Shown piece by piece: positions 1 through 64,000 of a DNA stretch of 64,000 bases. This DNA comes from Acidaminococcus massiliensis. Its GTDB lineage: Bacteria; Bacillota; Negativicutes; Acidaminococcales; Acidaminococcaceae. Numbering within the stretch: position 1 is the stretch's first letter; every line of letters starts with the position of its first letter. The position numbers and the translations under genes were made by a program. Under the pieces are notes generated by a model. It worked only from the letters and a program-made list of their open reading frames with translations. It made no database searches and was not told where the DNA came from. The stretch is taken from the NCBI RefSeq assembly GCF_900095825.1, contig NZ_LT608315.1:324318-388317 (forward strand). The letters are read 5' to 3'.

Positions 1-222
1 GTCCAAGTGCCAGTAGCTTCTCCGGAATTCCCCGTCGGTGATGGTATGGAGCCCGGCGGCCTTCTGCTTTTCAATGAGTTTGGCGATTTCTTCGTCCTCC
101 ACCTGCTTCAGATCCAGGGCAGCGATCTCCCCCCGGGCAAACCGGGCCCGGGCCTCTTTCAAACGGTCCGGCCGCAGGAAACTCCCTACAATATCAAAAC
201 GGAATGGTGCACGTAAAGTCAT
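1..222 (-). CDS. MetE-like (YxjG/YxjH family) protein, N-terminal fragment
   Basis: Only the first 74 codons lie in the window; the frame runs cleanly through base 1. The start ATG at 222 follows an AGAGGGG ribosome binding site. The segment reads FDIVGSFLRP near residue 10 and ends in ITDGEFRRSYWH, which matches the substrate-binding start of the cobalamin-independent methionine synthase (UROD/MetE-like) family, specifically the short YxjG/YxjH type that lacks the duplicated MetE N-domain. These are annotated as 5-methyltetrahydropteroyltriglutamate-homocysteine methyltransferases, although the in vivo methyl donor is often uncertain. Its position beside metH and metF supports a role in methionine or one-carbon metabolism. 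The family assignment is firm; the exact reaction is inferred. Confidence 0.75.
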   Translation of the reverse strand, partial: MTLRAPFRFDIVGSFLRPDRLKEARARFARGEIAALDLKQVEDEEIAKLIEKQKAAGLHTITDGEFRRSYWHLD

Positions 223-346
223 GATGAAAACCCCTCTCTGTATTCCGAGCATTTTGCTCTGTTTTGTTTCTTCATGGGTCTTATTGTACCGGACGGAGAG
301 GCGTTTGTATAATGGTTAAAAAGTTGGAGTTGGTATAGATAAAAAG
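223..346. other. Intergenic gap 5' of the MetE-like gene
   Basis: AT-rich sequence between the MetE-like start and the hydE terminator. On the minus strand a TACAAT hexamer lies about 60 bases upstream of the ATG and may be a -10 element. No convincing -35, riboswitch (for example S-box) or small ORF was recognised. Confidence 0.4.
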
Positions 347-382
347 AATAGCAGGGTGCTGCATCTGCAGCACCCTGCTATT
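347..382 (-). terminator. Intrinsic terminator downstream of hydE
   Basis: Perfect 17-bp inverted repeat (347-363 with 366-382, two-base loop), GC-rich at its centre (GGTGCTGCA). On the minus strand it is followed by a T-rich tract (346-341). It ends the hydE transcript and shares the GCTGC/GCAGC core seen in many terminators of this window. Confidence 0.85.
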
Positions 383-412
383 GTCAACGGTCAGCGGCTG
401 TTCACTATTGAC
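382..412. repeat. Heptanucleotide-period array, locus 1
   Basis: Two clear 7-bp units, GTCAACG and GTCAGCG, are followed by two decayed units and a closing TTGAC that can pair with the opening GTCAA. The 17 bases at 382-398 are identical to 44080-44096, far away in another intergenic space. See the finding on heptamer arrays. Confidence 0.6.
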
Positions 413-427
413 GGCGCAGGAGAATTT

Positions 428-1537
428 CTATTTCCCTGCGCCCTCATGCTCCCGGAAATAATGGGGTGAATCTCCCCATTTCCCGAATCCTACTGTATCT
501 CCCACCGAGGCCACCCGGGCGGAGAGGCAGTTCCGGCACTGATCGGGGCTATCCTCCACACAGGGTTTGTTGTCGTAGAGCAGATAATCGGACCGGAATT
601 GAGGCAGGGTCACAATGGGCATCAGGATGTTGGCCCCGGCTTTGAGCCCCAGTTCCCGTCCCAGGGGATTCAAGGCTTGAAGGGCAGTGGTGGCGGCAAT
701 GTTCACATCCTTCAGGAACAGCCGGGTCACGGCAATCATGTTCAGCCCCAGGATGAACCGATGCTGCTGAGCTTCCGGGGTATTGCCCCCAGCGGCCACC
801 ACCTGTTTTCCCAAAGGGGTGTTGTGATGGACCACATAAGGGCCCATGCCGATCATGTCAATGTCCATGTCCCGGTAGAACAGGATATCGTCGGCCAAAT
901 TTTCCAGTGTCTGGCCCGGCAGGCCGATCATCACTCCGGTGCCTACCTGGTATCCCAGTTTCCTGAGGATTTTCAGGCAGTGCTTCCGCACAGCCCATTC
1001 ATGATGCCCATCCTGTGGATGAAGAGTGGCATAAAGTGCCGGACTGCTGGTTTCGATCCGCAGGAGATACCGATGGGCCCCGGCTTCCAGCCAGCGGCGG
1101 TACGTTCCTTCCGTCTGTTCTCCCAAGCACAGGGTAAGTCCCAGCTTTCCGTCGCTGAGCTTCTTGATGTCCCGGATCAGCCCCTCCACATAAGCAATGA
1201 ATTCTTCATCCTGCCGTTCTCCCGACTGGAGGGTCAAAGATCCGTACTGGTTGTCCAGGGCCCACTTCGCCATGGCCAGGATGTCTTCCCGGGAAGTATC
1301 GAACCGTTCCACTTCCTCATTGTCCCGGCGGATACCGCAGTAGAGGCAGTCTTTGATGCACCGGTTGGAAAATTCCAGGAGGCCTCGGTAATAGGCCACC
1401 CGGCCCACGGAAGCGCTTTTCACCTCATAGGCGGCGTCATACAATGCCTTCCGATCTTCCGGATCGGTGAGCCCCAGCAGGGTGACCAGGTCTGCCCGGT
1501 CTAGGTTTTCTTTATGCAGCAGTGTTTGGAGATCCAT
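428..1537 (-). CDS. hydE: [FeFe]-hydrogenase H-cluster radical SAM maturase HydE
   Basis: 369 aa, the usual HydE length. HydE is a radical SAM enzyme that, with HydF and HydG, builds the diiron subcluster of [FeFe]-hydrogenase. The radical SAM motif CIKDCLYC gives C60, C64 and C67. Near the C-terminus a second Cys set with C-x7-C-x2-C spacing (CVEDSPDQCRNC) matches the optional second cluster site known from Thermotoga HydE. The gene ends near a strong terminator and starts 13 bases after the permease stop, so it is probably co-transcribed with the upstream minus-strand genes although its role is unrelated. Its clients are probably the hydrogenases at 51.4-53.2 kb and perhaps 37.9-39.2 kb. 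HydF and HydG are not in this window. Confidence 0.92.
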   Translation of the reverse strand: MDLQTLLHKENLDRADLVTLLGLTDPEDRKALYDAAYEVKSASVGRVAYYRGLLEFSNRCIKDCLYCGIRRDNEEVERFDTSREDILAMAKWALDNQYGSLTLQSGERQDEEFIAYVEGLIRDIKKLSDGKLGLTLCLGEQTEGTYRRWLEAGAHRYLLRIETSSPALYATLHPQDGHHEWAVRKHCLKILRKLGYQVGTGVMIGLPGQTLENLADDILFYRDMDIDMIGMGPYVVHHNTPLGKQVVAAGGNTPEAQQHRFILGLNMIAVTRLFLKDVNIAATTALQALNPLGRELGLKAGANILMPIVTLPQFRSDYLLYDNKPCVEDSPDQCRNCLSARVASVGDTVGFGKWGDSPHYFREHEGAGK

Positions 1538-1550
1538 ACAAATCCTTTCT

Positions 1551-2855
1551 TTATTCTTCTTTCTCTTTGATCAGGCCCTGCTTCTTCTTGTTGGCGTAGA
1601 CGAAATAATAGGGCAGGATCACCAGGCAGCCTCCCAGCCCCCAGATCAGCTGCATGGTCTTGGCGTTGGACAGCATCCACAGGCTGGTGATAAGGGCGAT
1701 CACCGGAATGGTGATGCCCCCGGGGATCTTGTAGGTCCGGGGCCGGTCCGCCCACTTCTTCCGGAACACGATCACGGCCAGACAGGTAGGCAGGTACTGG
1801 GTGAACCGGGATACGGCGCTGATGGCCGCCAGGGTGGTGAAACTGCCGCTCCAAGCCAGGGCAATGCTCAATACGGCGATGACGATACTGGCCACATAGG
1901 GGGTCCCCCAGGGCGTCCGTTTGGCCAAGATTTCCGGCAGCATCCCGTCTTCCGAAAGGGAAGTACAGGCCCGAGGTGCAATGAAGGATTCCGCCATGTT
2001 GATGCCCCCCATGGAAAACAGGGTACCCACCAAGATGATGTAGGACCCCACCGGCCCCAGGATCCGCCCGAAGGCGGTCTGGATGGGAGCCTTGTCCGCA
2101 GCCAAGTCCGGTCCCAGGATGCCGATGGAAATGGCTACCACCAGCATATAGATCACCGTTACCAGGACCATGGTCAGGATGATCCCCCGGGGCAGGTTCC
2201 TTTTGGGATCTTTGAAGTCTTCCGCCCCCACGGCAATGGCTTCAAAGCCCGTGAAAGCAAAGAACATGGTGATGGCCGCATTGGCAAAGGCTCCCTTTTC
2301 CAGATGAGCCGGCACAAGAGGGATAAAATTGCTGCCGTTGAGGAAAAAGATCCCTAAGGCGATGAACAGCACCAAGGGCACCAGCTTGGATACGGTGAGG
2401 ATATTGTTCAAGTATTTGGTGGTTTTCACCCCTGCGATGTTCAGGGCGCTGAGTCCTCCGATGAGAAGGGCAGAGATCACATCTTTGGCCCCATCCCCGG
2501 CAAGGGCCGGGAAGGCAGCTCCTAAGGCCGTGGCGAATCCTACGGCCATGGCCGCCCAGGCGATGATGGTCACCACCAGTTTCAATACCCCGATCTCATA
2601 GCCCCAGAAATCCCCGAAAGCTGCTTTGGCATACAGGTAGGGGCCTCCGTTCCGGGAAAAGAAACCGGCGGCTTCTGCAAAACACAGGGCCAGAGCCCCG
2701 GCCAAGCAGGCATCGAAGAGCAGGATGCCCAGAGAAGCAGTCCCCATCAGGGCATAAGCCCGGTTGGGCAGAAGGAAGATTCCCGTTCCGATGATGCTGT
2801 TGATGCCCAGGAGGATGATGCTGAACAAACCGAATTTTTCTTTTTTCTCCGTCAT
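1551..2855 (-). CDS. APC-superfamily amino acid permease
   Basis: About 434 aa with 12 predicted membrane segments. The N-terminal stretch GINSIIGTGIFLLP is the TM1 substrate-binding loop typical of APC transporters, and FAFTGFEAIAVGAED is the TM6 hinge. It takes up an amino acid or amine; the substrate cannot be read from sequence. The ATG at 2855 is chosen because the upstream gene ends TAA-C-ATG, giving translational coupling, with AAAGGAG inside the end of that gene. Pairing with a C26 gamma-glutamyl amidohydrolase suggests import of a glutamylated compound or of an amino acid linked to it, which is inference. An in-frame ATG three codons upstream is the alternative start. Confidence 0.85.
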   Translation of the reverse strand: MTEKKEKFGLFSIILLGINSIIGTGIFLLPNRAYALMGTASLGILLFDACLAGALALCFAEAAGFFSRNGGPYLYAKAAFGDFWGYEIGVLKLVVTIIAWAAMAVGFATALGAAFPALAGDGAKDVISALLIGGLSALNIAGVKTTKYLNNILTVSKLVPLVLFIALGIFFLNGSNFIPLVPAHLEKGAFANAAITMFFAFTGFEAIAVGAEDFKDPKRNLPRGIILTMVLVTVIYMLVVAISIGILGPDLAADKAPIQTAFGRILGPVGSYIILVGTLFSMGGINMAESFIAPRACTSLSEDGMLPEILAKRTPWGTPYVASIVIAVLSIALAWSGSFTTLAAISAVSRFTQYLPTCLAVIVFRKKWADRPRTYKIPGGITIPVIALITSLWMLSNAKTMQLIWGLGGCLVILPYYFVYANKKKQGLIKEKEE

Positions 2856-2856
2856 G

Positions 2857-3594
2857 TTATGCATTTTCTCCTTTGGCGGCTGCAATGAAATCAGCAAAAA
2901 GGGCTTTGGCTTGTTCATTGTTGATGGACATCATCTCTGGATGGAACTGATAAGCCATGAGATAATTTTCTCCTGTCCCTTCCAGGATCTCCACCGTGCC
3001 GTCCTTGGCCCGTCCGGTCACGGCAAGGCCTTTCCCTACCTGGTGCACCGTCTGATGATGGTGAGTATTGGTGACCCATTCCGTCCGGGCCAAGATACGC
3101 GCTGCCCGGCTTCCAGCCAGGATTTCCACCGTATGGGTGGGGGTGGCCGGGTCTTGGTTCTGGGAATGCTTCACAAAGGAATTTTTGTCCAGGGACAGGT
3201 CCTGGTACAGGGTTCCCCCATGCCCCACGTTGATGATCTGGCAGCCCCGGCAGATGCCCATCACAGGGATTCCCCTCTTTTCCGCTTCCCTAAGGAGCAG
3301 CAGGTCGAACTTGTCCCGGGCCGGCCACACCGGACCGATCTGCCGGCAGGGTTCCTCTCCGTACAAAAGGGGATACACATCGTGGCCGCCGCTGAGCACC
3401 AGCCCGTCCACCCGGCTCATGATTTCCCGGGCGGCTTCCTCATCTTCCGTAAAGGGCACCAGGATGGCCACCCCGCCGGCTTCGTTCACCGAACGGATGT
3501 AGTCATCATTCACATAGGAGCGGTGGTACCCGGCAAAAACGCCGTGGTTATCCACCATGTGGCTTCCGGAAACGCCAATCAAAGGTCTTGTCAT
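2857..3594 (-). CDS. Gamma-glutamyl-gamma-aminobutyrate hydrolase family protein (peptidase C26, PuuD-like)
   Basis: 245 aa class I glutamine amidotransferase fold of the C26 type. The nucleophile elbow is MGICRGCQ, with the active Cys after GI, and the catalytic His lies in YQFHPEM near residue 225. VLSGGHDVYP is the oxyanion region seen in PuuD and YvdE proteins. These enzymes cleave gamma-glutamyl amides, for example gamma-glutamyl-GABA in putrescine degradation. No PuuA, B or C partners occur nearby, so the substrate is open. It is translationally coupled to the downstream amino acid permease; the pair probably takes up and processes a glutamylated nutrient. Confidence 0.85.
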   Translation of the reverse strand: MTRPLIGVSGSHMVDNHGVFAGYHRSYVNDDYIRSVNEAGGVAILVPFTEDEEAAREIMSRVDGLVLSGGHDVYPLLYGEEPCRQIGPVWPARDKFDLLLLREAEKRGIPVMGICRGCQIINVGHGGTLYQDLSLDKNSFVKHSQNQDPATPTHTVEILAGSRAARILARTEWVTNTHHHQTVHQVGKGLAVTGRAKDGTVEILEGTGENYLMAYQFHPEMMSINNEQAKALFADFIAAAKGENA

Positions 3595-3627
3595 GCTGCA
3601 TCTCTTCTTTCTGTAGTTGTTTTGTTT

Positions 3628-6051
3628 TTACTGTTGTTTATGGAACAGCTGGTTGGCATAGCTGACGCTGGCCACTGCATTGGCCCCGTAGAAATCCGCA
3701 CCGATGGTCCGGGCATATTCCTCGGTCATCACGGCTCCCCCCACCATCACCCGGCACTCCGGCAAGGTCCGGCGGATCTGGCGGATGGTCTCTTCCATGG
3801 CTCCCACGGTGGTGGTCATAAGGGCGCTGAGCCCCACCAGTTTGGCATTATGGTCCTGGGCGGCTTTCACCACTTCTTCCGGAGGCACATCCTTCCCCAG
3901 GTCGATGACCTGGTAGCCGTAGTTTTCCAGGAGCACCTTCACGATGTTCTTGCCGATGTCGTGGATATCCCCCTTCACCGTGCAGACCACAATGGGTTCT
4001 CCTTTTTCCGTGCTGGCTCCGGTGGCAATGGACTGTTTCAGGATCTCGAAGCCGGCTTTGGCCGCATCAGCGCTGACCAGCAGCTGGGGCAGGAACAGCT
4101 TCTTCTTTTCGAACAGGTCCCCTACGATGTTGAGACCCGGGATCATGGATTCATTGATGATGTCCAGGGCGGGTTTGCCTTCCGCCAGCTGTTTCCGGAC
4201 CCCGTTTTCCACCTGGCTGGTGAGCCCTTTCACAATGGCTTCTTCCAGAGGATATTCCTTCTGGGCCCCCTGGGCCGCCGGTTTGCCGCTGCCCTGGGAT
4301 TTGGCCACCGCCACCATCTGGGGCGCATCTGCAAAGTACTCCACGTACTTCTTGCAGCCTTCATCCTTGCCGCTGAGGGCCCCATAGGCAATGTAGGCAC
4401 CCATCATGGCTCCGCTGTTGGGGTTGATGATCCCGGCGGACAGCCCCGCTTCCATGGCCAGGGCGAAGAAGGCGCTGTTCACCGCATCCCGGCTGGGGAG
4501 CCCGAAGGAAATGTTGGACACCCCCATGACGGTCTTGATGTGCCGGGCCTTCAGCTGCCAGATCACTTCCAGGTCGATCTGGGCGTTCTGGCCCCCGGTG
4601 CTGATGGTCATGGCCAGCGGATCCATCACCATGTCTTTGGCGGGGATCCCGTATTTTCCGGCTTCGGCGATGATCTTATCCGCCACTTCCAGCCGGCCTT
4701 CCGGATTTTCCGCAATGCCCCCTTCATCCAGGCACAGGCCCACCAGGGCCGCCCCGTACTTTTTGGCCAAGGGCAGCACTTCCTTCATGTTTTCTGCCTT
4801 CCCGTTGACGGAATTCAGCAGGGGCCGGCCGTTGTAGATCCGCAGCCCCCGTTCCATGGCCTCGATGTTGGAGGTATCGATCTGAAGGGGCACGGAGGTA
4901 ATGGACTGGAGGGTAAGGATCACCTTTTCGATCAGGGCCGGTTCATCCACCCCTGGCACCCCCACGTTCACGTCCAGCACCTGAGCTCCCTTGTCCAGCT
5001 GTTCCAAGGCCAGCTGGCACACATAGTCCATGTTCTGGGCCTTCAGTGCCTCTTTCAGTCGAGGTTTCCCGGTGGGATTGATCCGTTCCCCGATGATCAC
5101 CGGCATCCCTTCGAAATCCACCGCCGTGCCGTAGCCTGCAATAGCACAGGGAGCTCCGGACCGGGGTGCTGGGAGAGGGATATCCCGGCAGGCTGTGATG
5201 AGCCGGGCAATATGGTCCGGTGTGGTGCCGCAGCAGCCTCCCAGCACAGAAACCCCCGCTTCCGCAAAGGGCACCATCAGGGGCGCATAGCCGGCAGCAT
5301 CGATGTGGAACACGGTCTTCCCGTCCTTCTGGACCGGCAGCCCTGCATTGGGGTTGGCCACCAGAGGGATGTCCACCGCCTTTAGGGCCCGGGGCACCAG
5401 CTTCACCAGGGTGTCAGGGCCCTGGCCGCAGTTGAAGCCCACTGCCGCAGCCCCCAGGGCTTCCGCCATCACAAGAGCGGTGGTCACATCCGCCCCATTC
5501 AGCAGCTTCCCGTCCTCATCGAAAGTAAAAGTGCACACAATGGGCAGATCCGAATTTTCCTTGGCCGCCAGGATGGCCGCCTTGGCTTCGTAACTGTCGC
5601 TCATGGTCTCGATGAGGATCAGGTCCGCCCCGGCAGCAGCCCCCGCCTTCACCTGGGCGGCATACAGGGAGACCGCTTCCGCAAAGGGCAGGTCCCCGAA
5701 GGGCTGGAGCAGTTTCCCGGTAGGGCCCAGGTCCAGGGCCACGAACCCTTCCCGTCCTTCTGCCCCAAAGGCGGCCCGTGCATTTTCCACCCCGGTCCGG
5801 ACCAGGTCTTCCACTTCCGGCTGGCCGTGGGCAGCCCCGAATTTCAGGCCGTTGGCCCCGAAGGTGTTGGTTTTCAGGATGTCCACCCCGGCCCGTACAT
5901 AAGCCTGATGGATGGCCCGGACCTTCTCCGGATGGAGCAGGTTCCAGGTTTCCGGCAGTTCTCCCGGCTTCAGGCCGGCTTCCTGGAGCATGGTGCCCAT
6001 GGCTCCGTCAAAAAACAGCCGTTTGGTATGCAGTGCTTCTGTAAAATTCAT
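3628..6051 (-). CDS. metH: Cobalamin-dependent methionine synthase, three-domain form without activation domain
   Basis: 807 aa from the ATG at 6051, preceded by AGGAGG. It transfers the methyl group of 5-methyl-THF to homocysteine through methylcobalamin. Order of domains: homocysteine-binding barrel with zinc cysteines (VGFNCG, LGGCCGTTPDH; about residues 1-300), pterin-binding barrel beginning VIIGERINPTG (about 310-575), B12 cap with a flexible linker near 595, then the B12 Rossmann domain with the His ligand motif GDIHDIGKN (about 690-807). The C-terminal AdoMet reactivation domain of E. coli MetH is missing; the next gene supplies it. The reactivation gene overlaps this start by four bases (ATGA), so the two are coupled. 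Confidence 0.95.
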   Translation of the reverse strand: MNFTEALHTKRLFFDGAMGTMLQEAGLKPGELPETWNLLHPEKVRAIHQAYVRAGVDILKTNTFGANGLKFGAAHGQPEVEDLVRTGVENARAAFGAEGREGFVALDLGPTGKLLQPFGDLPFAEAVSLYAAQVKAGAAAGADLILIETMSDSYEAKAAILAAKENSDLPIVCTFTFDEDGKLLNGADVTTALVMAEALGAAAVGFNCGQGPDTLVKLVPRALKAVDIPLVANPNAGLPVQKDGKTVFHIDAAGYAPLMVPFAEAGVSVLGGCCGTTPDHIARLITACRDIPLPAPRSGAPCAIAGYGTAVDFEGMPVIIGERINPTGKPRLKEALKAQNMDYVCQLALEQLDKGAQVLDVNVGVPGVDEPALIEKVILTLQSITSVPLQIDTSNIEAMERGLRIYNGRPLLNSVNGKAENMKEVLPLAKKYGAALVGLCLDEGGIAENPEGRLEVADKIIAEAGKYGIPAKDMVMDPLAMTISTGGQNAQIDLEVIWQLKARHIKTVMGVSNISFGLPSRDAVNSAFFALAMEAGLSAGIINPNSGAMMGAYIAYGALSGKDEGCKKYVEYFADAPQMVAVAKSQGSGKPAAQGAQKEYPLEEAIVKGLTSQVENGVRKQLAEGKPALDIINESMIPGLNIVGDLFEKKKLFLPQLLVSADAAKAGFEILKQSIATGASTEKGEPIVVCTVKGDIHDIGKNIVKVLLENYGYQVIDLGKDVPPEEVVKAAQDHNAKLVGLSALMTTTVGAMEETIRQIRRTLPECRVMVGGAVMTEEYARTIGADFYGANAVASVSYANQLFHKQQ

Positions 6052-6749
6052 AGTTCCTCCTGACGAAAAGGACAGTCCACATTGCCGCAGGCGGCACATT
6101 TGCTTTTCTTCCCGCAGCGGCTCTCTGCCGCTGCAGCAGGCATTTTTCCGCTCCGGTCGATGCCGATCACAGCGGTGACGCTTTTGGTGGGGGCCATGAT
6201 GCCTCCGGCGGTAAGGGTAAGGCCGATGGTCTTGGGACAGTTCAGGAGACGGAAGATCTTCTGCTGTTCCGTCAGGTCCCAATCCCCATACCCGGGAGAA
6301 AACCGGCTCCGGTACTGCCAGGTATCCGGCAGATCCTGCTTCCACAGGACCTCCTGCTGATCCAGGTAGCTTTCAATCAAAGACGCAGCCACAGCCTGGG
6401 CCGCCGCCCCTTCGGCGATGCTCCGGATGCTGATCCGGCGCAGGGCCGTATCCACCCGGGCCCCTAGGGTAGCTCCGAACAGCAGCAGGGTATCACAGCC
6501 CTCCAGGTGCCGGGCCAAACCGGAACTGACGAATTCCGTCCCCTCTTCCAGGATCACCCGGCCCTTTTCCCGTTCCGAGCCCTGGACCACCCGGCAGCTC
6601 CACTGCTGGATCACATTCCGGGGCTGGACTTCGTTCCGCAACTGGAGAAAAGCCCGGTCCACCGTCACTTTCGCCTGTTCATCCCCCGGCCGGGCTCCGA
6701 AATACCGGAGGGCTTCTTTTTCATCGAACTGGATCCGCAGGTTTCCCAT
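6048..6749 (-). CDS. Stand-alone methionine synthase activation (AdoMet-binding) domain protein
   Basis: 233 aa. The region RSRFSPGYGDWDL (about residues 145-160), followed by IGLTLT and KSVTAVIG, corresponds to the R-x-x-x-x-S-P-G-Y signature of the MetH C-terminal activation domain, which binds AdoMet and remethylates oxidised cob(II)alamin. In E. coli it is part of MetH; here it is a separate gene directly upstream of and overlapping metH. The C-terminus carries four extra cysteines (SRCGKKSKCAACGNVDC) that could bind a metal or cluster, an addition absent from E. coli MetH. Start ATG 6749 follows an AGGAGG-type site. Function is inferred from domain identity and operon position. Confidence 0.88.
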   Translation of the reverse strand: MGNLRIQFDEKEALRYFGARPGDEQAKVTVDRAFLQLRNEVQPRNVIQQWSCRVVQGSEREKGRVILEEGTEFVSSGLARHLEGCDTLLLFGATLGARVDTALRRISIRSIAEGAAAQAVAASLIESYLDQQEVLWKQDLPDTWQYRSRFSPGYGDWDLTEQQKIFRLLNCPKTIGLTLTAGGIMAPTKSVTAVIGIDRSGKMPAAAAESRCGKKSKCAACGNVDCPFRQEEL

Positions 6750-6762
6750 ATTGGTCCTCCTT

Positions 6763-7626
6763 TCAGCAGCGGATGATTTCCGACAGGCTGCTGCGGATGC
6801 CTCCGATGATGTCCGGCTTGTTCATGGTGTAAATGTGGATGTTGGTGAAGCCGTTGGCGATCAGGTCCACGATCTGGCCGATGGCATAGGCCATCCCTGC
6901 CTGTTTCAGAGCCGCCGGATGGTCCGCGAACCGTTCCGCCATGGCCCGGAGAGGGGCCGGCACCGGAGTGCCGCTGAGAGTGAAAATCTTTTCGATCTGT
7001 TTCAGGTTAGTCACCGGCATGATCCCGGCCACCACCGGCACATGGATACCCTTGGCCAGCATCCGGTACATGAAGTTGTAGAACATGGCATTGTCAAAGA
7101 ACATCTGGGTCACCAGGAAATCGCACCCAGCCTCCACTTTCATCTTGGTATGCTCCAGATCTTCATCCAGCCCGGCAGCTTCCGGATGGCCTTCCGGGTA
7201 GGTAGCACCTCCCACACAGAAATCCCCGTAGCTCTTGATCTTCTTTACCAGGTCGCTGGCATGGGCATAATCTCCCAGAGGATGTTCCTGCCCCTGGGGC
7301 AGATCTCCCCGGAGGGCCAGCACGTTCTGGACGTGGGCAGCCTTCAGCTGGTCCAGTACCTGTTCGATTTTCTCTTCATCAGCTCCCACACAGGTGAGAT
7401 GGGCCAGGGCCGGCACCCCGCACCGTTCGATCTCGGAAACCAGAGCCACACTCTTACCCACGGCCGTTCCCCCGGCTCCGTAGGTGACGCTCATATAATC
7501 CACGCCTTGGATGGCGATGGTCCGGACGATTTCCTGGGCATGTTCCAGCTCACTGCCTTTCTTGGGCGGGAACAATTCACAGGATACGCAAACCTTTGGA
7601 CTCTTCAACAGGTCTATGATTTTCAA
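6763..7626 (-). CDS. metF: Methylenetetrahydrofolate reductase
   Basis: About 287 aa TIM-barrel flavoprotein reducing 5,10-methylene-THF to the 5-methyl-THF used by MetH. CELFPPK near the N-terminus supplies the catalytic Glu; the motif around THLTCVG and the later QMFFDNAMF are typical MetF signatures. I chose the TTG at 7626 because GAGGGGG lies eight bases upstream; the more upstream in-frame TTG at 7653 has no good site. It is the first gene of the metF - activation domain - metH run, with gaps under 20 bases. No S-box or T-box was recognised in the about 90 bases upstream. Confidence 0.93.
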   Translation of the reverse strand: MKIIDLLKSPKVCVSCELFPPKKGSELEHAQEIVRTIAIQGVDYMSVTYGAGGTAVGKSVALVSEIERCGVPALAHLTCVGADEEKIEQVLDQLKAAHVQNVLALRGDLPQGQEHPLGDYAHASDLVKKIKSYGDFCVGGATYPEGHPEAAGLDEDLEHTKMKVEAGCDFLVTQMFFDNAMFYNFMYRMLAKGIHVPVVAGIMPVTNLKQIEKIFTLSGTPVPAPLRAMAERFADHPAALKQAGMAYAIGQIVDLIANGFTNIHIYTMNKPDIIGGIRSSLSEIIRC

Positions 7627-7720
7627 AAAAAGTACCCCCTCACGTTGAAACAAAAGTATATCGTTTCATTTTAACGCAGGGAGTACCCAAAAAGCAAAGT
7701 TTTTTTCCGTTTTCAGCCCC

Positions 7721-8041
7721 TCAGGCGGTCAGTTTGATCCCGATGATCCCGATGACCAGCAGCCCGACGAAAACCCAGGTCACTGGACGGATAGGATCAT
7801 GGAACAGGAATACCCCGATCAGTACGGAACCCACGGCTCCGATGCCGGTCCAGATGGGGTAGGCCAGGGACAGGGGCAGCTTCTTGGTGGCCAGGACCAG
7901 AGCCCCAAAGCTGATGACCAGCCCCGCAAGGGTAGCCAAGGTATAGCCCAGGCGGGTAAAGCCTTCACTGAGCTTCATGCAGGCTGACCAGATGCATTCA
8001 AAAGCCCCTGCCACAAAGAGATAACACCAAGCCATTTTCAT
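7721..8041 (-). CDS. SMR-family exporter, Gdx/SugE type (probable guanidinium exporter)
   Basis: 106 aa with four membrane helices. The essential Glu is E15 in helix 1 (AGAFECIW). PIWTGIGAVG in helix 3 and the ending GIIGIKL match the Gdx/SugE subfamily, whose characterised members export guanidinium in exchange for protons, rather than the EmrE drug-export subfamily. The ribosome binding site GGAGGAGG sits nine bases before the ATG. A structured leader ending in an intrinsic terminator directly precedes it (see 8064-8169), so expression is probably controlled by premature termination. Gdx proteins act as antiparallel dual-topology dimers, so a single gene is sufficient. Confidence 0.88.
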   Translation of the reverse strand: MKMAWCYLFVAGAFECIWSACMKLSEGFTRLGYTLATLAGLVISFGALVLATKKLPLSLAYPIWTGIGAVGSVLIGVFLFHDPIRPVTWVFVGLLVIGIIGIKLTA

Positions 8042-8063
8042 ACGTATTCCTCCTCCAATGAAA

Positions 8064-8169
8064 CAAAAAAACGCCAGTCCCTGTATCTTCTATGGCCTAA
8101 CGATACAGGTTCTGACGTTCCACTTCTACCCGGCGGCAGAAACAATATAGGATTGACGTGTATATCCTA
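8064..8169 (-). promoter_or_regulatory. Structured attenuator leader of the SMR exporter (candidate guanidine riboswitch)
   Basis: On the minus strand three stems precede the exporter: TAGGAT/ATCCTA (8169-8148); TCTGCC/GGTAGA with loop GCCG (8140-8125); and a long stem whose outer part is ACGTCAG/CTGGCGT and inner part CCTGTATC/GATACAGG (8118-8071), followed by seven Ts. The last is an intrinsic terminator. Its loop contains GGCC, complementary to the GCC of the preceding loop, so a kissing interaction is possible. Two hairpins, the second being the terminator, joined by loop-loop contact is the general layout described for guanidine-IV RNAs; I cannot confirm the consensus by eye. The layout does not look like guanidine-I, -II or -III. 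Confidence 0.6.
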
Positions 8170-8231
8170 CAAAATGACCGCTTTTTTGCTAAAGGGTCCA
8201 TGATCCTTTCGCAACTTCCCAGTGGCTTTTT

Positions 8232-8783
8232 TCATTCCGCCTTGAACAGCGGCAGATCGGCCAATACGGTGATGTCCTTCCGGCCGATGGAATCGCCTTC
8301 TGCCAGGATGGCCATTTTTCCGTTCACCGTGCCTCCGGCTTCCGCCACCAGTTCTTCCAAGGCTTTCATAGAGCCTCCGGTGCTGATCACATCGTCCACC
8401 AAGGTCACCTTATGGCCCCGGACCCGTTGGATATCTTCATCCTGGAGGCAGAGCATCTGTTTGCCCTGGGTGGTGATGGATTCATCTTCCACAATCAGAG
8501 GATGTTCCATATAAGCCTTGACGGATTTCCGTGCCACGATGTACCGTTCCATCCCCAGGATCCGGGCCATGGCATGGACCAGGGGGATCCCCTTGGTTTC
8601 CGCCGCCATCAGGATATCCGTCCCCTCCGGCACCCTTTTGGCCAGCTCTGCAGCCGTTTTTTCCACGATTTCCGTATCCCCCAGGATCACGAATCCAGCA
8701 ATGGCCAAGGTATCTGAAATATTGATCACCGGCAGAGACCGTCTGACCCCTGCCACTTCCAGTTCATAAAACCGTTTTGCCAC
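8232..8783 (-). CDS. Purine/pyrimidine phosphoribosyltransferase family protein
   Basis: 183 aa from a GTG at 8783, preceded by GGGGAGGG at good spacing. The PRPP-binding motif VTLVDDVISTGGS (about residues 123-135) marks a type I phosphoribosyltransferase; the middle segment AAETKGIPLVHAMAR resembles the adenine phosphoribosyltransferase group. It would make a nucleotide from PRPP and a free base, or act as a regulator related to PurR. The base specificity cannot be told. It is isolated, and its upstream gap carries several DnaA boxes (8817-8924). A longer version starting at 8816 is possible but lacks a good ribosome binding site. Confidence 0.8.
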   Translation of the reverse strand: MAKRFYELEVAGVRRSLPVINISDTLAIAGFVILGDTEIVEKTAAELAKRVPEGTDILMAAETKGIPLVHAMARILGMERYIVARKSVKAYMEHPLIVEDESITTQGKQMLCLQDEDIQRVRGHKVTLVDDVISTGGSMKALEELVAEAGGTVNGKMAILAEGDSIGRKDITVLADLPLFKAE

Positions 8784-8816
8784 TTGGCACCCTCCCCATT
8801 CTCTTTGGTTTTCCAT

Positions 8817-8924
8817 TTATCCACAGGCAGGACCCCCGTATTTTCCCGGTTTTCCCCTGTCTGGCAGGAATTATCCACAATATCCACAGTACAGATGTTC
8901 ATAAGTGGATAACTCTGTGCATAA
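8817..8924. promoter_or_regulatory. Cluster of five DnaA-box-like sites
   Basis: Perfect TTATCCACA at 8817-8825 and 8871-8879; ATATCCACA at 8880-8888 (one mismatch); reverse-strand TTATCCACT at 8904-8912; reverse-strand TTATGCACA at 8916-8924. Five sites in 108 bases fill the gap between the phosphoribosyltransferase and the small protein gene. No dnaA, dnaN or AT-rich unwinding element is nearby, so this is more likely a DnaA-binding regulatory or titration site than an origin. Confidence 0.65.
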
Positions 8925-8925
8925 C

Positions 8926-9234
8926 TTACAGATCATTGGTCATGCGGGGCGGCATGCTCCATTCCACCAGGACACCGGTGTTGACCCACAGCCGGGTCAG
9001 AGCCTGCTGACAGTCCTGCCAGCTTTTCCCAGGATCCACTGTCACTTCTCCGAAATGGTACGTGCACTGATCCGTAGGGACCTGCAGCTGCCGGGGCCCA
9101 GTGAGGAACTCCCGCACTTTCCGGGCCGCCTCTTCGGCATCCGGGATGAATACTGTCATTTCATGGGTTTCTTCGTTGTAGTCCAGATACCCGTAATGTC
9201 CTTGATAATTCAGGGTTACGCTTTGTATTGCCAT
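8926..9234 (-). CDS. Conserved-looking small protein of unknown function
   Basis: 102 aa, soluble, acidic, no signal peptide or membrane segment. The sequence has an alternating pattern (VTLNYQGHYGYLDY, MTVFIPDAEEAARKVREFL) suggestive of a small alpha/beta fold. I do not recognise the family. It is probably real because codon use matches the neighbours and the frame is undisturbed. GGTAGGAG lies only two bases before the ATG, so an alternative start or a weaker upstream GAGAGG may be used. Its stop is immediately followed by the DnaA-box cluster. The gap to ppk is 58 bases, with no clear terminator. Confidence 0.6.
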   Translation of the reverse strand: MAIQSVTLNYQGHYGYLDYNEETHEMTVFIPDAEEAARKVREFLTGPRQLQVPTDQCTYHFGEVTVDPGKSWQDCQQALTRLWVNTGVLVEWSMPPRMTNDL

Positions 9235-9292
9235 TGCTCCTACCGCACCTCTCTTTATGATATGCCATTATATCACAAAATAGGGGGTGCCG

Positions 9293-11401
9293 TCATTCTT
9301 TGCGGACCATGGGTTTCAGCCGCTGTTCCAGGGGCATGCTTTTCTTGGGTGCATGGGCTTTGGCCTGGCTCATGAGGGCCGCCTGGACACTGATCCGTTT
9401 CCGGCCGTGGGGATAAGCACGGCGCCAGGTACCGTTGGCCAGCATCACATGGGCCCCCACATTGTCCTTCAGGCACAGATCCAAGAATTCCTTCACCCGT
9501 TCGATGTGGGCCTTCCGTTCCACCGGGAACAGCAGTTCCACCCGGTCGTTCAGGTTCCGGGGCATCATATCTGCACTGGACAGGTAGAGCTCTTCATTCC
9601 CGTTGTTGGCAAAATAATACACCCGGCTGTGCTCCAAGAACCGGCCGATGATGGACCGGACCGTGATATTCTCACTGACCCCTTTGATCCCCGGCCGCAG
9701 GCCGCAGATCCCCCGGACGATCAAGTCGATCTTCACCCCTGCCTGGGAGGCTTCGTAGAACTTCCGGATCACCGGCTGGTCGATCAAGGAATTCATCTTG
9801 GCAGCGATATATCCGGTACCCCCTGCCTTCACATGGGCGATTTCCCGGTCCACCAGCTCATAGATCTTTTCCCGGAGCCCGATGGGGGCCATCACCAGTT
9901 TGTTGAACACGGGAGGTTCCGAATAGCCGCTGAGCACGTTGAAGAAGGCAGAAGCATCCTGTCCGTACTGGTCATTGGCGGTCAGGAGCCCCAGATCCGT
10001 ATAGAGCTTGGCGGTCTTATCGTTGTAATTCCCGGTGCCCAAGTGTACATACCGTTTGATCCCATCCGCTTCCTTCCGGACGATAAGGATGATCTTGGAG
10101 TGGGTCTTCAGGCCCATGAGACCGTAGATCACGTGGCAGCCGGCTTTTTCCAACCGCCGGGCCCAGACGATATTGTTCTCTTCGTCAAACCGGGCCTTCA
10201 GTTCTACCAGGGCTGTGACCTGCTTGCCGTTTTCCGCCGCCCGGGCCAGAGCCGCCACCAAGGGAGAATTCCCGCTGACCCGGTACAAGGTCTGTTTGAT
10301 GGCCAGCACCTGGGGATCTTCCGCTGCTTCCGCCACCAGTTTCACAATGGGGTCGAAGCTTTCGTAGGGGTGGTGGAGAAGGATGTCATGTTCCCGGATC
10401 TTCCCGAACAGGACCTCATAATCCGGCAGTTCTTCCGGCTGCTGGCCGGTGTAAGGCGTGAACTTCCATTGTTCCATGCCGGGCTGGTCGATGAACTTAT
10501 TCAGGAAGGTCAGATCCAAAGGTCCCTGGATCTCATATACATCCCGGGGTTCCAGGTCCAGGTTCTCCACCAGGAAATCCTTCAGATATTTGTCGTCCGT
10601 GGCATTGATTTCCAGGCGGACCGCCGCGCCCCGCTTCCGTTTCCGCAGGGACCGTTCGATTTCCTTCATCAGGTCCTGGGTGGCATCTTCCTCCACTTCC
10701 AGGTCGCTGTCCCGAGTAATCCGGAAGGGAACCATATCCACGATGGTAAGCCCTTTGAACAGATCCTGGCAGTGTTCCATGATCAGGTCTTCCAGGAACA
10801 CATAGGCCCGTGCTCCATCCTTTCCCACCAGGGAAATGAACCGGGGCAGCACTGAGGGGACCTGGACGAAAGCGATTTTCTGTTCCCCTTTCTTATCCCG
10901 GAGTTCCACAGCGATGTTCAGAGATTTATTGGCCAGGAAGGGGAAAGGTCGAGCCGCATCCACCGCCATGGGAGTCAGTACCGGGAAGACCATTTCCTGA
11001 TAGTAGTTTTCCAGTTCCCGCCGCTGATCCGGGGTGACATCCTTCACCCGGGAGAAGGAGATGGCGTATTTTTCCAGCTCGTTGACCAGGGCAAAGAAAT
11101 ACCGGTATTTCAGTTTCATCTGGTTGTGGGCAGAAAGGGAAATATCCCGGAGCTGATCTCCCACGCTCAATCCTGCCGCATCCACCCGTTCCACTCCGGC
11201 GGCTTCCTGTTCGATGAGCCCTGCCACCCGGACCATGAAAAACTCATCCAGGTTGGAAGCGGAAATGGCCACGAACCGCAGCCGTTCCAACAGGGGCAGG
11301 TTCCGCACCCCCGCTTCCCGCAGCACCCGCAGGTTGAACTTCAGCCAGCTCAATTCCCGGTTTACGTAATACTCAGGTTTATTCAGATCGATTTTCATCA
11401 T
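9293..11401 (-). CDS. ppk: Polyphosphate kinase 1
   Basis: 702 aa, full length. It makes polyphosphate from the gamma phosphate of ATP through a phosphohistidine. N-terminal PPK_N (YYVNRELSWLKFN), the middle domain, and two phospholipase-D-like C-terminal halves are all present; the HxK motif THSKIILIV in the first half is the region of the phospho-accepting His, and YLSSADMMPRNL belongs to the second. The start overlaps the stop of the upstream Ppx/GppA-like gene by four bases (ATGA), so synthesis and that protein are translationally coupled. With the divergent ppx and the Pho regulon 8 kb away, the region is a phosphate-storage island. Confidence 0.96.
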   Translation of the reverse strand: MMKIDLNKPEYYVNRELSWLKFNLRVLREAGVRNLPLLERLRFVAISASNLDEFFMVRVAGLIEQEAAGVERVDAAGLSVGDQLRDISLSAHNQMKLKYRYFFALVNELEKYAISFSRVKDVTPDQRRELENYYQEMVFPVLTPMAVDAARPFPFLANKSLNIAVELRDKKGEQKIAFVQVPSVLPRFISLVGKDGARAYVFLEDLIMEHCQDLFKGLTIVDMVPFRITRDSDLEVEEDATQDLMKEIERSLRKRKRGAAVRLEINATDDKYLKDFLVENLDLEPRDVYEIQGPLDLTFLNKFIDQPGMEQWKFTPYTGQQPEELPDYEVLFGKIREHDILLHHPYESFDPIVKLVAEAAEDPQVLAIKQTLYRVSGNSPLVAALARAAENGKQVTALVELKARFDEENNIVWARRLEKAGCHVIYGLMGLKTHSKIILIVRKEADGIKRYVHLGTGNYNDKTAKLYTDLGLLTANDQYGQDASAFFNVLSGYSEPPVFNKLVMAPIGLREKIYELVDREIAHVKAGGTGYIAAKMNSLIDQPVIRKFYEASQAGVKIDLIVRGICGLRPGIKGVSENITVRSIIGRFLEHSRVYYFANNGNEELYLSSADMMPRNLNDRVELLFPVERKAHIERVKEFLDLCLKDNVGAHVMLANGTWRRAYPHGRKRISVQAALMSQAKAHAPKKSMPLEQRLKPMVRKE

Positions 11402-12957
11402 TTCTCCTCTGCTTTCTCCAGTACTGGCTGCAGGCCGAATACTTCTTCAAAGAAACTGCCCCGCTTGCCGAAAGTCCATTCTTCCAGGGAAAGGTTTTCC
11501 CGGCTCTTTGCCAGGACCCGCAGCTCGTTGCCCCGGATCACCACTTTGCAGCCGCGGATCTTCTGCCGCCCGCTGATATCCAAGGAATCCGCCAGCCGAA
11601 GGATGGCCGCCAGCTTGGCCACCCGCGGAGGGATGCTGCTCCCGAAATCTTTGGGTTCATTCCCATTCAGTTCCGGCCGATCCAGGGTGTACAGATAGGA
11701 AATCTGAGCAATGGTATGGCACTGTTCCACACTGAAGCCCAAAAGATCTGCACTGTCGATCAGGTAATAATTGTACCTGTCGTAAGTCCGCATGGAAGCG
11801 TACTTCCCGATGTTGTGCAGATAGGCCGCCGCCCGCAGCAGGATCTTATCTTCTTGGTCCAATCCCTGAGAAGGTGCCAGGGCATCAAAGAGGGTGCAGC
11901 ACATTTTTTCCACCCAAGCCGCATGGGGCGCATCATAGTGGAAACGGGTCCCGATGCTCCGGACCAGGCTCATCTGGATGTCCAACATCTCTTCTAAGAA
12001 CTTCCGATCCAGCTGCCGGGCGATGTAGAGGATCTTCATCCCATCCACGAACCGATCCACTGGCATAAGGATCTTCTGGGCCCGGGACATCTCCATGAGC
12101 AGCTGGCAGAGAGTGATGGCCGGCAGGGCCACTTCCGTCTCTTCCGGGCTCAGGCCGAACAGCTTCTCCAGCTGGCTTTCTTTCAGCCGGTGGACTTTTC
12201 CATAGAAATCAGTCACTTCCTCCGCTGTAAAGGAGATGTTTTCCTTCCGGGTCCGTTTCTTTCCGAAAAGATCCAGGAGTACCTGGCTTTCCGTCCCTGT
12301 GAGCACCAGCATGCTGATGGTCTCATCCTCCAGTTCTTCCGCCACCACCCCGATCCGGTCCTGGAGGTATTCCTTCAGGGCTTGTTCGAAATGGATGCTG
12401 GACCGTTCGTTCCGGGTGAACTGTTCCTTCAGCCGGACCAGCCCTACATGGAGATTCTGCTGGAATTTCACTTCCCGGTTCTTCACATAAGTAAGTCCCA
12501 ATCCCCCGGACGAGATATCCGCCAGAAGGACCCCTTCCCGGGGCATGGGCAGTTCCGGCCGGATTTCCATTGTCCGCAACAGGGAAGCCATCTTGGTGTA
12601 GATTTCCCGGGACATATTGACCACTTCGATCTGGAAGCCGGTCTTCACCAGCACCTGATCCAGGAAATACTGCTGGTTTTCCGCTTCCCGGACGGCAGTG
12701 GTAGCCTGGAGGATATAGGATTTCACTCCGTATTCCCGCATCACCTGGCGATACCCTTTGAGGATCTCCACGATCTGCAGCATGGTCCCGAAAGAGATCT
12801 TCCGGGTCTGGAAAGTCTCTTCTCCCAACCGGACCTTGCTGCGCAGTTCCGTAATGATCCGGATGTCATCCAGACCGGTATATTCCATGAGCTGCATGGT
12901 GATGTTTTCTGAACCCAGATGGATCACCGCTGCAGAACGCAATTTTTTCTTTGTCAT
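11398..12957 (-). CDS. Ppx/GppA-like protein with altered catalytic motifs and C-terminal HD-like domain
   Basis: 519 aa. The overall plan is Ppx/GppA: an ASKHA phosphatase half (about 1-300) and a helical HD-like half (about 310-500; AAAYLHNIGKYASM in place of the HD motif). Key motifs are degenerate: the N-terminal phosphate loop reads VIHLGSENITMQL instead of the usual IDVGSNS form, and the second nucleotide loop reads ADISSGGLG instead of DLGGGS. The acidic residues that ligate metal and position water are therefore partly lost. I infer a regulatory or specialised role in the ppk operon, not a standard exopolyphosphatase. The canonical enzyme is encoded by the divergent gene at 13114. Confidence 0.8.
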   Translation of the reverse strand: MTKKKLRSAAVIHLGSENITMQLMEYTGLDDIRIITELRSKVRLGEETFQTRKISFGTMLQIVEILKGYRQVMREYGVKSYILQATTAVREAENQQYFLDQVLVKTGFQIEVVNMSREIYTKMASLLRTMEIRPELPMPREGVLLADISSGGLGLTYVKNREVKFQQNLHVGLVRLKEQFTRNERSSIHFEQALKEYLQDRIGVVAEELEDETISMLVLTGTESQVLLDLFGKKRTRKENISFTAEEVTDFYGKVHRLKESQLEKLFGLSPEETEVALPAITLCQLLMEMSRAQKILMPVDRFVDGMKILYIARQLDRKFLEEMLDIQMSLVRSIGTRFHYDAPHAAWVEKMCCTLFDALAPSQGLDQEDKILLRAAAYLHNIGKYASMRTYDRYNYYLIDSADLLGFSVEQCHTIAQISYLYTLDRPELNGNEPKDFGSSIPPRVAKLAAILRLADSLDISGRQKIRGCKVVIRGNELRVLAKSRENLSLEEWTFGKRGSFFEEVFGLQPVLEKAEEK

Positions 12958-13013
12958 AAGTACCTCCTTGCCTTGGGTATAACCCGGTTTGTCCTACCCC
13001 CTGCGGTCCAATC

Positions 13014-13095
13014 GTGTTATACTATTTTTAGTTTAACACTTCTATTATAAGAAAAAAACAGTGTAAACGGGGTATAGATTTTTTGTATTACACTG
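13014..13095. promoter_or_regulatory. Paired inverted repeats in the divergent ppk/ppx control region
   Basis: Two dyads lie in the 156-bp divergent gap: GTGTTA (13014-13019) with TAACAC (13034-13039), and CAGTGTAA (13059-13066) with TTACACTG (13088-13095). All four half-sites share GTGTWA. The second dyad has perfect 8-bp arms. They probably bind a dimeric regulator controlling both transcripts. I could not assign -35/-10 boxes with confidence; a TATACT at 13018 and a TTATAA near 13045 are candidates. Confidence 0.5.
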
Positions 13096-13113
13096 CCTGG
13101 ATCGGGGGATCAT

Positions 13114-14643
13114 ATGAAACGCATTGCTATCATCGACGTGGGGTCTAACTCTGCCCGTCTTGTCATCATGGAAATCCATGCTTCCAACGCCTGCAATCTG
13201 GTCTATAACCAAAAGGACCCGCTGCGTCTGGCCCTCAAGACCGACAAAAAAGGCTACCTGACGGAAGAAGCCTTTGCCGCTACCACCAACTGCCTGAAGA
13301 ATTTCGCTTCCATGTGCCGGATCTTCCAGGTGGACGAGACCATCGCCGTGGCCACCGCCGCCATCCGGAACGCCCCCAACGGGGCCAAATTGGCCAAAGC
13401 CGCCTCCCAGGCTTCCGGCATCAACTTGGAAATCATCTCCGGGAAAACCGAGGCCTACCTCAGCTATCTGGGGGTCATCAACACCATCGATGTGAAAGAT
13501 GCGGTGATCTTCGACTTGGGAGGTGCTTCCACGGAAGTGATCCTGGTGAAAGACCGGAAATTGGTGGACAGCGTCAGCCTGCCCATCGGCTGCGTGAACC
13601 TGACCAAAAATTTCAAGCTGAACAATGCCGTGGACCCAGTAGCCCTCAACAAGATGCGCCGGGCCATCAACGACCAGATGCAGAAAGCCCCCTGGATCGC
13701 CGGCTGCGGCCTGCCCCTGGTGGGAGTAGGCGGGACGGCTCGTTCCGTAGGGAAAATCGAACAGAAACGGGCCAAATATTTTACCTCCAAGCTCCACAAC
13801 TACCAGTTCGGACTCCAGGACTTCAAAGAATGGTACAAGACCCTGCCGGGCACTACTCTGGCCACCCGGCGCCGGATCCCCGGCCTTTCCAACGATCGAG
13901 CGGACGTGATCATCGCCGGTTCCTCCATCATCAAAGCCCTGGCGGATCGGAGCAAGGCACGGAAAATGATCATTTCTGGCTGCGGGCTCCGGGAAGGACT
14001 GTTCTCTCAGTACCTCCACGAACATACGGACCGGCCCCTGATCACCCCCAACATCCTGGAAACAGCCCGGGAAAACATGATCCACCTTTATTCTCCTGAC
14101 GAAGAACACTGCCGGCTGGTGGCCCGGTACGCCATCCAGCTGTTCCGGGGCTGGCAGTCCCTCCACAAACTGGATCCGGTCCGCTGGGAACCCCTCCTGG
14201 AAACAGCCGCCCTGCTCCATGACATCGGCATTACCATCAACTATTACAACCACACCCGGCACAGCGGCTATCTGATCGAAAACGGGAAACTCTTCGGCCT
14301 GAACCACCTGGATGTAGTATACACCGCCATCCTGGCCGCCTGGCACCATGGGGTGAATCGGGGCTACCTGCGGAACCGGGCCTACCGGAAACTGATCCCA
14401 GAAATCGACCTGAAACGGCTGAGCAACGCCGCCCTGCTCCTGGCCCTGGCAGAATGTCTGGATTACACCCAAACCGGAGCCATCGAGACCATCGAACCTG
14501 CCATCCTGAACGGCGGTGCCGTCCTGACCCTCACCGCCGCCCGGACTCCGGCGGTGGAACTCCAGCAGCTCCAGTCCATGACCAAGTGGTTCCGGAAGAA
14601 CCTGGGCTGCAGTTTGACCGTAGTGGTGAAGGAAGAAAAATAA
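13114..14643 (+). CDS. ppx: Exopolyphosphatase / guanosine pentaphosphate phosphatase (Ppx/GppA family)
   Basis: 509 aa. Canonical motifs are intact: IAIIDVGSNSARL at the N-terminus, VATAAIRNAPNG, catalytic region IISGKTEAYLSYLG and the nucleotide loop DLGGASTEV (about residues 131-139). The C-terminal half is an HD-type domain with LLHDIGITINYYNHTRHS (about 367-385). It hydrolyses terminal phosphate from polyphosphate and possibly pppGpp. Start ATG 13114 follows GGGGG. It faces away from the ppk operon across a shared control region with inverted repeats. A bidirectional terminator follows directly. Confidence 0.93.
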   Translation: MKRIAIIDVGSNSARLVIMEIHASNACNLVYNQKDPLRLALKTDKKGYLTEEAFAATTNCLKNFASMCRIFQVDETIAVATAAIRNAPNGAKLAKAASQASGINLEIISGKTEAYLSYLGVINTIDVKDAVIFDLGGASTEVILVKDRKLVDSVSLPIGCVNLTKNFKLNNAVDPVALNKMRRAINDQMQKAPWIAGCGLPLVGVGGTARSVGKIEQKRAKYFTSKLHNYQFGLQDFKEWYKTLPGTTLATRRRIPGLSNDRADVIIAGSSIIKALADRSKARKMIISGCGLREGLFSQYLHEHTDRPLITPNILETARENMIHLYSPDEEHCRLVARYAIQLFRGWQSLHKLDPVRWEPLLETAALLHDIGITINYYNHTRHSGYLIENGKLFGLNHLDVVYTAILAAWHHGVNRGYLRNRAYRKLIPEIDLKRLSNAALLLALAECLDYTQTGAIETIEPAILNGGAVLTLTAARTPAVELQQLQSMTKWFRKNLGCSLTVVVKEEK

Positions 14644-14652
14644 AAAAAAGAG

Positions 14653-14691
14653 GGGCTGTGAAGAAATGGATTCCTCATTTCTTCACAGCCC
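14653..14691. terminator. Bidirectional terminator between ppx and niaR
   Basis: Perfect 16-bp stem GGGCTGTGAAGAAATG with its complement, 7-base loop, T-rich tract on the plus side (14692-14697) and A run on the left (14642-14650), so it works for the convergent ppx and niaR genes. Confidence 0.9.
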
Positions 14692-14697
14692 ATTTTT

Positions 14698-15219
14698 CTA
14701 CGCCAGGATTCCCAGCTCCTGCAGCCCTTCCTGGACTGCATTCATCTCTTCATCCACCCGGGTTTCCACTTTCAGGGTGTGGGCTCCATGGGTCAGCGTA
14801 ACAATCAGAGGGGCATCGCTGGCCCGGAGTTTGTCCACGTACTGCCGGACATCCCGGCGGCTGTAGATGTTCATATCGATATGGATGATGCCATAAACCT
14901 CATGAGACAGGGTCAGGCCCCGGATGATCCCGCCGTTGTCCACCACCGCATTGAGCTCGGCTTCCAGTTCATCTTCGTCCATGGTCCTGCTGCAGCAGTG
15001 GAGGCTCCGGTTGCAGCCCCGCTCTTCCGCCGGTCCCTGGAGCTGGTAGCCCCGTGCCGTGGAAAGGATCGGTTTGCCGCTGCTGCGCAGGATCGCTACA
15101 TCTCCTACGATGATCTGCCGAGTCACATCCAGTGCTTTGGAAAGTTCGATCCCCGTAATGGGCCTGTCCGCATTTTCCAAGATCTCATACAGTTTTTCCC
15201 GTCTCATTTGATTGTTCAT
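14698..15219 (-). CDS. niaR: NiaR-type transcriptional repressor of NAD metabolism (HTH_11 + 3H domain)
   Basis: 173 aa from the ATG at 15219, after AAAGGGA. An N-terminal winged helix (LYEILENADRPITGIELSKAL; about 8-60) is followed by a 3H domain, whose conserved histidines are seen in SLHCC, LSHEVYGIIHIDM and LTHGAHTLKV. The family represses NAD synthesis and niacin uptake genes with nicotinic acid as co-repressor. None of its usual targets (nadABC, niaP) are in the window, so it may act in trans. A TATAAT box lies upstream near 15338 on the minus strand. Confidence 0.88.
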   Translation of the reverse strand: MNNQMRREKLYEILENADRPITGIELSKALDVTRQIIVGDVAILRSSGKPILSTARGYQLQGPAEERGCNRSLHCCSRTMDEDELEAELNAVVDNGGIIRGLTLSHEVYGIIHIDMNIYSRRDVRQYVDKLRASDAPLIVTLTHGAHTLKVETRVDEEMNAVQEGLQELGILA

Positions 15220-15615
15220 GGTCGTCCCTTTCTCTATTTTCCCTGCCAAAAATCCCTGGCTGTCCTGGAACAAGCTGATGGACTGGATCAGCGCTTCTTT
15301 TCAATAATGACTATTTCTTAAATTACTACTCTCTATTATAGAAAAACATTTGTCATTTTTCCAGACTTATTAATACAAATTACGAAATATTTTACAAATT
15401 ATTATATATTTATGTAAATATCTGTGTCCGACTTTGGACTTTTCAGTTGTTCATATCATTTCTCATCCTGCATGGCAGGAGAGTCTGTACCTGAAATGAC
15501 AAAAAAGCCCCCTTTCCTGCCAGCCTTCTGTTTTCAAGAATAGCATACCAGCAAAAGGGACTTTTCCAAAATATATTTTTATTAAGAGCAGTATTTAAAA
15601 ACTAAATATACGAAA
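15220..15615. other. AT-rich intergenic region with two unexplained hairpins
   Basis: No gene seen. It holds the niaR promoter side (minus-strand TATAAT near 15338), a compound hairpin at 15456-15499 (outer TCATTTC/GAAATGA, inner TCCTGC/GCAGGA), and a long terminator-like stem at 15503-15566 serving the LysR gene. Roughly 15360-15430 is very AT-rich without recognisable motifs. Confidence 0.5.
15500..15566 (-). terminator. Probable terminator of the LysR gene at 15616
   Basis: On the minus strand AAAAGTCCCTTT (15566-15555) pairs with AAAGGGGGCTTTT (15515-15503), followed by T residues. The loop is long (about 39 bases), so efficiency is uncertain. Confidence 0.5.
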
Positions 15616-16548
15616 TTACAGCCGGCCGGACATGATTTCCGCTCCCCGTTTCTGCAGGAGCTCCACCATGCCTTCCATGTATTGGGGCACACGTTCCCGG
15701 GCATGATAGGCCGCCATCACCCGGCGCCGGTGCCCTGGGATATCCAACTGGTAAAGATTCACCGCTTTGGAATACCGGAAAGTCCGGGTATAGGCTTCCC
15801 GCACCATACAGATCCCCACCCCTTCCGCCACCAGCTGGAGAATCAGCTCGATGCTGCGGATGACGATCAGCTGACGGGGGCGGATTCCCTGTTCCTGAAA
15901 GATCCTGTCCTGGAGTGCCCGGGTACTCTGGTCCGGGGTGGTAGCCAGGAATACCTGTCCACTGAGAGCTTCCGGCTGGAGGACGCCATAGGGCTGCCCC
16001 TGGGAAAACACAGCCCGGCTGTTCAAAGGGTGGCCCTGGGGCACCGCTACCAGGAATTCCTCCTGGAACAGCTCCCGGGCCTCCATGGTCCGGTCTAGAT
16101 TCTCTTCGTTGACCACCACCAGATCCAGTTCATGTTTCTGGAGCAGCTCTTTGAGAACAGTCATATTCCCTTGGCGCAGGACCAGTTCCCCCTTAGGCCA
16201 TCTTTCATGGAAATCTTTCAGGACACGGGGCAGGAACCAGGCGCCCCGGAGCATAGAGATCCCCATCCGGAGCCGCCCGGCCTCATCGCTGAGCAGCATG
16301 CTCATCTCACTGTCGAACCGGCTGGAAATGGCCAGGATCCCCCGGGCATAATGGACATACCGTTCTCCCGCTTTGGTCAGTATGAAGCGCTTGCCCTGCC
16401 GGCAGAACAAAGGCATGCCCAGGTGCTTTTCCAAATTGCTGATGTAGATGCTCAGGGCCGGCTGGGAAATATACAGCCGGTCGGCCGCCCGGGTCAGGTT
16501 GCCGCATTCAGCCAACGTACAGACATACCGCTGTTCTTTTAGATCCAT
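15616..16548 (-). CDS. LysR-family transcriptional regulator
   Basis: 310 aa. N-terminal winged helix with CGNLTRAADRLYISQPALS (about residues 14-32), then a LysR substrate-binding domain. GGGAGGACG precedes the ATG. It is a stand-alone gene with its own promoter and a downstream hairpin; no divergent target is next to it, so the effector and regulon are unknown. The substrate domain resembles the CynR/CbbR class broadly, without a decisive motif. Confidence 0.88.
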   Translation of the reverse strand: MDLKEQRYVCTLAECGNLTRAADRLYISQPALSIYISNLEKHLGMPLFCRQGKRFILTKAGERYVHYARGILAISSRFDSEMSMLLSDEAGRLRMGISMLRGAWFLPRVLKDFHERWPKGELVLRQGNMTVLKELLQKHELDLVVVNEENLDRTMEARELFQEEFLVAVPQGHPLNSRAVFSQGQPYGVLQPEALSGQVFLATTPDQSTRALQDRIFQEQGIRPRQLIVIRSIELILQLVAEGVGICMVREAYTRTFRYSKAVNLYQLDIPGHRRRVMAAYHARERVPQYMEGMVELLQKRGAEIMSGRL

Positions 16549-16630
16549 CGTCCTCCCTCATCCGTTCCACGGCTTTCCTTTTATTCCGTTCATAGACATT
16601 ATTGCTTTTCTTTATAATGCTGCAAGTCAT

Positions 16631-16659
16631 ATTATACAGTAAAACGGAAAATATAGCAA
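16631..16659 (-). promoter_or_regulatory. Sigma-70 promoter of the LysR gene
   Basis: Minus strand TTGCTA (16659-16654), 17-base spacer, TATAAT (16636-16631). The transcript would start near 16624, leaving a 5' leader of about 75 bases. Confidence 0.7.
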
Positions 16660-16723
16660 AAAATATTAAAAAGTTAACACTTATATATAGCCATGTATAG
16701 AATGAGTGAGACAATGTTCTTTT

Positions 16724-17656
16724 TTATCTATTTTCCGACGGTGCCTGCGCCTCCAGCCCGGCAATGTACCGTTCCAGCGCATCCACATAGGCTTTGCCCA
16801 GTCGGCTCAGGTGGGTCTGTTTGTGGGTCAAAAGGCCGATGTGCATCTCCCCTTCTTTCCGGAGGGGGACAGCAATGATGCTGGCCCCATTCAGTTTCTG
16901 GTCGATGACCCCGCTGCAGACCGTATACCCATCAAGGCCAATGAGCAGGTTGAACAGCGTGGCCCGGTCCGTGACCCGGATATTCTTGCTGCGGACCACC
17001 GTGCTGAAGATTTCCTCGGAAAAATAGAAGGCGTTGTGGTCCCCCTGGATATAGGAAAGATAGGGATAAGGCGCCAGCTCTTCCATAGAAACACTTTTCC
17101 GCCCGGCCAGGGGATGGGAAGAATTGAGGAACACATGGGGCCGGGCCACGAACAGCTCCCGGAATACCAGGTCATTGGCCTTGAAGATCTTCTGGAGGAC
17201 GGCCTTGTTGAAATCGTTGTAGTAGAGGATCCCGATTTCACTGCGCATATGGGCCACATCGTCGATGATGGTGTAAGTCTGGGTCTCCTGGAGACTGAAA
17301 TCGTAGGATTCCCCCCCGTATTCCTTGATCAGATCCACAAAGGCATTCACCGCAAAGGAATAGTGCTGGGTGGAAACGGTGAACTCCTGCTTGCCTCCCG
17401 CCTGTTTCTTATACCGGGATTCCAGGAGGTCTGCCTGTTCCAACACTTGCCGAGCATACCCCAGGAAAATTTCTCCTTCCTTGGACAGGTGGACCCCCTT
17501 GTTGGTCCTCTCAAAAATCTGGATGCCCATCTCCCGTTCCAGTTCCCGGACCATCTTGGTCAGGCTGGGCTGGGTGATGAACAGGGCTTTGGCCGCCCCG
17601 CTGAAAGTCCCTGCCTCTGCAATGGCCACAATATAGCGCAATTGTTGTAAAGTCAT
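16724..17656 (-). CDS. LysR-family transcriptional regulator
   Basis: 310 aa from the ATG at 17656 (AGGAAAAACC upstream). HTH segment AGTFSGAAKALFITQPSLTK (about residues 14-33), followed by a type 2 periplasmic-binding-like effector domain. A TGCTATAAT extended -10 lies on the minus strand at 17710-17702, so it can be transcribed alone, although it follows the ABC permease gene by 61 bases and may also be read through. Effector unknown. It is only distantly similar to the regulator at 15616, so this does not look like a tandem duplication. Confidence 0.87.
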   Translation of the reverse strand: MTLQQLRYIVAIAEAGTFSGAAKALFITQPSLTKMVRELEREMGIQIFERTNKGVHLSKEGEIFLGYARQVLEQADLLESRYKKQAGGKQEFTVSTQHYSFAVNAFVDLIKEYGGESYDFSLQETQTYTIIDDVAHMRSEIGILYYNDFNKAVLQKIFKANDLVFRELFVARPHVFLNSSHPLAGRKSVSMEELAPYPYLSYIQGDHNAFYFSEEIFSTVVRSKNIRVTDRATLFNLLIGLDGYTVCSGVIDQKLNGASIIAVPLRKEGEMHIGLLTHKQTHLSRLGKAYVDALERYIAGLEAQAPSENR

Positions 17657-17717
17657 GGTTTTTCCTGCTTTCTTCAAAATTCTTCCACGGTATTCTTCTC
17701 AATTATAGCATAGCCCC

Positions 17718-18914
17718 CTACAGATACGGAGCGATGTCCTTTTTCCGGAGCAGCCAGAGAGGGACGACTCCCCCCAGGGTACCGGCTCCCAAAAGGAGCA
17801 GGGGAGCCAAGAAACCCTGCCAGAGCGGGGCCCGGCTCATCTGGACCGCAGCCTGCTGCCCAATGCCCGCTGCCGCCAGCAGGCTGCCGCCCCACCCCAG
17901 GAGCCAGCCCAGGGTGCTGCCCAAAAGGAGCAGCAGGAACTGTTCCAGGAGCAGCAGGGCCTGCGTCCTGCGGCGGCTGGCCCCCAGAGCCCGGAGGAGG
18001 GCCCATTCTTCCATCCGGGAAGTGCCGTCCCAGTACAGGGCCAGCAGGGTCACCAGGACAGCGGCTCCCAAAAGGCCCAATGAAATCATCATCCAGAACT
18101 GCCGGCTCTGGCCCACCATCCCATAAAGGGCAATCAGGCTCTGGGCTGGGAACAAGAGCTGGGAAGGCCCTCCCTTTTTCCGCTGCCAGGCGGCCAGGAG
18201 CTGCATGGCTTCCCCGTATCCTTTGGGCCGGACCAGGACGGCGGTCACGTCTCCTTTCTCATCTCCGTGTCCCACCGTACCATGGCCTCCATGGGCCTCC
18301 CAGATATCTTCCAAGGGCACCAGGATGGCTTTGTCATAGGGTCCCTGGACCGGAGCCAAGATTCCCACCACCCGATAGGGATGATTATGGGCTTTCCCTT
18401 TGGCAATGAATCCGTGGCTGGATTGGAACACATCCCCCACCTTCAAGCCTGTAAGCTTGGCCGTCTCCGCCCCCAGCACCGCCTCCCCCGGGCCGGCAAA
18501 GCTCCGCCCTTGGACAGGCACCAGCCAGGGATGGGGTTCTCCCGGCACCTCATAGGAAAAGATTTCTTTTTCCGTGCCGCAGAGCCGGAATCCCCGGTAG
18601 CTGTCCCCGAAGGCCAGAGGCAGTACCTGGGATGCCTTGCCGCTCTGGCGCAGGGTCTCTACTTCACCGTAGGGGATATTCCCGATGGGACGGTCCCGGA
18701 GGAACACGGTATTCAACACCAGCTGATAGGGAGACCCTTTGGCCCCAGCTAGGATGGGAAAGGGAGCTGCGGCCCGGTTCAGGCCCTGATAAAGCCCTCC
18801 TGCCAGCTGGATCACAAAGACTGGAAGAGCGCAGGCCACAGCGGTAAGCAGGAGCAGCAGACCATAGCGGAGCGGCCGCCTCCACAAAGACAGGAACGCC
18901 AGTCGCAGCATCAT
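17718..18914 (-). CDS. ABC transporter permease, MacB/FtsX type
   Basis: 398 aa. One N-terminal membrane helix (about residues 15-35), a large extracytoplasmic domain, and three C-terminal helices (about 268-290, 315-345, 365-385): the FtsX/MacB topology. Such permeases do not conduct a substrate through the membrane; they couple cytoplasmic ATPase movement to the periplasm for lipoprotein release, efflux or peptide export. It overlaps the ATPase gene by four bases. The operon begins with an exported small protein and follows an alkaline phosphatase. The cargo is unknown. Confidence 0.85.
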   Translation of the reverse strand: MMLRLAFLSLWRRPLRYGLLLLLTAVACALPVFVIQLAGGLYQGLNRAAAPFPILAGAKGSPYQLVLNTVFLRDRPIGNIPYGEVETLRQSGKASQVLPLAFGDSYRGFRLCGTEKEIFSYEVPGEPHPWLVPVQGRSFAGPGEAVLGAETAKLTGLKVGDVFQSSHGFIAKGKAHNHPYRVVGILAPVQGPYDKAILVPLEDIWEAHGGHGTVGHGDEKGDVTAVLVRPKGYGEAMQLLAAWQRKKGGPSQLLFPAQSLIALYGMVGQSRQFWMMISLGLLGAAVLVTLLALYWDGTSRMEEWALLRALGASRRRTQALLLLEQFLLLLLGSTLGWLLGWGGSLLAAAGIGQQAAVQMSRAPLWQGFLAPLLLLGAGTLGGVVPLWLLRKKDIAPYL

Positions 18915-19567
18915 GCTTCCTCCTTCCGCAGTTCCAATTTCCGAGCAAACCGTTCCTGGACCGCCGGATCGTGGCTGGCGCAGAGCAGCATGCAGCCGCT
19001 CCGTGCCTGGTAAGCCAGGAGCAGGTCCAGGATCCTCCGGCTGTTTCGGACATCCAGGCTGGCGGTCGGTTCATCTGCCAAGAGCAGGCGGGGTTCACGG
19101 ACGATGGCCCGGATAAAAGCCACTCGCTGCCGTTCTCCTCCGCTGAGCTGCCGGGGGAACCGGTCCCCGCAGTCCGGCAGGTCTACTTCTGCCAAGAGAT
19201 CCCGGATCCTCCGGGCAGACGCTTCTTTCCCTGCCAGCCGGGCACTGAGCCGGATATTTTCTGCCACAGTCAGAAAGGGCAGCAGTTTGGGTTCCTGGAA
19301 CACATAGCCCAGATTCGCCCCCCGCCACTGGGCCCGTTCCGGCTCCGTCAAGCCGGTGAGTTCCACCCCGTCGATGGCGATACGTCCCCGGGTGGGAGAA
19401 AGGAGCCCGGCCAGACAGTGGAACAGGGTGGTCTTGCCGCTGCCGGAAGGACCTTCCACCCCCCAAGCTTCCCCGTCCTGCAGCCGGAAAGACGGCAGGG
19501 TCAGTCCCCGTACGGTCCTTCCCTCTCCTTCCGGATATTCACAGATGAGATCTTCCACTACCAGCAT
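18911..19567 (-). CDS. ABC transporter ATP-binding protein, MacB/LolD type
   Basis: 218 aa from the ATG at 19567, with AGGAGG seven bases upstream. Walker A GPSGSGKTT, Q-loop VFQEPKLLPF, signature LSGGERQRV, Walker B LLLADEPTASLD and the H-loop ASHD are all present. It pairs with the overlapping FtsX-type permease. A terminator-like hairpin at 19593-19644 lies between it and the preceding gene, so only part of the upstream transcription may reach it, or it may have its own start. Confidence 0.92.
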   Translation of the reverse strand: MLVVEDLICEYPEGEGRTVRGLTLPSFRLQDGEAWGVEGPSGSGKTTLFHCLAGLLSPTRGRIAIDGVELTGLTEPERAQWRGANLGYVFQEPKLLPFLTVAENIRLSARLAGKEASARRIRDLLAEVDLPDCGDRFPRQLSGGERQRVAFIRAIVREPRLLLADEPTASLDVRNSRRILDLLLAYQARSGCMLLCASHDPAVQERFARKLELRKEEA

Positions 19568-19592
19568 TTTTTGTCCTCCTGCCCTTTCCTGC

Positions 19593-19644
19593 ACAAAAAG
19601 GGAGGAGCCGGCTGCAGCTGCAGTCCGGGGACCTCCCTTGTTGT
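19593..19644 (-). terminator. Intrinsic terminator or attenuator between the exported protein and the ABC genes
   Basis: Stem AAGGGAGG/CCTCCCTT extended by AC-rich ends, inner GGCTGCAG palindrome, T tract on the minus strand (19598-19594). It ends 26 bases before the ATPase start, so it divides the phoA-like unit from the ABC unit. Confidence 0.65.
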
Positions 19645-19645
19645 G

Positions 19646-20077
19646 TTATTCTTCTACCGAGTCCGCTACGATCCGCAGCTGGCTCACAAAACCTGTTTCT
19701 TCATCGGTTTCACTGCCTGTCTCCAGGGTCCCTGTCACCGTAATGGGGGTATCATAGGGCAGGGCCGTCACCGGCGAGGACAGTTTCACCACCACGATAT
19801 TGTCCGGCCAGTCCGCATCTGTAGAACAGAAGGGGCAGACCGACATAGGCACTTCCGTCAGCACAAAGAACCGGATGGTCGGCGTGAGAGGCGGTGCCAT
19901 ATACCCTGTCATGGTCACCGTACTTCCCGCTAGGCTCTGGACCTTGTCAGAAAAGGTCAGCCCCTCGGAAGAGTATCCGCTGTACAGCTCACCGAAGGCA
20001 AGATCCTCCGCTGCTACAGGCAGTGCCAGGGACAGTGTCAGCACAAGGGCCAGGAGGCCCCGCTTCAGCCAGGCCAT
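19646..20077 (-). CDS. Exported small protein of unknown function (DUF3299-like)
   Basis: 143 aa with a clear signal peptide (LLALVLTLSLALPVAAED; cleavage probably after AAA near residue 23). The mature part is beta-rich with a segment RFFVLTEVPMSVCPFCS carrying a C-x-x-C pair, resembling DUF3299 proteins that accompany FtsX-type permeases; the link is tentative. It starts one base after the phosphatase stop (TAA-C-ATG), so it is coupled to phosphate-regulated expression, and it precedes the ABC exporter genes. A periplasmic helper for the transporter, or a metal or redox protein, are both possible. Confidence 0.6.
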   Translation of the reverse strand: MAWLKRGLLALVLTLSLALPVAAEDLAFGELYSGYSSEGLTFSDKVQSLAGSTVTMTGYMAPPLTPTIRFFVLTEVPMSVCPFCSTDADWPDNIVVVKLSSPVTALPYDTPITVTGTLETGSETDEETGFVSQLRIVADSVEE

Positions 20078-20078
20078 G

Positions 20079-21944
20079 TTATTTCTTGTCCTGGGTCAGG
20101 TGGTATTTGGTCTGATTCCCGTCGATGCCCAGGGCCCGGAGCATCCCGAAGAACACTTCCGTATTATCCATGGTGCCCTTGAAGTATTCGGAACCAGGTC
20201 CCCCTGCGTTCAGCAGGATGTCATCAGCGCTGTGGCATTCCTGAGGATCGTCTTTGGGGGTATTGGCCGGCATCAGTTCCGCCGGGTCGCCCTGGTGGAT
20301 ACGGGCCGGGTTGGCCTTGGAGCTGGCTTTCGTCACTTGATGGAATTCCACCTTGTCCCCGATGGCAGACTGTTCCTGTTTGGTTTCCGTCACGGACAGG
20401 GCCGGCGGGGTAGGTTTCTTCATGAAGTGGTAGTTTTCGTAGTATTCCGGATGGTTGGCGTACTGGACAGCCAGGGTCACATCGGGATCCGGATTGTCAG
20501 GGAACCCATCATGGTCTTCATCCTTAAAGGTGGGGAATACGGAGTTCTGGTATACCCGGACGGCTTCCGTGCCCTTCTTCCCATCCTTTTCATGGTAGGT
20601 GCCGCTGATGGAGATGCCGTGGGCATGGTCAGCCAGTACGATGATCAGGGTATCGTCCCCCCGTTTCTTGTTCCATTCTTCGGCATACTGGATGGCCTTG
20701 TCGAATTCAATGGTATCATAAGCAGCCCGCTGCCAATCCATCACGTGGAGCTGCTTGTCGATGGATCCTCCTTCGATCATGGCGAAGAAGCCGTTGGGGT
20801 TCTTGGACAGGATATCTAAAGATTTCTTGGTCATGTCCATCAGGTTGGGCTGATCAGTGAAGCCTTTCAGCACCTGAGGATCTTTCAACATTTCCCGGTC
20901 GATGTACACATTCATGGTGCCGGTGTGGAACAGCCCCAGCAGCGGTTTGTCGCTGGGAGCCGCCTTCATTTCCGTAGAAGTCCCTACAAAGGTGTAGCCC
21001 AGATCCTTGAAATCCTGGATCACGTTGTCATTGTCCTTCCGTTTGGAACCCGGGGTGCCTTTAGGCAGATACCGGGCGGAGCCGCCACCCATGATTACAT
21101 CGGGACGATGGTACTGGGACAGATAACTGCTGGCCAGCCAGTCCTGGTTGGCACGGCGGCGGGTATGGCCGATCATGGCAGCCGGGGTAGCGTCAGTGGA
21201 TTCTGCCTGGGTCACCACCCCGATGGACATACCCCGGGTCCGTTTCAGGATTTCGGAGATGTTTTCCACTTGAGGATCATCGAAAGGATCCTTGGTGGAA
21301 TCTTCATAAACGCCCATGGCGTTCACCACGGATTTATGGCCGGTGGCGTAGGCGGAAGCGGAGTTGGCGCTGTCGGTGACCAGGGAATCATAGCCGCTGG
21401 TAGTGATCACTGCGTTGTGTTCCAGTTTTTCCATGGCCAACAGGTCATTGTATTTCCCGTTGGTCATGCCCTTGGACAGGATCCGGGCGATTTCCCGGGC
21501 CTGGAGGCTCATGCCGTCTCCCACGAACAAGATCACGTTCTTGGCCCGCTTGGGAGCCTTTTCACTGACTACCGTATAGCCTGCAGCCGAAACGCCCTTG
21601 CCGGCTCCATCCTGGGCCGTCACTTTCACGGCATAGGTGCCTGTCTTGGGGAAGGTGACCTGATCGGCCCGGTAGCTGGTGACCCCGTTGCCCAGGTCTT
21701 TCTTCACCAGTTTCCGGCCAAAGAATTTTTCCGCCGGCTGGCCGTTCACCGTAATGTCCACGTCCTTCAACTGCTGGTCCCCTTTGACTTCCACATCGAA
21801 GTCAAATTTGGCACCGGCCCAGAACTTAGCTCTGTCCACTGGCAGGATGCGGACTTCTGCCGCTTCCACAGAGGGCAGGATCCCCAGGAAGGAACTTCCC
21901 AGAACTGCCGATAAGATTGCACGTTTCAGCCACTTTTTTTCCAT
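20079..21944 (-). CDS. Alkaline phosphatase (PhoA superfamily), exported
   Basis: 621 aa from the ATG at 21944 (AGGAGG upstream), starting with a signal peptide ending GILPSVEAAE. Metal and nucleophile motifs are typical: NVILFVGDGM, DSANSASAYATGHK (phospho-accepting Ser), SIDKQLHVMDW, and LADHAHG near residue 480. An N-terminal immunoglobulin-like segment (about 30-130) precedes the catalytic domain; the total is longer than E. coli PhoA (471 aa). It releases phosphate from organic esters outside the cytoplasm. Four 11-bp-spaced Pho-box units lie upstream at 22036-22074, so induction by phosphate starvation is well supported. Confidence 0.92.
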   Translation of the reverse strand: MEKKWLKRAILSAVLGSSFLGILPSVEAAEVRILPVDRAKFWAGAKFDFDVEVKGDQQLKDVDITVNGQPAEKFFGRKLVKKDLGNGVTSYRADQVTFPKTGTYAVKVTAQDGAGKGVSAAGYTVVSEKAPKRAKNVILFVGDGMSLQAREIARILSKGMTNGKYNDLLAMEKLEHNAVITTSGYDSLVTDSANSASAYATGHKSVVNAMGVYEDSTKDPFDDPQVENISEILKRTRGMSIGVVTQAESTDATPAAMIGHTRRRANQDWLASSYLSQYHRPDVIMGGGSARYLPKGTPGSKRKDNDNVIQDFKDLGYTFVGTSTEMKAAPSDKPLLGLFHTGTMNVYIDREMLKDPQVLKGFTDQPNLMDMTKKSLDILSKNPNGFFAMIEGGSIDKQLHVMDWQRAAYDTIEFDKAIQYAEEWNKKRGDDTLIIVLADHAHGISISGTYHEKDGKKGTEAVRVYQNSVFPTFKDEDHDGFPDNPDPDVTLAVQYANHPEYYENYHFMKKPTPPALSVTETKQEQSAIGDKVEFHQVTKASSKANPARIHQGDPAELMPANTPKDDPQECHSADDILLNAGGPGSEYFKGTMDNTEVFFGMLRALGIDGNQTKYHLTQDKK

Positions 21945-22035
21945 GGATATGCCTCCTAAAAAATTCCCCTGCTGGTAGATGCAGGGAAAAATAAATGAAC
22001 TTATTGTCTGCACAGGTATAACTATACGGAATCCA

Positions 22036-22074
22036 TGTCATATTCCAGTCAACAGATTGTCAAATTTATGTCAA
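22036..22074 (-). promoter_or_regulatory. Pho box upstream of alkaline phosphatase
   Basis: Read on the plus strand: TGTCAT (22036), AGTCAA (22047), TGTCAA (22058) and TGTCAA (22069), each exactly 11 bases after the last. This is the direct-repeat geometry of PhoB/PhoP operators, with a sequence close to the proteobacterial CTGTCA half-site. It lies about 95-130 bases upstream of the phosphatase ATG. Confidence 0.8.
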
Positions 22075-22080
22075 ATTTTA

Positions 22081-22104
22081 AGGGTGCTGCTGAAGCAGCA
22101 CCCT
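22081..22104. terminator. GC-rich hairpin beyond phoU
   Basis: Perfect AGGGTGCTGC/GCAGCACCCT stem with a TGAA loop. No T tract follows on the minus strand beyond TTAAAA, so it may be a back-up terminator or an element end. It is immediately beside a heptamer array. Confidence 0.5.
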
Positions 22105-22135
22105 GGTCGCGGGTCGCAATTCGCGGCCCGCGACC
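22105..22135. repeat. Heptanucleotide-period array, locus 2
   Basis: Four 7-bp units beginning GGTCGCG, GGTCGCA; the second half complements the first so that GGTCGCGGG pairs with CCCGCGACC. It is squeezed between two GCTGC-type hairpins downstream of phoU. Confidence 0.55.
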
Positions 22136-22136
22136 C

Positions 22137-22171
22137 AAAAAAGGACTGCTGCCCACGCAGCAGTCCTTTTT
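22137..22171. terminator. Terminator of the pst-phoU operon
   Basis: GGACTGCTGC/GCAGCAGTCC stem with a CCAC loop, flanked by A6 on the left and T5 on the right, so it can act on both strands. It lies two bases after the phoU stop. Confidence 0.9.
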
Positions 22172-22173
22172 CT

Positions 22174-22842
22174 TCAGTCCATGGTAAATCCATTGTCCCC
22201 CTTCAGGAGGTTCTTTTTCATATACAGCACCCAGTTGCCGATGTTGGTGCCGTGGTCGGCGGTCCGCTCCATATATTTCAGGAGCAGCACATAGTCCACG
22301 TAAGAGGCCACGTCGTCCGGATCTTTCTTGATTTCGTCGGTGAGTCTGGGCAGCAGCCGTTCGAAATCCGCGTCCACGATATCATCCTTGTCCCCGATGT
22401 ACCGGGCCTTTTCGTCGTCCCCTTCCAGATAGCACCGGAAGCTTTCTTCCAAAAGAGCCTGCATGTCTTCGTACATTTCCTTGAAGCCTTCAGGCGGCTT
22501 CACCACCGGGTTCCGTTCCAGGATCCGGGCAATGTACAGAGCCATGTCGGAGCAATGGTCCGCGATCCGCTCCAGTTCGCTGAGCACCCGGAAGGTCCCC
22601 ATCAGGCTCCGCCAGTCGGAAGCCACCGGAGACTGGAGTACCTGTACCGTCAAATCCTTCCGCATGATGGACCGGATCTCTTCGTCGAATTTGTCGTCCC
22701 CATCCCGGACCATCCGGGCTTTGTCCAGATTCTGGGTGAACAGGGCCGTCTTGGTCTCTTCCAGGGTCTTTTCCAGGTTGCCGATGAGCACCCGCACATC
22801 GTCCTGGATCTCCACCAGGGTCTTTACATAGGCATCTCTCAT
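22174..22842 (-). CDS. phoU: Phosphate transport regulator PhoU
   Basis: 222 aa. All-helical, with the two PhoU repeats marked by FDEEIRSIMRKDL (first, about residue 54) and DADFERLLPRLTDE (second, about 155); the acidic E/DxxxD clusters bind metal. PhoU joins the Pst transporter to the PhoR kinase and restrains uptake and Pho signalling when phosphate is plentiful. It is the last gene of the pstSCAB-phoU operon, 13 bases after pstB, and is followed by a strong terminator. PhoR/PhoB homologues are not in the window. Confidence 0.93.
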   Translation of the reverse strand: MRDAYVKTLVEIQDDVRVLIGNLEKTLEETKTALFTQNLDKARMVRDGDDKFDEEIRSIMRKDLTVQVLQSPVASDWRSLMGTFRVLSELERIADHCSDMALYIARILERNPVVKPPEGFKEMYEDMQALLEESFRCYLEGDDEKARYIGDKDDIVDADFERLLPRLTDEIKKDPDDVASYVDYVLLLKYMERTADHGTNIGNWVLYMKKNLLKGDNGFTMD

Positions 22843-22855
22843 AATGGCTCCTCTC

Positions 22856-23641
22856 TCAGCCGAACCGGCCGGTGATGTAAGATTCCGTCCGAGGTTCGGA
22901 AGGATTGGTGAACAGGGTTTCCGTATCGTTCATTTCCACCAGTTCTCCCAGATAGAAGAAAGCGGTCTTGTCGGAAATACGGCTGGCCTGCTGCATGTTG
23001 TGGGTGACGATGACGATGGTGTAGTCCTTTTTCAGTTCCAAGGCCAGGTCCTCGATTTTCTGGGTGGAAATGGGGTCCAGGGCGGAAGTGGGTTCGTCCA
23101 TGAGGATCACCGAAGGCTGGGCAGCCAGGGTCCGGGCGATGCACAGCCGCTGCTGCTGCCCGCCGGAAAGGCCCAGGGCACTCTTGTCCAGACGGTCCTT
23201 CAGTTCATCCCAAATGGCCGCCTGGCGCAGGCTCTTTTCCACGATCTCTGCCAGTTGGGCCTTGTTGGTGATGCCCTGTACCCGGGGACCGTAGGCCACG
23301 TTGTCAAAAATGCTCTTGGGGAAAGGAGAAGGCTGCTGGAACACCATGCCCACCCGATACCGGAGGGCCAAAGGGTCCACTTCCTTGAAGATATCCTTTC
23401 CTTCGAACAAGATCTTCCCTTCCACCCGGCAGCCGGACACCCAGTCGTTCATCCGGTTCAGGGTCTTCAGCAGGGTGCTCTTGCCGCATCCGGAAGGCCC
23501 GATCAGGGCGGTGATCTCATTGCGTTTCACTTGCATATTGATGTCCTTCAGGGCCTGGTGTTTCCCATAGTACAGGTCCAAGTGCTGGACATCGAAGACC
23601 AGCGTTTCCGGAGAAACGGATCCGTTTCCTTGCTCACTCAT
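22856..23641 (-). CDS. pstB: Phosphate ABC transporter ATP-binding protein PstB
   Basis: 261 aa. Walker [10 protein letters not shown], the Q-loop [11 protein letters not shown] characteristic of PstB, signature LSGGQQQRL, Walker [14 protein letters not shown] and switch VTHNMQQA (HNMQQA is diagnostic for PstB). It powers high-affinity phosphate import by PstS/C/A. The start overlaps the pstA stop by eight bases. The order pstS-C-A-B-phoU is conserved. Confidence 0.96.
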
Positions 23642-24506
23642 CTGCAGTTCCCTCCATCTTCTTTTCCAGTCTCCAGCTGATATACCGGGCCAGGACGTTG
23701 AACAGGACCACCACCAGCATCAGGATGGCGGAAGTGACCCCGGCGATTTTGGCCGCATCCGGGCTCAGAGCTTCCGTCCGCATGACCCACACATGGAGGG
23801 CCAGGGTTTCCCCAGGGCGGAAGGGGTTCAGGGGACAGGTGGTGGAGCTGAAGTCCCAGTTGCCCCAGTCAATGTCCGTAGACATCCCGGCAGTGAACAT
23901 CAAGGCGGCGGCTTCCCCGAAACCACGTCCTGCTGCCAAAATCAAACCGGTCATGATCCGGGGCAGACAGGCCGGCAGCAGGACGTTCCAGATGGTCTGC
24001 CATTTGGAAGCCCCCAGTCCCAAGCTGCCCAGAGTATATTCAGGTGGCAGGTCCTTCAGGGCATTTTCCGTCACGGACACCATCAGAGGCAGTGTCAGGA
24101 TGGAAACAGACAGGGCACCGGCCATCAGGTTCCACTGGGAACCGGTCATGACGATGAACACCAGATAGCCGAACAAGCCGACTACGATGGAAGGCAGGGA
24201 AGACAAGGTCTCTACTGCCATCCGCACCCAGTTGGTCATTTTCCCGTCCTGGGCGTATTCTGCCAGATAGATCCCGGCGGGGATGCCCCACAGGGCACTG
24301 ATCACCAGGGCCAGGAACACCAGGTACAGGGTGTTGAAGAACATATCCCGGAGACTCATCAGGATGTCCCCGGTCACAGCCCCCAGCCCCAGTCCTACCA
24401 CATCCAGGATAAAGGCAAAGAGCAGGACTGCAGACCCGGCTGCTCCGGCCGTAAAGAGCAGGCTCATGAACCGGTCCATGGTTTTTTTCTTGGCAATATC
24501 TCCCAT
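23634..24506 (-). CDS. pstA: Phosphate ABC transporter permease PstA
   Basis: 290 aa, six membrane helices. The EAA loop reads [18 protein letters not shown], and [14 protein letters not shown] is the segment that faces the ATPase. It is separated from the end of pstC by two bases and overlaps pstB, so translation is coupled along the operon. It forms the translocation path with PstC; because pstC is frameshifted here, function of the transporter in this strain depends on how that is resolved. Confidence 0.95.
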
Positions 24507-24508
24507 GG

Positions 24509-25437
24509 TCAGTCCTCCTCTTTCAGTTTCAGGGGATCTTTACCAAAAGTATGGATGATAAAGATCAGGATGAACGAAATCACAAACAGCAGCAGGCCCA
24601 AGGTCCACAGGGCTGCGCTGTATTCCCCGCCTTCCATGGCCCCCCCATATCGTTGGCGATCACCGTGGTCATGGTGGAAGCCGGCATGAAGAGAGAAGTG
24701 GGGAACCGTTTCATCTGGCCGATGACCATGGCCACTGCCAGGGCTTCCCCCAGGGCACGGGCCAAGCCCAGCACCACGCCGGTGAAGATGCCCCTCTGGG
24801 CCGCCGGCAGGATCACGTTGCGGATGGTTTCCCAACGGTTAGCTCCCAAACCATAGGAAGCATCCCGCCAGCTTTTGGGCACGGCCAGCATGGCATCAGC
24901 CGCCATGGTAGTGATTACCGGGAAGATCATCACAGCCAGCACCAGGGATGCCGCCAGTACCGAGAAGCCAAAGGGCATAGGGAAGATCTTCCGCAGGAAA
25001 GGCACCAATACGGTGAGCCCTACCCAGCCGTAAATGACGGAAGGGATCCCGGTGAACATTTCCACCACCGGGCGGATCAGCCGCTGCACGGCGGGAGAAG
25101 CCATTTCCGACATGTAGATGGCCGCCGCCAGACTCACTGGCAGGGCAAATACCAGGGACAGGAAGCAGGTGACCAGGGAGCCGCTGATGAACATGGCCGC
25201 TCCTACCTGGCCGCCGCCTTCCATGGTGTCACTGGGTTTCCACTGGGCAGAAAACAGGAATTCCGTAATGCTGTGCCCAAAATCCCAAAAGGTGCCGCTT
25301 CCCTTCACGAGAAGGAAAGCGGCCATCAGGAACGGCAGCAGGGCCGCTGCAATGCCGCAGGCTGTGATGACAGACTGTGACAAAGTCTCTTTGCGGTGTA
25401 CCTGCACCAGTTTTTGTGTTACCTTTTCATTAATCAT
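24509..25437 (-). pseudogene. pstC: Phosphate ABC transporter permease PstC, frameshifted in a G7 run
   Basis: From ATG 25437 (MINEKVTQ) the frame runs through a normal PstC core, EAA loop LGANRWETIRNVILPA and the segment LARALGEALAVAMVIGQ, to VIANDMGG. There, at a run of seven G (minus strand, 24646-24640), the frame shifts into GPWKAGNTAQPC and ends at 24580. The correct C-terminus (AMEGGEYSAALWTLGLLLFV, ending KLKEED at 24509) continues one frame over; eight Gs would restore it. The last transmembrane helix is lost without correction. Causes could be a sequencing or assembly error, a real null mutation, slipped-strand phase variation, or a programmed shift. The start overlaps pstS by eight bases. 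Confidence 0.88.
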
Positions 25438-26341
25438 GAGCGGTATCTTTAACCTGCATCTTGCTGCTGACACCATAGCCCAGTTCTTCGATCCGTTTGC
25501 CGTAATCGGCGGACAGGATGTAATCCAGGAAGGCCTTTACAGCAGCTTTCGGATTTTTGTTGGTGTAGATGTGTTCATAACCCCAAACATTGTACTTGCC
25601 GGAATAGGTATTTTCCAGAGTCGGGGCCACACCATCGATGGAAACAGTGGCTACCGTGTCATTCTTGGTCAGGTAAGGCAGAGCCACATAACCGATGGCG
25701 CCTTTGTTCTGGGCTACGCTCTGGACCAAGAGGCCGGAGTTATCGGTTTCCAGAGATTTATTGGAAGCTTCTTCCGCACCGCCGATGGCGTATTTGGCGA
25801 ACAGAGCACGGGTACCGGAGGTCTTAGGCCGAGTCACCAGGGTGATGGGTTCATCCGGACCGCCTACTTCTTTCCAGTTGGTAACCTTAGCGGTGAAGAT
25901 ATCAGTGAGCTGCTGTTTGGTCAGGCTCTTGACTTTTTCCGCCACGTCCTTGTTGACGATGGTAGCTACGGTCATCACGCAGATCTTATGGTCTTCCAGT
26001 TTGTCAGCCTTGTCTTTCGGCAGTTTGGAAGCCGCCGGCACGTCGGAGTTCCCCATATCCACGGAACCGTCGGAAACCTGCTTCAGGCCCATGCCGGAAC
26101 CGCCGGCGTTCAGGCTGATGCTCACTTCCTTATGCTGCTTCTTGAAGCTTTCTGCCGCATCCTTCACCAGAGGCAGCAGAGCGGAAGAACCGGACCCAGT
26201 GATATTCCCGCTGACAGCAGCCGGTTTCTTGGTATCGGCTGGCTTCTGGCCGCCGCCGCAGCCCAGAGCACCCATGACCATCATCCCTGCCAGGACCGTC
26301 ACGGCTAATTTTTTCCATTTGTTTTTCAACATCATCCTCAT
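25430..26341 (-). CDS. pstS: Phosphate-binding lipoprotein PstS
   Basis: Up to 303 aa. Signal sequence with a lipobox ending GALGC at about residue 28 marks a lipoprotein. Phosphate-binding segments ITGSGSSALLPL, AGGSGMGLKQV, MGNSDVPAA and TRPKTSGTRALF are typical of the PstS family. It captures phosphate outside the membrane for PstCA. Two in-frame ATGs compete: 26341 (GGGAG only two bases upstream) and 26335 (eight bases), and the second fits better. A Pho-box-like array lies 68-106 bases upstream. Confidence 0.94.
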   Translation of the reverse strand: MRMMLKNKWKKLAVTVLAGMMVMGALGCGGGQKPADTKKPAAVSGNITGSGSSALLPLVKDAAESFKKQHKEVSISLNAGGSGMGLKQVSDGSVDMGNSDVPAASKLPKDKADKLEDHKICVMTVATIVNKDVAEKVKSLTKQQLTDIFTAKVTNWKEVGGPDEPITLVTRPKTSGTRALFAKYAIGGAEEASNKSLETDNSGLLVQSVAQNKGAIGYVALPYLTKNDTVATVSIDGVAPTLENTYSGKYNVWGYEHIYTNKNPKAAVKAFLDYILSADYGKRIEELGYGVSSKMQVKDTAHD

Positions 26342-26408
26342 CGCTCCCTTACATAGAATCCTTGATGATTGTATTGCTTTTGGCTATGGCTATAAGATAC
26401 CAGAGCCA

Positions 26409-26447
26409 TGTAAAAAGTAAGAGCAGAGTTTTGTAAAGAATTGTAAA
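26409..26447 (-). promoter_or_regulatory. Pho-box-like repeats upstream of pstS
   Basis: TGTAAA on the plus strand (TTTACA toward pstS) at 26409, 26432 and 26442. The first and last are 33 bases apart, three 11-bp turns; the middle one is one base off phase. The hexamer is closer to the Bacillus PhoP TTAACA type than the perfect array upstream of the phosphatase. Confidence 0.6.
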
Positions 26448-26449
26448 AA

Positions 26450-26518
26450 AAAAAGACCGTTGCAAATGCAACAGTCTTTTTGGGGGTCGCTACCGGGCTG
26501 TTGCTCATGCAACAGCCC
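26450..26518. terminator. Two terminator hairpins ending the polyamine operon
   Basis: GGGCTGTTGC/GCAACAGCCC with a TCAT loop (26495-26518) right after the decarboxylase stop, then AAAAAGACCGTTGC paired with GCAACAGTCTTTTT (26450-26481), with A and T tracts on both sides. The second separates the polyamine operon from the pst promoter. Confidence 0.88.
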
Positions 26519-26520
26519 CT

Positions 26521-27735
26521 TTACCTTCCTAACCTCATCTTGAAATCTTCATACCCGAACCGTTTCAGCACCTTCACCGTCCCATCCTCTTCCAGCAGGT
26601 CGATGTCCGGGAGGGGCATACCGTTGAAGGTGTTGTTCTTGCAGGTGGTGTAGATAGCCATATCTCCGAAGAGCAGCAGGTCCCCGATTTCCAGGTCCCC
26701 ATCGAAGCTGTAGTCTCCAGCTACATCTCCGGCCAGACAGGTGCCGCTGCCCAGCCGCCAGGTCATCGCCCGCTCTCCCGGTTCCCCAGCACCGTAGAGA
26801 GGGGGCCGGTAGGGCATTTCCAGCACGTCCGGCATGTGGCAGGCAGCGCTGGTATCCAGGATAGCGATCTTCACATCACCGTTTTCCACGATATCCAGCA
26901 CCCGGGTGGCCAGATACCCGGCGTTCAGGGCACAGGCTTCTCCCGGTTCCAGATACACGGTGACATCCCAGGCCTTCTGGGCCCGGCGGATGCATTCTTC
27001 CAACAGGGGGATGTGGTAGCCCGGCCGGGTGATGTGATGGCCGCCCCCCATGTTCACCCACTTCATCCGGGGCAGTATATCTCCGAATTTTGCTTCTACC
27101 GCGTCCAGGGTCTTTGCCAGATCTTGGGCATCCTGTTCGCACAGAGTGTGGAAATGGATCCCGTCCAGCATATCCACCAATTCCGGAGTCATCTGGACAT
27201 CCCACTGGGCCCGGGTGGTGCCCATCCGGCTGCCGGGAGCACAGGGATCATAGATGGCATGGCCTTCCTGGGTGGAACATTCCGGGTTGATCCGGAGCCC
27301 CACGCTTTTCCCGGCTCGTTTGGCCATGGGGCCGTAGGTCTTCAGCTGCCGGGGAGAATTGAACACGATGTGGTCCGCCACCTGGCACACTTCTTCCATC
27401 TGATCTGCCCGATAAGCCCCGCAGAATACGTGGACTTCCTTCCCGGGCATGGCTTCCCGGCCCAGTTTGGCCTCATAGAGGCCGCTGGCTTCGGTGCCTG
27501 CCAAATAAGGATCCAGCACCGGATACAGGTCGTAGTTGGAAAAGGCCTTCTGGGCCAGGAGGATCCGGCAGCCGGTCCGGTCTTGGACCCCTTTGAGGAT
27601 CTCCCCGTTCCGGCGGAGGGCTGTCTTGTCCAGGATGTAGCAGGGGGTGGTCAATTGGCCGAAGGCGGCTTCCGGGGTCTTCCCCCGGAGCCCTGCAAAG
27701 GCGGGCCGCTGTTCCCGAGCCTTGTTCCAGTCCAT
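26521..27735 (-). CDS. nspC: Carboxynorspermidine/carboxyspermidine decarboxylase
   Basis: 404 aa PLP enzyme of the alanine-racemase-fold (group IV) decarboxylases. The PLP lysine lies in ILLAQKAFSNYD, near residue 63. EPGEACALNAGYLATRVLDI and the later C-terminal HxxxC-like segments fit the NspC/CANSDC family. It removes the carboxyl group from carboxyspermidine to give spermidine (or carboxynorspermidine to norspermidine). Start and the previous stop share bases (TAATG), so it is coupled to the dehydrogenase. Putrescine supply by the same operon suggests that spermidine is the product. Confidence 0.9.
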   Translation of the reverse strand: MDWNKAREQRPAFAGLRGKTPEAAFGQLTTPCYILDKTALRRNGEILKGVQDRTGCRILLAQKAFSNYDLYPVLDPYLAGTEASGLYEAKLGREAMPGKEVHVFCGAYRADQMEEVCQVADHIVFNSPRQLKTYGPMAKRAGKSVGLRINPECSTQEGHAIYDPCAPGSRMGTTRAQWDVQMTPELVDMLDGIHFHTLCEQDAQDLAKTLDAVEAKFGDILPRMKWVNMGGGHHITRPGYHIPLLEECIRRAQKAWDVTVYLEPGEACALNAGYLATRVLDIVENGDVKIAILDTSAACHMPDVLEMPYRPPLYGAGEPGERAMTWRLGSGTCLAGDVAGDYSFDGDLEIGDLLLFGDMAIYTTCKNNTFNGMPLPDIDLLEEDGTVKVLKRFGYEDFKMRLGR

Positions 27736-28994
27736 TATTTCACCAGCACCGGATCATGGGATTCGCTCCGGGGCAGGCCGTGCTTGTCCAGAGCATCCAG
27801 GAAGGGATCCGGGTCGAATTCTTCCACCGTGTGGACCCCAGGAGTGGTCCATTTCCCGGTAAGCAGCATCAGGGCACCGCACATGGCCGGCACACCGGTG
27901 GTGTAGCTAATGGCCTGGCTGCCCACTTCCCGGTAGCAGGCCTGATGGTCGCACACATTGTAGATGTAGTAGGTCTTTTCCTTCCCGTCTTTCTTCCCGG
28001 TGAAGATACAGCCGATGTTGGTCTTGCCCTTGGTCCGAGGACCCAGGCTGGCAGGATCCGGCAGCAGGGCCTTGAGGAATTTGATGGGAACGATTTCGTG
28101 GCCTTCAAAGTTGATGGGAGTGGTGGACAGCATACCCACATCTTCCAGGCAGCGCATATGGTCCAGATAGCTCTGGCCGAAGGTCATGAAGAACCGGATC
28201 CGTTTCACCCCGGGGATGTTCTTGGCCAGGCTTTCGATCTCTTCATGGTGGAGCAGGTACATATCCTTTTCTCCCACCTGGTCGAAGTTGTATTCCCGTT
28301 TGATGCTCATGGCCGGGATCTCCACCCAGTGGCCGTTTTCCCAGTAGCTGCCGGGGGCGGACACTTCCCGCAGGTTCACTTCCGGGTTGAAGTTGGTGGC
28401 AAAGGCGTACCCGTGGTCCCCACCGTTGCAGTCCAGGATGTCGATGGTGTCGATGGTGTCGAATTCATGTTTCTGGGCATAGGCGCAGTAAGCCTGGGTC
28501 ACCCCCGGGTCGAACCCGCAGCCCAGGAGAGCGGTAAGGCCGGCCTTTTCGAATTTCTCTTTGTAGGCCCACTGCCAGCTGTAGTCGAAGTAGGCGGAGA
28601 ACCCTTCTTCCTTGCAGCGTTTTTCGTAGATGGCCCGCCATTGGGGATCATCGGTATCTTCCGGTTCGTAGTTGGCGGTATCCATGTAGTTCACCCCGCA
28701 GGCCAGGCAGGCATCCATAATGGTCAAATCCTGGTAAGGCAGGGCGATGTTCATCACCAGATCCGGTTTGTAGCTTTTGATCAGGGCGATCACCTGGTCC
28801 ACCTGGTCCGCATCCACCTGGGCAGTGGTGACTTTGGTGGCGGTCTTCCCCTTCAGTTTTTCTGCCAGGGCGTCGCATTTGGATTGGGTCCGGCTGGCAA
28901 TGCACAGCTCGGTAAACACATCACTGACCTGACAGCATTTCTGGATGGCCACGGAAGCAACTCCGCCGCAGCCGATAACAAGGACTCTGCTCAT
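27735..28994 (-). CDS. Carboxynorspermidine/carboxyspermidine synthase (saccharopine dehydrogenase family)
   Basis: 419 aa. N-terminal NADP-binding loop VLVIGCGGVASVAIQKC, then a saccharopine-dehydrogenase-like catalytic domain (GFDPGVTQAYCAYAQKHEFDTIDTIDILDCNGGDHG). It condenses aspartate semialdehyde with putrescine (or diaminopropane) and reduces the Schiff base. Start ATG 28994 follows AAGGAGG. The 262-bp gap to speB contains a composite heptamer element flanked by two terminator-like hairpins, so this gene pair may be expressed at a lower level than speA-E-B or have its own promoter. Confidence 0.9.
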   Translation of the reverse strand: MSRVLVIGCGGVASVAIQKCCQVSDVFTELCIASRTQSKCDALAEKLKGKTATKVTTAQVDADQVDQVIALIKSYKPDLVMNIALPYQDLTIMDACLACGVNYMDTANYEPEDTDDPQWRAIYEKRCKEEGFSAYFDYSWQWAYKEKFEKAGLTALLGCGFDPGVTQAYCAYAQKHEFDTIDTIDILDCNGGDHGYAFATNFNPEVNLREVSAPGSYWENGHWVEIPAMSIKREYNFDQVGEKDMYLLHHEEIESLAKNIPGVKRIRFFMTFGQSYLDHMRCLEDVGMLSTTPINFEGHEIVPIKFLKALLPDPASLGPRTKGKTNIGCIFTGKKDGKEKTYYIYNVCDHQACYREVGSQAISYTTGVPAMCGALMLLTGKWTTPGVHTVEEFDPDPFLDALDKHGLPRSESHDPVLVK

Positions 28995-29026
28995 GATATT
29001 TTCCTCCTTGGAATATTGTGTCTAAG

Positions 29027-29052
29027 AGGTCTGCTGCACAAGCAGCAGACCT
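29027..29052. terminator. GCTGC-type hairpin left of the composite element
   Basis: AGGTCTGCTGC/GCAGCAGACCT with loop ACAA, 33 bases upstream of the dehydrogenase start. No clear T tract on the minus strand, so it may be part of the repeat element and not an active terminator. Confidence 0.5.
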
Positions 29053-29212
29053 GAGTCGGAAGTCTGGAGTCGGAAGTCTGAAGCCCCAGGATAGGACCCG
29101 TCTTTATGGCCGGGTCCTCAGTAATTTGTAAAACCGGATCCGATTTACACATTCATAAATTTGCCTGCAAATTTATCCTTCGGCTCCAGACTCCAGACTT
29201 CAGACTTGAGCC
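29053..29212. repeat. Composite heptamer-armed intergenic element, copy A
   Basis: About 160 bp inside the polyamine operon. Left arm 29054-29085: 7-bp units AGTCGGA and AGTCTGG alternating. Right arm 29184-29211: CTCCAGA units, the imperfect reverse complement of the left arm. Between them: hairpin AGGACCCG/CGGGTCCT (29093-29118), hairpin TGTAAA/TTTACA, and a perfect 10-bp stem ATAAATTTGC/GCAAATTTAT (29155-29176). Copy B at 39236-39426 has the same order of parts, and copy D at 48771-48898 shares several. No coding capacity. Confidence 0.7.
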
Positions 29213-29231
29213 GCTGTGCGGCTCTACAGCT

Positions 29232-29255
29232 GGTATGCTGCTTTTGCAGCATACC
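29232..29255 (-). terminator. Hairpin directly after speB
   Basis: GGTATGCTGC/GCAGCATACC with a TTTT loop, one base after the speB stop. Weak as a terminator because no T tract follows; it probably causes partial termination or stabilises the speAEB mRNA. Confidence 0.55.
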
Positions 29256-29256
29256 T

Positions 29257-30111
29257 TTACAACAACGCCAGCAGCAGCTCCCGGACCACTTTACAGGCTA
29301 CCGCCGTAGAGGCGCCGCTGGCATCCAGCATGGGAGCCAGTTCGTTCACATCAGCGGCCACCACATTGGTTTTGGCCACCAGCCGCAGGGCGTTCAAAAG
29401 CTGCATGAAGGTGATGCCCCCGGCTTCCGGAGTGCCAGTGCCCGGAAACACGGATGGATCCAGGCAGTCCAGGTCGATGGTGAAATACACCGGAGCCTGG
29501 CTCTTTTCCAGCTCTCGGACCAGCTGTTCCAATCCCCCGAAGCTGAAGGGGTGCAGGTCCGTATGCTGCCGGGCGAACTGCCATTCTTCCCGTTCCCCGC
29601 TACGGATGCAGAACTGGTGGATCTTCCCGTCCCCGATCAAATCGTGACAGCGGCGGATCACACAGGCGTGGCTCAGTTTCGCCCCCAGGTAGTCGTCCCG
29701 AAGGTCCGTATGGGCATCGAAGTGGACGATCTGGAGATCCGGGTACTTTTTCAGCACCGCCCGGAACGCTCCTAAGGTCACCAGGTGTTCGCCCCCGATC
29801 ATAAAGGGCATTTTCCCATCCTGGAGGATAGCAGCGGTCCGGTCTTCGATGTCTTTCAGGGCCATTTCCGAACTGCCGAAACACAGTTCCAGATCCCCGC
29901 TGTCGAATACGGCGCAATCGGTCAGGTCCTTGTCCTGGTAGGGACTGTAGGTCTCCAGTCCGAAGCTTTCGTGGCGGATGGCGGAAGATCCGAACCGGGT
30001 GCCGGGCCGGAAGCTGGTGGTAGAATCAAAGGGCGCCCCGAACAGGACAATCTTGGCCTCTTCATAGGGAGCGTCGCAGGCCAGGAACGTCTCCACATTA
30101 TTTTTCAGCAT
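29257..30111 (-). CDS. speB: Agmatinase
   Basis: 284 aa ureohydrolase hydrolysing agmatine to putrescine and urea. The manganese ligands are present: GGEHLVTLG (His), VHFDAHTDLRDDYLG (DAHxD), and YFTIDLDCLDPSVFPGTGTPE (DxD plus GTGTPE). It overlaps the 3' end of speE by 14 bases. With SpeA upstream it completes arginine to putrescine, which feeds both spermidine routes encoded in the operon. Confidence 0.93.
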   Translation of the reverse strand: MLKNNVETFLACDAPYEEAKIVLFGAPFDSTTSFRPGTRFGSSAIRHESFGLETYSPYQDKDLTDCAVFDSGDLELCFGSSEMALKDIEDRTAAILQDGKMPFMIGGEHLVTLGAFRAVLKKYPDLQIVHFDAHTDLRDDYLGAKLSHACVIRRCHDLIGDGKIHQFCIRSGEREEWQFARQHTDLHPFSFGGLEQLVRELEKSQAPVYFTIDLDCLDPSVFPGTGTPEAGGITFMQLLNALRLVAKTNVVAADVNELAPMLDASGASTAVACKVVRELLLALL

Positions 30112-30979
30112 CCTTGACCCCTTCTTCCGTTTCCACTTCCTTCAGCATTTCCTCCAGGAAGGCCGGCAGCCAGAAAGCGCCCACATGGAGCCGGGTGGTG
30201 TAGTACCGGGTATGCATGTTCAAGGCTTCCCAAGCAGGAGCGTCCAGGTCGTTGATGGGATGGTACTTCTTGCTGGCAAAGCCGAAGGTCCAGTACCCGG
30301 CTGCATACGTGGGGATGTGAGCCTGGTACACCTTGCTGATGGGGAAAGTGCTGACGATCCGCTGGTGGCTCCGCTGCATGGCAATGGCATCTTCCTTGTA
30401 GAAAGGACTCCCCTGCTGGTTCACCATGATTCCGTCTTCCCGGAGGGCGTTGTAGCAACTGCCGTAGAATTCCCGGGTAAAGAACCCTTCCGAAGGACCG
30501 AAGGGATCCACAGAATCCACAATGATCAGATCATAGGAATTTTCCCGGTGGCGGATGAATTTCAGAGCGTTTTCGAAATAGATATGCACCCGCCGGTCAT
30601 CCATCCGGCAGGCATTCCCAGGCAGATAGTTCCGGCAGGCTTCCACCACCATAGGGTCCATTTCCACCAGGTCGATCTTCTCCACCCGGTCGTACCGGGT
30701 CAGTTCCCGGACCACGCCGCCGTCCCCGGCGCCGATCACCAGGATGTCCTTGATGCCCTTGTGGACGGCCATAGGTACATGGGTCATCATTTCGTCGTAG
30801 ATGAACTCATCCCGTTCTGTCAGCATCACGTTCCCATCCAGGGTCAGGACCCGCCCGAATTCCGGCGTTTCGAAAATATCGATCCGCTGGAAGTCGCTCT
30901 GCTTGGAAAACAGATGACGGTCCACCCGGAGGCTGTGCTTCACATCCGGGGTATGAAATTCACTGAACCACATTTCCAT
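30098..30979 (-). CDS. speE: Spermidine synthase (aminopropyltransferase)
   Basis: 293 aa. The decarboxylated-AdoMet-binding loop ILVIGAGDGGVVRELTRY (about residues 79-96), DPMVVEACRNYLP, and the catalytic region IIVDSVDPFGPSEGFFTREFY are typical of SpeE; GAGDGG replaces the common GGGDGG. It transfers the aminopropyl group to putrescine. The partner SpeD (AdoMet decarboxylase) is not in the window. A ribosome binding site GGGGG precedes the ATG at nine bases. Co-occurrence with the carboxyspermidine route in one operon is notable. Confidence 0.92.
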   Translation of the reverse strand: MEMWFSEFHTPDVKHSLRVDRHLFSKQSDFQRIDIFETPEFGRVLTLDGNVMLTERDEFIYDEMMTHVPMAVHKGIKDILVIGAGDGGVVRELTRYDRVEKIDLVEMDPMVVEACRNYLPGNACRMDDRRVHIYFENALKFIRHRENSYDLIIVDSVDPFGPSEGFFTREFYGSCYNALREDGIMVNQQGSPFYKEDAIAMQRSHQRIVSTFPISKVYQAHIPTYAAGYWTFGFASKKYHPINDLDAPAWEALNMHTRYYTTRLHVGAFWLPAFLEEMLKEVETEEGVKDAEK

Positions 30980-30995
30980 TGGTTATATCCCCCTC

Positions 30996-32453
30996 TTATG
31001 CTAATACATTCAGGTGCTTCAGTTCCGGATCCTCCGAACCGGTCATGCTGCAGCCCTTTTCTTTGGCGTACTGGATATGTTCCAGCACGGTTTTGGTGAT
31101 TTTTTCCCCGGGAGCCAAGAGCGGGATCCCCGGGGGATAACACATGACGAATTCACTGCACACCCGGCCTTCGCACTGTTCCAGAGGCAGGCTCACCTTC
31201 TCCGCATAGAAGGCTTCCTGGGGACTGGTGACAACCACCGGTTCCACGTATTCCTGGGTGAGCATGCCAGTGGGATCCTTCTGGTACCGGCGGCGGATTT
31301 CTGCCAAGGCGCTGACCAGCCGTTCCAGATCCTGGATCCGGTCCCCCATAGACAGGTAAGCCAGGATATTTCCGATATCCCCGAATTCGATCTGGATGTC
31401 GTAGTCATCCCGGAGGATATCATACACTTCGATGCCTGCCAGGCCGATGTCCAAGGTATGGATGCTCAGTTTGGTGTTGTCGAAATCGAACACGGAATCT
31501 CCGTTCATCAGTTCCCGGCCAAAGGCGTAATAGCCTCCAATGTTGTTGATTTCCTGCCGGGCATATTCTGCCATGTCCACCACTTTGTGGAAGATTTCCC
31601 GTCCGTGGAGAGCCAGCCGCCGACGGCTGATGTCCAGGCTGGACATCAATAGATAACTGCCGGAAGTAGTCTGGGTCAGGTTGATGATCTGGCGCACATA
31701 GCCTGCATGGACCTTGGGCCCGGTGAGCAGGAAACTGGACTGGGTCAGGCTGCCCCCGCTCTTGTGCATGGAAATAGAAGCCATATCAGCCCCCGCAGTC
31801 ATGGCGGAAACAGGCAGTCCGCTGCCGAAGTAGAAATGGGTGCCATGGGCTTCGTCGGCCAGGCACAGCATCCCTGTATCGTGGGCCATCTTCACAATGG
31901 CCCGGAGGTCGCTGCACACTCCATAATAGGTGGGATTGTTCACCATGACGGCTACCGCATCAGGATTTTCCCGGATGGCCCTGGCCACTTGATCCCGTTT
32001 CATCCCCAGGCTGATTCCCAGCCGTTTGTCCACATCCGGATTCACATAGACCGGGATGGCCCCGCAGAGCACCAGGGCGTTGATGACGCTTTTATGGACG
32101 TTCCGAGGCAGGATGATCTTATCCCCCCGTTTGCAGGAAGACAAAATCATGGATTGGACAGCGCTGGTGGTCCCCCCCACCATCAGAAAAGCCCGGCTGG
32201 CGCCGAAGGCATCGGCGGCCAGCTGTTCCGCCTCCCGGATTACCGAAACCGGATGGCACAGGTTGTCCAGGGGCTTCATGCTGTTCACATCCACTCCCAC
32301 ACATTTTTCTCCCAGGAACTCCGTCAGTTCTGGATTGCCCCGGCCCCGTTTGTGGCCGGGCACATCAAAGGGCACCACCCGCATCTTCCGGAACCGTTCC
32401 AGGGCTTCATAGATGGGTGCCCGCTCCTGTTTCAACCGATATTGCTTTTCCAA
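30996..32453 (-). CDS. speA: Arginine decarboxylase, Orn/Lys/Arg decarboxylase fold-I family
   Basis: 485 aa, the length of Bacillus SpeA/YaaO-type proteins, not of the 650-aa E. coli enzyme. PLP-lysine region SISMHKSGGSLTQSSFLL (Lys near residue 226) and LADEAHGTHFYFG are diagnostic of the family. Arginine is the most likely substrate because speB follows; lysine or ornithine cannot be excluded by eye. The start is a TTG at 32453 with GGGAGGG seven bases upstream, an unusual weak start. A strong terminator and a long structured RNA precede it, so it may be governed by attenuation. Confidence 0.88.
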   Translation of the reverse strand: MEKQYRLKQERAPIYEALERFRKMRVVPFDVPGHKRGRGNPELTEFLGEKCVGVDVNSMKPLDNLCHPVSVIREAEQLAADAFGASRAFLMVGGTTSAVQSMILSSCKRGDKIILPRNVHKSVINALVLCGAIPVYVNPDVDKRLGISLGMKRDQVARAIRENPDAVAVMVNNPTYYGVCSDLRAIVKMAHDTGMLCLADEAHGTHFYFGSGLPVSAMTAGADMASISMHKSGGSLTQSSFLLTGPKVHAGYVRQIINLTQTTSGSYLLMSSLDISRRRLALHGREIFHKVVDMAEYARQEINNIGGYYAFGRELMNGDSVFDFDNTKLSIHTLDIGLAGIEVYDILRDDYDIQIEFGDIGNILAYLSMGDRIQDLERLVSALAEIRRRYQKDPTGMLTQEYVEPVVVTSPQEAFYAEKVSLPLEQCEGRVCSEFVMCYPPGIPLLAPGEKITKTVLEHIQYAKEKGCSMTGSEDPELKHLNVLA

Positions 32454-32487
32454 GCTCTTTCCCTCCCCAGTATTTTTTACTCCTGTA

Positions 32488-32816
32488 CAAAAAAACGCAA
32501 GCTGCCCCCTTGCAGCTTGCGTTATAAGGTCTCACCCGGTATTTCGGTTTGCTTCTTTCTGGGAATCCCCGTTACGAACGACTCTTATTGACCGTTTCAC
32601 AAGTCTGCGCACAGACGCATTGCGGTTATGAAGTAACCAACTTATAAAAGTTGAACCTGCAGGTTCAATCAATAAGGCTGCAAACCAGTTGCCGCCAGTT
32701 CGGCAGTGGACCCGGCTGTCCGTATGGCCTTGACCGGACAGCTGCCCCTAAAGGGCAGGACTCCTGTCCAGTGGTCCTGTGATGGATCTGAAAACCCGTG
32801 ACCGAATCTTCAAATC
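32488..32816 (-). ncRNA. About 330-nt structured RNA upstream of speA, class unknown
   Basis: Bounded by a consensus promoter (32851-32823) and an intrinsic terminator (stem 32523-32512 with 32505-32494, then seven Ts) only 35 bases before the speA TTG. Inside, successive stems are visible on the minus strand, including GGACAG/CTGTCC enclosing CTGCCC/GGGGCAG, TGCCG/CGGCA, TTGAACC/GGTTCAA, AACTT/AAGTT, GGTTA/TAACC and GTCTG/CAGAC. It could be a riboswitch-like attenuator sensing arginine or polyamines, or an independent RNA. I checked for T-box, SAM, lysine, glycine, RNase P, tmRNA, SRP and 6S hallmarks and did not find them. Confidence 0.65.
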
Positions 32817-32822
32817 GTAAAA

Positions 32823-32851
32823 ATTTTAACATACCCCCTCCCCGTTGTCAA
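32823..32851 (-). promoter_or_regulatory. Consensus sigma-70 promoter for the RNA/speA operon
   Basis: TTGACA (32851-32846), 17-base spacer, TAAAAT (32828-32823) on the minus strand. The predicted start is near 32816. It is the best sigma-70 match seen in the window. Confidence 0.85.
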
Positions 32852-32921
32852 TTTCATCTTGTCTTCCCCTCCTCCCCGTGCTACCATGGGGACGGACTTT
32901 TTCGAAGGGAGCTGGTTTGGG

Positions 32922-33899
32922 ATGACGCGGGCGGAATGGGTACGGAGCCAGATACGGAGCCCCTGGCACTGGGGGAGTATGCTAGCATTGTGGGGACTGG
33001 GATATTACACGTTGGGCTGGGCAGGCCGGGGGCATATGACCGCCGCCATGGCAGGCTGGGGTCTGTTCCTTTTGGTGGAAACCGCCCCCATGCTGTGGAC
33101 CATGCTGGCCTTTGCGGGAGCCATGCTGTTCCTGTCCCGGATCTTTCCACCGGCGGCCATTATCTTTATCATCATCGGCATCGTGTTCTTCATCCTCCGG
33201 ATCCGCTACGTGATCCAGAACGCCCAGCTGCTGGCCAGCGGCTTCCTGGTGTACCTGGTGTACTATTATCTCTTCGCCGATCACATGCGGCTGGGCGGGA
33301 AACTGGTGGAAGTCTGCTACAGACTGCTGACCCTGGGCCATCTCATCGTCCCCCCCTGGCCCCTCCGGCAGCTGCTGGTCTATCCCACCCTGCTCCTGGC
33401 CGCCGGGCTGCCGGTGCTCCTGGTCCATCTGTTTCTCTGGATGGCCTACCGGAAAGGGTATGAAAGCCGCACCGCTCTTACGGTGCTGTTCGGCCTGCCC
33501 CTGGTGGTGATTTCCTTCCTGCTGCCGTTCCTGAAGATTTTGGGAGCCTTCGACGGAGCCGCCTTCTCCAACACCGGCCACACTGGACACATGGGCGGGG
33601 AGGGATTCCACGGCACGGGAGAGGGCTATGTCCCGGCAGACGGCCACCCGGTCCCGGTCCATCCTGTGAACGGCTATATCCGTTCCACCCCTGGAGGAGG
33701 CACCACCTATGTCCATCCCCATGTGGCCACCAATCCGGACGGGATCCTGGAAAACAACCTGTCCTACCACGGTCCCCATCCCGCACCGGTGTCTGCGGGG
33801 GTTCCCCACACCCCCGCAGGCACCGGCCACACGGTCCACGGACCCAATGTGGATACGGTACCGGGAGTGGGGAAGGAGAAAAAGGAAAAGGAGCTGTGA
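32922..33899 (+). CDS. Polytopic membrane protein with His/Gly/Pro-rich C-terminal tail, function unknown
   Basis: About 325 aa from the ATG at 32922 (AAGGGAG eleven bases upstream); an ATG at 32886 and a TTG at 32859 are alternatives. At least five hydrophobic helices occupy about residues 20-215 (SMLALWGLGYYTLGW, AAIIFIIIGIVFFIL, LLASGFLVYLVYYYLF, LLVYPTLLLAAGLPVLLVHLFL, LTVLFGLPLVVISFLLPFL). The last about 105 residues are low-complexity and rich in His, Gly, Pro (GHTGHMGGEGFHGTGEG, VHPHVATNPDG, SYHGPHPAPV) and end in a charged KEKKEKEL. This could bind metal or be a flexible linker. I do not recognise the family. It is divergent from the polyamine operon. Confidence 0.75.
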   Translation: MTRAEWVRSQIRSPWHWGSMLALWGLGYYTLGWAGRGHMTAAMAGWGLFLLVETAPMLWTMLAFAGAMLFLSRIFPPAAIIFIIIGIVFFILRIRYVIQNAQLLASGFLVYLVYYYLFADHMRLGGKLVEVCYRLLTLGHLIVPPWPLRQLLVYPTLLLAAGLPVLLVHLFLWMAYRKGYESRTALTVLFGLPLVVISFLLPFLKILGAFDGAAFSNTGHTGHMGGEGFHGTGEGYVPADGHPVPVHPVNGYIRSTPGGGTTYVHPHVATNPDGILENNLSYHGPHPAPVSAGVPHTPAGTGHTVHGPNVDTVPGVGKEKKEKEL

Positions 33900-33929
33900 A
33901 AAAATGATTTCTCATTTTTTCACAGCTCC
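33890..33929. terminator. Bidirectional terminator between convergent genes
   Basis: Perfect 18-bp stem GGAGCTGTGAAAAAATGA with its complement and a 4-base loop, A-rich left and T-rich right flanks. It overlaps the stop codon of the membrane protein and ends the hydrolase transcript from the other side. Confidence 0.9.
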
Positions 33930-33934
33930 TTTAT

Positions 33935-35074
33935 TTATTTTTTTAAATGGAGATACTGGCTGAAGAAAGAGGTGATCTTGTCAAAGGGGATCAGTTCGGT
34001 TTTATCGTACAGATCCACATGGCCGGCCCCTTTCACATAATACAGTTCCTTGGGTCCCTTGGCCCGGCGGTAGGCGTCTTCGCTGAATTCTCTGGAGTGG
34101 GCCTGATCACCGGTGATGAACAGCAGGGGACGGGGAGAAATGGTCTCGATATCCTGGAAAGGATAGAAGTTCATGAACTTCACATTGCTGGTGTAGGTGG
34201 GATGGGTGGTGGTGTTCATATCCTGCCCTTTGCCTGCTGCCGCACCCCGGGTGGTCCGGTAGAAATCGTAGAATTCCTGCTGGATGGGATCGGTTTGCTC
34301 ATTCAGGGTATGGGTGGTTCCCCCCAGCAGCTTCCGGGGTTCCCCTTCAAATTCCGCATACCGCTGCCGGGCCGCATCGGCAATATAGGCTTCCCGCTGT
34401 TCCAGGGTCTGGGAATGATGGAGTCCGTCCCGGTTGGCCGCCCCCATGTTGTACATGGAAACGGTGGCGATGGCCTTGATCCGGGGATCGATCTTGGCGG
34501 CGCTGATGATGAAACTGCCGCTGCCGCATACCCCCAAAGCCCCGATGTTGTCCCGGTCCACGAAATCCCGGGTCCCCAGATAATCCACGGCGGCCATGTA
34601 GGCTTCGGAATAAATGTCCGGCAGCACACTGTTCCGGGGCGTCCCTTCACTGGATCCCCAGTAAGGCGTATCCACCGCCAGGGTTACGAAGCCCTGGTCC
34701 GCAATTTTCTGGGCATAGAGAGTACCGCTCTGTTCCTTCACGGCCCCCATGGGATGGCCCACGATCACCGCCGGCAGTTTCTGGCCCTTCTGGTAAGTCT
34801 TGGGGATGTACAGGTTCCCGGCCACCTTCATGTTGAACTGGTTCTTGAAGGTCACCGGCTTCATGGTCACCTTGCTGCTCTTGTAGAAATTGTCCGCCCC
34901 GTGGTCCGCATACCGGGGAGCCGGCATTACTTTGGGCAGAGGAGCGAACCAGGGATCTTTGGACTGATCCGCCACCCGTTCAGAAGCTCCTGCCACGGTG
35001 CTTCCGAAAAGAGTCAGTCCCAGCAGCAGGGCACTGGCCAGGGTACTGATCTTTTTAGGATTTATAGTTTTCAT
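33935..35074 (-). CDS. Exported alpha/beta hydrolase
   Basis: 379 aa with a signal peptide (ALLLGLTLFGSTVAGAS). The hydrolase core contains VIVGHPMGAVKEQ, the nucleophile elbow ALGVCGSGSF (about residues 199-208), VSMYNMG and the catalytic His in VKGAGHVDLYD near the end. The elbow departs from the plain GxSxG form and resembles the CGSGG motif of YcjY-type hydrolases; Ser is likely the nucleophile but the preceding Cys is also in range. Substrate unknown. Its ATG overlaps the flavin reductase stop by four bases, placing it last in an alcohol dehydrogenase/flavin reductase operon. Confidence 0.82.
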   Translation of the reverse strand: MKTINPKKISTLASALLLGLTLFGSTVAGASERVADQSKDPWFAPLPKVMPAPRYADHGADNFYKSSKVTMKPVTFKNQFNMKVAGNLYIPKTYQKGQKLPAVIVGHPMGAVKEQSGTLYAQKIADQGFVTLAVDTPYWGSSEGTPRNSVLPDIYSEAYMAAVDYLGTRDFVDRDNIGALGVCGSGSFIISAAKIDPRIKAIATVSMYNMGAANRDGLHHSQTLEQREAYIADAARQRYAEFEGEPRKLLGGTTHTLNEQTDPIQQEFYDFYRTTRGAAAGKGQDMNTTTHPTYTSNVKFMNFYPFQDIETISPRPLLFITGDQAHSREFSEDAYRRAKGPKELYYVKGAGHVDLYDKTELIPFDKITSFFSQYLHLKK

Positions 35075-35640
35075 GCTTTTTCCCCTTCCTTTCCCAGGTT
35101 CTTGCCCAACTGCCGGCAGTTTCCCAGGATTTTCCCAGTTTCCAGATACTGGTAGGTGGGGAATTCGAACAGTACAGGTTTGAACACCCTGTAATCGATT
35201 TTTCCTTTGGCATCCAGGATGCTGTCTTCCGCCCAGACTTTTTCAATGGTCACAATAAAATTGTCGAAGACCGGATGAGGGTAATTGTCCACCACCCTGC
35301 ATTCAATGACCAACTTGGCCTCTTCCGGCACCGGTGCTCCGGTTACCCCCGGATGCCAGGCCATCAGCCGAGATTTATCCGTGTCATTGCCGGAATGGAG
35401 CCCGGCATAATCTGCTTTTTCCAGGAAATCTGCCGTTACGGACGAAATGGTAAAAATACCGTTTTTTTCAATGCATTGGGCTCCATAATGTTCCTTCATC
35501 ATACTCACCAGCAACCGGTCATGGGCAATGATTCCCACATGGGCCACCATGGTCCAGTCCGCCCGGCCTTCTGTCAGAGAACCAACCAGTACCGCAGGCG
35601 TGGGATACAGCGCCAGGATTTTTCCAAGATCTTGTTTCAT
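35071..35640 (-). CDS. Flavin reductase family (flavoredoxin-like) protein
   Basis: 189 aa FMN-binding split-barrel protein. ALYPTPAVLVGSLTEG at the N-terminus, WTMVAHVGIIAHDRLLVSMMKEHYGAQ and KNGIFTISSV follow the flavin reductase/flavoredoxin pattern. It could reduce FMN or carry electrons for a partner. It follows the alcohol dehydrogenase gene by 43 bases and overlaps the hydrolase. The gene has AAGGAG eight bases before the ATG. Its partner and physiological role are inferred only from the operon. Confidence 0.85.
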   Translation of the reverse strand: MKQDLGKILALYPTPAVLVGSLTEGRADWTMVAHVGIIAHDRLLVSMMKEHYGAQCIEKNGIFTISSVTADFLEKADYAGLHSGNDTDKSRLMAWHPGVTGAPVPEEAKLVIECRVVDNYPHPVFDNFIVTIEKVWAEDSILDAKGKIDYRVFKPVLFEFPTYQYLETGKILGNCRQLGKNLGKEGEKA

Positions 35641-35683
35641 ACAATTTCTCCTTTATCGTCAGGGGATTTCTCCATTTTGGTTT

Positions 35684-36853
35684 TTACAGGCTTTCCCGGA
35701 AGATGGCGGCAATTTCTTCCTGGTCCAGGACTTTGTAGCCCCCTTCCAGGATCAGGGTGCTCCGGACCAGATCCGGGATCATGGCTTCGGTGGCCCCCAG
35801 CTGGGAAGTCTTCATCACAAGACCCAGGCCGTGCATCCAGTCTTCCATGGCCTGGAGTCCAGCTTCCGCCACTTCCCGGTCCGTTTTGCCTTGAGGGTCC
35901 ACATTCCACACATTGACCGCAAACCGTTTGAATTTGCACAGCCCATAGGGCAGGATGTACCGATAATAAGGCAGGGATACGGCAGCCAGGGTCATGCCAT
36001 GGGTGGCATTGGTCAGAGCTCCTACGGACTGGCCCAGCATATGGACCATCCAGTCGGTGGTCTTGCCTTTGGCGATCAGGGTGTTCAATGCCCAGGTGGC
36101 ATCCCACATCAGGTTGCTCCGGGCTTCATAGTTCTGAGGATCCTGGCTGGCGATCCGGCTGGCATGGATCACCGAACGCATCAGGCCTTCCGCCAAGTAA
36201 TCACTGGTATTGTCATCGTTCCCGGAAAAATACTGTTCGCAGATGTGGTTGAAAATGTCGTAGATACCGGCCACCATCTGGTACCGGGGCAGGGTCAGAG
36301 TGTAGGTGGGATCCAGCACGGAGAACCGGGGCATCACTTCTTCACTGGCAAACACATGGCCGATCTTCAGTTTCTGTTCCGGGTTGGTGATCACAGACCC
36401 GGCATTCATTTCGGATCCGGTCCCCACCATGGTGAGCACGCAGCCCACGGGAACAATGGGGCAGGAAGGTTCTTCGAACTTCACAAAGTATTTTTCCCAG
36501 GGATCTTCCTCACAATGGATGGATACGGCCAGAGCCTTGGCATAGTCGCAGCAGGAACCGCCTCCCACGGCCAGGATGAAGTCCGCCTTGTGCTGCCGGG
36601 CCAGGGCGATGCCTTCCCGGAGCTTGTCCACCGTCGGGTTGGGCATGACCCCGGAAATCTCCACCACCTGCTTGCCTGTTTCCGCCAGCACCCGGACCAC
36701 CTGGTCATAGATGCTGTTCCGTTTGATGGAACCCCCGCCGTATACCAGCATCACCCGGCTGCCGTATTTGTCCAGCTCCGTCCGGATGTTTTCCAGGGCC
36801 CCTTTGCCGAAGAACAGTTTGGTGGGATTGCAGTATGTAAAATTTCCTAACAT
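35684..36853 (-). CDS. Iron-containing alcohol dehydrogenase (YqhD/butanol dehydrogenase type)
   Basis: 389 aa. VYGGGSIKRNSIYDQ and AVGGGSCCDYAKALA are the NAD(P) loops; GTGSEMNAGSVIT is the nucleotide and substrate region. Metal ligands appear as D and H in the middle (YDIFNHICEQYF), TDWMVHMLGQ and NATHGMTLA (His). The EHE of YqhD is replaced by GQS, so metal coordination near that His differs slightly. It reduces aldehydes to alcohols. A LysR gene is divergent, with a LysR-type palindrome overlapping the promoter, a layout like yqhC-yqhD, so induction by aldehydes or a related signal is likely. Confidence 0.9.
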   Translation of the reverse strand: MLGNFTYCNPTKLFFGKGALENIRTELDKYGSRVMLVYGGGSIKRNSIYDQVVRVLAETGKQVVEISGVMPNPTVDKLREGIALARQHKADFILAVGGGSCCDYAKALAVSIHCEEDPWEKYFVKFEEPSCPIVPVGCVLTMVGTGSEMNAGSVITNPEQKLKIGHVFASEEVMPRFSVLDPTYTLTLPRYQMVAGIYDIFNHICEQYFSGNDDNTSDYLAEGLMRSVIHASRIASQDPQNYEARSNLMWDATWALNTLIAKGKTTDWMVHMLGQSVGALTNATHGMTLAAVSLPYYRYILPYGLCKFKRFAVNVWNVDPQGKTDREVAEAGLQAMEDWMHGLGLVMKTSQLGATEAMIPDLVRSTLILEGGYKVLDQEEIAAIFRESL

Positions 36854-36899
36854 GGTTTTCTCCTTTTCTCTTCCAGATCATGTGGTTTGTTTCTGATGG

Positions 36900-36933
36900 T
36901 TCTGAGTATAACAGAAAATAGAATTCATGTGAA
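36900..36933 (-). promoter_or_regulatory. Promoter and LysR-type operator of the alcohol dehydrogenase operon
   Basis: Minus-strand TTCACA (36933-36928), 17-base spacer, TATACT (36910-36905). The palindrome TTCTG-N7-CAGAA (36900-36916) overlaps the -10, as expected for a LysR site. Confidence 0.65.
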
Positions 36934-37000
36934 ATAGTTAGTTTTTATCATTTATAATACACTTTTTGCATGATATAATAAATACAAAGGAGGGATCCTG

Positions 37001-37882
37001 ATGGACAGTGAAACCCTGAAAAACTTCTTAGTGGTGGCCCGGGAAGGGAACATTACCCGGGCTGCCCAGTTCATCCATATTACCCAGCCCACTTTATCCC
37101 GGCAGATGCAGAATCTGGAACAGGAACTAGGCCGTCCCCTGCTGATCCGGGGAAAGCGGCATCTGAGCCTGACCCCGGAAGGCCAGCTGTTCCGGAAACG
37201 GGCGGAAGAGATCCTGGAGCTGTTCCAGAAGACCCGTTCGGAAATCCACACCTCTTCTGAGATTGCCGGGGACATTTACATGGGTGCCGGAGAAACCGAC
37301 GTAATCCGGCAGATATCCCAGGTGGCCAGCCAGTTTGCCCAGCTCCATCCCCAGCTCCGGTTCCATATCCGCAGCGGAGACGGAGAAGCAGTACGGGAAA
37401 TGCTGGAAAAGGGCCTGGTGGATTTTGGTCTGATCTACGGGCCTTCGGATCCGGGAAAATACAAGGTGGTTCCCCTGACCCCAGTGGACCGTTGGGGATT
37501 CCTTCTGCCCCGTACCCATCCCCTGGCCCTGTACCCGGAACTGACCCCGGAACAGGTCCATGACCAGCCTCTGATCCTGTCCCGGCAGGCCATGCTTACC
37601 GGGATCCCCCAGGAATGGCTGGGCCGGGACCTGGACCATCTGCATATTGCAGGCACCTACACCCTCTTGACCAACGGGGCCAAAATGGTGGCCGGGGGGC
37701 TGGGGCTGGCCATGGGGCTGGACGGGCTCATCAACACCAGCGGCAGTCCCCTTTGCTTCCGGCCCTGCAGCCCTCCCCTTCTGGATACCATGAGCCTGAT
37801 CTGGAAACGGGGCCAGCTGTTCACCCCGGCCGTCCAGGGGTTCCTGGATCTGCTGCTGCAGAATTTTGGGAAGACGGAATAA
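37001..37882 (+). CDS. LysR-family transcriptional regulator, divergent from the alcohol dehydrogenase
   Basis: 293 aa. HTH segment EGNITRAAQFIHITQPTLSRQM (about residues 15-36), effector domain following. AAAGGAGG precedes the ATG. Being transcribed away from the alcohol dehydrogenase operon over 147 bases, it most likely controls it and itself. A TATAAT at 36974-36979 with a poor -35 is its likely promoter. A perfect 21-bp terminator follows. Confidence 0.9.
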   Translation: MDSETLKNFLVVAREGNITRAAQFIHITQPTLSRQMQNLEQELGRPLLIRGKRHLSLTPEGQLFRKRAEEILELFQKTRSEIHTSSEIAGDIYMGAGETDVIRQISQVASQFAQLHPQLRFHIRSGDGEAVREMLEKGLVDFGLIYGPSDPGKYKVVPLTPVDRWGFLLPRTHPLALYPELTPEQVHDQPLILSRQAMLTGIPQEWLGRDLDHLHIAGTYTLLTNGAKMVAGGLGLAMGLDGLINTSGSPLCFRPCSPPLLDTMSLIWKRGQLFTPAVQGFLDLLLQNFGKTE

Positions 37883-37891
37883 AAAAGGCTG

Positions 37892-37936
37892 TTGAGAAAA
37901 ATCGGGAGTGCCTGAGGCACTCCCGATTTTTCTCAA
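37892..37936. terminator. Bidirectional terminator with 21-bp stem
   Basis: Perfect stem TTGAGAAAAATCGGGAGTGC and its complement with a 3-base loop. It overlaps the stop of the hydrogenase-like gene on the other strand. Confidence 0.9.
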
Positions 37937-39189
37937 TCAAACTTCCGGTCATACAGATCGCTGTTGGCCAGGAACTCTTCCACTGTGGCAAAGCCCAACT
38001 TTTTCAGCAATTCGATCACGTAAGGATTTTCCGCTGGAGTCTTGTATTGGGCCTCATCGCTGTAGGCCTGTACGTTTTTCTTGCCTTCCTCCCGGTTCAC
38101 CAAAGCCTTGGGACCGCCTACGCAGCCGCCCTTGCAGCCCATGCCTTCGAAGAAGTTCCCTTCATGGTTCCCCTTCAGGATGTTGTCGATCATGGCCCGG
38201 CATTCAGGCACGCTGTCCGCCCGGCGGATCTTCATCTCGATCTTCCGGTGGGGATTCAGCTTCTTCACCGTAGCATCCACAGCCGCCGCCACCCCGCCGG
38301 CGTAGGCGTAGCAGATCCCCGCCTTGGAGGCGTGGGGCACATTGTCCTCTTCCAGGGAGGCCAGATCCAAGTTGGTGGTGGAGAACAGGTCCCGGAGCTC
38401 TTCATAGGTGAGCACGTAGTCAATGGCTCCCTTCAGATCCGGTTCCTTGATTTCCGCTTTTTTGGCCATACAGGGCCCGATGAATACAGTCTTGGCTTCG
38501 GGATGGAGCACCTTCACCGTCCGGCCCCCCGCAATCATGGGAGAAACGGAACCAGGCACATTGGGCATCAGCTGGTGGTACAGCCGGCGGATCATGGCGA
38601 TCCACATAGGGCAGCAGCAGCTGGTCAGCTGGAAGTCTCCTTCCTTGTTGACGTTCTTGTCAAATTCCAAAGCTTCCTTCAAGGTCAGGATATCGGCGAA
38701 CACCGCCACTTCCAGCATCCCGGAAAAACCCAGCAGCTTCAGGGCCGTCCGCAGCTTGCCGGCGGTGACTTCCGGACCGAACTGGCCGGAGAAGGCAGGA
38801 GCCACCAGGGCATAAATGGGGGTATCCCCCTTCTTCAGTTCTTCCACCACGGGAATGATATCCTTCTTGGTCTTCAGGGATTCCAGTTTGCAGGCATCCA
38901 CACAGGCCTGGCAGCCCACGCATTTGTCCGGATCGATCTGGACCCCATCGACACTGGGATGCATGGCGTCCCACTGGCAGACCTTCACGCAGTCCGCCTG
39001 CTTGTCTTCCGAACAAGTACAGGGCTTCACCCGCCACACCAGGCTGGTTTCTTCCGGATGGGCCAGACATTCGATCATCTTGGGATCGGCGTTGTCGATG
39101 TCTTCCACATTCTTCCCTTCCGCCGCCCGTTTCAGCATCTTGTGATACAGTTCATCCAAAGTCAGGTTTTTCGCTTTGCTGTCTTCCAT
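37933..39189 (-). CDS. [FeFe]-hydrogenase-like protein with variant H-cluster motif (monomeric, 2x4Fe-4S)
   Basis: 418 aa from the ATG at 39189 (GGGGAG upstream). N-terminal cysteine clusters (PCTCSEDKQADCVKVC and CVGCQACVDACK, about residues 55-125) bind Fe-S centres. The H-domain has L1 TSCCCPMW (about 188-195) where catalytic enzymes have TSCCPGW, L2 IGPCMAKKAE, and L3 GMGCKGGCVGG. All four H-cluster cysteines appear present, so a cofactor is plausible. The altered L1 suggests a non-prototypical class (group B or sensory-like). No NAD-linked or ferredoxin partner adjoins. It may evolve H2 from ferredoxin or sense H2. Confidence 0.85.
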   Translation of the reverse strand: MEDSKAKNLTLDELYHKMLKRAAEGKNVEDIDNADPKMIECLAHPEETSLVWRVKPCTCSEDKQADCVKVCQWDAMHPSVDGVQIDPDKCVGCQACVDACKLESLKTKKDIIPVVEELKKGDTPIYALVAPAFSGQFGPEVTAGKLRTALKLLGFSGMLEVAVFADILTLKEALEFDKNVNKEGDFQLTSCCCPMWIAMIRRLYHQLMPNVPGSVSPMIAGGRTVKVLHPEAKTVFIGPCMAKKAEIKEPDLKGAIDYVLTYEELRDLFSTTNLDLASLEEDNVPHASKAGICYAYAGGVAAAVDATVKKLNPHRKIEMKIRRADSVPECRAMIDNILKGNHEGNFFEGMGCKGGCVGGPKALVNREEGKKNVQAYSDEAQYKTPAENPYVIELLKKLGFATVEEFLANSDLYDRKFD

Positions 39190-39208
39190 TTTTTCTCCCC
39201 TCGTCAAT

Positions 39209-39232
39209 GGAGATTGCTGCATGGCAGCAATC
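39209..39232. terminator. GCTGC-type hairpin beside the hydrogenase start
   Basis: GATTGCTGC/GCAGCAATC stem with an ATG loop, about 25 bases upstream of the hydrogenase ATG and next to a composite element. Termination function doubtful; listed because the same hairpin type borders other elements. Confidence 0.4.
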
Positions 39233-39235
39233 CCA

Positions 39236-39426
39236 AGCCGGAAGTCTGGAGTCCAAAGTCTGGAGCCTCCGGATAGGACCTGTCTCAACAGCCAGGTCCT
39301 TTTGATGATGCAGAACCAGGACCGAAATCATCATGAGATTCCCTTTCGATTAATGGTTTTACACATTCAAAAAATTTGCCTGCAAATTTATCATTCGGCT
39401 TCTGACTTCTGACTTCTGACTTCTTT
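39236..39426. repeat. Composite heptamer-armed intergenic element, copy B
   Basis: About 190 bp. Left arm 39236-39267 (AGTCTGG and AGTCCAA units), central hairpin AGGACCTG/CAGGTCCT (39275-39300) followed by TTTTGATGATG, stem AAATTTGC/GCAAATTT (39372-39389), right arm 39399-39426 with three identical CTTCTGA units and a decayed one. It shares with copy A the block from TTTACACATTC through the AAATTTGC stem. The whole gap between the hydrogenase and the ABC-F gene consists of it. Confidence 0.7.
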
Positions 39427-39431
39427 ACTCC

Positions 39432-40988
39432 TTACACAATCTTCGTGGACCATCCCTCGATGTTCCACACCTGGTCCACCCAGTCTTCGTAGAATTCCGG
39501 TTCGTGGGATACCAGGAGCAGGGTCCCCTTGTATTCCCGGAGGGCCCGCTGGAGCTCTTCCTTGGCCTCCACATCCAGGTGGTTGGTGGGTTCGTCCAAG
39601 ACCAGCAGATTGGCCGGTCGCTGCATGATCTTGCACAGCCGCACCTTGGCCGCTTCGCCTCCGGAAAGGGCCGTCATCTTGGTGGTGATGTGGTCGTTGG
39701 TGAGACCGCAGGCGGCCAGGGCCCCCCGGACTTCCGAATTGGTCATCCCCGGGTATTCCTGCCACAGTTCCTCCAAGGCGGTGTTCTGGTTCCCTTTGGC
39801 ACTTTCCTGTTCGAAATACCCTACGGACACGAAATCTCCCTGTTCCACACTGCCTGCCACCGGAGGGATCATCCCCAAAAGGGTCTTCAGCAGGGTGGAT
39901 TTCCCCAGGCCGTTGGTACCCCGGATGGCGATTTTCTGGCCCCGTTCCAGCTTCAGGTCCACCTGTTTGGTCAGGGGCACATCATACCCCAGCACCAGGT
40001 TGCTGGCGGTAAGCACGAACCGGGATGGGGTCCGGTCTTCCAGGAACCGGAAATGGGGTTTGGGCTTTTCCGCCCGTTTGGTAAGGATCTCCATTTTGTC
40101 CAGTTTCTTCTGCCGGCTGTTGGCCATGCCCCGGGTGGCCACCCGGGCCTTGTTCCGGGCGATGAAGTCCTGTTCCTTTTTGATCTCCGCCTGCTGCCGT
40201 TCGTAGGCTGCCTCTTCCTGGCGCCGCTTCAGGGCTGCCATCTCCTCGAACTTCTCGTAGTTCCCGGTATACCGGTCCAGCTTCAGGTTGTCCACATGCC
40301 AGATGATGTTGGTCACGGCATTGAGGAAGGGTACATCGTGGGAAATCAGGATGAAGGCGTTTTCGTACTCCTGGAGGTACCGGGTAAGCCACTGGATGTG
40401 CTCCGCATCCAGGTAGTTGGTGGGTTCGTCCAGCAGCAGGATATCGGGATTTTCCAGCAGCAGCTTGGTGAGCAGCACCTTGGTCCGCTGGCCCCCGGAC
40501 AGTTCGTCCACCTTGTGTTCCAGTCCGATGTCCCGGAGTCCCAGGCCTCCGGCCACTTCTTCGATCTTGGCATCCAGGTTGTAGTAGTCCGCCGCTTCCA
40601 GCCGTTCCTGGATCTCCCCCACTTCCTCCATGAGCCGTTCCATCTCTTCCGGGGAAGCGCTTTCCATTTTGTCATAGTCCGCCAGCATTTCCTGTTCCTG
40701 TTCCACCAGGTCCTGGAAGGCGGTGCGGAGGGTTTCCCGGATGGTCTTCCCGGGCTCCAGGGCGGAATGCTGGTCCAGGTAGCCCACTTTGGTCCGCCGG
40801 GCCCAGGTCACCTTCCCCTCATCGGGGGTCAGTTTCCCGGTGATGATGGACATAAAGGTGGATTTCCCTTCCCCGTTGGCCCCCACCAGGGCCACATGTT
40901 CCCCCTTTTCCAGGCGGAAAGAAACATCGTCGAAAATCTCCCGTCCCCCATAACTGTGGGAAAGATGGGCAACATCCAAAACACTCAT
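39432..40988 (-). CDS. ABC-F family ribosome-associated ATPase
   Basis: 518 aa from the ATG at 40988 (AGGAG upstream). Two ABC cassettes in one chain without membrane segments: Walker A GANGEGKST and GTNGLGKST, signatures LSGGQRTKV and LSGGEAAKV, joined by a charged linker (ERQQAEIKKEQDFIARNKARV; about 245-275). The architecture matches ABC-F translation factors of the YkpA/YbiT group, which act at the ribosomal E site; resistance members exist but none of their features can be asserted here. The 5' leader carries a heptamer array that can fold into a 9-bp hairpin (41010-41034). Confidence 0.9.
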   Translation of the reverse strand: MSVLDVAHLSHSYGGREIFDDVSFRLEKGEHVALVGANGEGKSTFMSIITGKLTPDEGKVTWARRTKVGYLDQHSALEPGKTIRETLRTAFQDLVEQEQEMLADYDKMESASPEEMERLMEEVGEIQERLEAADYYNLDAKIEEVAGGLGLRDIGLEHKVDELSGGQRTKVLLTKLLLENPDILLLDEPTNYLDAEHIQWLTRYLQEYENAFILISHDVPFLNAVTNIIWHVDNLKLDRYTGNYEKFEEMAALKRRQEEAAYERQQAEIKKEQDFIARNKARVATRGMANSRQKKLDKMEILTKRAEKPKPHFRFLEDRTPSRFVLTASNLVLGYDVPLTKQVDLKLERGQKIAIRGTNGLGKSTLLKTLLGMIPPVAGSVEQGDFVSVGYFEQESAKGNQNTALEELWQEYPGMTNSEVRGALAACGLTNDHITTKMTALSGGEAAKVRLCKIMQRPANLLVLDEPTNHLDVEAKEELQRALREYKGTLLLVSHEPEFYEDWVDQVWNIEGWSTKIV

Positions 40989-41009
40989 GCAAGAACTCCT
41001 TTTGCTTGG

Positions 41010-41034
41010 GTCTCGAGACTCAAGGCTCAAGACC
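41010..41034. repeat. Heptanucleotide-period array, locus in the ABC-F leader
   Basis: Units GTCTCGA, GACTCAA, GGCTCAA, then GACC. The array is self-complementary enough (GGTCTTGAG with CTCGAGACC on the minus strand) to form a 9-bp hairpin in the ABC-F 5' untranslated region. Confidence 0.55.
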
Positions 41035-41068
41035 GGATTGCCTCTGACAATCCTTCTATAATCGGTTA

Positions 41069-41098
41069 AGTATACCATAAAATCCTCTTCCCGTTCAA
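41069..41098 (-). promoter_or_regulatory. Promoter of the ABC-F gene
   Basis: TTGAAC (41098-41093), 18-base spacer, TATACT (41074-41069) on the minus strand, with TGG directly before the -10 (extended -10). The transcript starts near 41062, giving a 70-base leader that includes the heptamer array. Confidence 0.7.
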
Positions 41099-41143
41099 TG
41101 ATTCCAATCGTTGCAGGAACAACAGACATCTGTACAGACTATC

Positions 41144-41190
41144 TGTTATAATATCCCTGATAGGGGTCTGCCGCACGGGCGGCGGACCCA
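41144..41190 (+). promoter_or_regulatory. asrABC promoter (extended -10) and 5' leader hairpin
   Basis: TGTTATAAT at 41144-41152 is an extended -10 without a good -35. Just after the predicted start, GGGTCTGCCGC pairs with GCGGCGGACCC (about 41164-41190). The hairpin lacks a T tract, so it is more likely an mRNA-stabilising or regulatory structure than a terminator. Confidence 0.5.
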
Positions 41191-41225
41191 TGACCCTTAT
41201 AACTGCGCTGCAAGAGGAGAAAAAC

Positions 41226-42245
41226 ATGGGTTATCAACTGACACAAGATGGGCTCCGTCAGGTATTCGCCGACTGGAGCCGGGAGTATGACATCTACGCT
41301 CCCAAACGGTTCGAAGGGACCGGCCGCTTTTCCGAAACGGACGTGATCCGCTACGGTACCGTCCGCACCCCGGAAGAAGTCGTCTGGGACCAGCGGTCCG
41401 ACTATTCCTGGAAGGAAGCGGTGCTGCCGGTCTGCCAGACTCTGCTGTACTTTACAGAAGAAACGGTCACCGAAGCCAAGGATCCGGAACGGGGCAAGAT
41501 CGTCCTGCTCCGGAGCTGCGACCTGGCTGCGGTGAAGCGGTTCGACTATATCTTCCTCCAGAATGGACCGGAAGATTCCTATTACAAAGACCGCCGGGAC
41601 AAGATCAAATTCGTCCTCATGGGCTGTGACCATTCCTTTGAGGGCTGTTTCTGCGTCAGCATGGGCACCAACCGTACCGCCGGCTGGGACGCAGCCCTGA
41701 ACCGCCGGGAAGACGGCTACCAGGCTGAAGCCGCCGACAGCTTCCTGGCCGCCGCGCTGGAAAAGGCCGGCACTCCCTGCGGGGATGTGGTCCCTGACGG
41801 GGTGGACGCCAACGACTTCACCGTTACTGTACCGGAAGACCTGACCAGTGCCGTGGCCCAAAGCACCATCTGGGATGAATACGACAAACGGTGCTTCAAA
41901 TGCGGCCGGTGCACCCTGGTGTGCCCCACCTGCACCTGCTGGTCCATGCAAGATCTGTACTACACGGAAAACGGCCAGGCCGGAGAACGGCGCCGGGTCC
42001 AGGCTTCCTGCATGATCGACGGCTACACCGATGTGGCCGGCGGACTGAAGTTCCGCCAGAAGGGCGGAGAACGGATGCGCTTCAAGGTGCTCCACAAGGT
42101 CTTGGACTTCAAGAAACGGGCAGGCTACCAGATGTGCGTGGGCTGCGGCCGCTGCGACGCCATCTGCCCGGAATACATTTCCTTCGTCCGCTGCATCGAA
42201 AAACTGGCGGACGGCATGAAGGAGGTCACGGAAAATGAAAAATAA
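41226..42245 (+). CDS. asrA: Anaerobic sulfite reductase subunit A
   Basis: 339 aa from the ATG at 41226, with GAGGAG six bases upstream. AsrA is the Fe-S electron-transfer subunit that passes electrons from AsrB (NADH) or ferredoxin to the siroheme subunit AsrC. Two 4Fe-4S motifs lie near the C-terminus: CFKCGRCTLVCPTC (about residues 222-235) and CVGCGRCDAICPEY (about 304-317). VLLRSCDLAAVKRFDYIFL is typical of AsrA and the related hydrogenase beta subunits. The 3' end overlaps asrB by 11 bases. Confidence 0.93.
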   Translation: MGYQLTQDGLRQVFADWSREYDIYAPKRFEGTGRFSETDVIRYGTVRTPEEVVWDQRSDYSWKEAVLPVCQTLLYFTEETVTEAKDPERGKIVLLRSCDLAAVKRFDYIFLQNGPEDSYYKDRRDKIKFVLMGCDHSFEGCFCVSMGTNRTAGWDAALNRREDGYQAEAADSFLAAALEKAGTPCGDVVPDGVDANDFTVTVPEDLTSAVAQSTIWDEYDKRCFKCGRCTLVCPTCTCWSMQDLYYTENGQAGERRRVQASCMIDGYTDVAGGLKFRQKGGERMRFKVLHKVLDFKKRAGYQMCVGCGRCDAICPEYISFVRCIEKLADGMKEVTENEK

Positions 42246-43050
42246 CACCTACCTGCCCTTCCGGTCCGAGATCCTGGAAGTGATCAAGCACGCGGAACTG
42301 GAATATACCTTCCGGATGGCCTACGACCGGGGTGCAGAACATCCGGTGAAACCAGGCCAATTCTTCGAGATCTCCATCCCCAAATACGGAGAGGCCCCTA
42401 TTTCTGTCAGCGGAATCACTGACCATTCCCTGGATTTCACCATCCGGAAAGTGGGCAGCCTCACCAATGAAATCTTCGAAAATTACGTGGGCGGTCATTT
42501 CTTCCTCCGGGGACCCTACGGCAACGGCTTCGACGTGAATATGTTCAAGGGGAAAGAAATCATCCTGGTGGCCGGTGGTTCCGGCCTTTCCCCCATCCAC
42601 GGGGTCATCGACTACTTTGCAGACCACATGGATGAATGCGAACGGCTGACAGTGATCGTAGGCTTCAAATCCCCTCACGACATCCTGTTCCGGGACGACC
42701 TGAAACGGTGGAAACAGAGCGGCATGAACCTGATCTACACCGTGGACAAGGCGGACGACGACCCGGACTATGACGGCCATGTGGGCCTGGTGACCCAGTA
42801 TATCCCGGAAATGAACCTCCAGGATCCGGACAACGCCATCGCTGTGGTGGTAGGTCCTCCCATGATGATCAAATTCTCCATCAAGACCCTGCTGGGCCTG
42901 GGCTTCGACGAAGAAAAGATCTGGGTCTCCGAATCCCGGAAAATGTGCTGCGGCGTAGGCAAATGCGGCCACTGCCGGATCGGCGAAATCTACGTGTGCC
43001 AGGATGGACCGGTGTTCAAATACACCCAGGTCCGTTCCTTCATTGACTAG
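42235..43050 (+). CDS. asrB: Anaerobic sulfite reductase subunit B
   Basis: 271 aa ferredoxin-NAD(P)H reductase-like protein. FAD-binding region GQFFEISIPKYGEAPISVS, NAD-binding loop ILVAGGSGLSPIHGVIDYF, and a C-terminal 2Fe-2S cysteine group CCGVGKCGHCRIGEIYVCQDGP. It oxidises NADH and hands electrons to AsrA. Translation is coupled to asrA, and asrC follows after ten bases with a consensus ribosome binding site. Confidence 0.94.
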   Translation: MKNNTYLPFRSEILEVIKHAELEYTFRMAYDRGAEHPVKPGQFFEISIPKYGEAPISVSGITDHSLDFTIRKVGSLTNEIFENYVGGHFFLRGPYGNGFDVNMFKGKEIILVAGGSGLSPIHGVIDYFADHMDECERLTVIVGFKSPHDILFRDDLKRWKQSGMNLIYTVDKADDDPDYDGHVGLVTQYIPEMNLQDPDNAIAVVVGPPMMIKFSIKTLLGLGFDEEKIWVSESRKMCCGVGKCGHCRIGEIYVCQDGPVFKYTQVRSFID

Positions 43051-43060
43051 GAGGCGTCCC

Positions 43061-44038
43061 ATGCTGGATATGGATTGTGGAAAACTAAAAAAGAACGCCT
43101 ACCGGGTGACCAAGCACCGGGGCATCACCTCTTCCCGGGTGCGGGTGCCCGGTGGCCATCTCACCGCCGATGTACTGGGGAAAATCCAGGAAATCGCGGA
43201 AACCTACGGCAACGGCCAGGTCCATCTGACCATCCGCCAGGGCTTCGAGATCCTGGGGATTCCCTTTGAAAAGGTTCCCGAAGTAAACAAGGCTCTCCAG
43301 CCCATCATCGAGGAACTGGACATCAACCAGGAAGCCCCCGGCACCGGCTATCCCGCTTCCGGGACCCGGAACATCATGGCCTGTGTGGGGAACCGGGTGT
43401 GCCCCTTCGGGAACTACGACACCACGGCTCTGGCCAAACGGATCGAAAAGGCCATCTTCCCCAACGATCTCCATGTGAAGGTGGCCCTTACCGGCTGCCC
43501 CAACGACTGCTGCAAGGTGCGGATGCACGATTTCGGGATCATCGGCATGACCGAGCCCCAGTTCGATCCCTCCCGGTGCATCAGCTGCGGCGCCTGTGTG
43601 AAGAAATGCAAACAGCTTTCTGTGGAAGCCCTCCATATGGACAAATTCCGCCCGGTGCGGAACGTAGAAAAATGCATCGGCTGCGGAGTCTGTGCCCATG
43701 CCTGCCCCAACCGGGCCTGGACCCGGAGCAAGACCCAGTATTTCCGGATCACCCTCTTGGGCCGCAGTGGCAAGAAGAATCCCCGGATGGGCGTGGACTT
43801 CATCAAATGGGCGGATGCGGACAGTGTGGTAAAGATTGTCAGCAATGTGTATGACTACGCTCGGAAGTACATCGACCCGGAAGCCCCTGGCGGCAAGGAA
43901 CACATCGGCTACATGGTGGACCGGACCGGTCCGGAAGAATTCCTCCGGTACATCCTCCGGGACGTGCACCTGCCGGAAAAAGCAGAAGTATACAAACCTC
44001 TCTACTGGAACGGGATCCGGTATTGGGGATTGAAATAA
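43061..44038 (+). CDS. asrC: Anaerobic sulfite reductase subunit C (siroheme)
   Basis: 325 aa from the ATG at 43061, after TAGGAGG. The siroheme-4Fe-4S site is formed by CVGNRVCPFGNYDT (about residues 107-120) and LTGCPNDCCKVRMHDFGIIG (about 144-163). Two ferredoxin motifs follow: CISCGACVKKCKQ and CIGCGVCAHACPN. It reduces sulfite to sulfide in six electron steps, either dissimilatory or for detoxification. The asrABC operon is complete; a strong terminator-type hairpin and a heptamer element follow. Confidence 0.95.
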   Translation: MLDMDCGKLKKNAYRVTKHRGITSSRVRVPGGHLTADVLGKIQEIAETYGNGQVHLTIRQGFEILGIPFEKVPEVNKALQPIIEELDINQEAPGTGYPASGTRNIMACVGNRVCPFGNYDTTALAKRIEKAIFPNDLHVKVALTGCPNDCCKVRMHDFGIIGMTEPQFDPSRCISCGACVKKCKQLSVEALHMDKFRPVRNVEKCIGCGVCAHACPNRAWTRSKTQYFRITLLGRSGKKNPRMGVDFIKWADADSVVKIVSNVYDYARKYIDPEAPGGKEHIGYMVDRTGPEEFLRYILRDVHLPEKAEVYKPLYWNGIRYWGLK

Positions 44039-44040
44039 TC

Positions 44041-44064
44041 AGGACTGTTGCATAGGCAACAGCC
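44041..44064 (+). terminator. Hairpin after asrC
   Basis: GGACTGTTGC with GCAACAGCCC (one mismatch), 2 bases after the asrC stop. T tract absent; termination might rely on the following AGGACC hairpin, which ends in TTTT (44137). Confidence 0.55.
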
Positions 44065-44066
44065 CC

Positions 44067-44196
44067 GTCAACAGTCAGCTGTCAACGGTCAGCGGCCTAA
44101 GGAAAGGACCTGCTCCTCAGAATGGAGCAGGTCCTTTTGAATATGCGGCATCCGGCCACTGGCCGGTTCTCTGCACTCTGCACTCTTTACTCTTCC
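44067..44196. repeat. Composite heptamer-armed intergenic element, copy C
   Basis: Left arm 44067-44097: units GTCAACA, GTCAGCT, GTCAACG, GTCAGCG. Centre: strong hairpin AAAGGACCTGCTCC/GGAGCAGGTCCTTT (44103-44137), then CCGGCC/GGCCGG (44152-44166). Right arm 44169-44196: CTCTGCA twice, then CTCTTTA, CTCTTCC. It has the same plan as copies A and B, but the arm sequences differ. The right arm runs into the promoter of the following phosphodiesterase gene. Confidence 0.65.
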
Positions 44197-44214
44197 CTTT
44201 CCCAGCCTCTCCCA

Positions 44215-44223
44215 TGCTATAAT
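44215..44223 (+). promoter_or_regulatory. Extended -10 promoter of the YfcE-like gene
   Basis: TGCTATAAT at 44215-44223, 26 bases before the ATG; no good -35. Confidence 0.55.
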
Positions 44224-44248
44224 ACATCCATAAGAAAGGATGATGCCC

Positions 44249-44767
44249 ATGAAATACATGATTGCTTCGGATATCCACGGTTCCGCCCTGTATGCCCGGA
44301 AAATGGCGGAGGCCTTCCGCCGGGAGGAGGCGGACCGGCTGATCCTCCTGGGGGACCTTTTGTACCACGGGCCCCGGAACGACCTGCCGGAAGGCTATGC
44401 CCCCAAAGAGGTGATCGCCCTCCTGAACGGCCTGAAGGACCGGATCTTCTGCGTCCGGGGCAACTGCGAAGCGGAGGTGGACCAGATGGTCCTCCAGTTC
44501 CCGGTGCTGGCGGACTATGCCCTGCTGGAATGGAACCATCACCTGATCTTCGTCACCCACGGCCACCGGTACAACCTCCAGCACCCACCTCTTCTCCAGC
44601 CCGGAGACATCCTCCTCCACGGCCACACCCACATTCCCGCCGACGAGCCCTGGGGCCAGGACAACCGGTACTGGAACCCGGGCTCCGTCTCCCTGCCCAA
44701 AGCCGGCACTCCCCACAGCTATATGGTGCTGGAGGAGGACCGTCCCCTCTGGAAAGCATTGGAATAG
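44249..44767 (+). CDS. YfcE/MJ0936-family metallophosphodiesterase
   Basis: 172 aa from the ATG at 44249 (AAAGGA eight bases upstream). Calcineurin-type motifs in order: SDIHGS, LGDLLYHGPRN, VRGNCEAE, THGHRY, LHGHTHIP and NPGSVSLP. These bind two metals and hydrolyse phosphodiesters; E. coli YfcE (184 aa) cleaves bis-p-nitrophenyl phosphate but its real substrate is unknown. It has its own extended -10 promoter and is followed 13 bases later by the TonB-dependent receptor gene. Confidence 0.92.
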   Translation: MKYMIASDIHGSALYARKMAEAFRREEADRLILLGDLLYHGPRNDLPEGYAPKEVIALLNGLKDRIFCVRGNCEAEVDQMVLQFPVLADYALLEWNHHLIFVTHGHRYNLQHPPLLQPGDILLHGHTHIPADEPWGQDNRYWNPGSVSLPKAGTPHSYMVLEEDRPLWKALE

Positions 44768-44780
44768 GAGGAACAGGATC

Positions 44781-46832
44781 ATGATTCCTTCCAGAAAGAT
44801 TTCGTTTTCTCTTTTCCTGGCGGTGCTGGGAATGGCTTCTTTCGGGTTCCGTCCCTTCCCGGCCCTGACCCGGGAGGAAGCCTCTAAAGTCTCCCATGCC
44901 CAGAAGGCGGTGCCCCATCCCCAGGCGGCGCCCGTGCTCCTGGGCCGTACCCCCGGCAAAGAGACTCCGGTGATCGACGCCCACAGCGCCGTGGCCAATA
45001 CAGACCTGATGCCGGTGGCTGCCGGGGTCACAGTGATCACCCGGCAGGAAATCGCCGACAACCATTATGATTCGGTGGCAGAAGCCCTGACCTATGCGCC
45101 GGGGGTCACCGTCACCGGCGGGGTGGTGAACACCTCCCAGCGGATCATCCGGATCGACGGGGACGAACGGGTAGCGGTATTCATCGACGGCCACCGGATG
45201 AACCTGGAAAGCGGCCTCACCAACGGCCGGAGCACCTACGACCTGGACATGGCGGTCCCCACTTCCGCCATCGACCGGATCGAAGTGATCCACGGAGCAG
45301 CAGACGGCGGATACCTGAACTACGACACCCCCGGAGGCGCCATAAACATCATCACCCGGAAAGGGTCCGGCCGCCAGTTCCAGCTGGAGGGAGCCCGGGG
45401 CCCCTACGATGGCTGGCGGTGGAACGCCCATCTGGAAGGCAGCGCCGAAGGCTGGAGCTGGCTGGCCACAGGAGGCCGTTCCAACCTGGATGCCCTCCAC
45501 TACCGGGACAGCTCGGGAGACCGGCACACCATGCCCGATTCTGCCCAGAACCGCCGGGAAATGTTCTACCGGTTCGACCGGCAGTTCACCGATTCCACCT
45601 CCCTCGCCCTGTCCTACGCCCATTTCAGCAACAGCCGGGGGCTCTGGCTGGGCCGTTCCTACTGGGACACCCACCGGGAAAATTACGAGGCGGAAAAGCT
45701 GGCCAACAACGTGAACCTGACCTACAACTACAAAGAGGACACAGCGGCTCCCGGCTGGATCTCCCTGTACCACAACTACAACCAGGCTGATTCTTACTAC
45801 CCCGCAGGAACGGAGGAGCAGGACCGTCTCCCCAGCTACAGCCGGTGGAAAGCTTATACCAATGGCCTGGACTGGCGGGACGGCTGGAAGGTGGGGAAGC
45901 ATTTCACCGTCACTGCCGGGCTCACCTGGCAGCACACCTCCTTGGATACGGAGCAGAACCTGCTGGACGCCCGCAACTTCGCCAAGAATTACAACCAGGG
46001 CATCAGCAACCTGTCCGCCTACGTGACCACCAAGACCCGCTACGGCAAGCTGTCCCTCCAGAGCACCTCCCTGTTCAACCACAACACCCGATTCGACAAT
46101 GAATATGTGTATGGGGATTCCCTGGAATACCGGCCGGACGACAGACTGACCTTCTACGGCTCCCTCCAGCGGATCTATTCCGTCCCCACCCTGGACGAAC
46201 TGTACTACAGGAATTACAACCGGGATTCCGACGGGGCCTGGAAGATCCGAGGGAACGAACATCTCCAGCCGGAAACAGGTTTCAAATGGAACGGGGGCAT
46301 CCGATATAAGATCAGCAGCCACAGCACCCTGGGGATCAACGCCTTCGTGTCCCATATCAACAATCCCATTGTGTGGTACAAGGAGGCAAGGACCTGGACG
46401 CCCAAGAACCTGGAAAGCCAGAACAAGGACGGGATCCAGGTCACCTGGGAGGACCAGCTCAGCCCGAAATACGGCTTGACCGCCTCCTACGCCTGGACCC
46501 GGACGGATACTACTTACGGCAGCGGCATCGATCCCCAGTACACCGATGAAGCGGCCCCCCACGCCGTCAAGGCAGCCTTGACCTACAGGGACAAACGCTG
46601 GACCAACAGCCTGCTGTTCCAGGCCGCCTGGGGCCGGGACAAGAGCTGGTACACCGGCAACGCCTTCACCCTGGACGCCAACGTCAATTACAAATTCAAT
46701 CAGCACTGGAGCGCCTGGCTGAAGCTCCGGAACCTGCTGGACGAAAGTTACGAAGATGTAGGCTCCCGTACCCTGGGCGACTGCCCCGCCTATGGCCGGA
46801 CGGCACTGGTGGGAGTGACGTATGCATTGTAA
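44781..46832 (+). CDS. TonB-dependent outer membrane receptor
   Basis: 683 aa with an N-terminal signal-like segment (SFSLFLAVLGMASFGF). The plug domain (about residues 65-195) contains VTVITRQEIADNHYDSVAEALTYAPGVTV and IDRIEVIHGAADGGY; the rest is a beta barrel with alternating aromatic strands (LTYNYKEDTAAPGWISLYHNY). The C-terminus ends VGVTYAL, with Leu replacing the usual Phe/Trp. It imports a scarce compound such as a siderophore, heme or cobalamin; substrate unknown and no transport partners adjoin. Its presence shows that the organism has an outer membrane. Confidence 0.92.
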   Translation: MIPSRKISFSLFLAVLGMASFGFRPFPALTREEASKVSHAQKAVPHPQAAPVLLGRTPGKETPVIDAHSAVANTDLMPVAAGVTVITRQEIADNHYDSVAEALTYAPGVTVTGGVVNTSQRIIRIDGDERVAVFIDGHRMNLESGLTNGRSTYDLDMAVPTSAIDRIEVIHGAADGGYLNYDTPGGAINIITRKGSGRQFQLEGARGPYDGWRWNAHLEGSAEGWSWLATGGRSNLDALHYRDSSGDRHTMPDSAQNRREMFYRFDRQFTDSTSLALSYAHFSNSRGLWLGRSYWDTHRENYEAEKLANNVNLTYNYKEDTAAPGWISLYHNYNQADSYYPAGTEEQDRLPSYSRWKAYTNGLDWRDGWKVGKHFTVTAGLTWQHTSLDTEQNLLDARNFAKNYNQGISNLSAYVTTKTRYGKLSLQSTSLFNHNTRFDNEYVYGDSLEYRPDDRLTFYGSLQRIYSVPTLDELYYRNYNRDSDGAWKIRGNEHLQPETGFKWNGGIRYKISSHSTLGINAFVSHINNPIVWYKEARTWTPKNLESQNKDGIQVTWEDQLSPKYGLTASYAWTRTDTTYGSGIDPQYTDEAAPHAVKAALTYRDKRWTNSLLFQAAWGRDKSWYTGNAFTLDANVNYKFNQHWSAWLKLRNLLDESYEDVGSRTLGDCPAYGRTALVGVTYAL

Positions 46833-46873
46833 AAGAGGGGGTGCTGCACGCAACGTGCAGCACCCCCCTCTTT
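46833..46873. terminator. Bidirectional terminator
   Basis: AAGAGGGGGTGCTGCACG paired with CGTGCAGCACCCCCCTCTT, followed by T6. It separates the receptor gene from the convergent LarA-like gene. Confidence 0.9.
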
Positions 46874-46875
46874 TT

Positions 46876-48183
46876 TCACTTCCCCGGTTCTTCTGCGATG
46901 ACGCCGCCGCAGTGGGGGATGAGGTTCAGGGTATAATCCTTTTTCCCCTCCCGTTCCAACTGGGCCTGGGCCTTTTCCCAGGCTTCAGCGACGGTGGCGC
47001 AGGGGATTTGGTTGGTCTTCCGGATGGCCTCGAAATTCTCTTTTTTCGTCACCAGGTAGATGGTGTACCGGTGGGTCATGCAGAACAGGTTAAAAGCCAC
47101 GAAGAAGGGAATGCTGAAATTCTTCCGCAGATCCTTTTCCATTTCCTGTTCACTGTCATACTTGAAACTGCCCAGATATTCTGGCGGTTCATACAGGTCA
47201 CTGGCCTCCATGATGGCAATGATGATGCCCCCCGGTTTGGTGGTCACATCCGCCGGATCGTAGCATTTGCAGCCCTGGTATAGGGAAACATCCTTGGGAT
47301 AGCCCCCAGCGCAGGCAAAGGTCACATCCGCCCGCTCCTTAAAGGAAACCGCCTGGTTGTCATGGCAGATCCGAGTCCCTTCCAGCCAAGCCTGGTAGGG
47401 ATCCCCGGCCACGATATTGCAGATTTCTCCCTCATTGTTGATGATGGAATGGACCAGGAAAGTGGGCCGCACCATATCCATAGCTTCCAGCATATCGTAG
47501 TTCACTGGGTTGTCATGGAGCACCCCGTTCCGGGTCTTGGGATTGATGCCATCTCCGAAATGGTCCGCCAGGGCGTGGCAGTGGTTCTCCTGGATGGTAT
47601 CCCAGCCGGCCACACCGGGCAGGAGCAGTTTCCGTCCGCCTCCATAGCCGGCAAAGAGATGGGCAGTGATCCCATCGATGATCACGATCTTGTCGGCTTC
47701 CACCACCCGCTTGTTCAGCATCACTTTGGTCCCGAACCGGGTAGTCCCTACACAGGTCAGTTCATCCTTGTTCCGGCAGTGGTGCTGGTACATCCGGATC
47801 CTCCGGGCCACTTCTTCTCCCACCACCCGGACATTTTCCTCCGGGGTCTGCTCCCGGTGGGTCCCTTGGGCAAAGACGATGTACATATCTTCATCCGGCA
47901 CACCGGCCAGGTTCAATTCATTGACCACATGGATCACATATTCTGAAGAGCGGTTCCAGGAACGGGTCACATCGGCGATGACCAGGCAGACTTTGTCCCC
48001 TTTTCGGAACATTTCCTGCAGAGGCTTGCAGCCGATGGGATGACGCATAGCCTCCAAAGCGGCCTGTTCCACATCCACTGCCGGCACCGGACGTCCTTCG
48101 ATGATGCTGCTGATCCGTTCCTCCGGCAGTTCCACTTCCTGGGTGGACCTGCCAAAATTAAAGCTGAATTTCCTGAGTCCCAC
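46876..48183 (-). CDS. LarA-like (DUF2088) nickel-pincer-type racemase family protein
   Basis: 435 aa from a GTG at 48183 with GGGAGG before it. N-terminal DUF2088 segment with VIADVTRSWNRSSEYVIHVV and FAQGTHREQTPEE (GTHR is conserved in LarA), then HLFAGYGGGRKLLLPGVAG, the region near the pincer-cofactor histidines of LarA. Lactobacillus LarA is a lactate racemase using a nickel pincer nucleotide made by LarBCE; relatives act on other 2-hydroxy acids. LarB, C and E are not in the window. Substrate unknown. Confidence 0.82.
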   Translation of the reverse strand: MGLRKFSFNFGRSTQEVELPEERISSIIEGRPVPAVDVEQAALEAMRHPIGCKPLQEMFRKGDKVCLVIADVTRSWNRSSEYVIHVVNELNLAGVPDEDMYIVFAQGTHREQTPEENVRVVGEEVARRIRMYQHHCRNKDELTCVGTTRFGTKVMLNKRVVEADKIVIIDGITAHLFAGYGGGRKLLLPGVAGWDTIQENHCHALADHFGDGINPKTRNGVLHDNPVNYDMLEAMDMVRPTFLVHSIINNEGEICNIVAGDPYQAWLEGTRICHDNQAVSFKERADVTFACAGGYPKDVSLYQGCKCYDPADVTTKPGGIIIAIMEASDLYEPPEYLGSFKYDSEQEMEKDLRKNFSIPFFVAFNLFCMTHRYTIYLVTKKENFEAIRKTNQIPCATVAEAWEKAQAQLEREGKKDYTLNLIPHCGGVIAEEPGK

Positions 48184-48517
48184 GATATCTTCCTCCCTTT
48201 CAGATAGAAACTGCAGAATGCTGGAATAAAAAAAACTGTTTATACAGAATATTATAGCACAATCCTTATTTTTTTCTCTTCCCACCATAAAAAAGGTAGG
48301 TGTCAACAAGTTCTCGGTGATGGGCGGCCGGGCTGCCCGGTGGTGGGGGTAGATTCTGAAAAGACCGCATACCTTGCCGGATGTATGGGATCCACCATCC
48401 AAAGATACAGGAATGGGTTTGCAAGTGAGCCGCTCTTTCACCCCATGTTTCTTACCAAACATTTTCTTCAGCAATTATTACTGTACTCAAGGCTATACTC
48501 AAAAAAGTGATTTCTCC
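48184..48517. other. Intergenic region between the LarA-like gene and tRNA-Ala
   Basis: It has an extended -10 (TGCTATAAT, minus strand 48258-48250) for the LarA-like gene. The remainder (48286-48475) reads open on the minus strand for about 60 codons in the same frame as the LarA-like gene (beginning MFGKKHGVKERLTC), ending before the GTG start; it may be the remnant of a lost gene. I recognise no family. Confidence 0.4.
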
Positions 48518-48546
48518 TTGCACACTTTCCCCGGAAGCACTATAAT
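48518..48546 (+). promoter_or_regulatory. tRNA-Ala promoter
   Basis: TTGCAC (48518-48523), 17-base spacer, TATAAT (48541-48546), 10 bases before the mature tRNA. Confidence 0.88.
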
Positions 48547-48556
48547 ACTACGTATT

Positions 48557-48632
48557 GGGGCACTAGCTCAGCTGGGAGAGCGCAAGGTTCGCAATCTTGA
48601 GGTCAGGGGTTCGATCCCCCTGTGCTCCACCA
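48557..48632 (+). tRNA. tRNA-Ala (anticodon CGC)
   Basis: 76 nt with encoded CCA. Acceptor GGGGCAC/GTGCTCC includes the G3-U70 pair that identifies tRNA-Ala. D arm GCTC/GAGC, anticodon stem CAAGG/TCTTG with loop TTCGCAA giving anticodon CGC at 48590-48592, T arm AGGGG/CCCCT with TTCGATC. It reads GCG codons. A good promoter precedes it and a terminator follows. Confidence 0.95.
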
Positions 48633-48643
48633 GACCAAAAGCA

Positions 48644-48681
48644 AGCATCCATGCGGGGTTTGACCGTGTGGGTGCTTTTTT
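48644..48681 (+). terminator. Terminator of tRNA-Ala
   Basis: AGCATCCATGCGG pairs with CCGTGTGGGTGCT (13 bp with G-U pairs), then T6. Confidence 0.85.
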
Positions 48682-48770
48682 GTGCGCAAAAATCCCTGTG
48701 AAGGTTATCTCAAAAGCCATCCATTTGACAGCAGGGAAAGATGTGAACTGGGCGGGCGGCTCTGGCAACA

Positions 48771-48898
48771 TTTTGCCGGAGGCAAAAATTTTGACCCGCC
48801 CCTACGGCATCCTATTCAGTTCCTGCGTCCTTTATACACATCAAAAGGACCTGGCCATCAAGCCAGGTCCTATCCTGAGATTTCCGACTCCAGACTGA
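48771..48898 (-). repeat. Partial composite heptamer element, copy D
   Basis: Read on the minus strand: heptamers AGTCTGG, AGTCGGA, AATCTCA (48896-48876), then AGGATAGGACCTGGC with its hairpin partner GCCAGGTCCT (48871-48846) and CCTTTTGATG, as in copy B, then a stem TTTTGCC/GGCAAAA (48787-48771) in the position of the AAATTTGC stem. The right heptamer arm is absent or too diverged to see. Flanked by the hairpin at 48899-48926. Confidence 0.6.
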
Positions 48899-48926
48899 AG
48901 GGGCTGCTGCTCCTGCAGCAGCCCCT
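48899..48926. terminator. Terminator after the Rrf2 gene
   Basis: AGGGGCTGCTGC with GCAGCAGCCCCT, followed by CTTTT on the plus strand; four bases after the Rrf2 stop on the minus strand. Confidence 0.7.
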
Positions 48927-48930
48927 CTTT

Positions 48931-49353
48931 TCACAACCCCTTCTTTTTCTGTTTTTCCACCAGATCTGCCAGGGTGGTGTTGTCCACGATGCTGTCGATG
49001 GCGTCCTGGATTTCTTTCCACAGGTCCAGGGTGACGCAGTGGGCGGCCCGGCTGCAGATCACGTGGCCAGGTTCCAGGCAGGCCACCGGGGCCAGGGATC
49101 CTTCCACAGCCCGGAGGATCTCTCCGGCAGTGTAGTCATGGGGGTCACGGACCAGTTTGTATCCCCCCTGAGCTCCTCTGGCGCTTTTCACCAGTTTGGC
49201 GCGGGAGAGCTGGGTAATGATCTGTTCCAGGTATTTTTCTGAGATTTCCTGTCTTTGAGAGACGCTTTTGATAGGTACATAGGATTCGGTGCCGTTCATG
49301 GCCAGATCGATCATCAGGCGCAGGGCATACCGTCCCTTGGTAGAGATTTTCAT
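48931..49353 (-). CDS. Rrf2-family transcriptional regulator (IscR-like, Fe-S sensing)
   Basis: 140 aa from the ATG at 49353 (GAGGAGG upstream). Winged helix at about residues 1-70 (MKISTKGRYALRLMIDLA; KYLEQIITQLSRAKLVKS). Three cysteines in CLEPGHVICSRAAHC have the C-x7-C-x5-C spacing of IscR-type 2Fe-2S sensors. It is divergent from the hydrogenase operon across a 254-bp gap with several short palindromes, so it probably couples hydrogenase expression to Fe-S or redox status. In other anaerobes Rrf2 proteins also sit beside hyd/hnd operons. Confidence 0.9.
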   Translation of the reverse strand: MKISTKGRYALRLMIDLAMNGTESYVPIKSVSQRQEISEKYLEQIITQLSRAKLVKSARGAQGGYKLVRDPHDYTAGEILRAVEGSLAPVACLEPGHVICSRAAHCVTLDLWKEIQDAIDSIVDNTTLADLVEKQKKKGL

Positions 49354-49381
49354 GTTTCCTCCTCGCAGCAAGAATAATTTC

Positions 49382-49459
49382 CTATAATTGTACTATAGAA
49401 TTTTCCAAAAGGGAAGGTGAATCCCTAGTAATTTTTAGGAAATCCCTTTAGGATATCCT
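49382..49459. promoter_or_regulatory. Palindromes in the rrf2/hydrogenase control region
   Basis: CTATA-N7-TATAG (49382-49398), CCTA-N8-TAGG (49424-49439) and AGGATATCCT (49450-49459). They are candidate Rrf2 operators. Confidence 0.5.
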
Positions 49460-49512
49460 GCCAAAAAAATTTCAGTTCTTTTGAGATTTATCAGATTTTT
49501 CTATCGAAATTG

Positions 49513-49542
49513 TTGACATTATTTGCTCTGAAACTGTAAAAT
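49513..49542 (+). promoter_or_regulatory. Promoter of the hydrogenase operon
   Basis: TTGACA (49513-49518), 18-base spacer, TAAAAT (49537-49542), 65 bases before the GTG start. Confidence 0.8.
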
Positions 49543-49607
49543 AAAGGCGTATCTGTTCATTTTGTTTTCAGAAATCGAACCAGGATTCTTTAAAGGGGGA
49601 GAAAATC

Positions 49608-51443
49608 GTGAGTCGTTTGCAAATCGAGACCCCGGGACGGGCCCAAACGGTCCTGAACGGCCTGTATCAGGATATGCACCGCCGGATCAGTGCCAGTTCG
49701 CCGGGGCTCTGTCCTGTGGATATGGCGTTGAATTTCCTGCGCTTCTGCCATGCCCAGAGCTGCGGGAAATGTGTCCCCTGCCGGGTGGGGCTGGGACAGC
49801 TGGAATCCCTGATCGAGCAGGTGCTGGAACGGACGGCGACCCTGGAAACCATCGATCTGATCGAGGATACTGCCCAGGTGATCGCCGATTCTTCGGACTG
49901 TGCCATCGGCTATGAGGCAGCGTATATGGTGCTGAAGGGAGTCCGAGGCTTCCGGGAAGATTATGAAGAACATGTGCTCAACGGCCGCTGTATCTGCGGG
50001 CTCAGCCATCCAGTACCCTGTGTCTCCACCTGCCCGGCCCATGTGGATATCCCCGGCTATATCGCCCTGATCCGGGAAGGCCATTACGAAGAGGCCCTGG
50101 AACTGATCCGCAAGGACAATCCGTTCCCAGCGGTCTGTGCCTACGTCTGTGAACATCCCTGCGAGCTCCACTGCCGCCGGCAGATGGTAGATGATTCGGT
50201 GAACATCTGCGGACTGAAGCGGTTCGCTGTGGACCATGCCAAACCGGCCCAGGCGCCTTCCCCGGCCCCGGCTACCGGCAAGACAGTGGCTGTGATCGGC
50301 GGCGGCCCGGGAGGCCTGACAGCTGCCTACTACCTGGCCCTCATGGGGCACAGCGTCACCGTCTACGAACAGCGGCCCCAGCTGGGCGGCATGCTCCGGT
50401 ACGGCATCCCCAACTATCGGCTGCCCCTGGAGATCCTGGACAAAGACCTGGCTTACATCCTTTCTGCAGGGATCCAGGTCCACACCGGCGTATCCGTGGG
50501 GACGGACCTTTCCGTCGAAGAGCTCCAGCAGCGGTATGACGCGGTCTACATCGCCATCGGGGCCCACAGCGACAAGAAGCTCCATCTGGAAGGAGAAGAG
50601 GCCCAGGGAGTCTACAGTGCGGTCCGGCTGCTCCGGGACATCGGGGAAGGCCGGGTACCGGATTTCTCCGGCAAGCGGATCTGCGTCATCGGCGGGGGCA
50701 ACGTATCCATGGATGCCACCCGCACGGCCAAACGCCTGGGAGCCGCTTCCGTCCAGTGCATCTACCGGCGGCGGCTGGAAGATATGACCGCACTGGAAGA
50801 AGAAATCCAGGCGGCCATGGCGGAAGGCTGCGAGATCGTCACCTTGGAAGCTCCAAGCCGGATCGAGACGGACGGAAACGGCCAGGTGACAGCCCTCTGG
50901 ACCCAGCCCCAGCACATCGGCCCCTATAACGGCAAGAACCGGCCCAACCCGGTGAAAGCGGACCTGCCGGAACGGCGCTTCCCCTGTGATGCCATCATCG
51001 TGGCCATCGGCCAGTCCATCGTCACCAAGCCCTTCGAAGCCATCGGGGTCACGGTCAGCCGAGGGACCATCCAGGCGGACCTTTCCAGCAGCATCCCGGG
51101 CCTGGGGAACCTGTTTGCTGGCGGTGATGCGGTTTCTGGTCCCGCCACGGTGATCAAGGCAGTGGCAGCCGGCAAGGTCGCTGCGGACAACATCGATTCC
51201 TTCTTTGGATACCATCACCGGATCTCCTGCGGAGTGGAGATTCCGCCCGCCCATTTCACCAACACCCCTCCCTGCGGCCGGGTGAACCTGAAGCAGCACT
51301 GCACCCCCCATTGTGTGGGAGATTTCCGCTTGGTCTCGGAAGGGATGACCCCAGAAGAGGCCCTGCAGGAAGCCAGCCGCTGTCTGCGCTGTGACCACTT
51401 CGGCTACGGCAGCTTCAAAGGAGGGAGGAACCGGGAATGGTAA
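49608..51443 (+). CDS. Fused NuoF-type 4Fe-4S domain / GltD-like FAD-NAD(P) oxidoreductase
   Basis: 611 aa from a GTG at 49608 (AAGGGGGAG upstream). N-terminal region (about 1-110) is the C-terminal Fe-S domain of NuoF/HydB, with SCGKCVPCRVG and a later Cys in SSDCAIG, but without the FMN- and NADH-binding parts. Then a GltD/NfnB-like module: Fe-S cysteines CVSTCPAHVDIPGY and CAYVCEHPCELHC, FAD loop VIGGGPGGLTAAYYL (about residue 227), NAD(P) loop VIGGGNVSMDATRTAKRLGA, and AGGDAVSGPATVIKA. Cysteines near the end (CLRCDHFG) may bind another cluster. The stop overlaps the hydrogenase start, so it is probably its electron donor from NAD(P)H, perhaps bifurcating. Confidence 0.85.
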   Translation: MSRLQIETPGRAQTVLNGLYQDMHRRISASSPGLCPVDMALNFLRFCHAQSCGKCVPCRVGLGQLESLIEQVLERTATLETIDLIEDTAQVIADSSDCAIGYEAAYMVLKGVRGFREDYEEHVLNGRCICGLSHPVPCVSTCPAHVDIPGYIALIREGHYEEALELIRKDNPFPAVCAYVCEHPCELHCRRQMVDDSVNICGLKRFAVDHAKPAQAPSPAPATGKTVAVIGGGPGGLTAAYYLALMGHSVTVYEQRPQLGGMLRYGIPNYRLPLEILDKDLAYILSAGIQVHTGVSVGTDLSVEELQQRYDAVYIAIGAHSDKKLHLEGEEAQGVYSAVRLLRDIGEGRVPDFSGKRICVIGGGNVSMDATRTAKRLGAASVQCIYRRRLEDMTALEEEIQAAMAEGCEIVTLEAPSRIETDGNGQVTALWTQPQHIGPYNGKNRPNPVKADLPERRFPCDAIIVAIGQSIVTKPFEAIGVTVSRGTIQADLSSSIPGLGNLFAGGDAVSGPATVIKAVAAGKVAADNIDSFFGYHHRISCGVEIPPAHFTNTPPCGRVNLKQHCTPHCVGDFRLVSEGMTPEEALQEASRCLRCDHFGYGSFKGGRNREW

Positions 51444-53167
51444 CCTGTACCATCGACAACAAAACGTTCCAGGTGCCGGAAGGGACCACCATCATGGAAG
51501 CGGCCCGCAAGGTCCAGATCCAGATCCCTCATCTGTGCTACCTGAAAGACCTGAACGAAATCGCCGCCTGCCGGGTCTGCTGCGTGGAGGTGGAAGGAGA
51601 ACACGCCATGGTGACGGCCTGCAACAGTCCTGTCCGGGACGGCATGGTGGTCCACACCAATTCTCCCCGGGCCCGGCGTACCCGGAAGATCAATGTGGAG
51701 CTGATCCTGTCCCAACACGACTGCCGCTGCGCTACCTGTGTCCGCAGCGGGAACTGCCGGCTCCAGACCCTGGCCAACGATCTGGGGATCCATGACAGCC
51801 CCTATGAAGAACAGCTGCCCAAGGGGCTGCGGAAAGCCTGGACCACCACCTACCCCCTGTACCATGATTACAACAAATGCATCAAATGCATGCGCTGCAT
51901 CCAGGTCTGCGACAAGATCCAGGATATGCACATCTGGGATGTGGCAGGCACCGGCGGCCGGACCACCATCGATGTTTCCGGCAACCGGGTGATCAAAGAT
52001 TCGGACTGTACCCTGTGCGGCCAGTGCATCATCCACTGCCCGGTGGCAGGGCTGCGGGAACGGGATGATACGGCAAAACTTTATGAAGCCCTGGCAGACC
52101 CGGAAAAAGTGACAGTGGTCCAAGTGGCACCGGCGGTCCGGACAGCCTGGTGTGAAGCTTTCGGCCTGCCCCGGCGGGAAGGGACCATCGGGAAGATGGC
52201 AGCAGCCCTCCGCCGGCTTGGCTTCGACCATGTGTATGACACCACCTTCGGAGCGGATCTGACCATCATGGAAGAGGCCAATGAATTCTTAGAACGTTTT
52301 TCCAAAGGAGATACCCGCGAGTATCCCATGTTCACCAGCTGCTGTCCCGGATGGGTCCGTTTCCTAAAGGGACAGTATCCGGAACTCACCAGCCAGCTTT
52401 CTACCTCCAAATCCCCCCAGCAGATGTTCGGGGCCATGGCCAAGACCTGGCTGGCGGAAAAACTGGGGGTGGAACCGGAAAAGGTCTATTGTGTTTCCAT
52501 CATGCCCTGCCTGGCCAAAAAGGCAGAATGCGCCCTGCCCACCATGCGGACGGTCCATGGACCCGATGTAGACCTTTCCCTGACCACCCGGGAATTCATC
52601 CGCATGCTCCGGGCGGACCATCTGGATCCGGCCCTTTTGCCGGAAGAGCCTTTGGATGACCCCATGGGGACTTTCACCGGCGCCGGGACCATCTTCGGTG
52701 CCACCGGCGGCGTCATGGAAGCAGCCCTGCGGACGGCTTATGCCAAACTCATGGGGAAAAATCCGGACCCGGACTATTTCGCCGCCATCCGCACCGGTCC
52801 GGCTCTCCGGGAAGCCACCTATACTTTAGGAGGCAAAGAACTGCGGTGTGCCGTAGTCAGCGGTCTGGGCAATACCCGGAAGCTGATCCGGGCCCTGAAA
52901 CGAAAAGAGGTCCATTATGATTTCGTAGAAGTGATGGCCTGCCCGGGCGGCTGTGCCGGCGGCGGAGGCCAGCCCATCCCCCAGCACGATGAAGAATTCC
53001 AGGAAGTGCGGGGCAAACAGCTCTACCGGCTGGATGCGGAAAATCCCCTGCGGTATTCCCACGAGAACCCCCAGATCCAGCGGCTGTACCGAGAATTCTT
53101 GGGAGAGCCCCTGAGCTCGAAAGCAGAAGAACTGCTCCATACGGATCATTTTGGATGGAAGATATAA
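51437..53167 (+). CDS. [FeFe]-hydrogenase catalytic subunit (HndD/HydA type, group A)
   Basis: 576 aa. N-terminal 2Fe-2S domain (cysteines 34, 45, 48 and 62), His-Cys cluster HDCRCATCVRSGNC, two ferredoxin 4Fe-4S motifs (CIKCMRCIQVC and CTLCGQCIIHC), then the H-domain with L1 TSCCPGW (about residue 300), L2 MPCLAKKAE and L3 VMACPGGCAGGGGQP. All catalytic motifs are consensus. It evolves or oxidises H2. The usual HydB and HydC subunits are missing; the fused flavoprotein just upstream replaces them. The two genes overlap by seven bases. Confidence 0.95.
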   Translation: MVTCTIDNKTFQVPEGTTIMEAARKVQIQIPHLCYLKDLNEIAACRVCCVEVEGEHAMVTACNSPVRDGMVVHTNSPRARRTRKINVELILSQHDCRCATCVRSGNCRLQTLANDLGIHDSPYEEQLPKGLRKAWTTTYPLYHDYNKCIKCMRCIQVCDKIQDMHIWDVAGTGGRTTIDVSGNRVIKDSDCTLCGQCIIHCPVAGLRERDDTAKLYEALADPEKVTVVQVAPAVRTAWCEAFGLPRREGTIGKMAAALRRLGFDHVYDTTFGADLTIMEEANEFLERFSKGDTREYPMFTSCCPGWVRFLKGQYPELTSQLSTSKSPQQMFGAMAKTWLAEKLGVEPEKVYCVSIMPCLAKKAECALPTMRTVHGPDVDLSLTTREFIRMLRADHLDPALLPEEPLDDPMGTFTGAGTIFGATGGVMEAALRTAYAKLMGKNPDPDYFAAIRTGPALREATYTLGGKELRCAVVSGLGNTRKLIRALKRKEVHYDFVEVMACPGGCAGGGGQPIPQHDEEFQEVRGKQLYRLDAENPLRYSHENPQIQRLYREFLGEPLSSKAEELLHTDHFGWKI

Positions 53168-53170
53168 AAA

Positions 53171-53217
53171 TGGGAGCTGTTGCATGTGTGAGATTTTCAC
53201 ACATGCAACAGCTCCCA
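53171..53217. terminator. Bidirectional terminator
   Basis: Perfect 21-bp stem with GGGAGCTGTTGCATGTGTGA as one arm and a 5-base loop, T5 on the plus side and an A5 run on the left. It lies between the hydrogenase and the convergent pcp gene. Confidence 0.92.
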
Positions 53218-53222
53218 CTTTT

Positions 53223-53867
53223 TCAGCACTCCGTCCCTCCGCTCACTTTCGCGTCTTCCTCGTTTTCTACCGCCGTCTCCACGGCCGCTTTCAGGCCTGC
53301 CACGATGGTCTCCAGGGCCATGCTGGGCTGGTCTTTCAGCCGGGCAGCCTGTTCCGGCAGGTAGGGCACGTGGATGAAGCCGCCCCTGCGTTTCCGGGTA
53401 TCGTGGGCCAAGAGGTCCATCAGCCCGTAGAACACATGGTTGCACACAAAGGTCCCGGCCGTGTTGGAGACTTTGGCCGGAATCCCTTTGGCCGTCAGGG
53501 CCGCCACGATCTTCTTGATGGGCAGGGTGGAGAAATACCCCACGGGACCGCCGGGCACGATGGGTTCATCCACCGGCTGGTTCCCTTCATTGTCCCCAAT
53601 CCGGAAATCATCGCAGTTGATGGCTACCCGTTCCACCGTAAGGTCCGTCCGTCCCCCGGCCTGGCCGATGCAGATGATGATATCCGGATCAAAGGCAGCG
53701 ATGGCTTCCTTCACTTTGGCGATGGCCTTCAGCCGCACTGTGGGGATTTCCACCGTGTGGACCTGGGCCCCAGCCAGGGTCAGGCCGTCCAGCTTCTTCA
53801 CCGCTTCCAGGGCCGGGTTCACCGGTTCCCCGCCAAATGGATCAAAACCTGTAATCAGTACGCTCAT
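53223..53867 (-). CDS. pcp: Pyrrolidone-carboxylate peptidase
   Basis: 214 aa, peptidase family C15. It removes N-terminal pyroglutamate from peptides. Start SVLITGFDPFGGEPVNP is the family signature; the catalytic Glu, Cys and His lie in VERVAINCDDFRIGDN, NTAGTFVCNHVFYG and RGGFIHVPYLPEQ. AGGAGG precedes the ATG. It is a lone gene, divergent from capA. Confidence 0.95.
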   Translation of the reverse strand: MSVLITGFDPFGGEPVNPALEAVKKLDGLTLAGAQVHTVEIPTVRLKAIAKVKEAIAAFDPDIIICIGQAGGRTDLTVERVAINCDDFRIGDNEGNQPVDEPIVPGGPVGYFSTLPIKKIVAALTAKGIPAKVSNTAGTFVCNHVFYGLMDLLAHDTRKRRGGFIHVPYLPEQAARLKDQPSMALETIVAGLKAAVETAVENEEDAKVSGGTEC

Positions 53868-53984
53868 ATCTTCTCCTCCTCTTTTTTCTTATTCGTTCTC
53901 CCAAGGAAAAGTCCTGCAGCTGGACAAAATATCCTTTTTTGCTTTATGATAAGAACTGAAATTTCAGTGAAAGGAAGCTGCTGT

Positions 53985-55181
53985 ATGACCCATTGTATTT
54001 CCACCCTATTCCTCGCCGGTTTTGCATCCCTTGTCCTGCTGACTTCTCCGGTCCTAGCTTCTCCTGCAGGACTTGCAGTCCGAAAGCCGGTGGCGCAGCC
54101 CCAGACTGCTGCTCCGTCCACCCCTCCGGCAGCGGGCACGTCCCCCGCTTCCCAGCCTGCTTCTCCAGCACTGGATCCGACAGACATTGCAAAGGCCGCT
54201 GTTCCTGCCCCGGCTTCTTCTCCTGCAGCACTTGAGGCCCCCGTGTCTCCTGCTCCGGCTCCCCAGCCTCCTGAGGACCCCGTCACCACCCTGACGATCA
54301 GCGCTGCTGGAGACTGCACCCTGGGTACGGAAGAAAGTTTCGGCTATGAAGGGACTTTTCCGGCCGCCTGGGATGCAGCAGGCGGAGACAGTTCCGTATT
54401 CCTGGCCGGTGTGCAGCCCATTTTTGCCCACGACGACTTGACGGTGGTGAACCTGGAAGGGCCGCTTACCACCCGGGGAGAACGGCAGGAGAAGACCTTC
54501 GCCTTCCGGGGAGACCCGGCTTATGTGGAACTGCTGAAGGACGGCAGCGTGGAAGCCGCCACCCTGGCCAATAACCACAGCTACGACTACGGCAGCGACG
54601 GTTTCTGGGATACTTTCAAAGACCTGGGAGACAACGGCATCATGCCCTTCGGCTATGAAGAAAGCCAGCTGGTCACCGTCAAAGGGATCCCGGTGGGCCT
54701 GGTAGGCATCAACGTGCTGGAAGGAGGCGCCCCAGACCTCCTGCTGTCGGAAATGAAAAAAGTGAAGGACAAAGGTGCCCGGTTGGTGGTGGTCTATTTC
54801 CACTGGGGCAGCGAACTGGAAACCCGCCCGGATGAAGACCAAATCTATTTGGCCCACCTGGCCATCGACCAGGGAGCGGATCTGGTGCTGGGGGCCCACC
54901 CTCACGTGATCCAGCCCCTGGAGACCTATAAAGGCCACACCATCTGCTACAGCCTGGGGAACTTCTGTTTTGGGGGCAACAGCAACCCCCGGGATAAGGA
55001 TACCTTCATCTACCAGCAGACCTTCCAGTTCCAGAAAGGCCATCTCCTGGGTGCTGACCCGGGGAAGGTGATTCCCTGTCGGATCTCCTCCACTCCGGAC
55101 TGGAACGACTACCGCCCCACCCTGGTGGAAGGGGCGGAAGCGGAGCGGATAAAGGGGAAAGCAAAAGGAGCTGTTGCCTGA
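53985..55181 (+). CDS. CapA-family protein (poly-gamma-glutamate synthesis/metallophosphatase-like), exported
   Basis: 398 aa from the ATG at 53985. Signal peptide TLFLAGFASLVLLTSPVLAS, then an about 80-residue Pro/Ala/Ser-rich spacer (residues 25-105) that probably spans the periplasm or cell wall, then the CapA domain: ISAAGDCTLG, VVNLEGPLTT, LANNHSYDYG, VVYFHWGSE, LVLGAHPHVIQPLE and YSLGNFCFGG, which resemble the metal sites of calcineurin-type phosphatases. CapA/PgsA proteins assist poly-gamma-glutamate synthesis or export, but capBC are not adjacent, so the role here is uncertain. Confidence 0.87.
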   Translation: MTHCISTLFLAGFASLVLLTSPVLASPAGLAVRKPVAQPQTAAPSTPPAAGTSPASQPASPALDPTDIAKAAVPAPASSPAALEAPVSPAPAPQPPEDPVTTLTISAAGDCTLGTEESFGYEGTFPAAWDAAGGDSSVFLAGVQPIFAHDDLTVVNLEGPLTTRGERQEKTFAFRGDPAYVELLKDGSVEAATLANNHSYDYGSDGFWDTFKDLGDNGIMPFGYEESQLVTVKGIPVGLVGINVLEGGAPDLLLSEMKKVKDKGARLVVVYFHWGSELETRPDEDQIYLAHLAIDQGADLVLGAHPHVIQPLETYKGHTICYSLGNFCFGGNSNPRDKDTFIYQQTFQFQKGHLLGADPGKVIPCRISSTPDWNDYRPTLVEGAEAERIKGKAKGAVA

Positions 55182-55192
55182 GCAACAGCTCC
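55167..55192. terminator. Terminator between capA and the convergent DUF819 gene
   Basis: GGAGCTGTTGC/GCAACAGCTCC stem with a CTGA loop. It overlaps the capA stop codon. Confidence 0.8.
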
Positions 55193-55195
55193 CCT

Positions 55196-56404
55196 TCACG
55201 CCCCCAAGATCCCGCCTACCACCATGCCCAGGTAGGTGCCGATCACGTAGCCGAAAGTCCCCACCAGCATACTGGGGCCCACCAGGCTGGTCCAGCCCTG
55301 GGAAATGGCCATCCCTGCTGCTGTAGTGGGCCCTCCGATATTGGCGTTGGACGCCAACACGATATCCTCCAGGCTGAAATGGAACAGCTTGCCGCCCACA
55401 AAACAGAAAGCCATGTTCACCAGGACCATCAGGAAACAGAACACGAACAGCAGCGGTGCGTTCCGGAGGATTTCCAGGACAGAAGCGGGCACCCCGATGG
55501 CAAAGAAGAACAGGTAAATGAAATACGTACCGATTTCCTGGGCACCGGCCAAGGCCGCCGCCTGTTTTTCAAAAAAGGTGGCAAAACCCATGGAAAACAG
55601 GGTGATCCACACATATTGGCTGCTGAAGAAGGTGTTGGCCATATGCCCCAAGCCGCTGCCGGCAGGAATGGCCGCCCCCAGCATCTTCCCCAGATTCTGG
55701 GAAAGGGTCACCACCGCCACAGCGTAGAACAGGTCCAACGCAATGTCTTTCAGAGAAATGTTCTTGGCCTGCCAATAGGCTGCCGCTTGGGTCTGGGCAC
55801 CTTCCCGTCCCTCCCGGGCCACCCGGTCCATATGGGGATGCGGATAGTGCTTCTGGAAAAAGGCGCTGCTCACACATTTCAGCAGCACCAGGAAATAGAC
55901 CGCCATGTTCAGGTTGTCCGCCACCACCGTTGCAGAAACCAGGGTGCCTTCCGTGTGGAAGGCATCGGCCAAAGCCACGAAATTGACGCCGCCCCCGATG
56001 TAGGATCCTGTCATCATAGCCGCTACCTTAGCCAATCCGTCGATCCGGCTCCCCAGCAGCCAGCACCCCAAGACGGCGCCACAGACAGTCCCTGCCGCCC
56101 CGATGAGGAAAATGAAGAGCAGCCGTCCCGTTTCCTGCCAAATCTTGCTCAGGTTGGCCTGGAGCAACAGCAGCGGAATGGCCAAAGGTACTGCGTACCC
56201 CCAGATCATATCATCATAAATGGGCGCATGGCTGGGAATCACGTTCAGGTTGACCAACACAATGGCCGCGATAAGAGCCAGTACAGCTCCGGAGATCCGA
56301 AAGGCCCAGGCATAAGTCTGTTCCAACCAGATGGCCCCTGCTACCACACCGCAGGTCAGAGCCAGCAGCAGCCAGGTATTTTCCGGTGCAATCAATGTAT
56401 CCAT
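55196..56404 (-). CDS. DUF819 (YjcL) family membrane protein
   Basis: 402 aa from the ATG at 56404 (GGAAGG upstream). About ten hydrophobic helices; the conserved segments TGSYIGGGVNFVALADAF and ASNANIGGPTTAAGMAISQGW form an internally related pair seen throughout this family, suggesting an inverted-repeat transporter fold. No substrate is known for DUF819; a sodium-coupled or keto acid carrier role has been speculated for relatives. It is 28 bases downstream of the YbaK-type gene and probably shares its transcript. Confidence 0.88.
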   Translation of the reverse strand: MDTLIAPENTWLLLALTCGVVAGAIWLEQTYAWAFRISGAVLALIAAIVLVNLNVIPSHAPIYDDMIWGYAVPLAIPLLLLQANLSKIWQETGRLLFIFLIGAAGTVCGAVLGCWLLGSRIDGLAKVAAMMTGSYIGGGVNFVALADAFHTEGTLVSATVVADNLNMAVYFLVLLKCVSSAFFQKHYPHPHMDRVAREGREGAQTQAAAYWQAKNISLKDIALDLFYAVAVVTLSQNLGKMLGAAIPAGSGLGHMANTFFSSQYVWITLFSMGFATFFEKQAAALAGAQEIGTYFIYLFFFAIGVPASVLEILRNAPLLFVFCFLMVLVNMAFCFVGGKLFHFSLEDIVLASNANIGGPTTAAGMAISQGWTSLVGPSMLVGTFGYVIGTYLGMVVGGILGA

Positions 56405-56432
56405 AAACAACTTCCTTCCTTATTTCATTATT

Positions 56433-56906
56433 TCATTCTTTGCACACATCCACCCAGCGGTCCGAGCCTACCAGGCTTTCCAATTCCTCCACAGTGAGCC
56501 GGACTCCGCTGTGGTCATCTCCAGCGGCTGGATACACCACTGGATGCTTCTTCAGGCTCACATCCAGGTACACCGGTACCTCCGGATTGGCCCCGAAAGG
56601 ACAGACTCCGCCGGGAGCATGGCCCACCAGGGTTTCCACCTGGTCTCCCGGGATCATCTTCGCCTTGGTGTGGAACACCTGCTTGAACTTGTGATTGTCG
56701 ATCCGGGCCGTCCCTTCTGTCAAGATCAGGATGGCCCCGCCGCCCATCAGGAAAGAAAGGGTCTTGGCAATGGCTCCCGGTTCCGCTCCGAGAGCTGCAG
56801 CGGCCAATTCCACCGTGGCCGTGGAGGCTTCCGGTACGATGATCCGGTCTCCATATCCCTTTGCTTCCAGATATTTCCTTGCTTTTTCCATTGACAATGG
56901 AATCAC
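56433..56906 (-). CDS. YbaK/ProX-type aminoacyl-tRNA deacylase
   Basis: Up to 157 aa. The segment ELAAAALGAEPGAIAKTLSFLM (about 33-54) and the ending VGHAPGGVCPFGANPEVPVYLD are typical of YbaK-domain proteins, which hydrolyse mischarged aminoacyl-tRNAs (for example Cys- or Ala-tRNAPro). Start is uncertain: a GTG at 56906, a TTG at 56897 with AGGTGA five bases before it, or an ATG at 56891. The minus-strand TATACT near 56937-56932 with a TTTCCA -35 is the likely promoter. Confidence 0.85.
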   Translation of the reverse strand: MIPLSMEKARKYLEAKGYGDRIIVPEASTATVELAAAALGAEPGAIAKTLSFLMGGGAILILTEGTARIDNHKFKQVFHTKAKMIPGDQVETLVGHAPGGVCPFGANPEVPVYLDVSLKKHPVVYPAAGDDHSGVRLTVEELESLVGSDRWVDVCKE

Positions 56907-56967
56907 CTGCCTATTTGCGTGATAACTTTTAGTATACTTCTCCCAGCCGGAAATGGAAAGGGGGTTG

Positions 56968-56997
56968 TTGACAGCTTTTGCTCTGCCTTCCTATAAT
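56968..56997 (+). promoter_or_regulatory. Promoter of the sigma-54 activator gene
   Basis: TTGACA (56968-56973), 18-base spacer, TATAAT (56992-56997): a full consensus sigma-70 promoter, 77 bases before the ATG. Confidence 0.85.
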
Positions 56998-57073
56998 AAG
57001 AAACAGACTGAAATACACTACTGGAAAAATAGGATTTTACAGTTCCTGCTTTTTCCCAGGAAAGGATGGCATC

Positions 57074-58990
57074 ATGGATTCGGAAGGAACGAAGATTTGT
57101 CTCATTGCACCTACAGAAAACCTGGCAGTCAGGGCCCGTGCCTTGATTGCCCGGCAGGGGCTCCAAGTACGGGTGGAAGTGGCAGAGCTGGAAAACGCGG
57201 TGGCCTTGGCCCGTACCCTGCTGAAGCAGGGGGACTGGCTGTTCATCAGCCGCCGGGGCACCCGGGACCTGCTGCGGAAGAAACTGAGGATCGACGTGGT
57301 GAACATCCCCAGCGAAGCCTCCGACTATATCCAGGCTATCCAGCGGCTGCGGGACGAGACCCGGCCCATCGCTTTCTTTTCCTTTGAAGAAGAAATCAGC
57401 AATGAACTGCGGACCATCTGCTACCTGCTGCATCTGAAGATGCAGCACTACTCCTTCAAAGACAGCACCGAATGCCGCCGAGTGGTGAAACAGGCCGTCC
57501 ACGATGGGGCTGCTTGGGGCCTGGGCGGTGTTGTCTCGGAGCACTATGCCGACCTTTTCCACCTGCCCTATATCCGGGTGGAAAGTTCCGATGCCGCCAT
57601 CCTCCATGCCTTGGAAAATGCCCAGCAGCTGTATCTGAACAAACAGGAAAATGCCCGGAAACAGGAACAGCTCCGGATCCGGCTGGAACGCTACCAAAAC
57701 ATCCTGGATTATACCCACGATGCCATCATCGCCATCGATGAAGAAGGGAAGATCAGCACCACCAACCAAATCGCCAATGAACTGCTCCGCCCAGCCAGGC
57801 CGCCCTTCACCGGACGGCCCATCGAGGAAGTCCTTCCCAACACCCATCTCACCAACGTGCTCCGGACTGGGAAATCAGAAATCGGCCAAATGATGCAGCT
57901 CCAGGGCAGCCTGGTTTCCACCAACCGGGTCCCCATCCTGGTGGATGGCCAGGTAAAAGGAGTGGTGGCCACCTTCCAGGATATCAAGACCCTCCAGTCC
58001 ACGGAACGGGATATCCGGGTGAAGCTCCACGAAAAAGGACTGGTGGCCAAATACCATCTGTCCGACATCCTGGGGAATTCCCCTGGCATCGCCAAAGCCC
58101 GGAAATTGGCCCGGGATTTCGCCTCTTCCCAGTTCACCGTGATGATCTACGGGGAAACGGGCACCGGCAAGGAGATGTTCGCCCAGGGGATCCACAATGC
58201 CAGTCCCCGGAAGAACGGTCCCTTTGTGGCCGTCAACTGTACCGCTCTGAACCGGGACCTGTTGGAAAGCGAGCTGTTCGGCTATGCGGACAGTTCCTTC
58301 ACCGGAGCCCGGAAAGGCGGCAAGGCCGGGCTCTTTGAAATGGCCCACGGAGGCACAGTGTTCCTGGATGAAATCGGCGACCTTCCTCTGGAATTCCAAG
58401 CGCCTCTGCTCCGGGTCCTCCAAGAGAAGGAAGTCCGCCGGGTGGGTGACGACCGGGTCATCCCGGTGGATATCCGGGTCATCGCCGCCACCAACCGGAA
58501 TCTCCTGCGCCTGGTGGAAGAAGAAAAATTCCGTCGGGACCTGTACTATCGGCTGAATGTGCTCAGCCTCACCATCCTCCCCCTGCGCCAGCGGGAAAAT
58601 GATTACCTGAAGATTGCTAGGACCATCTACCGTCAGGTAGCTCTCCAGCAGGACCCAGAAAAAGAAAAAAGTTTCCTGCGGATCATGCGGGCCTGCAAAA
58701 CATACCCCTGGCCCGGGAATGTCCGAGAACTGACCAATGTGGTGGAACGGATCTCCCTCCTGCTCTCCTGCGGCCAGACAGAAGGAGAAATCTTCCAGAT
58801 TCTCCAGGCCGATTGGGAAGTCCAGCGGAAAGCGGCAGCACCTGCAGAAGATTCCGTCCCCAGCCAAAGAGGAGAGCTGGACCTTCCTGCCCTTCAAGAA
58901 GCCCTGGAGCGGAACCGCGGGAATGTTTCCCAGGCTGCCCGGGAATTGGGGATCAGCCGCAGTACCTTTTACCGCCATCTGAAACAGTGA
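57074..58990 (+). CDS. PrpR-type sigma-54-dependent transcriptional activator
   Basis: 638 aa from the ATG at 57074 (AAAGGA upstream). PrpR_N sensory domain (about 1-170), PAS domain (about 195-310; YQNILDYTHDAIIAIDEEGK), AAA+ domain (about 335-565) with Walker A GETGTGKE at 360, sigma-54 contact loop SSFTGA at about 406 in place of GAFTGA, Walker B GTVFLDEIGD at about 427, and a Fis-type HTH at the end (GNVSQAARELGISRSTFYRHL). PrpR_N proteins bind organic acids or CoA-linked intermediates. It lies directly upstream of an operon with a consensus sigma-54 promoter, so it most likely activates it in response to the substrate. Confidence 0.92.
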   Translation: MDSEGTKICLIAPTENLAVRARALIARQGLQVRVEVAELENAVALARTLLKQGDWLFISRRGTRDLLRKKLRIDVVNIPSEASDYIQAIQRLRDETRPIAFFSFEEEISNELRTICYLLHLKMQHYSFKDSTECRRVVKQAVHDGAAWGLGGVVSEHYADLFHLPYIRVESSDAAILHALENAQQLYLNKQENARKQEQLRIRLERYQNILDYTHDAIIAIDEEGKISTTNQIANELLRPARPPFTGRPIEEVLPNTHLTNVLRTGKSEIGQMMQLQGSLVSTNRVPILVDGQVKGVVATFQDIKTLQSTERDIRVKLHEKGLVAKYHLSDILGNSPGIAKARKLARDFASSQFTVMIYGETGTGKEMFAQGIHNASPRKNGPFVAVNCTALNRDLLESELFGYADSSFTGARKGGKAGLFEMAHGGTVFLDEIGDLPLEFQAPLLRVLQEKEVRRVGDDRVIPVDIRVIAATNRNLLRLVEEEKFRRDLYYRLNVLSLTILPLRQRENDYLKIARTIYRQVALQQDPEKEKSFLRIMRACKTYPWPGNVRELTNVVERISLLLSCGQTEGEIFQILQADWEVQRKAAAPAEDSVPSQRGELDLPALQEALERNRGNVSQAARELGISRSTFYRHLKQ

Positions 58991-59003
58991 GCTGTTCCAT
59001 TCC

Positions 59004-59030
59004 TGTCCCATCCGCAACAGATTTGGGACA
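59004..59030 (+). promoter_or_regulatory. Candidate upstream activating site for the sigma-54 activator
   Basis: TGTCCCA-N13-TGGGACA, a perfect 7-bp dyad about 160 bases upstream of the -24/-12 promoter, the usual distance for an enhancer-binding protein. A third TTGGGGCA half-site follows near 59040. Confidence 0.65.
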
Positions 59031-59093
59031 ACTGATACAATTGGGGCAGCCATCGGATCAGGTTCCCTGCCCTATGGAGGGACCCTAAAAAGC

Positions 59094-59153
59094 AAAAAAT
59101 CCTGTGAAAGAGACCGAAGCCATACCTTCAGCCGTCCTTTCACAGGATTTTTT
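59094..59153 (+). terminator. Terminator of the activator gene
   Basis: AAAAATCCTGTGAAAG pairs with CTTTCACAGGATTTTT, loop about 26 bases, followed by T-rich sequence. It lies between the enhancer site and the sigma-54 promoter, isolating the operon from read-through. Confidence 0.8.
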
Positions 59154-59189
59154 ATGGAAAAATGAAAAAAAATAGAAAAATCGAATTTT

Positions 59190-59205
59190 TGGCACGTCAT
59201 TTGCA
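59190..59205 (+). promoter_or_regulatory. Consensus sigma-54 (-24/-12) promoter
   Basis: TGGCACG-N4-TTGCA at 59190-59205 matches the sigma-54 consensus exactly. The transcript should start near 59216, about 78 bases before the TTG start of the carrier gene. Confidence 0.93.
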
Positions 59206-59293
59206 TGATAGAAAGGCAAATGAATTGAATCGATTCGTTTGGAACCTTTTTCCGGTATGGCCAATCGGGAAAAAGCTGAGGGAGGTAACTATT

Positions 59294-60547
59294 TTGAATT
59301 CGACTCTTGCCATTATTTCTTTACTGATTTTAGTCAGTGTCATCATCACAGGATTTGTCCTGAAAAAGAATGTAGGCCTGGTAGCCATCCTGGCCGCCAC
59401 CATCTTCGGAGCCTCGATTGGAGAAACCGATTCCATCATCATCAAAGGCTTCAGTTCCAGCACTTTCATCATGCTGCTGGGAGTTTCCCTATTGTGCACC
59501 ATTGCCACCAACAACGGGACCCTGGAACTTACGGCCAAGAAATTCCTGAATCTGTCCGGAGGCCATGTAAAAGCCGCCCCCATCATCATGTACCTGATCG
59601 GCTACATCATCGCCGCCATCGGTCCCGGCTGTGTGCCGGCCCTGGGGATCGTAGCCGCTCTGAGTCTGCCCCTTTCCAAGACCACCGGCTACAATTCGGT
59701 GATGCTGGCCGCCATTGGGGAAATCGGATCCATGGCCGGACGGTTCTCCCCCCTGACCCCGGAAAGCGTCCTGATCGGGAACCTGGCCCAGGCACAGGGA
59801 ATCACCGGCTACCAAAGTGCTGTACTGATTTATTCCACCGTGACCACCATCGTCCTTTCCTTTGTAATCTATTTCCTGTACAAAGGCTATAAAGTCAAGG
59901 AAATCACTGCCCAGGAACAGGAAGCCCTGCCGGCCCTGAACCGGAAACAGCTCACCACCCTGGCCGGTTTCCTGGTGATGATCATCCTGTGTGCCGCCTT
60001 CAAACGGAATGTAGGCCTGATTTCCTTCGCGGTCTCCATCGTCCTCCTGATCTTCAATGTGGATAATGAAAAAGCCACCATCAAGGCCGTGCCCTGGTCC
60101 ACCCTGATGATGGTCACCGGCGTGGGCATGCTCATGAGCATCGTTTCTGCCGTAGGGGGCGTCACCATCATGTCCGCAGGCCTGGCCGCCATCATGACCC
60201 CGAAAAGCGCGGTGGCCATCCAGGGACTGTCCGCCGGGCTCCTTTCCTGGTTCAGCTCTGCCATCGGTGTGGTATGGCCCACCATGGTGCCTACGGTGGG
60301 TTCCATTGCCGAACAGGTGGGAGTACGGCCGGAAGGGCTGATCACCATCATGTGCCTGACGGCTTCTTTTGCCGGATTCAGCCCCGCTTCCACTGGGGGC
60401 AGCCTGATCCTGGCAGCCAATGCCACGGACCCTGCATTCACCAAAGAAAAGGAAAACAAGATGTTCGTCCAGATGTTCGCCCTGTCCGCCCTGCTGCTGA
60501 CCCTGACGGTTTCCGCCGGGCTGGTGGGCCTGTACAGTGTCATTTAA
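59294..60547 (+). CDS. MatC/DASS-like carboxylate carrier
   Basis: 417 aa from a TTG at 59294 with GGGAGGTAACT upstream. About 12 membrane helices. The N-terminal segment resembles the MatC_N domain of dicarboxylate carriers; the repeated hairpin motifs GPGCVPALGIVAALSLPLS and FAGFSPASTGGSLILAAN fit the ion-transporter superfamily. MatC from rhizobia is linked to malonate uptake. Placed first in a sigma-54 operon with a CoA-transferase and an acyl-CoA lyase, it most likely imports their substrate, a dicarboxylate. A TTG start may limit its translation. Confidence 0.82.
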   Translation: MNSTLAIISLLILVSVIITGFVLKKNVGLVAILAATIFGASIGETDSIIIKGFSSSTFIMLLGVSLLCTIATNNGTLELTAKKFLNLSGGHVKAAPIIMYLIGYIIAAIGPGCVPALGIVAALSLPLSKTTGYNSVMLAAIGEIGSMAGRFSPLTPESVLIGNLAQAQGITGYQSAVLIYSTVTTIVLSFVIYFLYKGYKVKEITAQEQEALPALNRKQLTTLAGFLVMIILCAAFKRNVGLISFAVSIVLLIFNVDNEKATIKAVPWSTLMMVTGVGMLMSIVSAVGGVTIMSAGLAAIMTPKSAVAIQGLSAGLLSWFSSAIGVVWPTMVPTVGSIAEQVGVRPEGLITIMCLTASFAGFSPASTGGSLILAANATDPAFTKEKENKMFVQMFALSALLLTLTVSAGLVGLYSVI

Positions 60548-60606
60548 GTCTTATTTCAGTCTTCACATCAATTTAAATTTACATGATAAAGAAAGAAGGA
60601 TGCAAA

Positions 60607-61809
60607 ATGGATGATGCAAAAGGTTTATTGGAAGGTATTGTAATCTTGGATCTGACCCGGGTACTGGCAGGACCTTACTGCTGCGCACTCCTGGCCGATA
60701 TGGGGGCCACGGTGATCAAGATCGAGAACCCCAAAGGCGGGGATGATTCCCGTCACATGGGACCCTTCATCAACGACAACTCTGTATACTACGCCAACTT
60801 CAACCGCAGCAAATATGGCTGCACCATCAACTTCAAAGCTCCGGAAGGCAAAGAGATGTTCAAGGAAATGGTGAAACAGGCCGATGTGGTCATTGAGAAC
60901 TACCGGCCCGGCACCATGGAGAAACTGGGCCTGGGCTATGACGATGTGCTGAGCAAGATCAATCCCTCCCTGATCTACGGTGCCGTTTCCGGCTTCGGCC
61001 AGACCGGCCCCTACAGCCGGCGGGCGGGCTATGACATCATCGGCCAGGCCATGGGCGGCATGATGAGCACCACCGGCTGGCCCGGCGGCGAACCCACCCG
61101 TGTAGGCACCCCCATCGGGGATGTATTGGGCGGCCTGAACCTGTGCATCGGCGTCCTGGCAGCTCTGGTGAACCGGGTAAAGACCGGCAAAGGTGAAAAG
61201 GTGGATGTGGCTCTGGTGGATTCCGTGGCCGCGGCTATGGAAAACATCACCATGATCTACCAGGCAACGGGCCGGATCCCTCAGCGGATCGGCAACCGGT
61301 ACGAATCCACCTATCCGTACGATTCTTTCCCGGCCAAGGACGGCAACGTGATCATCGGTACCGCCAACAACAAGCTTTATGACATCCTCTGTGACGTGAT
61401 GGGCAAGCCGGAACTGAAGACCGATCCCAAGTTCAAAGATGTGAAGGACCGGGTGGCCAACCATGTGGAAATGCGGAAAATCGTCTCCGACTGGACCAGC
61501 CAGTACACCATCGACGAAGTGGTGGAGACCTTGAACAAAGCCGGCGTGCCTTCCTGCCAGGTGAACACCCTGGACCGTCTGGTGAAGGAACCCCAGGTGG
61601 CCGGCGATCGGAAGATGTTCCCGGAAATGGATCAGCCGGGCATCGGCAAACTGAACATCACCGCCGCGCCCCAGCACTTCACCCGGACCAAGGCCTGCAT
61701 CCGGAAAGCAGCTCCTCTCCTGGGCGAAGACAATGCAGCCATCTTCAAGAAGTTCCTGGGCTATGATGCAGCGAAACTGGCAGAACTGAAAGACAAAGGC
61801 GTCATCTGA
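60607..61809 (+). CDS. Family III CoA-transferase (CaiB/BaiF type)
   Basis: 400 aa from the ATG at 60607 (AGAAGGA upstream). Signature features: VLDLTRVLAGPYCCALLADMG-type N-terminus and IENPKGGDDSR. The catalytic aspartate that forms the mixed anhydride is D172 in GTPIGDVLGG, matching D169 of formyl-CoA transferase. It moves CoA between acids, here most likely onto the imported dicarboxylate to give the thioester cleaved by the next enzyme. Known relatives act on succinate/hydroxymethylglutarate, itaconate and citramalate; which one applies cannot be read from sequence. Confidence 0.9.
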   Translation: MDDAKGLLEGIVILDLTRVLAGPYCCALLADMGATVIKIENPKGGDDSRHMGPFINDNSVYYANFNRSKYGCTINFKAPEGKEMFKEMVKQADVVIENYRPGTMEKLGLGYDDVLSKINPSLIYGAVSGFGQTGPYSRRAGYDIIGQAMGGMMSTTGWPGGEPTRVGTPIGDVLGGLNLCIGVLAALVNRVKTGKGEKVDVALVDSVAAAMENITMIYQATGRIPQRIGNRYESTYPYDSFPAKDGNVIIGTANNKLYDILCDVMGKPELKTDPKFKDVKDRVANHVEMRKIVSDWTSQYTIDEVVETLNKAGVPSCQVNTLDRLVKEPQVAGDRKMFPEMDQPGIGKLNITAAPQHFTRTKACIRKAAPLLGEDNAAIFKKFLGYDAAKLAELKDKGVI

Positions 61810-61828
61810 GGGGAAGGTGCAGGAAATC

Positions 61829-62758
61829 ATGGGAAAGAAAATCGAAATCGTCGAAGTGGGGCCCCGTGACGGGTTCCAGAACCTGAAAGAATACCTGCCG
61901 GCAGAAAAGAAACTGGAAATCATCGATTCCCTGATCGCCTCCGGCGTGAAGCATATGCAGATCACTTCCTTCGTCCATCCCAAGGCCATCCCGCAAATGC
62001 GGGATGCGGCCCAGGTGGCGGAGACCTGCCTGAAGAAATATCCGGATCTGGACCTGTTCGCCCTGATCCCCAACTACAAAGGAGCAGAGAACGCCCGGAA
62101 AGTGGGTATGAAGAAGGTCACCAACGTGATTTCCCTCAGCGAATCCCACAACAAGGCCAACATCAACCGGACAAGAGACGAATCCTTCGAAGGGCTGGAA
62201 AAAATCGTGAAGGATTTCTCAAAGGACATGGAAGTATGCCTGGATGTGGCTACCGCTTTCGGCTGTCCCTTCGAAGGGAAGTTCTATGATGTGAAGCCTC
62301 TCTTGGCCTTCCTGAAACGGGGCCATGACATGGGGATCCGTTCCTTCACCCTGTGCGATACGGTGGGCCTGGCGGATCCGAAACAGGTCCGGGAATTTGT
62401 GAAAGCCTCCCTGGAAGAATTCCCGGATTCCCATTTCGAAGTCCACATCCACGATACCCGGGGCATGGGCCTGGTGAACACCCTGGCGGCTGTGGAAGCC
62501 GGCATCAGCGGTGTCCAATCCACCCTGGGCGGCTTAGGGGGCTGCCCCTTTGCACCGGGAGCTTCCGGCAACACGGCTACAGAAGATCTGGTATTGATGT
62601 TCAACGAAATGGGCTACGACACAGGCATCGATTTTGCCAAGATCCTGGCCGCAGCCAAGAAAGAACATGCAGAAGTGGAGGGGAACTATTCCGGCCACAA
62701 CATCAATATCCAGAACAATACCGGCTGCTGCACACCTCCCCAGCAGCATAACGAATAA
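61829..62758 (+). CDS. Hydroxymethylglutaryl-CoA lyase-like enzyme
   Basis: 309 aa from the ATG at 61829; a GTG at 61817 is an alternative. DRE-TIM barrel: IVEVGPRDGFQNL at the start (catalytic Arg-Asp), EVHIHDTRGMG with metal-binding histidines, and GLGGCPFAPGASGN at about residues 235-248, the HMG-CoA lyase signature with its active-site Cys. It cleaves a 3-hydroxy-3-methyl acyl-CoA to acetyl-CoA and an oxo acid (acetoacetate from HMG-CoA). It closes a three-gene sigma-54 operon and is followed by a terminator. Confidence 0.9.
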   Translation: MGKKIEIVEVGPRDGFQNLKEYLPAEKKLEIIDSLIASGVKHMQITSFVHPKAIPQMRDAAQVAETCLKKYPDLDLFALIPNYKGAENARKVGMKKVTNVISLSESHNKANINRTRDESFEGLEKIVKDFSKDMEVCLDVATAFGCPFEGKFYDVKPLLAFLKRGHDMGIRSFTLCDTVGLADPKQVREFVKASLEEFPDSHFEVHIHDTRGMGLVNTLAAVEAGISGVQSTLGGLGGCPFAPGASGNTATEDLVLMFNEMGYDTGIDFAKILAAAKKEHAEVEGNYSGHNINIQNNTGCCTPPQQHNE

Positions 62759-62771
62759 AACTGTCGGCTTA

Positions 62772-62816
62772 AAAAAAGCTGCTGCGCGTAAAAACCATAC
62801 GTGCAGCAGCTTTTTT
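62772..62816. terminator. Terminator of the sigma-54 operon
   Basis: AAAAGCTGCTGC and GTGCAGCAGCTTTT pair around an inner CGTA/TACG, with A7 to the left and T6 to the right. Confidence 0.88.
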
Positions 62817-62817
62817 G

Positions 62818-63110
62818 TCATGCTTCTTTATACAGGCCTGTCTTGATATACATCTCCATAATCTGACTCATAGTAGACAGATCATTCCGATTGGCATCTA
62901 CCAGATTGGTAACGCCCAGTTCCGGATGGTTGTGGATATAGGTCACGAATTTATCCACTCTTGCCCGCAGGGGTGCTTCTTGGGCATTCTTTGCCTCTTT
63001 CTGCTGATTCCGGATTTCATTCGCCTTCCGGAAATATCCGTAGAACCGATCCTAATCGATGGCATAGGCCTTTATTACATTTGCAGATGTAAAATAGCGT
63101 GTTTTGTATG
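62818..63110 (-). pseudogene. Broken gene of unknown function
   Basis: Read on the minus strand, about 100 codons in one frame encode a protein-like sequence (SYKTRYFTSANVIKAYAID, stop, DRFYGYFRKANEIRNQQKEA, later GVTNLVDANRNDLSTMSQIM, ending GLYKEA then TGA at 62820-62818). One in-frame TAG (63054-63052) interrupts it after residue about 20. No ATG follows the stop soon enough to restart. Both halves are similar in style and composition, so a recent inactivation or a missing sense codon is likely. I do not recognise the family. A possible GTG start lies near 63114. Confidence 0.55.
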
Positions 63111-63206
63111 ATAAATTCACTTTTCTAGGAAAACAGGATATATGTCTTTATAATAAATATACAAATACTAATTATTTATTCTTTATATTACATTTTTCTT
63201 TTTATA

Positions 63207-63235
63207 TTGTCAATGATTCAGTAAAGTGCTACAAT
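63207..63235 (+). promoter_or_regulatory. Promoter of the exported cupin gene
   Basis: TTGTCA (63207-63212), 17-base spacer, TACAAT (63230-63235). Confidence 0.75.
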
Positions 63236-63277
63236 AAAATTGCATTGAATTTAAAATTTTCAGAGGAGTTGATTGCC

Positions 63278-63781
63278 ATGGAATTGAAAAAATGGGCTGT
63301 GCTTCTAGCTTTGGGTGCCACTTTGGCAGCTGGAACGGCTTTTGCTGCAGGTTCTCCAGATTCTCCCTTCAAGCCGGATGAACAGGTCTACCCCAAAGAG
63401 GAGCTGTTCACCTTCGATAAACAGGATGTAGCCAAAGGAAAAGGTACAGCTTATGGGAAGTTTGCCTTTGCCCGGGATAAAGCAGCCCCGGATTCCGCCA
63501 TCAAGGAAATCTGCTACCTGACTTTGGAAAAAGGTTCTTCCATCGGCTGCCACAAACATGGTTTCAATGAAGACGCCTATATCATCATTTCCGGGGAAGG
63601 GATCTTTACCGACGGCACAGGGAAAGAAACCCCGGTAAAGGCAGGAGATGTGACCATTGCCCGTCCTGGACAATTCCACGGCCTGCGCAACGAAAAGGAA
63701 ACTCCTCTGGTCTTCCTGGATGTCATCGCCCAGAATGACACCTATCTGAAGGACCATCCGGAAGCAGCACCGAAGAAATAG
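63278..63781 (+). CDS. Exported cupin-domain protein
   Basis: 167 aa from the ATG at 63278 (CAGAGGAG nine bases upstream). Signal peptide LLALGATLAAGTAFAAGS. The cupin motif 1 reads GCHKHGFNEDAYIIISGEG (H-x-H spacing replaced by HKH, with Glu) and motif 2 GQFHGLRN; these histidines and glutamate would bind a divalent metal. Single-domain cupins may be enzymes, sugar isomerase-like or binding proteins; function unknown. It stands alone with its own promoter. Confidence 0.8.
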   Translation: MELKKWAVLLALGATLAAGTAFAAGSPDSPFKPDEQVYPKEELFTFDKQDVAKGKGTAYGKFAFARDKAAPDSAIKEICYLTLEKGSSIGCHKHGFNEDAYIIISGEGIFTDGTGKETPVKAGDVTIARPGQFHGLRNEKETPLVFLDVIAQNDTYLKDHPEAAPKK

Positions 63782-63860
63782 TCCGGCCGTCCACAGTTCC
63801 CTGGGATTGCAAGAGAGGGATAGGGTCAGCCGTATATGTCAACCTACCAAAACAGAATAG

Positions 63861-63891
63861 AAAAACCCGGTGCTGCAACACCGGGTTTTTC
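63861..63891. terminator. Terminator after the cupin gene
   Basis: Stem CCCGGTG/CACCGGG with a 6-base loop, extended by A5/T5, followed by CTTTG. Confidence 0.88.
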
Positions 63892-63935
63892 TTTGTGTCA
63901 GATGAACACATTCTTTCGTTTCGCCTGCCAACTGC

Positions 63936-63976
63936 AAAAATACCCTTGCGGTCTTCCAACCGCAAGGGTATTGGTT
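63936..63976. terminator. Terminator-like hairpin near the window end
   Basis: Perfect 11-bp stem TACCCTTGCGG/CCGCAAGGGTA with an 8-base loop, A run on the left, GGTTTTT on the right. Confidence 0.8.
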
Positions 63977-64000
63977 TTTCATTTGGTGGAGACAAGGAGG

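Follow-up and report, generated by a model that had tools for sequence, protein, structure and literature searches.

A conserved leader RNA upstream of spermidine genes in Acidaminococcus massiliensis is a candidate polyamine riboswitch or attenuator

Acidaminococcus massiliensis possesses, upstream of its speA-speE-speB operon, a structured leader RNA that combines a core already known as an Rfam family with a larger architecture ending in an intrinsic terminator. Within the window, the 64,000-nucleotide stretch of contig NZ_LT608315.1 that was analyzed, this leader comprises about 330 nt between promoter and terminator on the minus strand. We conclude that it is probably a cis-acting attenuator of the spermidine operon, most likely an off-type riboswitch that responds directly to polyamine (spermidine). 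The architecture of the leader, its association with spermidine genes, its conserved structure and the complementarity of an internal strand to the terminator arm are results of computation; the off direction, the preference for spermidine over putrescine, the role of the RNA itself as the sensor and the binding of a ligand are all inferred.

The speA leader and its Rfam core

The original prediction, made from the letters of this region, had placed a consensus promoter and a strong intrinsic terminator around a series of successive stems that contained no real open reading frame and ended just ahead of the TTG start of speA, and each of these elements was confirmed (Table 1). Transcription is inferred to start near position 32816. 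A scan of 1.4 kb on both strands found two promoter-like sites, as compared to 0.4 +/- 0.7 in shuffled sequences. The minimum free energy (MFE) of the segment is -129.5 kcal/mol versus -101.6 +/- 5.9 in shuffles (z = -4.7); the opposite strand folds nearly as well (z = -4.5), so that folding cannot assign the strand, which is assigned as minus by the promoter, conservation and covariation. The end of the T run lies approximately 35 nt from the speA TTG at 32453, and the leader therefore possesses what is expected of a transcription-attenuating leader, with its intrinsic terminator placed after the promoter and only a small gap before the gene. Open reading frames of 42-55 amino acids overlap the leader on the minus strand, none of which looks real. 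Among 112 related leaders, at most 37 have an AUG at any one alignment column, indicating that there is no widely shared AUG-started leader peptide, and this candidate was rejected. Upstream of the promoter, a 346-amino-acid open reading frame of uncertain start codon (32859-33899, plus strand), whose letters by eye resemble those of a membrane protein, is transcribed divergently.

Table 1. Features of the leader and the downstream operon, in coordinates of the window
Feature	Position	Strand	Evidence or remarks
Promoter TTGACA-N17-TAAAAT, TG ahead of -10	32823..32851	minus	11/12 consensus matches
5' hairpin P0	32785..32816	minus	14 pairs in MFE fold; counterpart in 112 aligned relatives 73% paired, above all 200 shuffles
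Core, Rfam RF02440: P2/P2a/P3, near-invariant GGCCAUACGGACAGCC + GCCGA	32700..32777	minus	61.2 bits
Central domain: P5 (UUAUUGA:UCAAUAA), P6, P7, P8, P9	32585..32675	minus	alignment and covariance model
P7 5' strand UAUAAGU	32640..32646	minus	
GCAGACUUGUG with P7 3' strand, putative antiterminator strand	32598..32608	minus	10 pairs with terminator 5' arm, one bulged A
P10 hairpin counterpart, diverged (GAGUC...GAUUC)	32563..32584	minus	by eye; standard P10 letters changed in the window's clade
Intrinsic terminator and T run	32487..32523	minus	stem 32523-32494, 12 pairs, 7 GC
speA-like Orn/Lys/Arg decarboxylase, TTG start	30996..32453	minus	PF01276, 233 bits; NCBIfam matches all under cut-off
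speE, polyamine aminopropyltransferase	30098..30979	minus	NF002010, 369 bits (cut-off 260)
speB, agmatinase	29257..30111	minus	TIGR01230, 281 bits (cut-off 174)
Carboxy(nor)spermidine synthase/dehydrogenase-like	27735..28994	minus	NF043000, 412 bits (under cut-off 800); PF16653 + PF03435
Probable carboxyspermidine decarboxylase (nspC-like)	26521..27735	minus	inferred from the translation alone, without HMM support

The sole Rfam match in the leader is to RF02440 (SpF59_sRNA, "ldcC RNA"), which spans model positions 1-54 of 54 (32777-32700) at 61.2 bits against a gathering threshold of 37.2; family membership is thereby met, and the family is present as a single copy in this genome. Because the model is only 54 positions long, most of the leader falls outside it. 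Rfam models the core only, labels it 'Gene; sRNA' and has catalogued it, yet the database records that we saw carry no function. Extending the Rfam listing to E = 5 yielded two other families, both far under their cut-offs, and no family besides RF02440 was found over the RNA in 16 related loci. A housekeeping RNA was rejected, as RF02440 alone was near or above its cut-off; an FMN riboswitch was rejected because the FMN family has no match in the window leader, and a SAM riboswitch because no SAM-clan match was found in 32440-32860 to E = 5 or over the RNA in the 16 loci. The original prediction did not recognize that the core is a catalogued family, RF02440. The finding that would have refuted the original prediction, a clear match to a housekeeping RNA, was not obtained from Rfam, and the covariation and the conservation upstream of other speA genes that it had proposed as a check are both present. 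A separate SAM riboswitch was observed about 1.1 kb from the RNA at one locus (L017).

Conserved structure, distribution and downstream genes

Conservation, as read from the RF02440 loci of the window's family, extends over approximately 250-300 nt. The consensus consists, from 5' to 3', of P0; the core helices P2, P2a and P3 with GGCCAUACGGACAGCC and GCCGA; P4; P5 (UUAUUGA:UCAAUAA), which encloses P6, P7 (UAUAAGU:ACUUGUG), P8 and a variable P9; P10, a hairpin of the form GAGUAGUAAAAGUA..UUUGCUAUAUAGACUC; and the terminator. APC-corrected covariation calculated without an assumed structure (112 sequences, effective number 75) placed pairs of P2, P2a, P3, P4, P6 and P8 in the top 90, which lower down mix in unpairable column pairs that reflect relatedness. 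RNAalifold, applied to the 112 full-length rows, returned only the core and two hairpins, and the helices were therefore set by covariation and by eye and then tested. P0, P2, P2a, P3, P4, P5, P6 and P8 exceeded all 200 shuffles in both pairing and double changes over the 112 sequences, with P2 98.6% and P3 100% paired, each with double changes, and P10a was near significance (1/200 and 2/200 shuffles as good in pairing and double changes, respectively). Pairing in P7 was not above shuffles (41/200; double changes 3/200), nor was P10b (22/200 in pairing and 69/200 in double changes); both helices are too conserved for these tests to be informative. Within the core, a CGG:CCG pseudoknot likewise varies too little for a covariation test.

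A separate 33-row alignment of P5-P10 had 93.2% of its cells paired, versus 31-46% when slid by 1-3 columns, and 14 doubly changed pairs versus 3.1 in shuffles. These rows, aligned for the model R1 described below, were selected by eye from 48 candidates, the 15 omitted being mostly of odd length or form, and the result thus leans to the typical structure. A long-range pairing of 5' GAGUC with 3' GACUC (68% of cells, above all 200 shuffles) was left unused rather than excluded; the GACUC letters pair locally in P10a at 91%. The combination expected of a metabolite riboswitch, a conserved structured domain with covariation, is present. Within the core, 8 of the 112 rows carry G rather than A at column 106, which lies two positions past the closing strand of P2, and those rows have a C-G instead of a G-C pair in P3, one further row differing; this pattern at columns 85, 98 and 106 suggests either a tertiary contact or shared descent.

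RF02440 is present in 19 of 59 genomes of the window's family. The RNA lies beside the speA operon in 19 of the 21 genomes that encode a close SpeA (at least 69%), two such genomes being without it, and in none of the other 38. In genome G019, inspection by eye found no copy of the RNA at a close speD-speA operon. Among named genomes, a pattern scan found at least 116 loci with the core; 80 loci with organism names are among the matches listed, which include Paenibacillus, Bacillus/Neobacillus, Lachnospiraceae, Oscillospiraceae, Phascolarctobacterium, a Christensenellaceae metagenome-assembled genome (MAG) and one spirochaete MAG. At locus L070, on the contig labelled as a spirochaete MAG, a diverged RNA precedes speD-speA-speE-speB, which may represent horizontal transfer or a binning error.

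The outer domains were also searched for independently, using a covariance model (R1) built from P5-P10 only, with no part of RF02440 included. Among 398 genomes drawn from the phylum, RF02440 was found in 18 and R1 in 24 (18 genera and 15 families by assigned labels), including all 18 that were RF02440-positive; at least five of the 24 had supplied a training sequence. The six additional genomes have no RF02440 match, two of them none to E = 0.1, and all six R1 matches lie directly before speA (2) or speD-speA (4). As the model is blind to genes, the result argues strongly for a single functional unit. Searches over more than 40 genomes apply stricter filters, and some weak matches were therefore lost in the 59- and 398-genome scans.

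The genes behind the RNA share a common theme. In the window they form the polyamine operon of Table 1, whose last gene we take, from its translation, to encode a carboxyspermidine decarboxylase. Across 148 core-pattern loci, a relative of one of five reference proteins starts within 630 nt downstream in 123, the first such relative being speA in 58, speD in 40, carboxyspermidine dehydrogenase in 24 and speE in 1; the remaining 25 comprise one speA locus, 16 with potA, the ATPase of the spermidine/putrescine importer, and 8 without a match. Two potA proteins were compared to NCBIfam, one scoring 567 bits (NF043075, cut-off 550) and the other, which is shortened, 496 bits, below that cut-off, and 376 bits with TIGR01187 (cut-off 356); the other potA assignments rest on tblastn matches to these two. 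Four further RF02440 loci without the exact core pattern precede speD. Eight core loci have only 46-451 bases downstream and could not be checked. Thus, a gene of spermidine synthesis or uptake (speA, speD, speE, carboxyspermidine dehydrogenase or potA) follows in 144/144 checkable loci out of 152, and in 150/150 when the six R1-only loci are included, which fulfils the expectation of an association with one metabolite. Not all of these loci are independent, some being from the same genome or near copies (e.g., L003 and L031, L016 and L091). Spermidine is the factor that best unites speA, speD, carboxyspermidine dehydrogenase and potA, putrescine ranks second, and arginine, agmatine, lysine and SAM are not common to all of them. 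At locus L088, a gene for a P-II-like nitrogen regulator (72 bits, under cut-off) lies between the RNA and potA, 197-593 nt past the core, an uncommon pairing of nitrogen signalling with polyamine uptake.

The modules of the RNA are not always retained together. Among 141 core loci with at least 300 nt available, 105 have the core, the ACUUGUG strand, P5 and P10 by pattern; 11, including that of the window (L001), have only half of P10; 15 lack P10 and keep core and strand; 6 have P10 and lack the strand or P5 by pattern; and 4 (L024, L029, L032 and L132) have the core only. The window's clade (L001, L011-L013) retains the core and P5-P9 and differs in the letters of P10. Conversely, in the six R1-only loci the core pattern is missing and P10 and the strand persist, L175 keeping traces of the core by eye. 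This independent loss or change of core and P10 would suit two sensing parts. It is conceivable, although we would not advance it as the probable case, that the RNA represents a new, widespread and unusually modular class of large polyamine riboswitch, in which the core and P10 modules are separately lost or changed, the ACUUGUG strand stays, and the two modules could be two sensors; these could respond to two polyamines, or to a polyamine and a second signal, and feed one switch. In the compact core-only leaders L024, L032 and L132, a UAACAUC beside the core is by eye complementary to a GAUGUUA that each terminator arm contains, giving the impression of a rebuilt antiterminator; L029 has the appearance, by eye, of a damaged copy.

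The putative antiterminator strand and the proposed switch

The 3' strand of P7 is complementary to the 5' arm of the terminator. Of the 148 core-pattern loci, 13 lack an ACUUGUG-like strand, 128 of the other 135 yielded a terminator, and 125 of these pass -12 kcal/mol; removal of near copies left 108 non-redundant loci, in which the pairing of 18-nt leader segments with their own terminator 5' arm was compared to pairing with the arms of other loci. The segment containing CUUGUG pairs at -11.6 kcal/mol with matched and -9.6 with swapped arms (z = -10.4; 0/1000 permutations), segments overlapping CUUGUG rank next, and all others scanned are within |z| 2.3. The scan covered the 110 nt preceding the strand and about 80 nt beyond it, with the 5' hairpin included in the window's leader only, and in a few rows (e.g., L054 and L133) the pattern marks the wrong strand, which adds noise. 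Swaps within gene classes gave z = -8.1 overall, with -5.9 for speA, -5.8 for speD and -2.0 for potA; the carboxyspermidine dehydrogenase class alone showed no difference between matched and swapped arms (z = 0.2), and neither did swaps between nearest relatives (50 better, 19 equal, 39 worse, p = 0.47). The evidence for the antiterminator therefore consists of old divergence and a complementarity shared by all loci, rather than recent covariation. The pairing takes the form of ACUUGUG with CGCAAGU in many loci, of AUCACUUGU with ACAGGUGAU in L014 and L015, and of CAUCAUCU with AGAUGAUG in L082. In the window leader, GCAGACUUGUG (32608-32598) is the best of all scanned 18-nt segments against its own arm, at -13.5 kcal/mol, the next separate segment reaching -10.8. 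Because this strand also supplies the 3' half of P7, formation of that helix and of the antiterminator is mutually exclusive. The terminator is followed closely by the gene, with a median gap of 43 nt, at most 120 nt in 102 of 110 loci and a maximum of 299, leaving little space for a separate promoter; a count of promoter-like sites in the relatives was too permissive to be used.

A competing antiterminator is thus supported by complementarity, with the qualification that the nearest-relative swap was null and that fold energies in the window favor the terminator. The window leader folds to -129.0 with P7 and the terminator and to -114.8 with the antiterminator, and P7 is still favored in a chain that ends at the terminator 5' arm. 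A read-through state would therefore require folding kinetics or a factor, unless the energy parameters mislead. In 101/101 loci the duplex formed by the antiterminator is more stable than that of P7 taken alone, a comparison that omits P5, P8 and P9.

On the basis of these mutually exclusive pairings, we propose the following switch. Transcription would begin near 32816 on the minus strand. When polyamine is low, ACUUGUG and the letters just before it would pair with the 5' arm of the terminator, permitting polymerase to continue through speA-speE-speB and on to the genes for the carboxyspermidine enzymes. With abundant polyamine, the core and central domain would keep ACUUGUG in P7, under P5, with the polyamine presumably steadying P5 and P7; the terminator arm would then be freed, the terminator would form, and an RNA of about 330 nt would be released.

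Alternative readings and relation to known RNAs

The same attenuator might be read by an RNA-binding protein or a ribosome instead of sensing a ligand itself, the protein holding P7 or P10 and thereby setting termination. A protein could bind at long stretches that hardly vary, of which the P10 hairpin is one, and the preference of the window's free RNA for the terminated fold would suit an antiterminating factor. We nevertheless judge this unlikely, given the absence of an AUG column shared beyond 37 of the 112 leaders and the size, several covarying helices and 15-family breadth of the RNA, which resemble those of metabolite riboswitches. As for which metabolite a riboswitch would sense, arginine or agmatine, the substrate and product of the operon's first enzyme, might be expected from the position of speA, which is the first gene found behind the RNA both in the window and in 59/144 checkable core loci. 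The RNA, however, also precedes speD, whose product uses SAM, as well as carboxyspermidine dehydrogenase and potA, and since only spermidine and, less well, putrescine are common to all of the downstream genes, arginine and agmatine are poor candidates and a riboswitch for either is very improbable. Among the ligands named in the original prediction, spermidine is hence favored with putrescine second, and arginine and agmatine are not.

A stand-alone, trans-acting small RNA that ends before speA by chance is suggested by the discrete pneumococcal RNA, with SN20 at 318 nt (PMC2887815) and srn235/M7 at 327 nt (PMC12323649), by the sRNA type that Rfam assigns to RF02440, and by the lung fitness value of 0.05 given for srn235 and SN20 in a profiling table (PMC3395615), for which an effect on the operon could equally account. 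Such an RNA would have little reason to remain before spermidine genes in 150/150 checkable loci, with its terminator a median of 43 nt from the gene and with an antiterminator that is useless in a free RNA, and we give this reading hardly any weight, although a trans effect of the RNA released on termination is still possible. The original prediction had left the choice between an attenuating riboswitch and an abundant small RNA; gene position, the short gap and the antiterminator lend good support to an attenuator, without demonstrating direct sensing of a ligand.

The core of the window RNA matches, end to end, the 54-position model of the family that includes the pneumococcal RNA variously termed F59, SN20, srn235 and Spd_sr49. 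That RNA likewise lies before an arginine decarboxylase gene (SP0915/SP0916) and has a similar length, 318 or 327 nt. SN20 lies before SP0916 at 869478-869791, is 318 nt by table with coordinates that span 314, and was guessed to be an FMN switch (PMC2887815); F59 is given as 82 nt (PMC3395615), srn235/Spd_sr49 (M7) is 327 nt by its coordinates (PMC12323649), and SP_0916 is arginine decarboxylase (PMC7531197). The central domain, P10, the terminator and the antiterminator differ in falling outside the RF02440 model, and in six genomes the outer domains occur without an RF02440 match. No streptococcal sequence was compared, and the presence of outer domains in pneumococcus rests only on the Rfam core and the length.

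Published pneumococcal physiology fits an off switch in part. Deletion of potABCD, encoding the polyamine importer, lowered the major polyamines and raised speA 16.9-fold and speE 14.4-fold by qRT-PCR (PMC8540371), and in RNA-seq pathway genes rose 1.4-1.9-fold under the transport inhibitor AMXT 1501 (PMC10887117), both as expected; RNA-seq of the same potABCD mutant showed these genes unchanged (PMC8540371), and DFMO, expected to lower polyamines, lowered pathway genes (SPD0815, -1.5; PMC10887117), neither of which fits. A full-text search of the literature, outside of which lie most subscription journals and all preprints, found no paper that calls this RNA a polyamine switch, and term searches of PMC11109978 and PMC2864571 gave no mention of it as one.

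We regard the leader as a candidate for a new class of polyamine riboswitches or attenuators, similar in its proposed mechanism to the SAM-I-variant spermidine riboswitch and not a member of it. The latter (PMC10853860) is an off switch with an intrinsic terminator and a competing antiterminator, found before speE, speB and ldcC; it is, however, a modified SAM-I aptamer whose consensus was drawn from 13 representatives, whereas the window RNA has no match to the SAM clan (CL00012). Two candidate elements in PMC8632094 also precede polyamine genes: the potE motif, which is restricted to Veillonella, precedes an antiporter gene and has no obvious expression platform, and the odc1 motif, which is alpha-proteobacterial and named uORF-25-1.

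Convincing natural polyamine riboswitches are few; in PMC10853860, earlier evidence for them is called unconvincing and rare variants are described. The reading proposed here is directly testable, as it names both a strand to mutate and candidate ligands. If it is true, an RNA present in 15 families of one phylum would provide what is probably a far commoner way of maintaining spermidine balance, and both the orphan family already in Rfam and the pneumococcal 'small RNA' whose lung-fitness value is low would gain a function.
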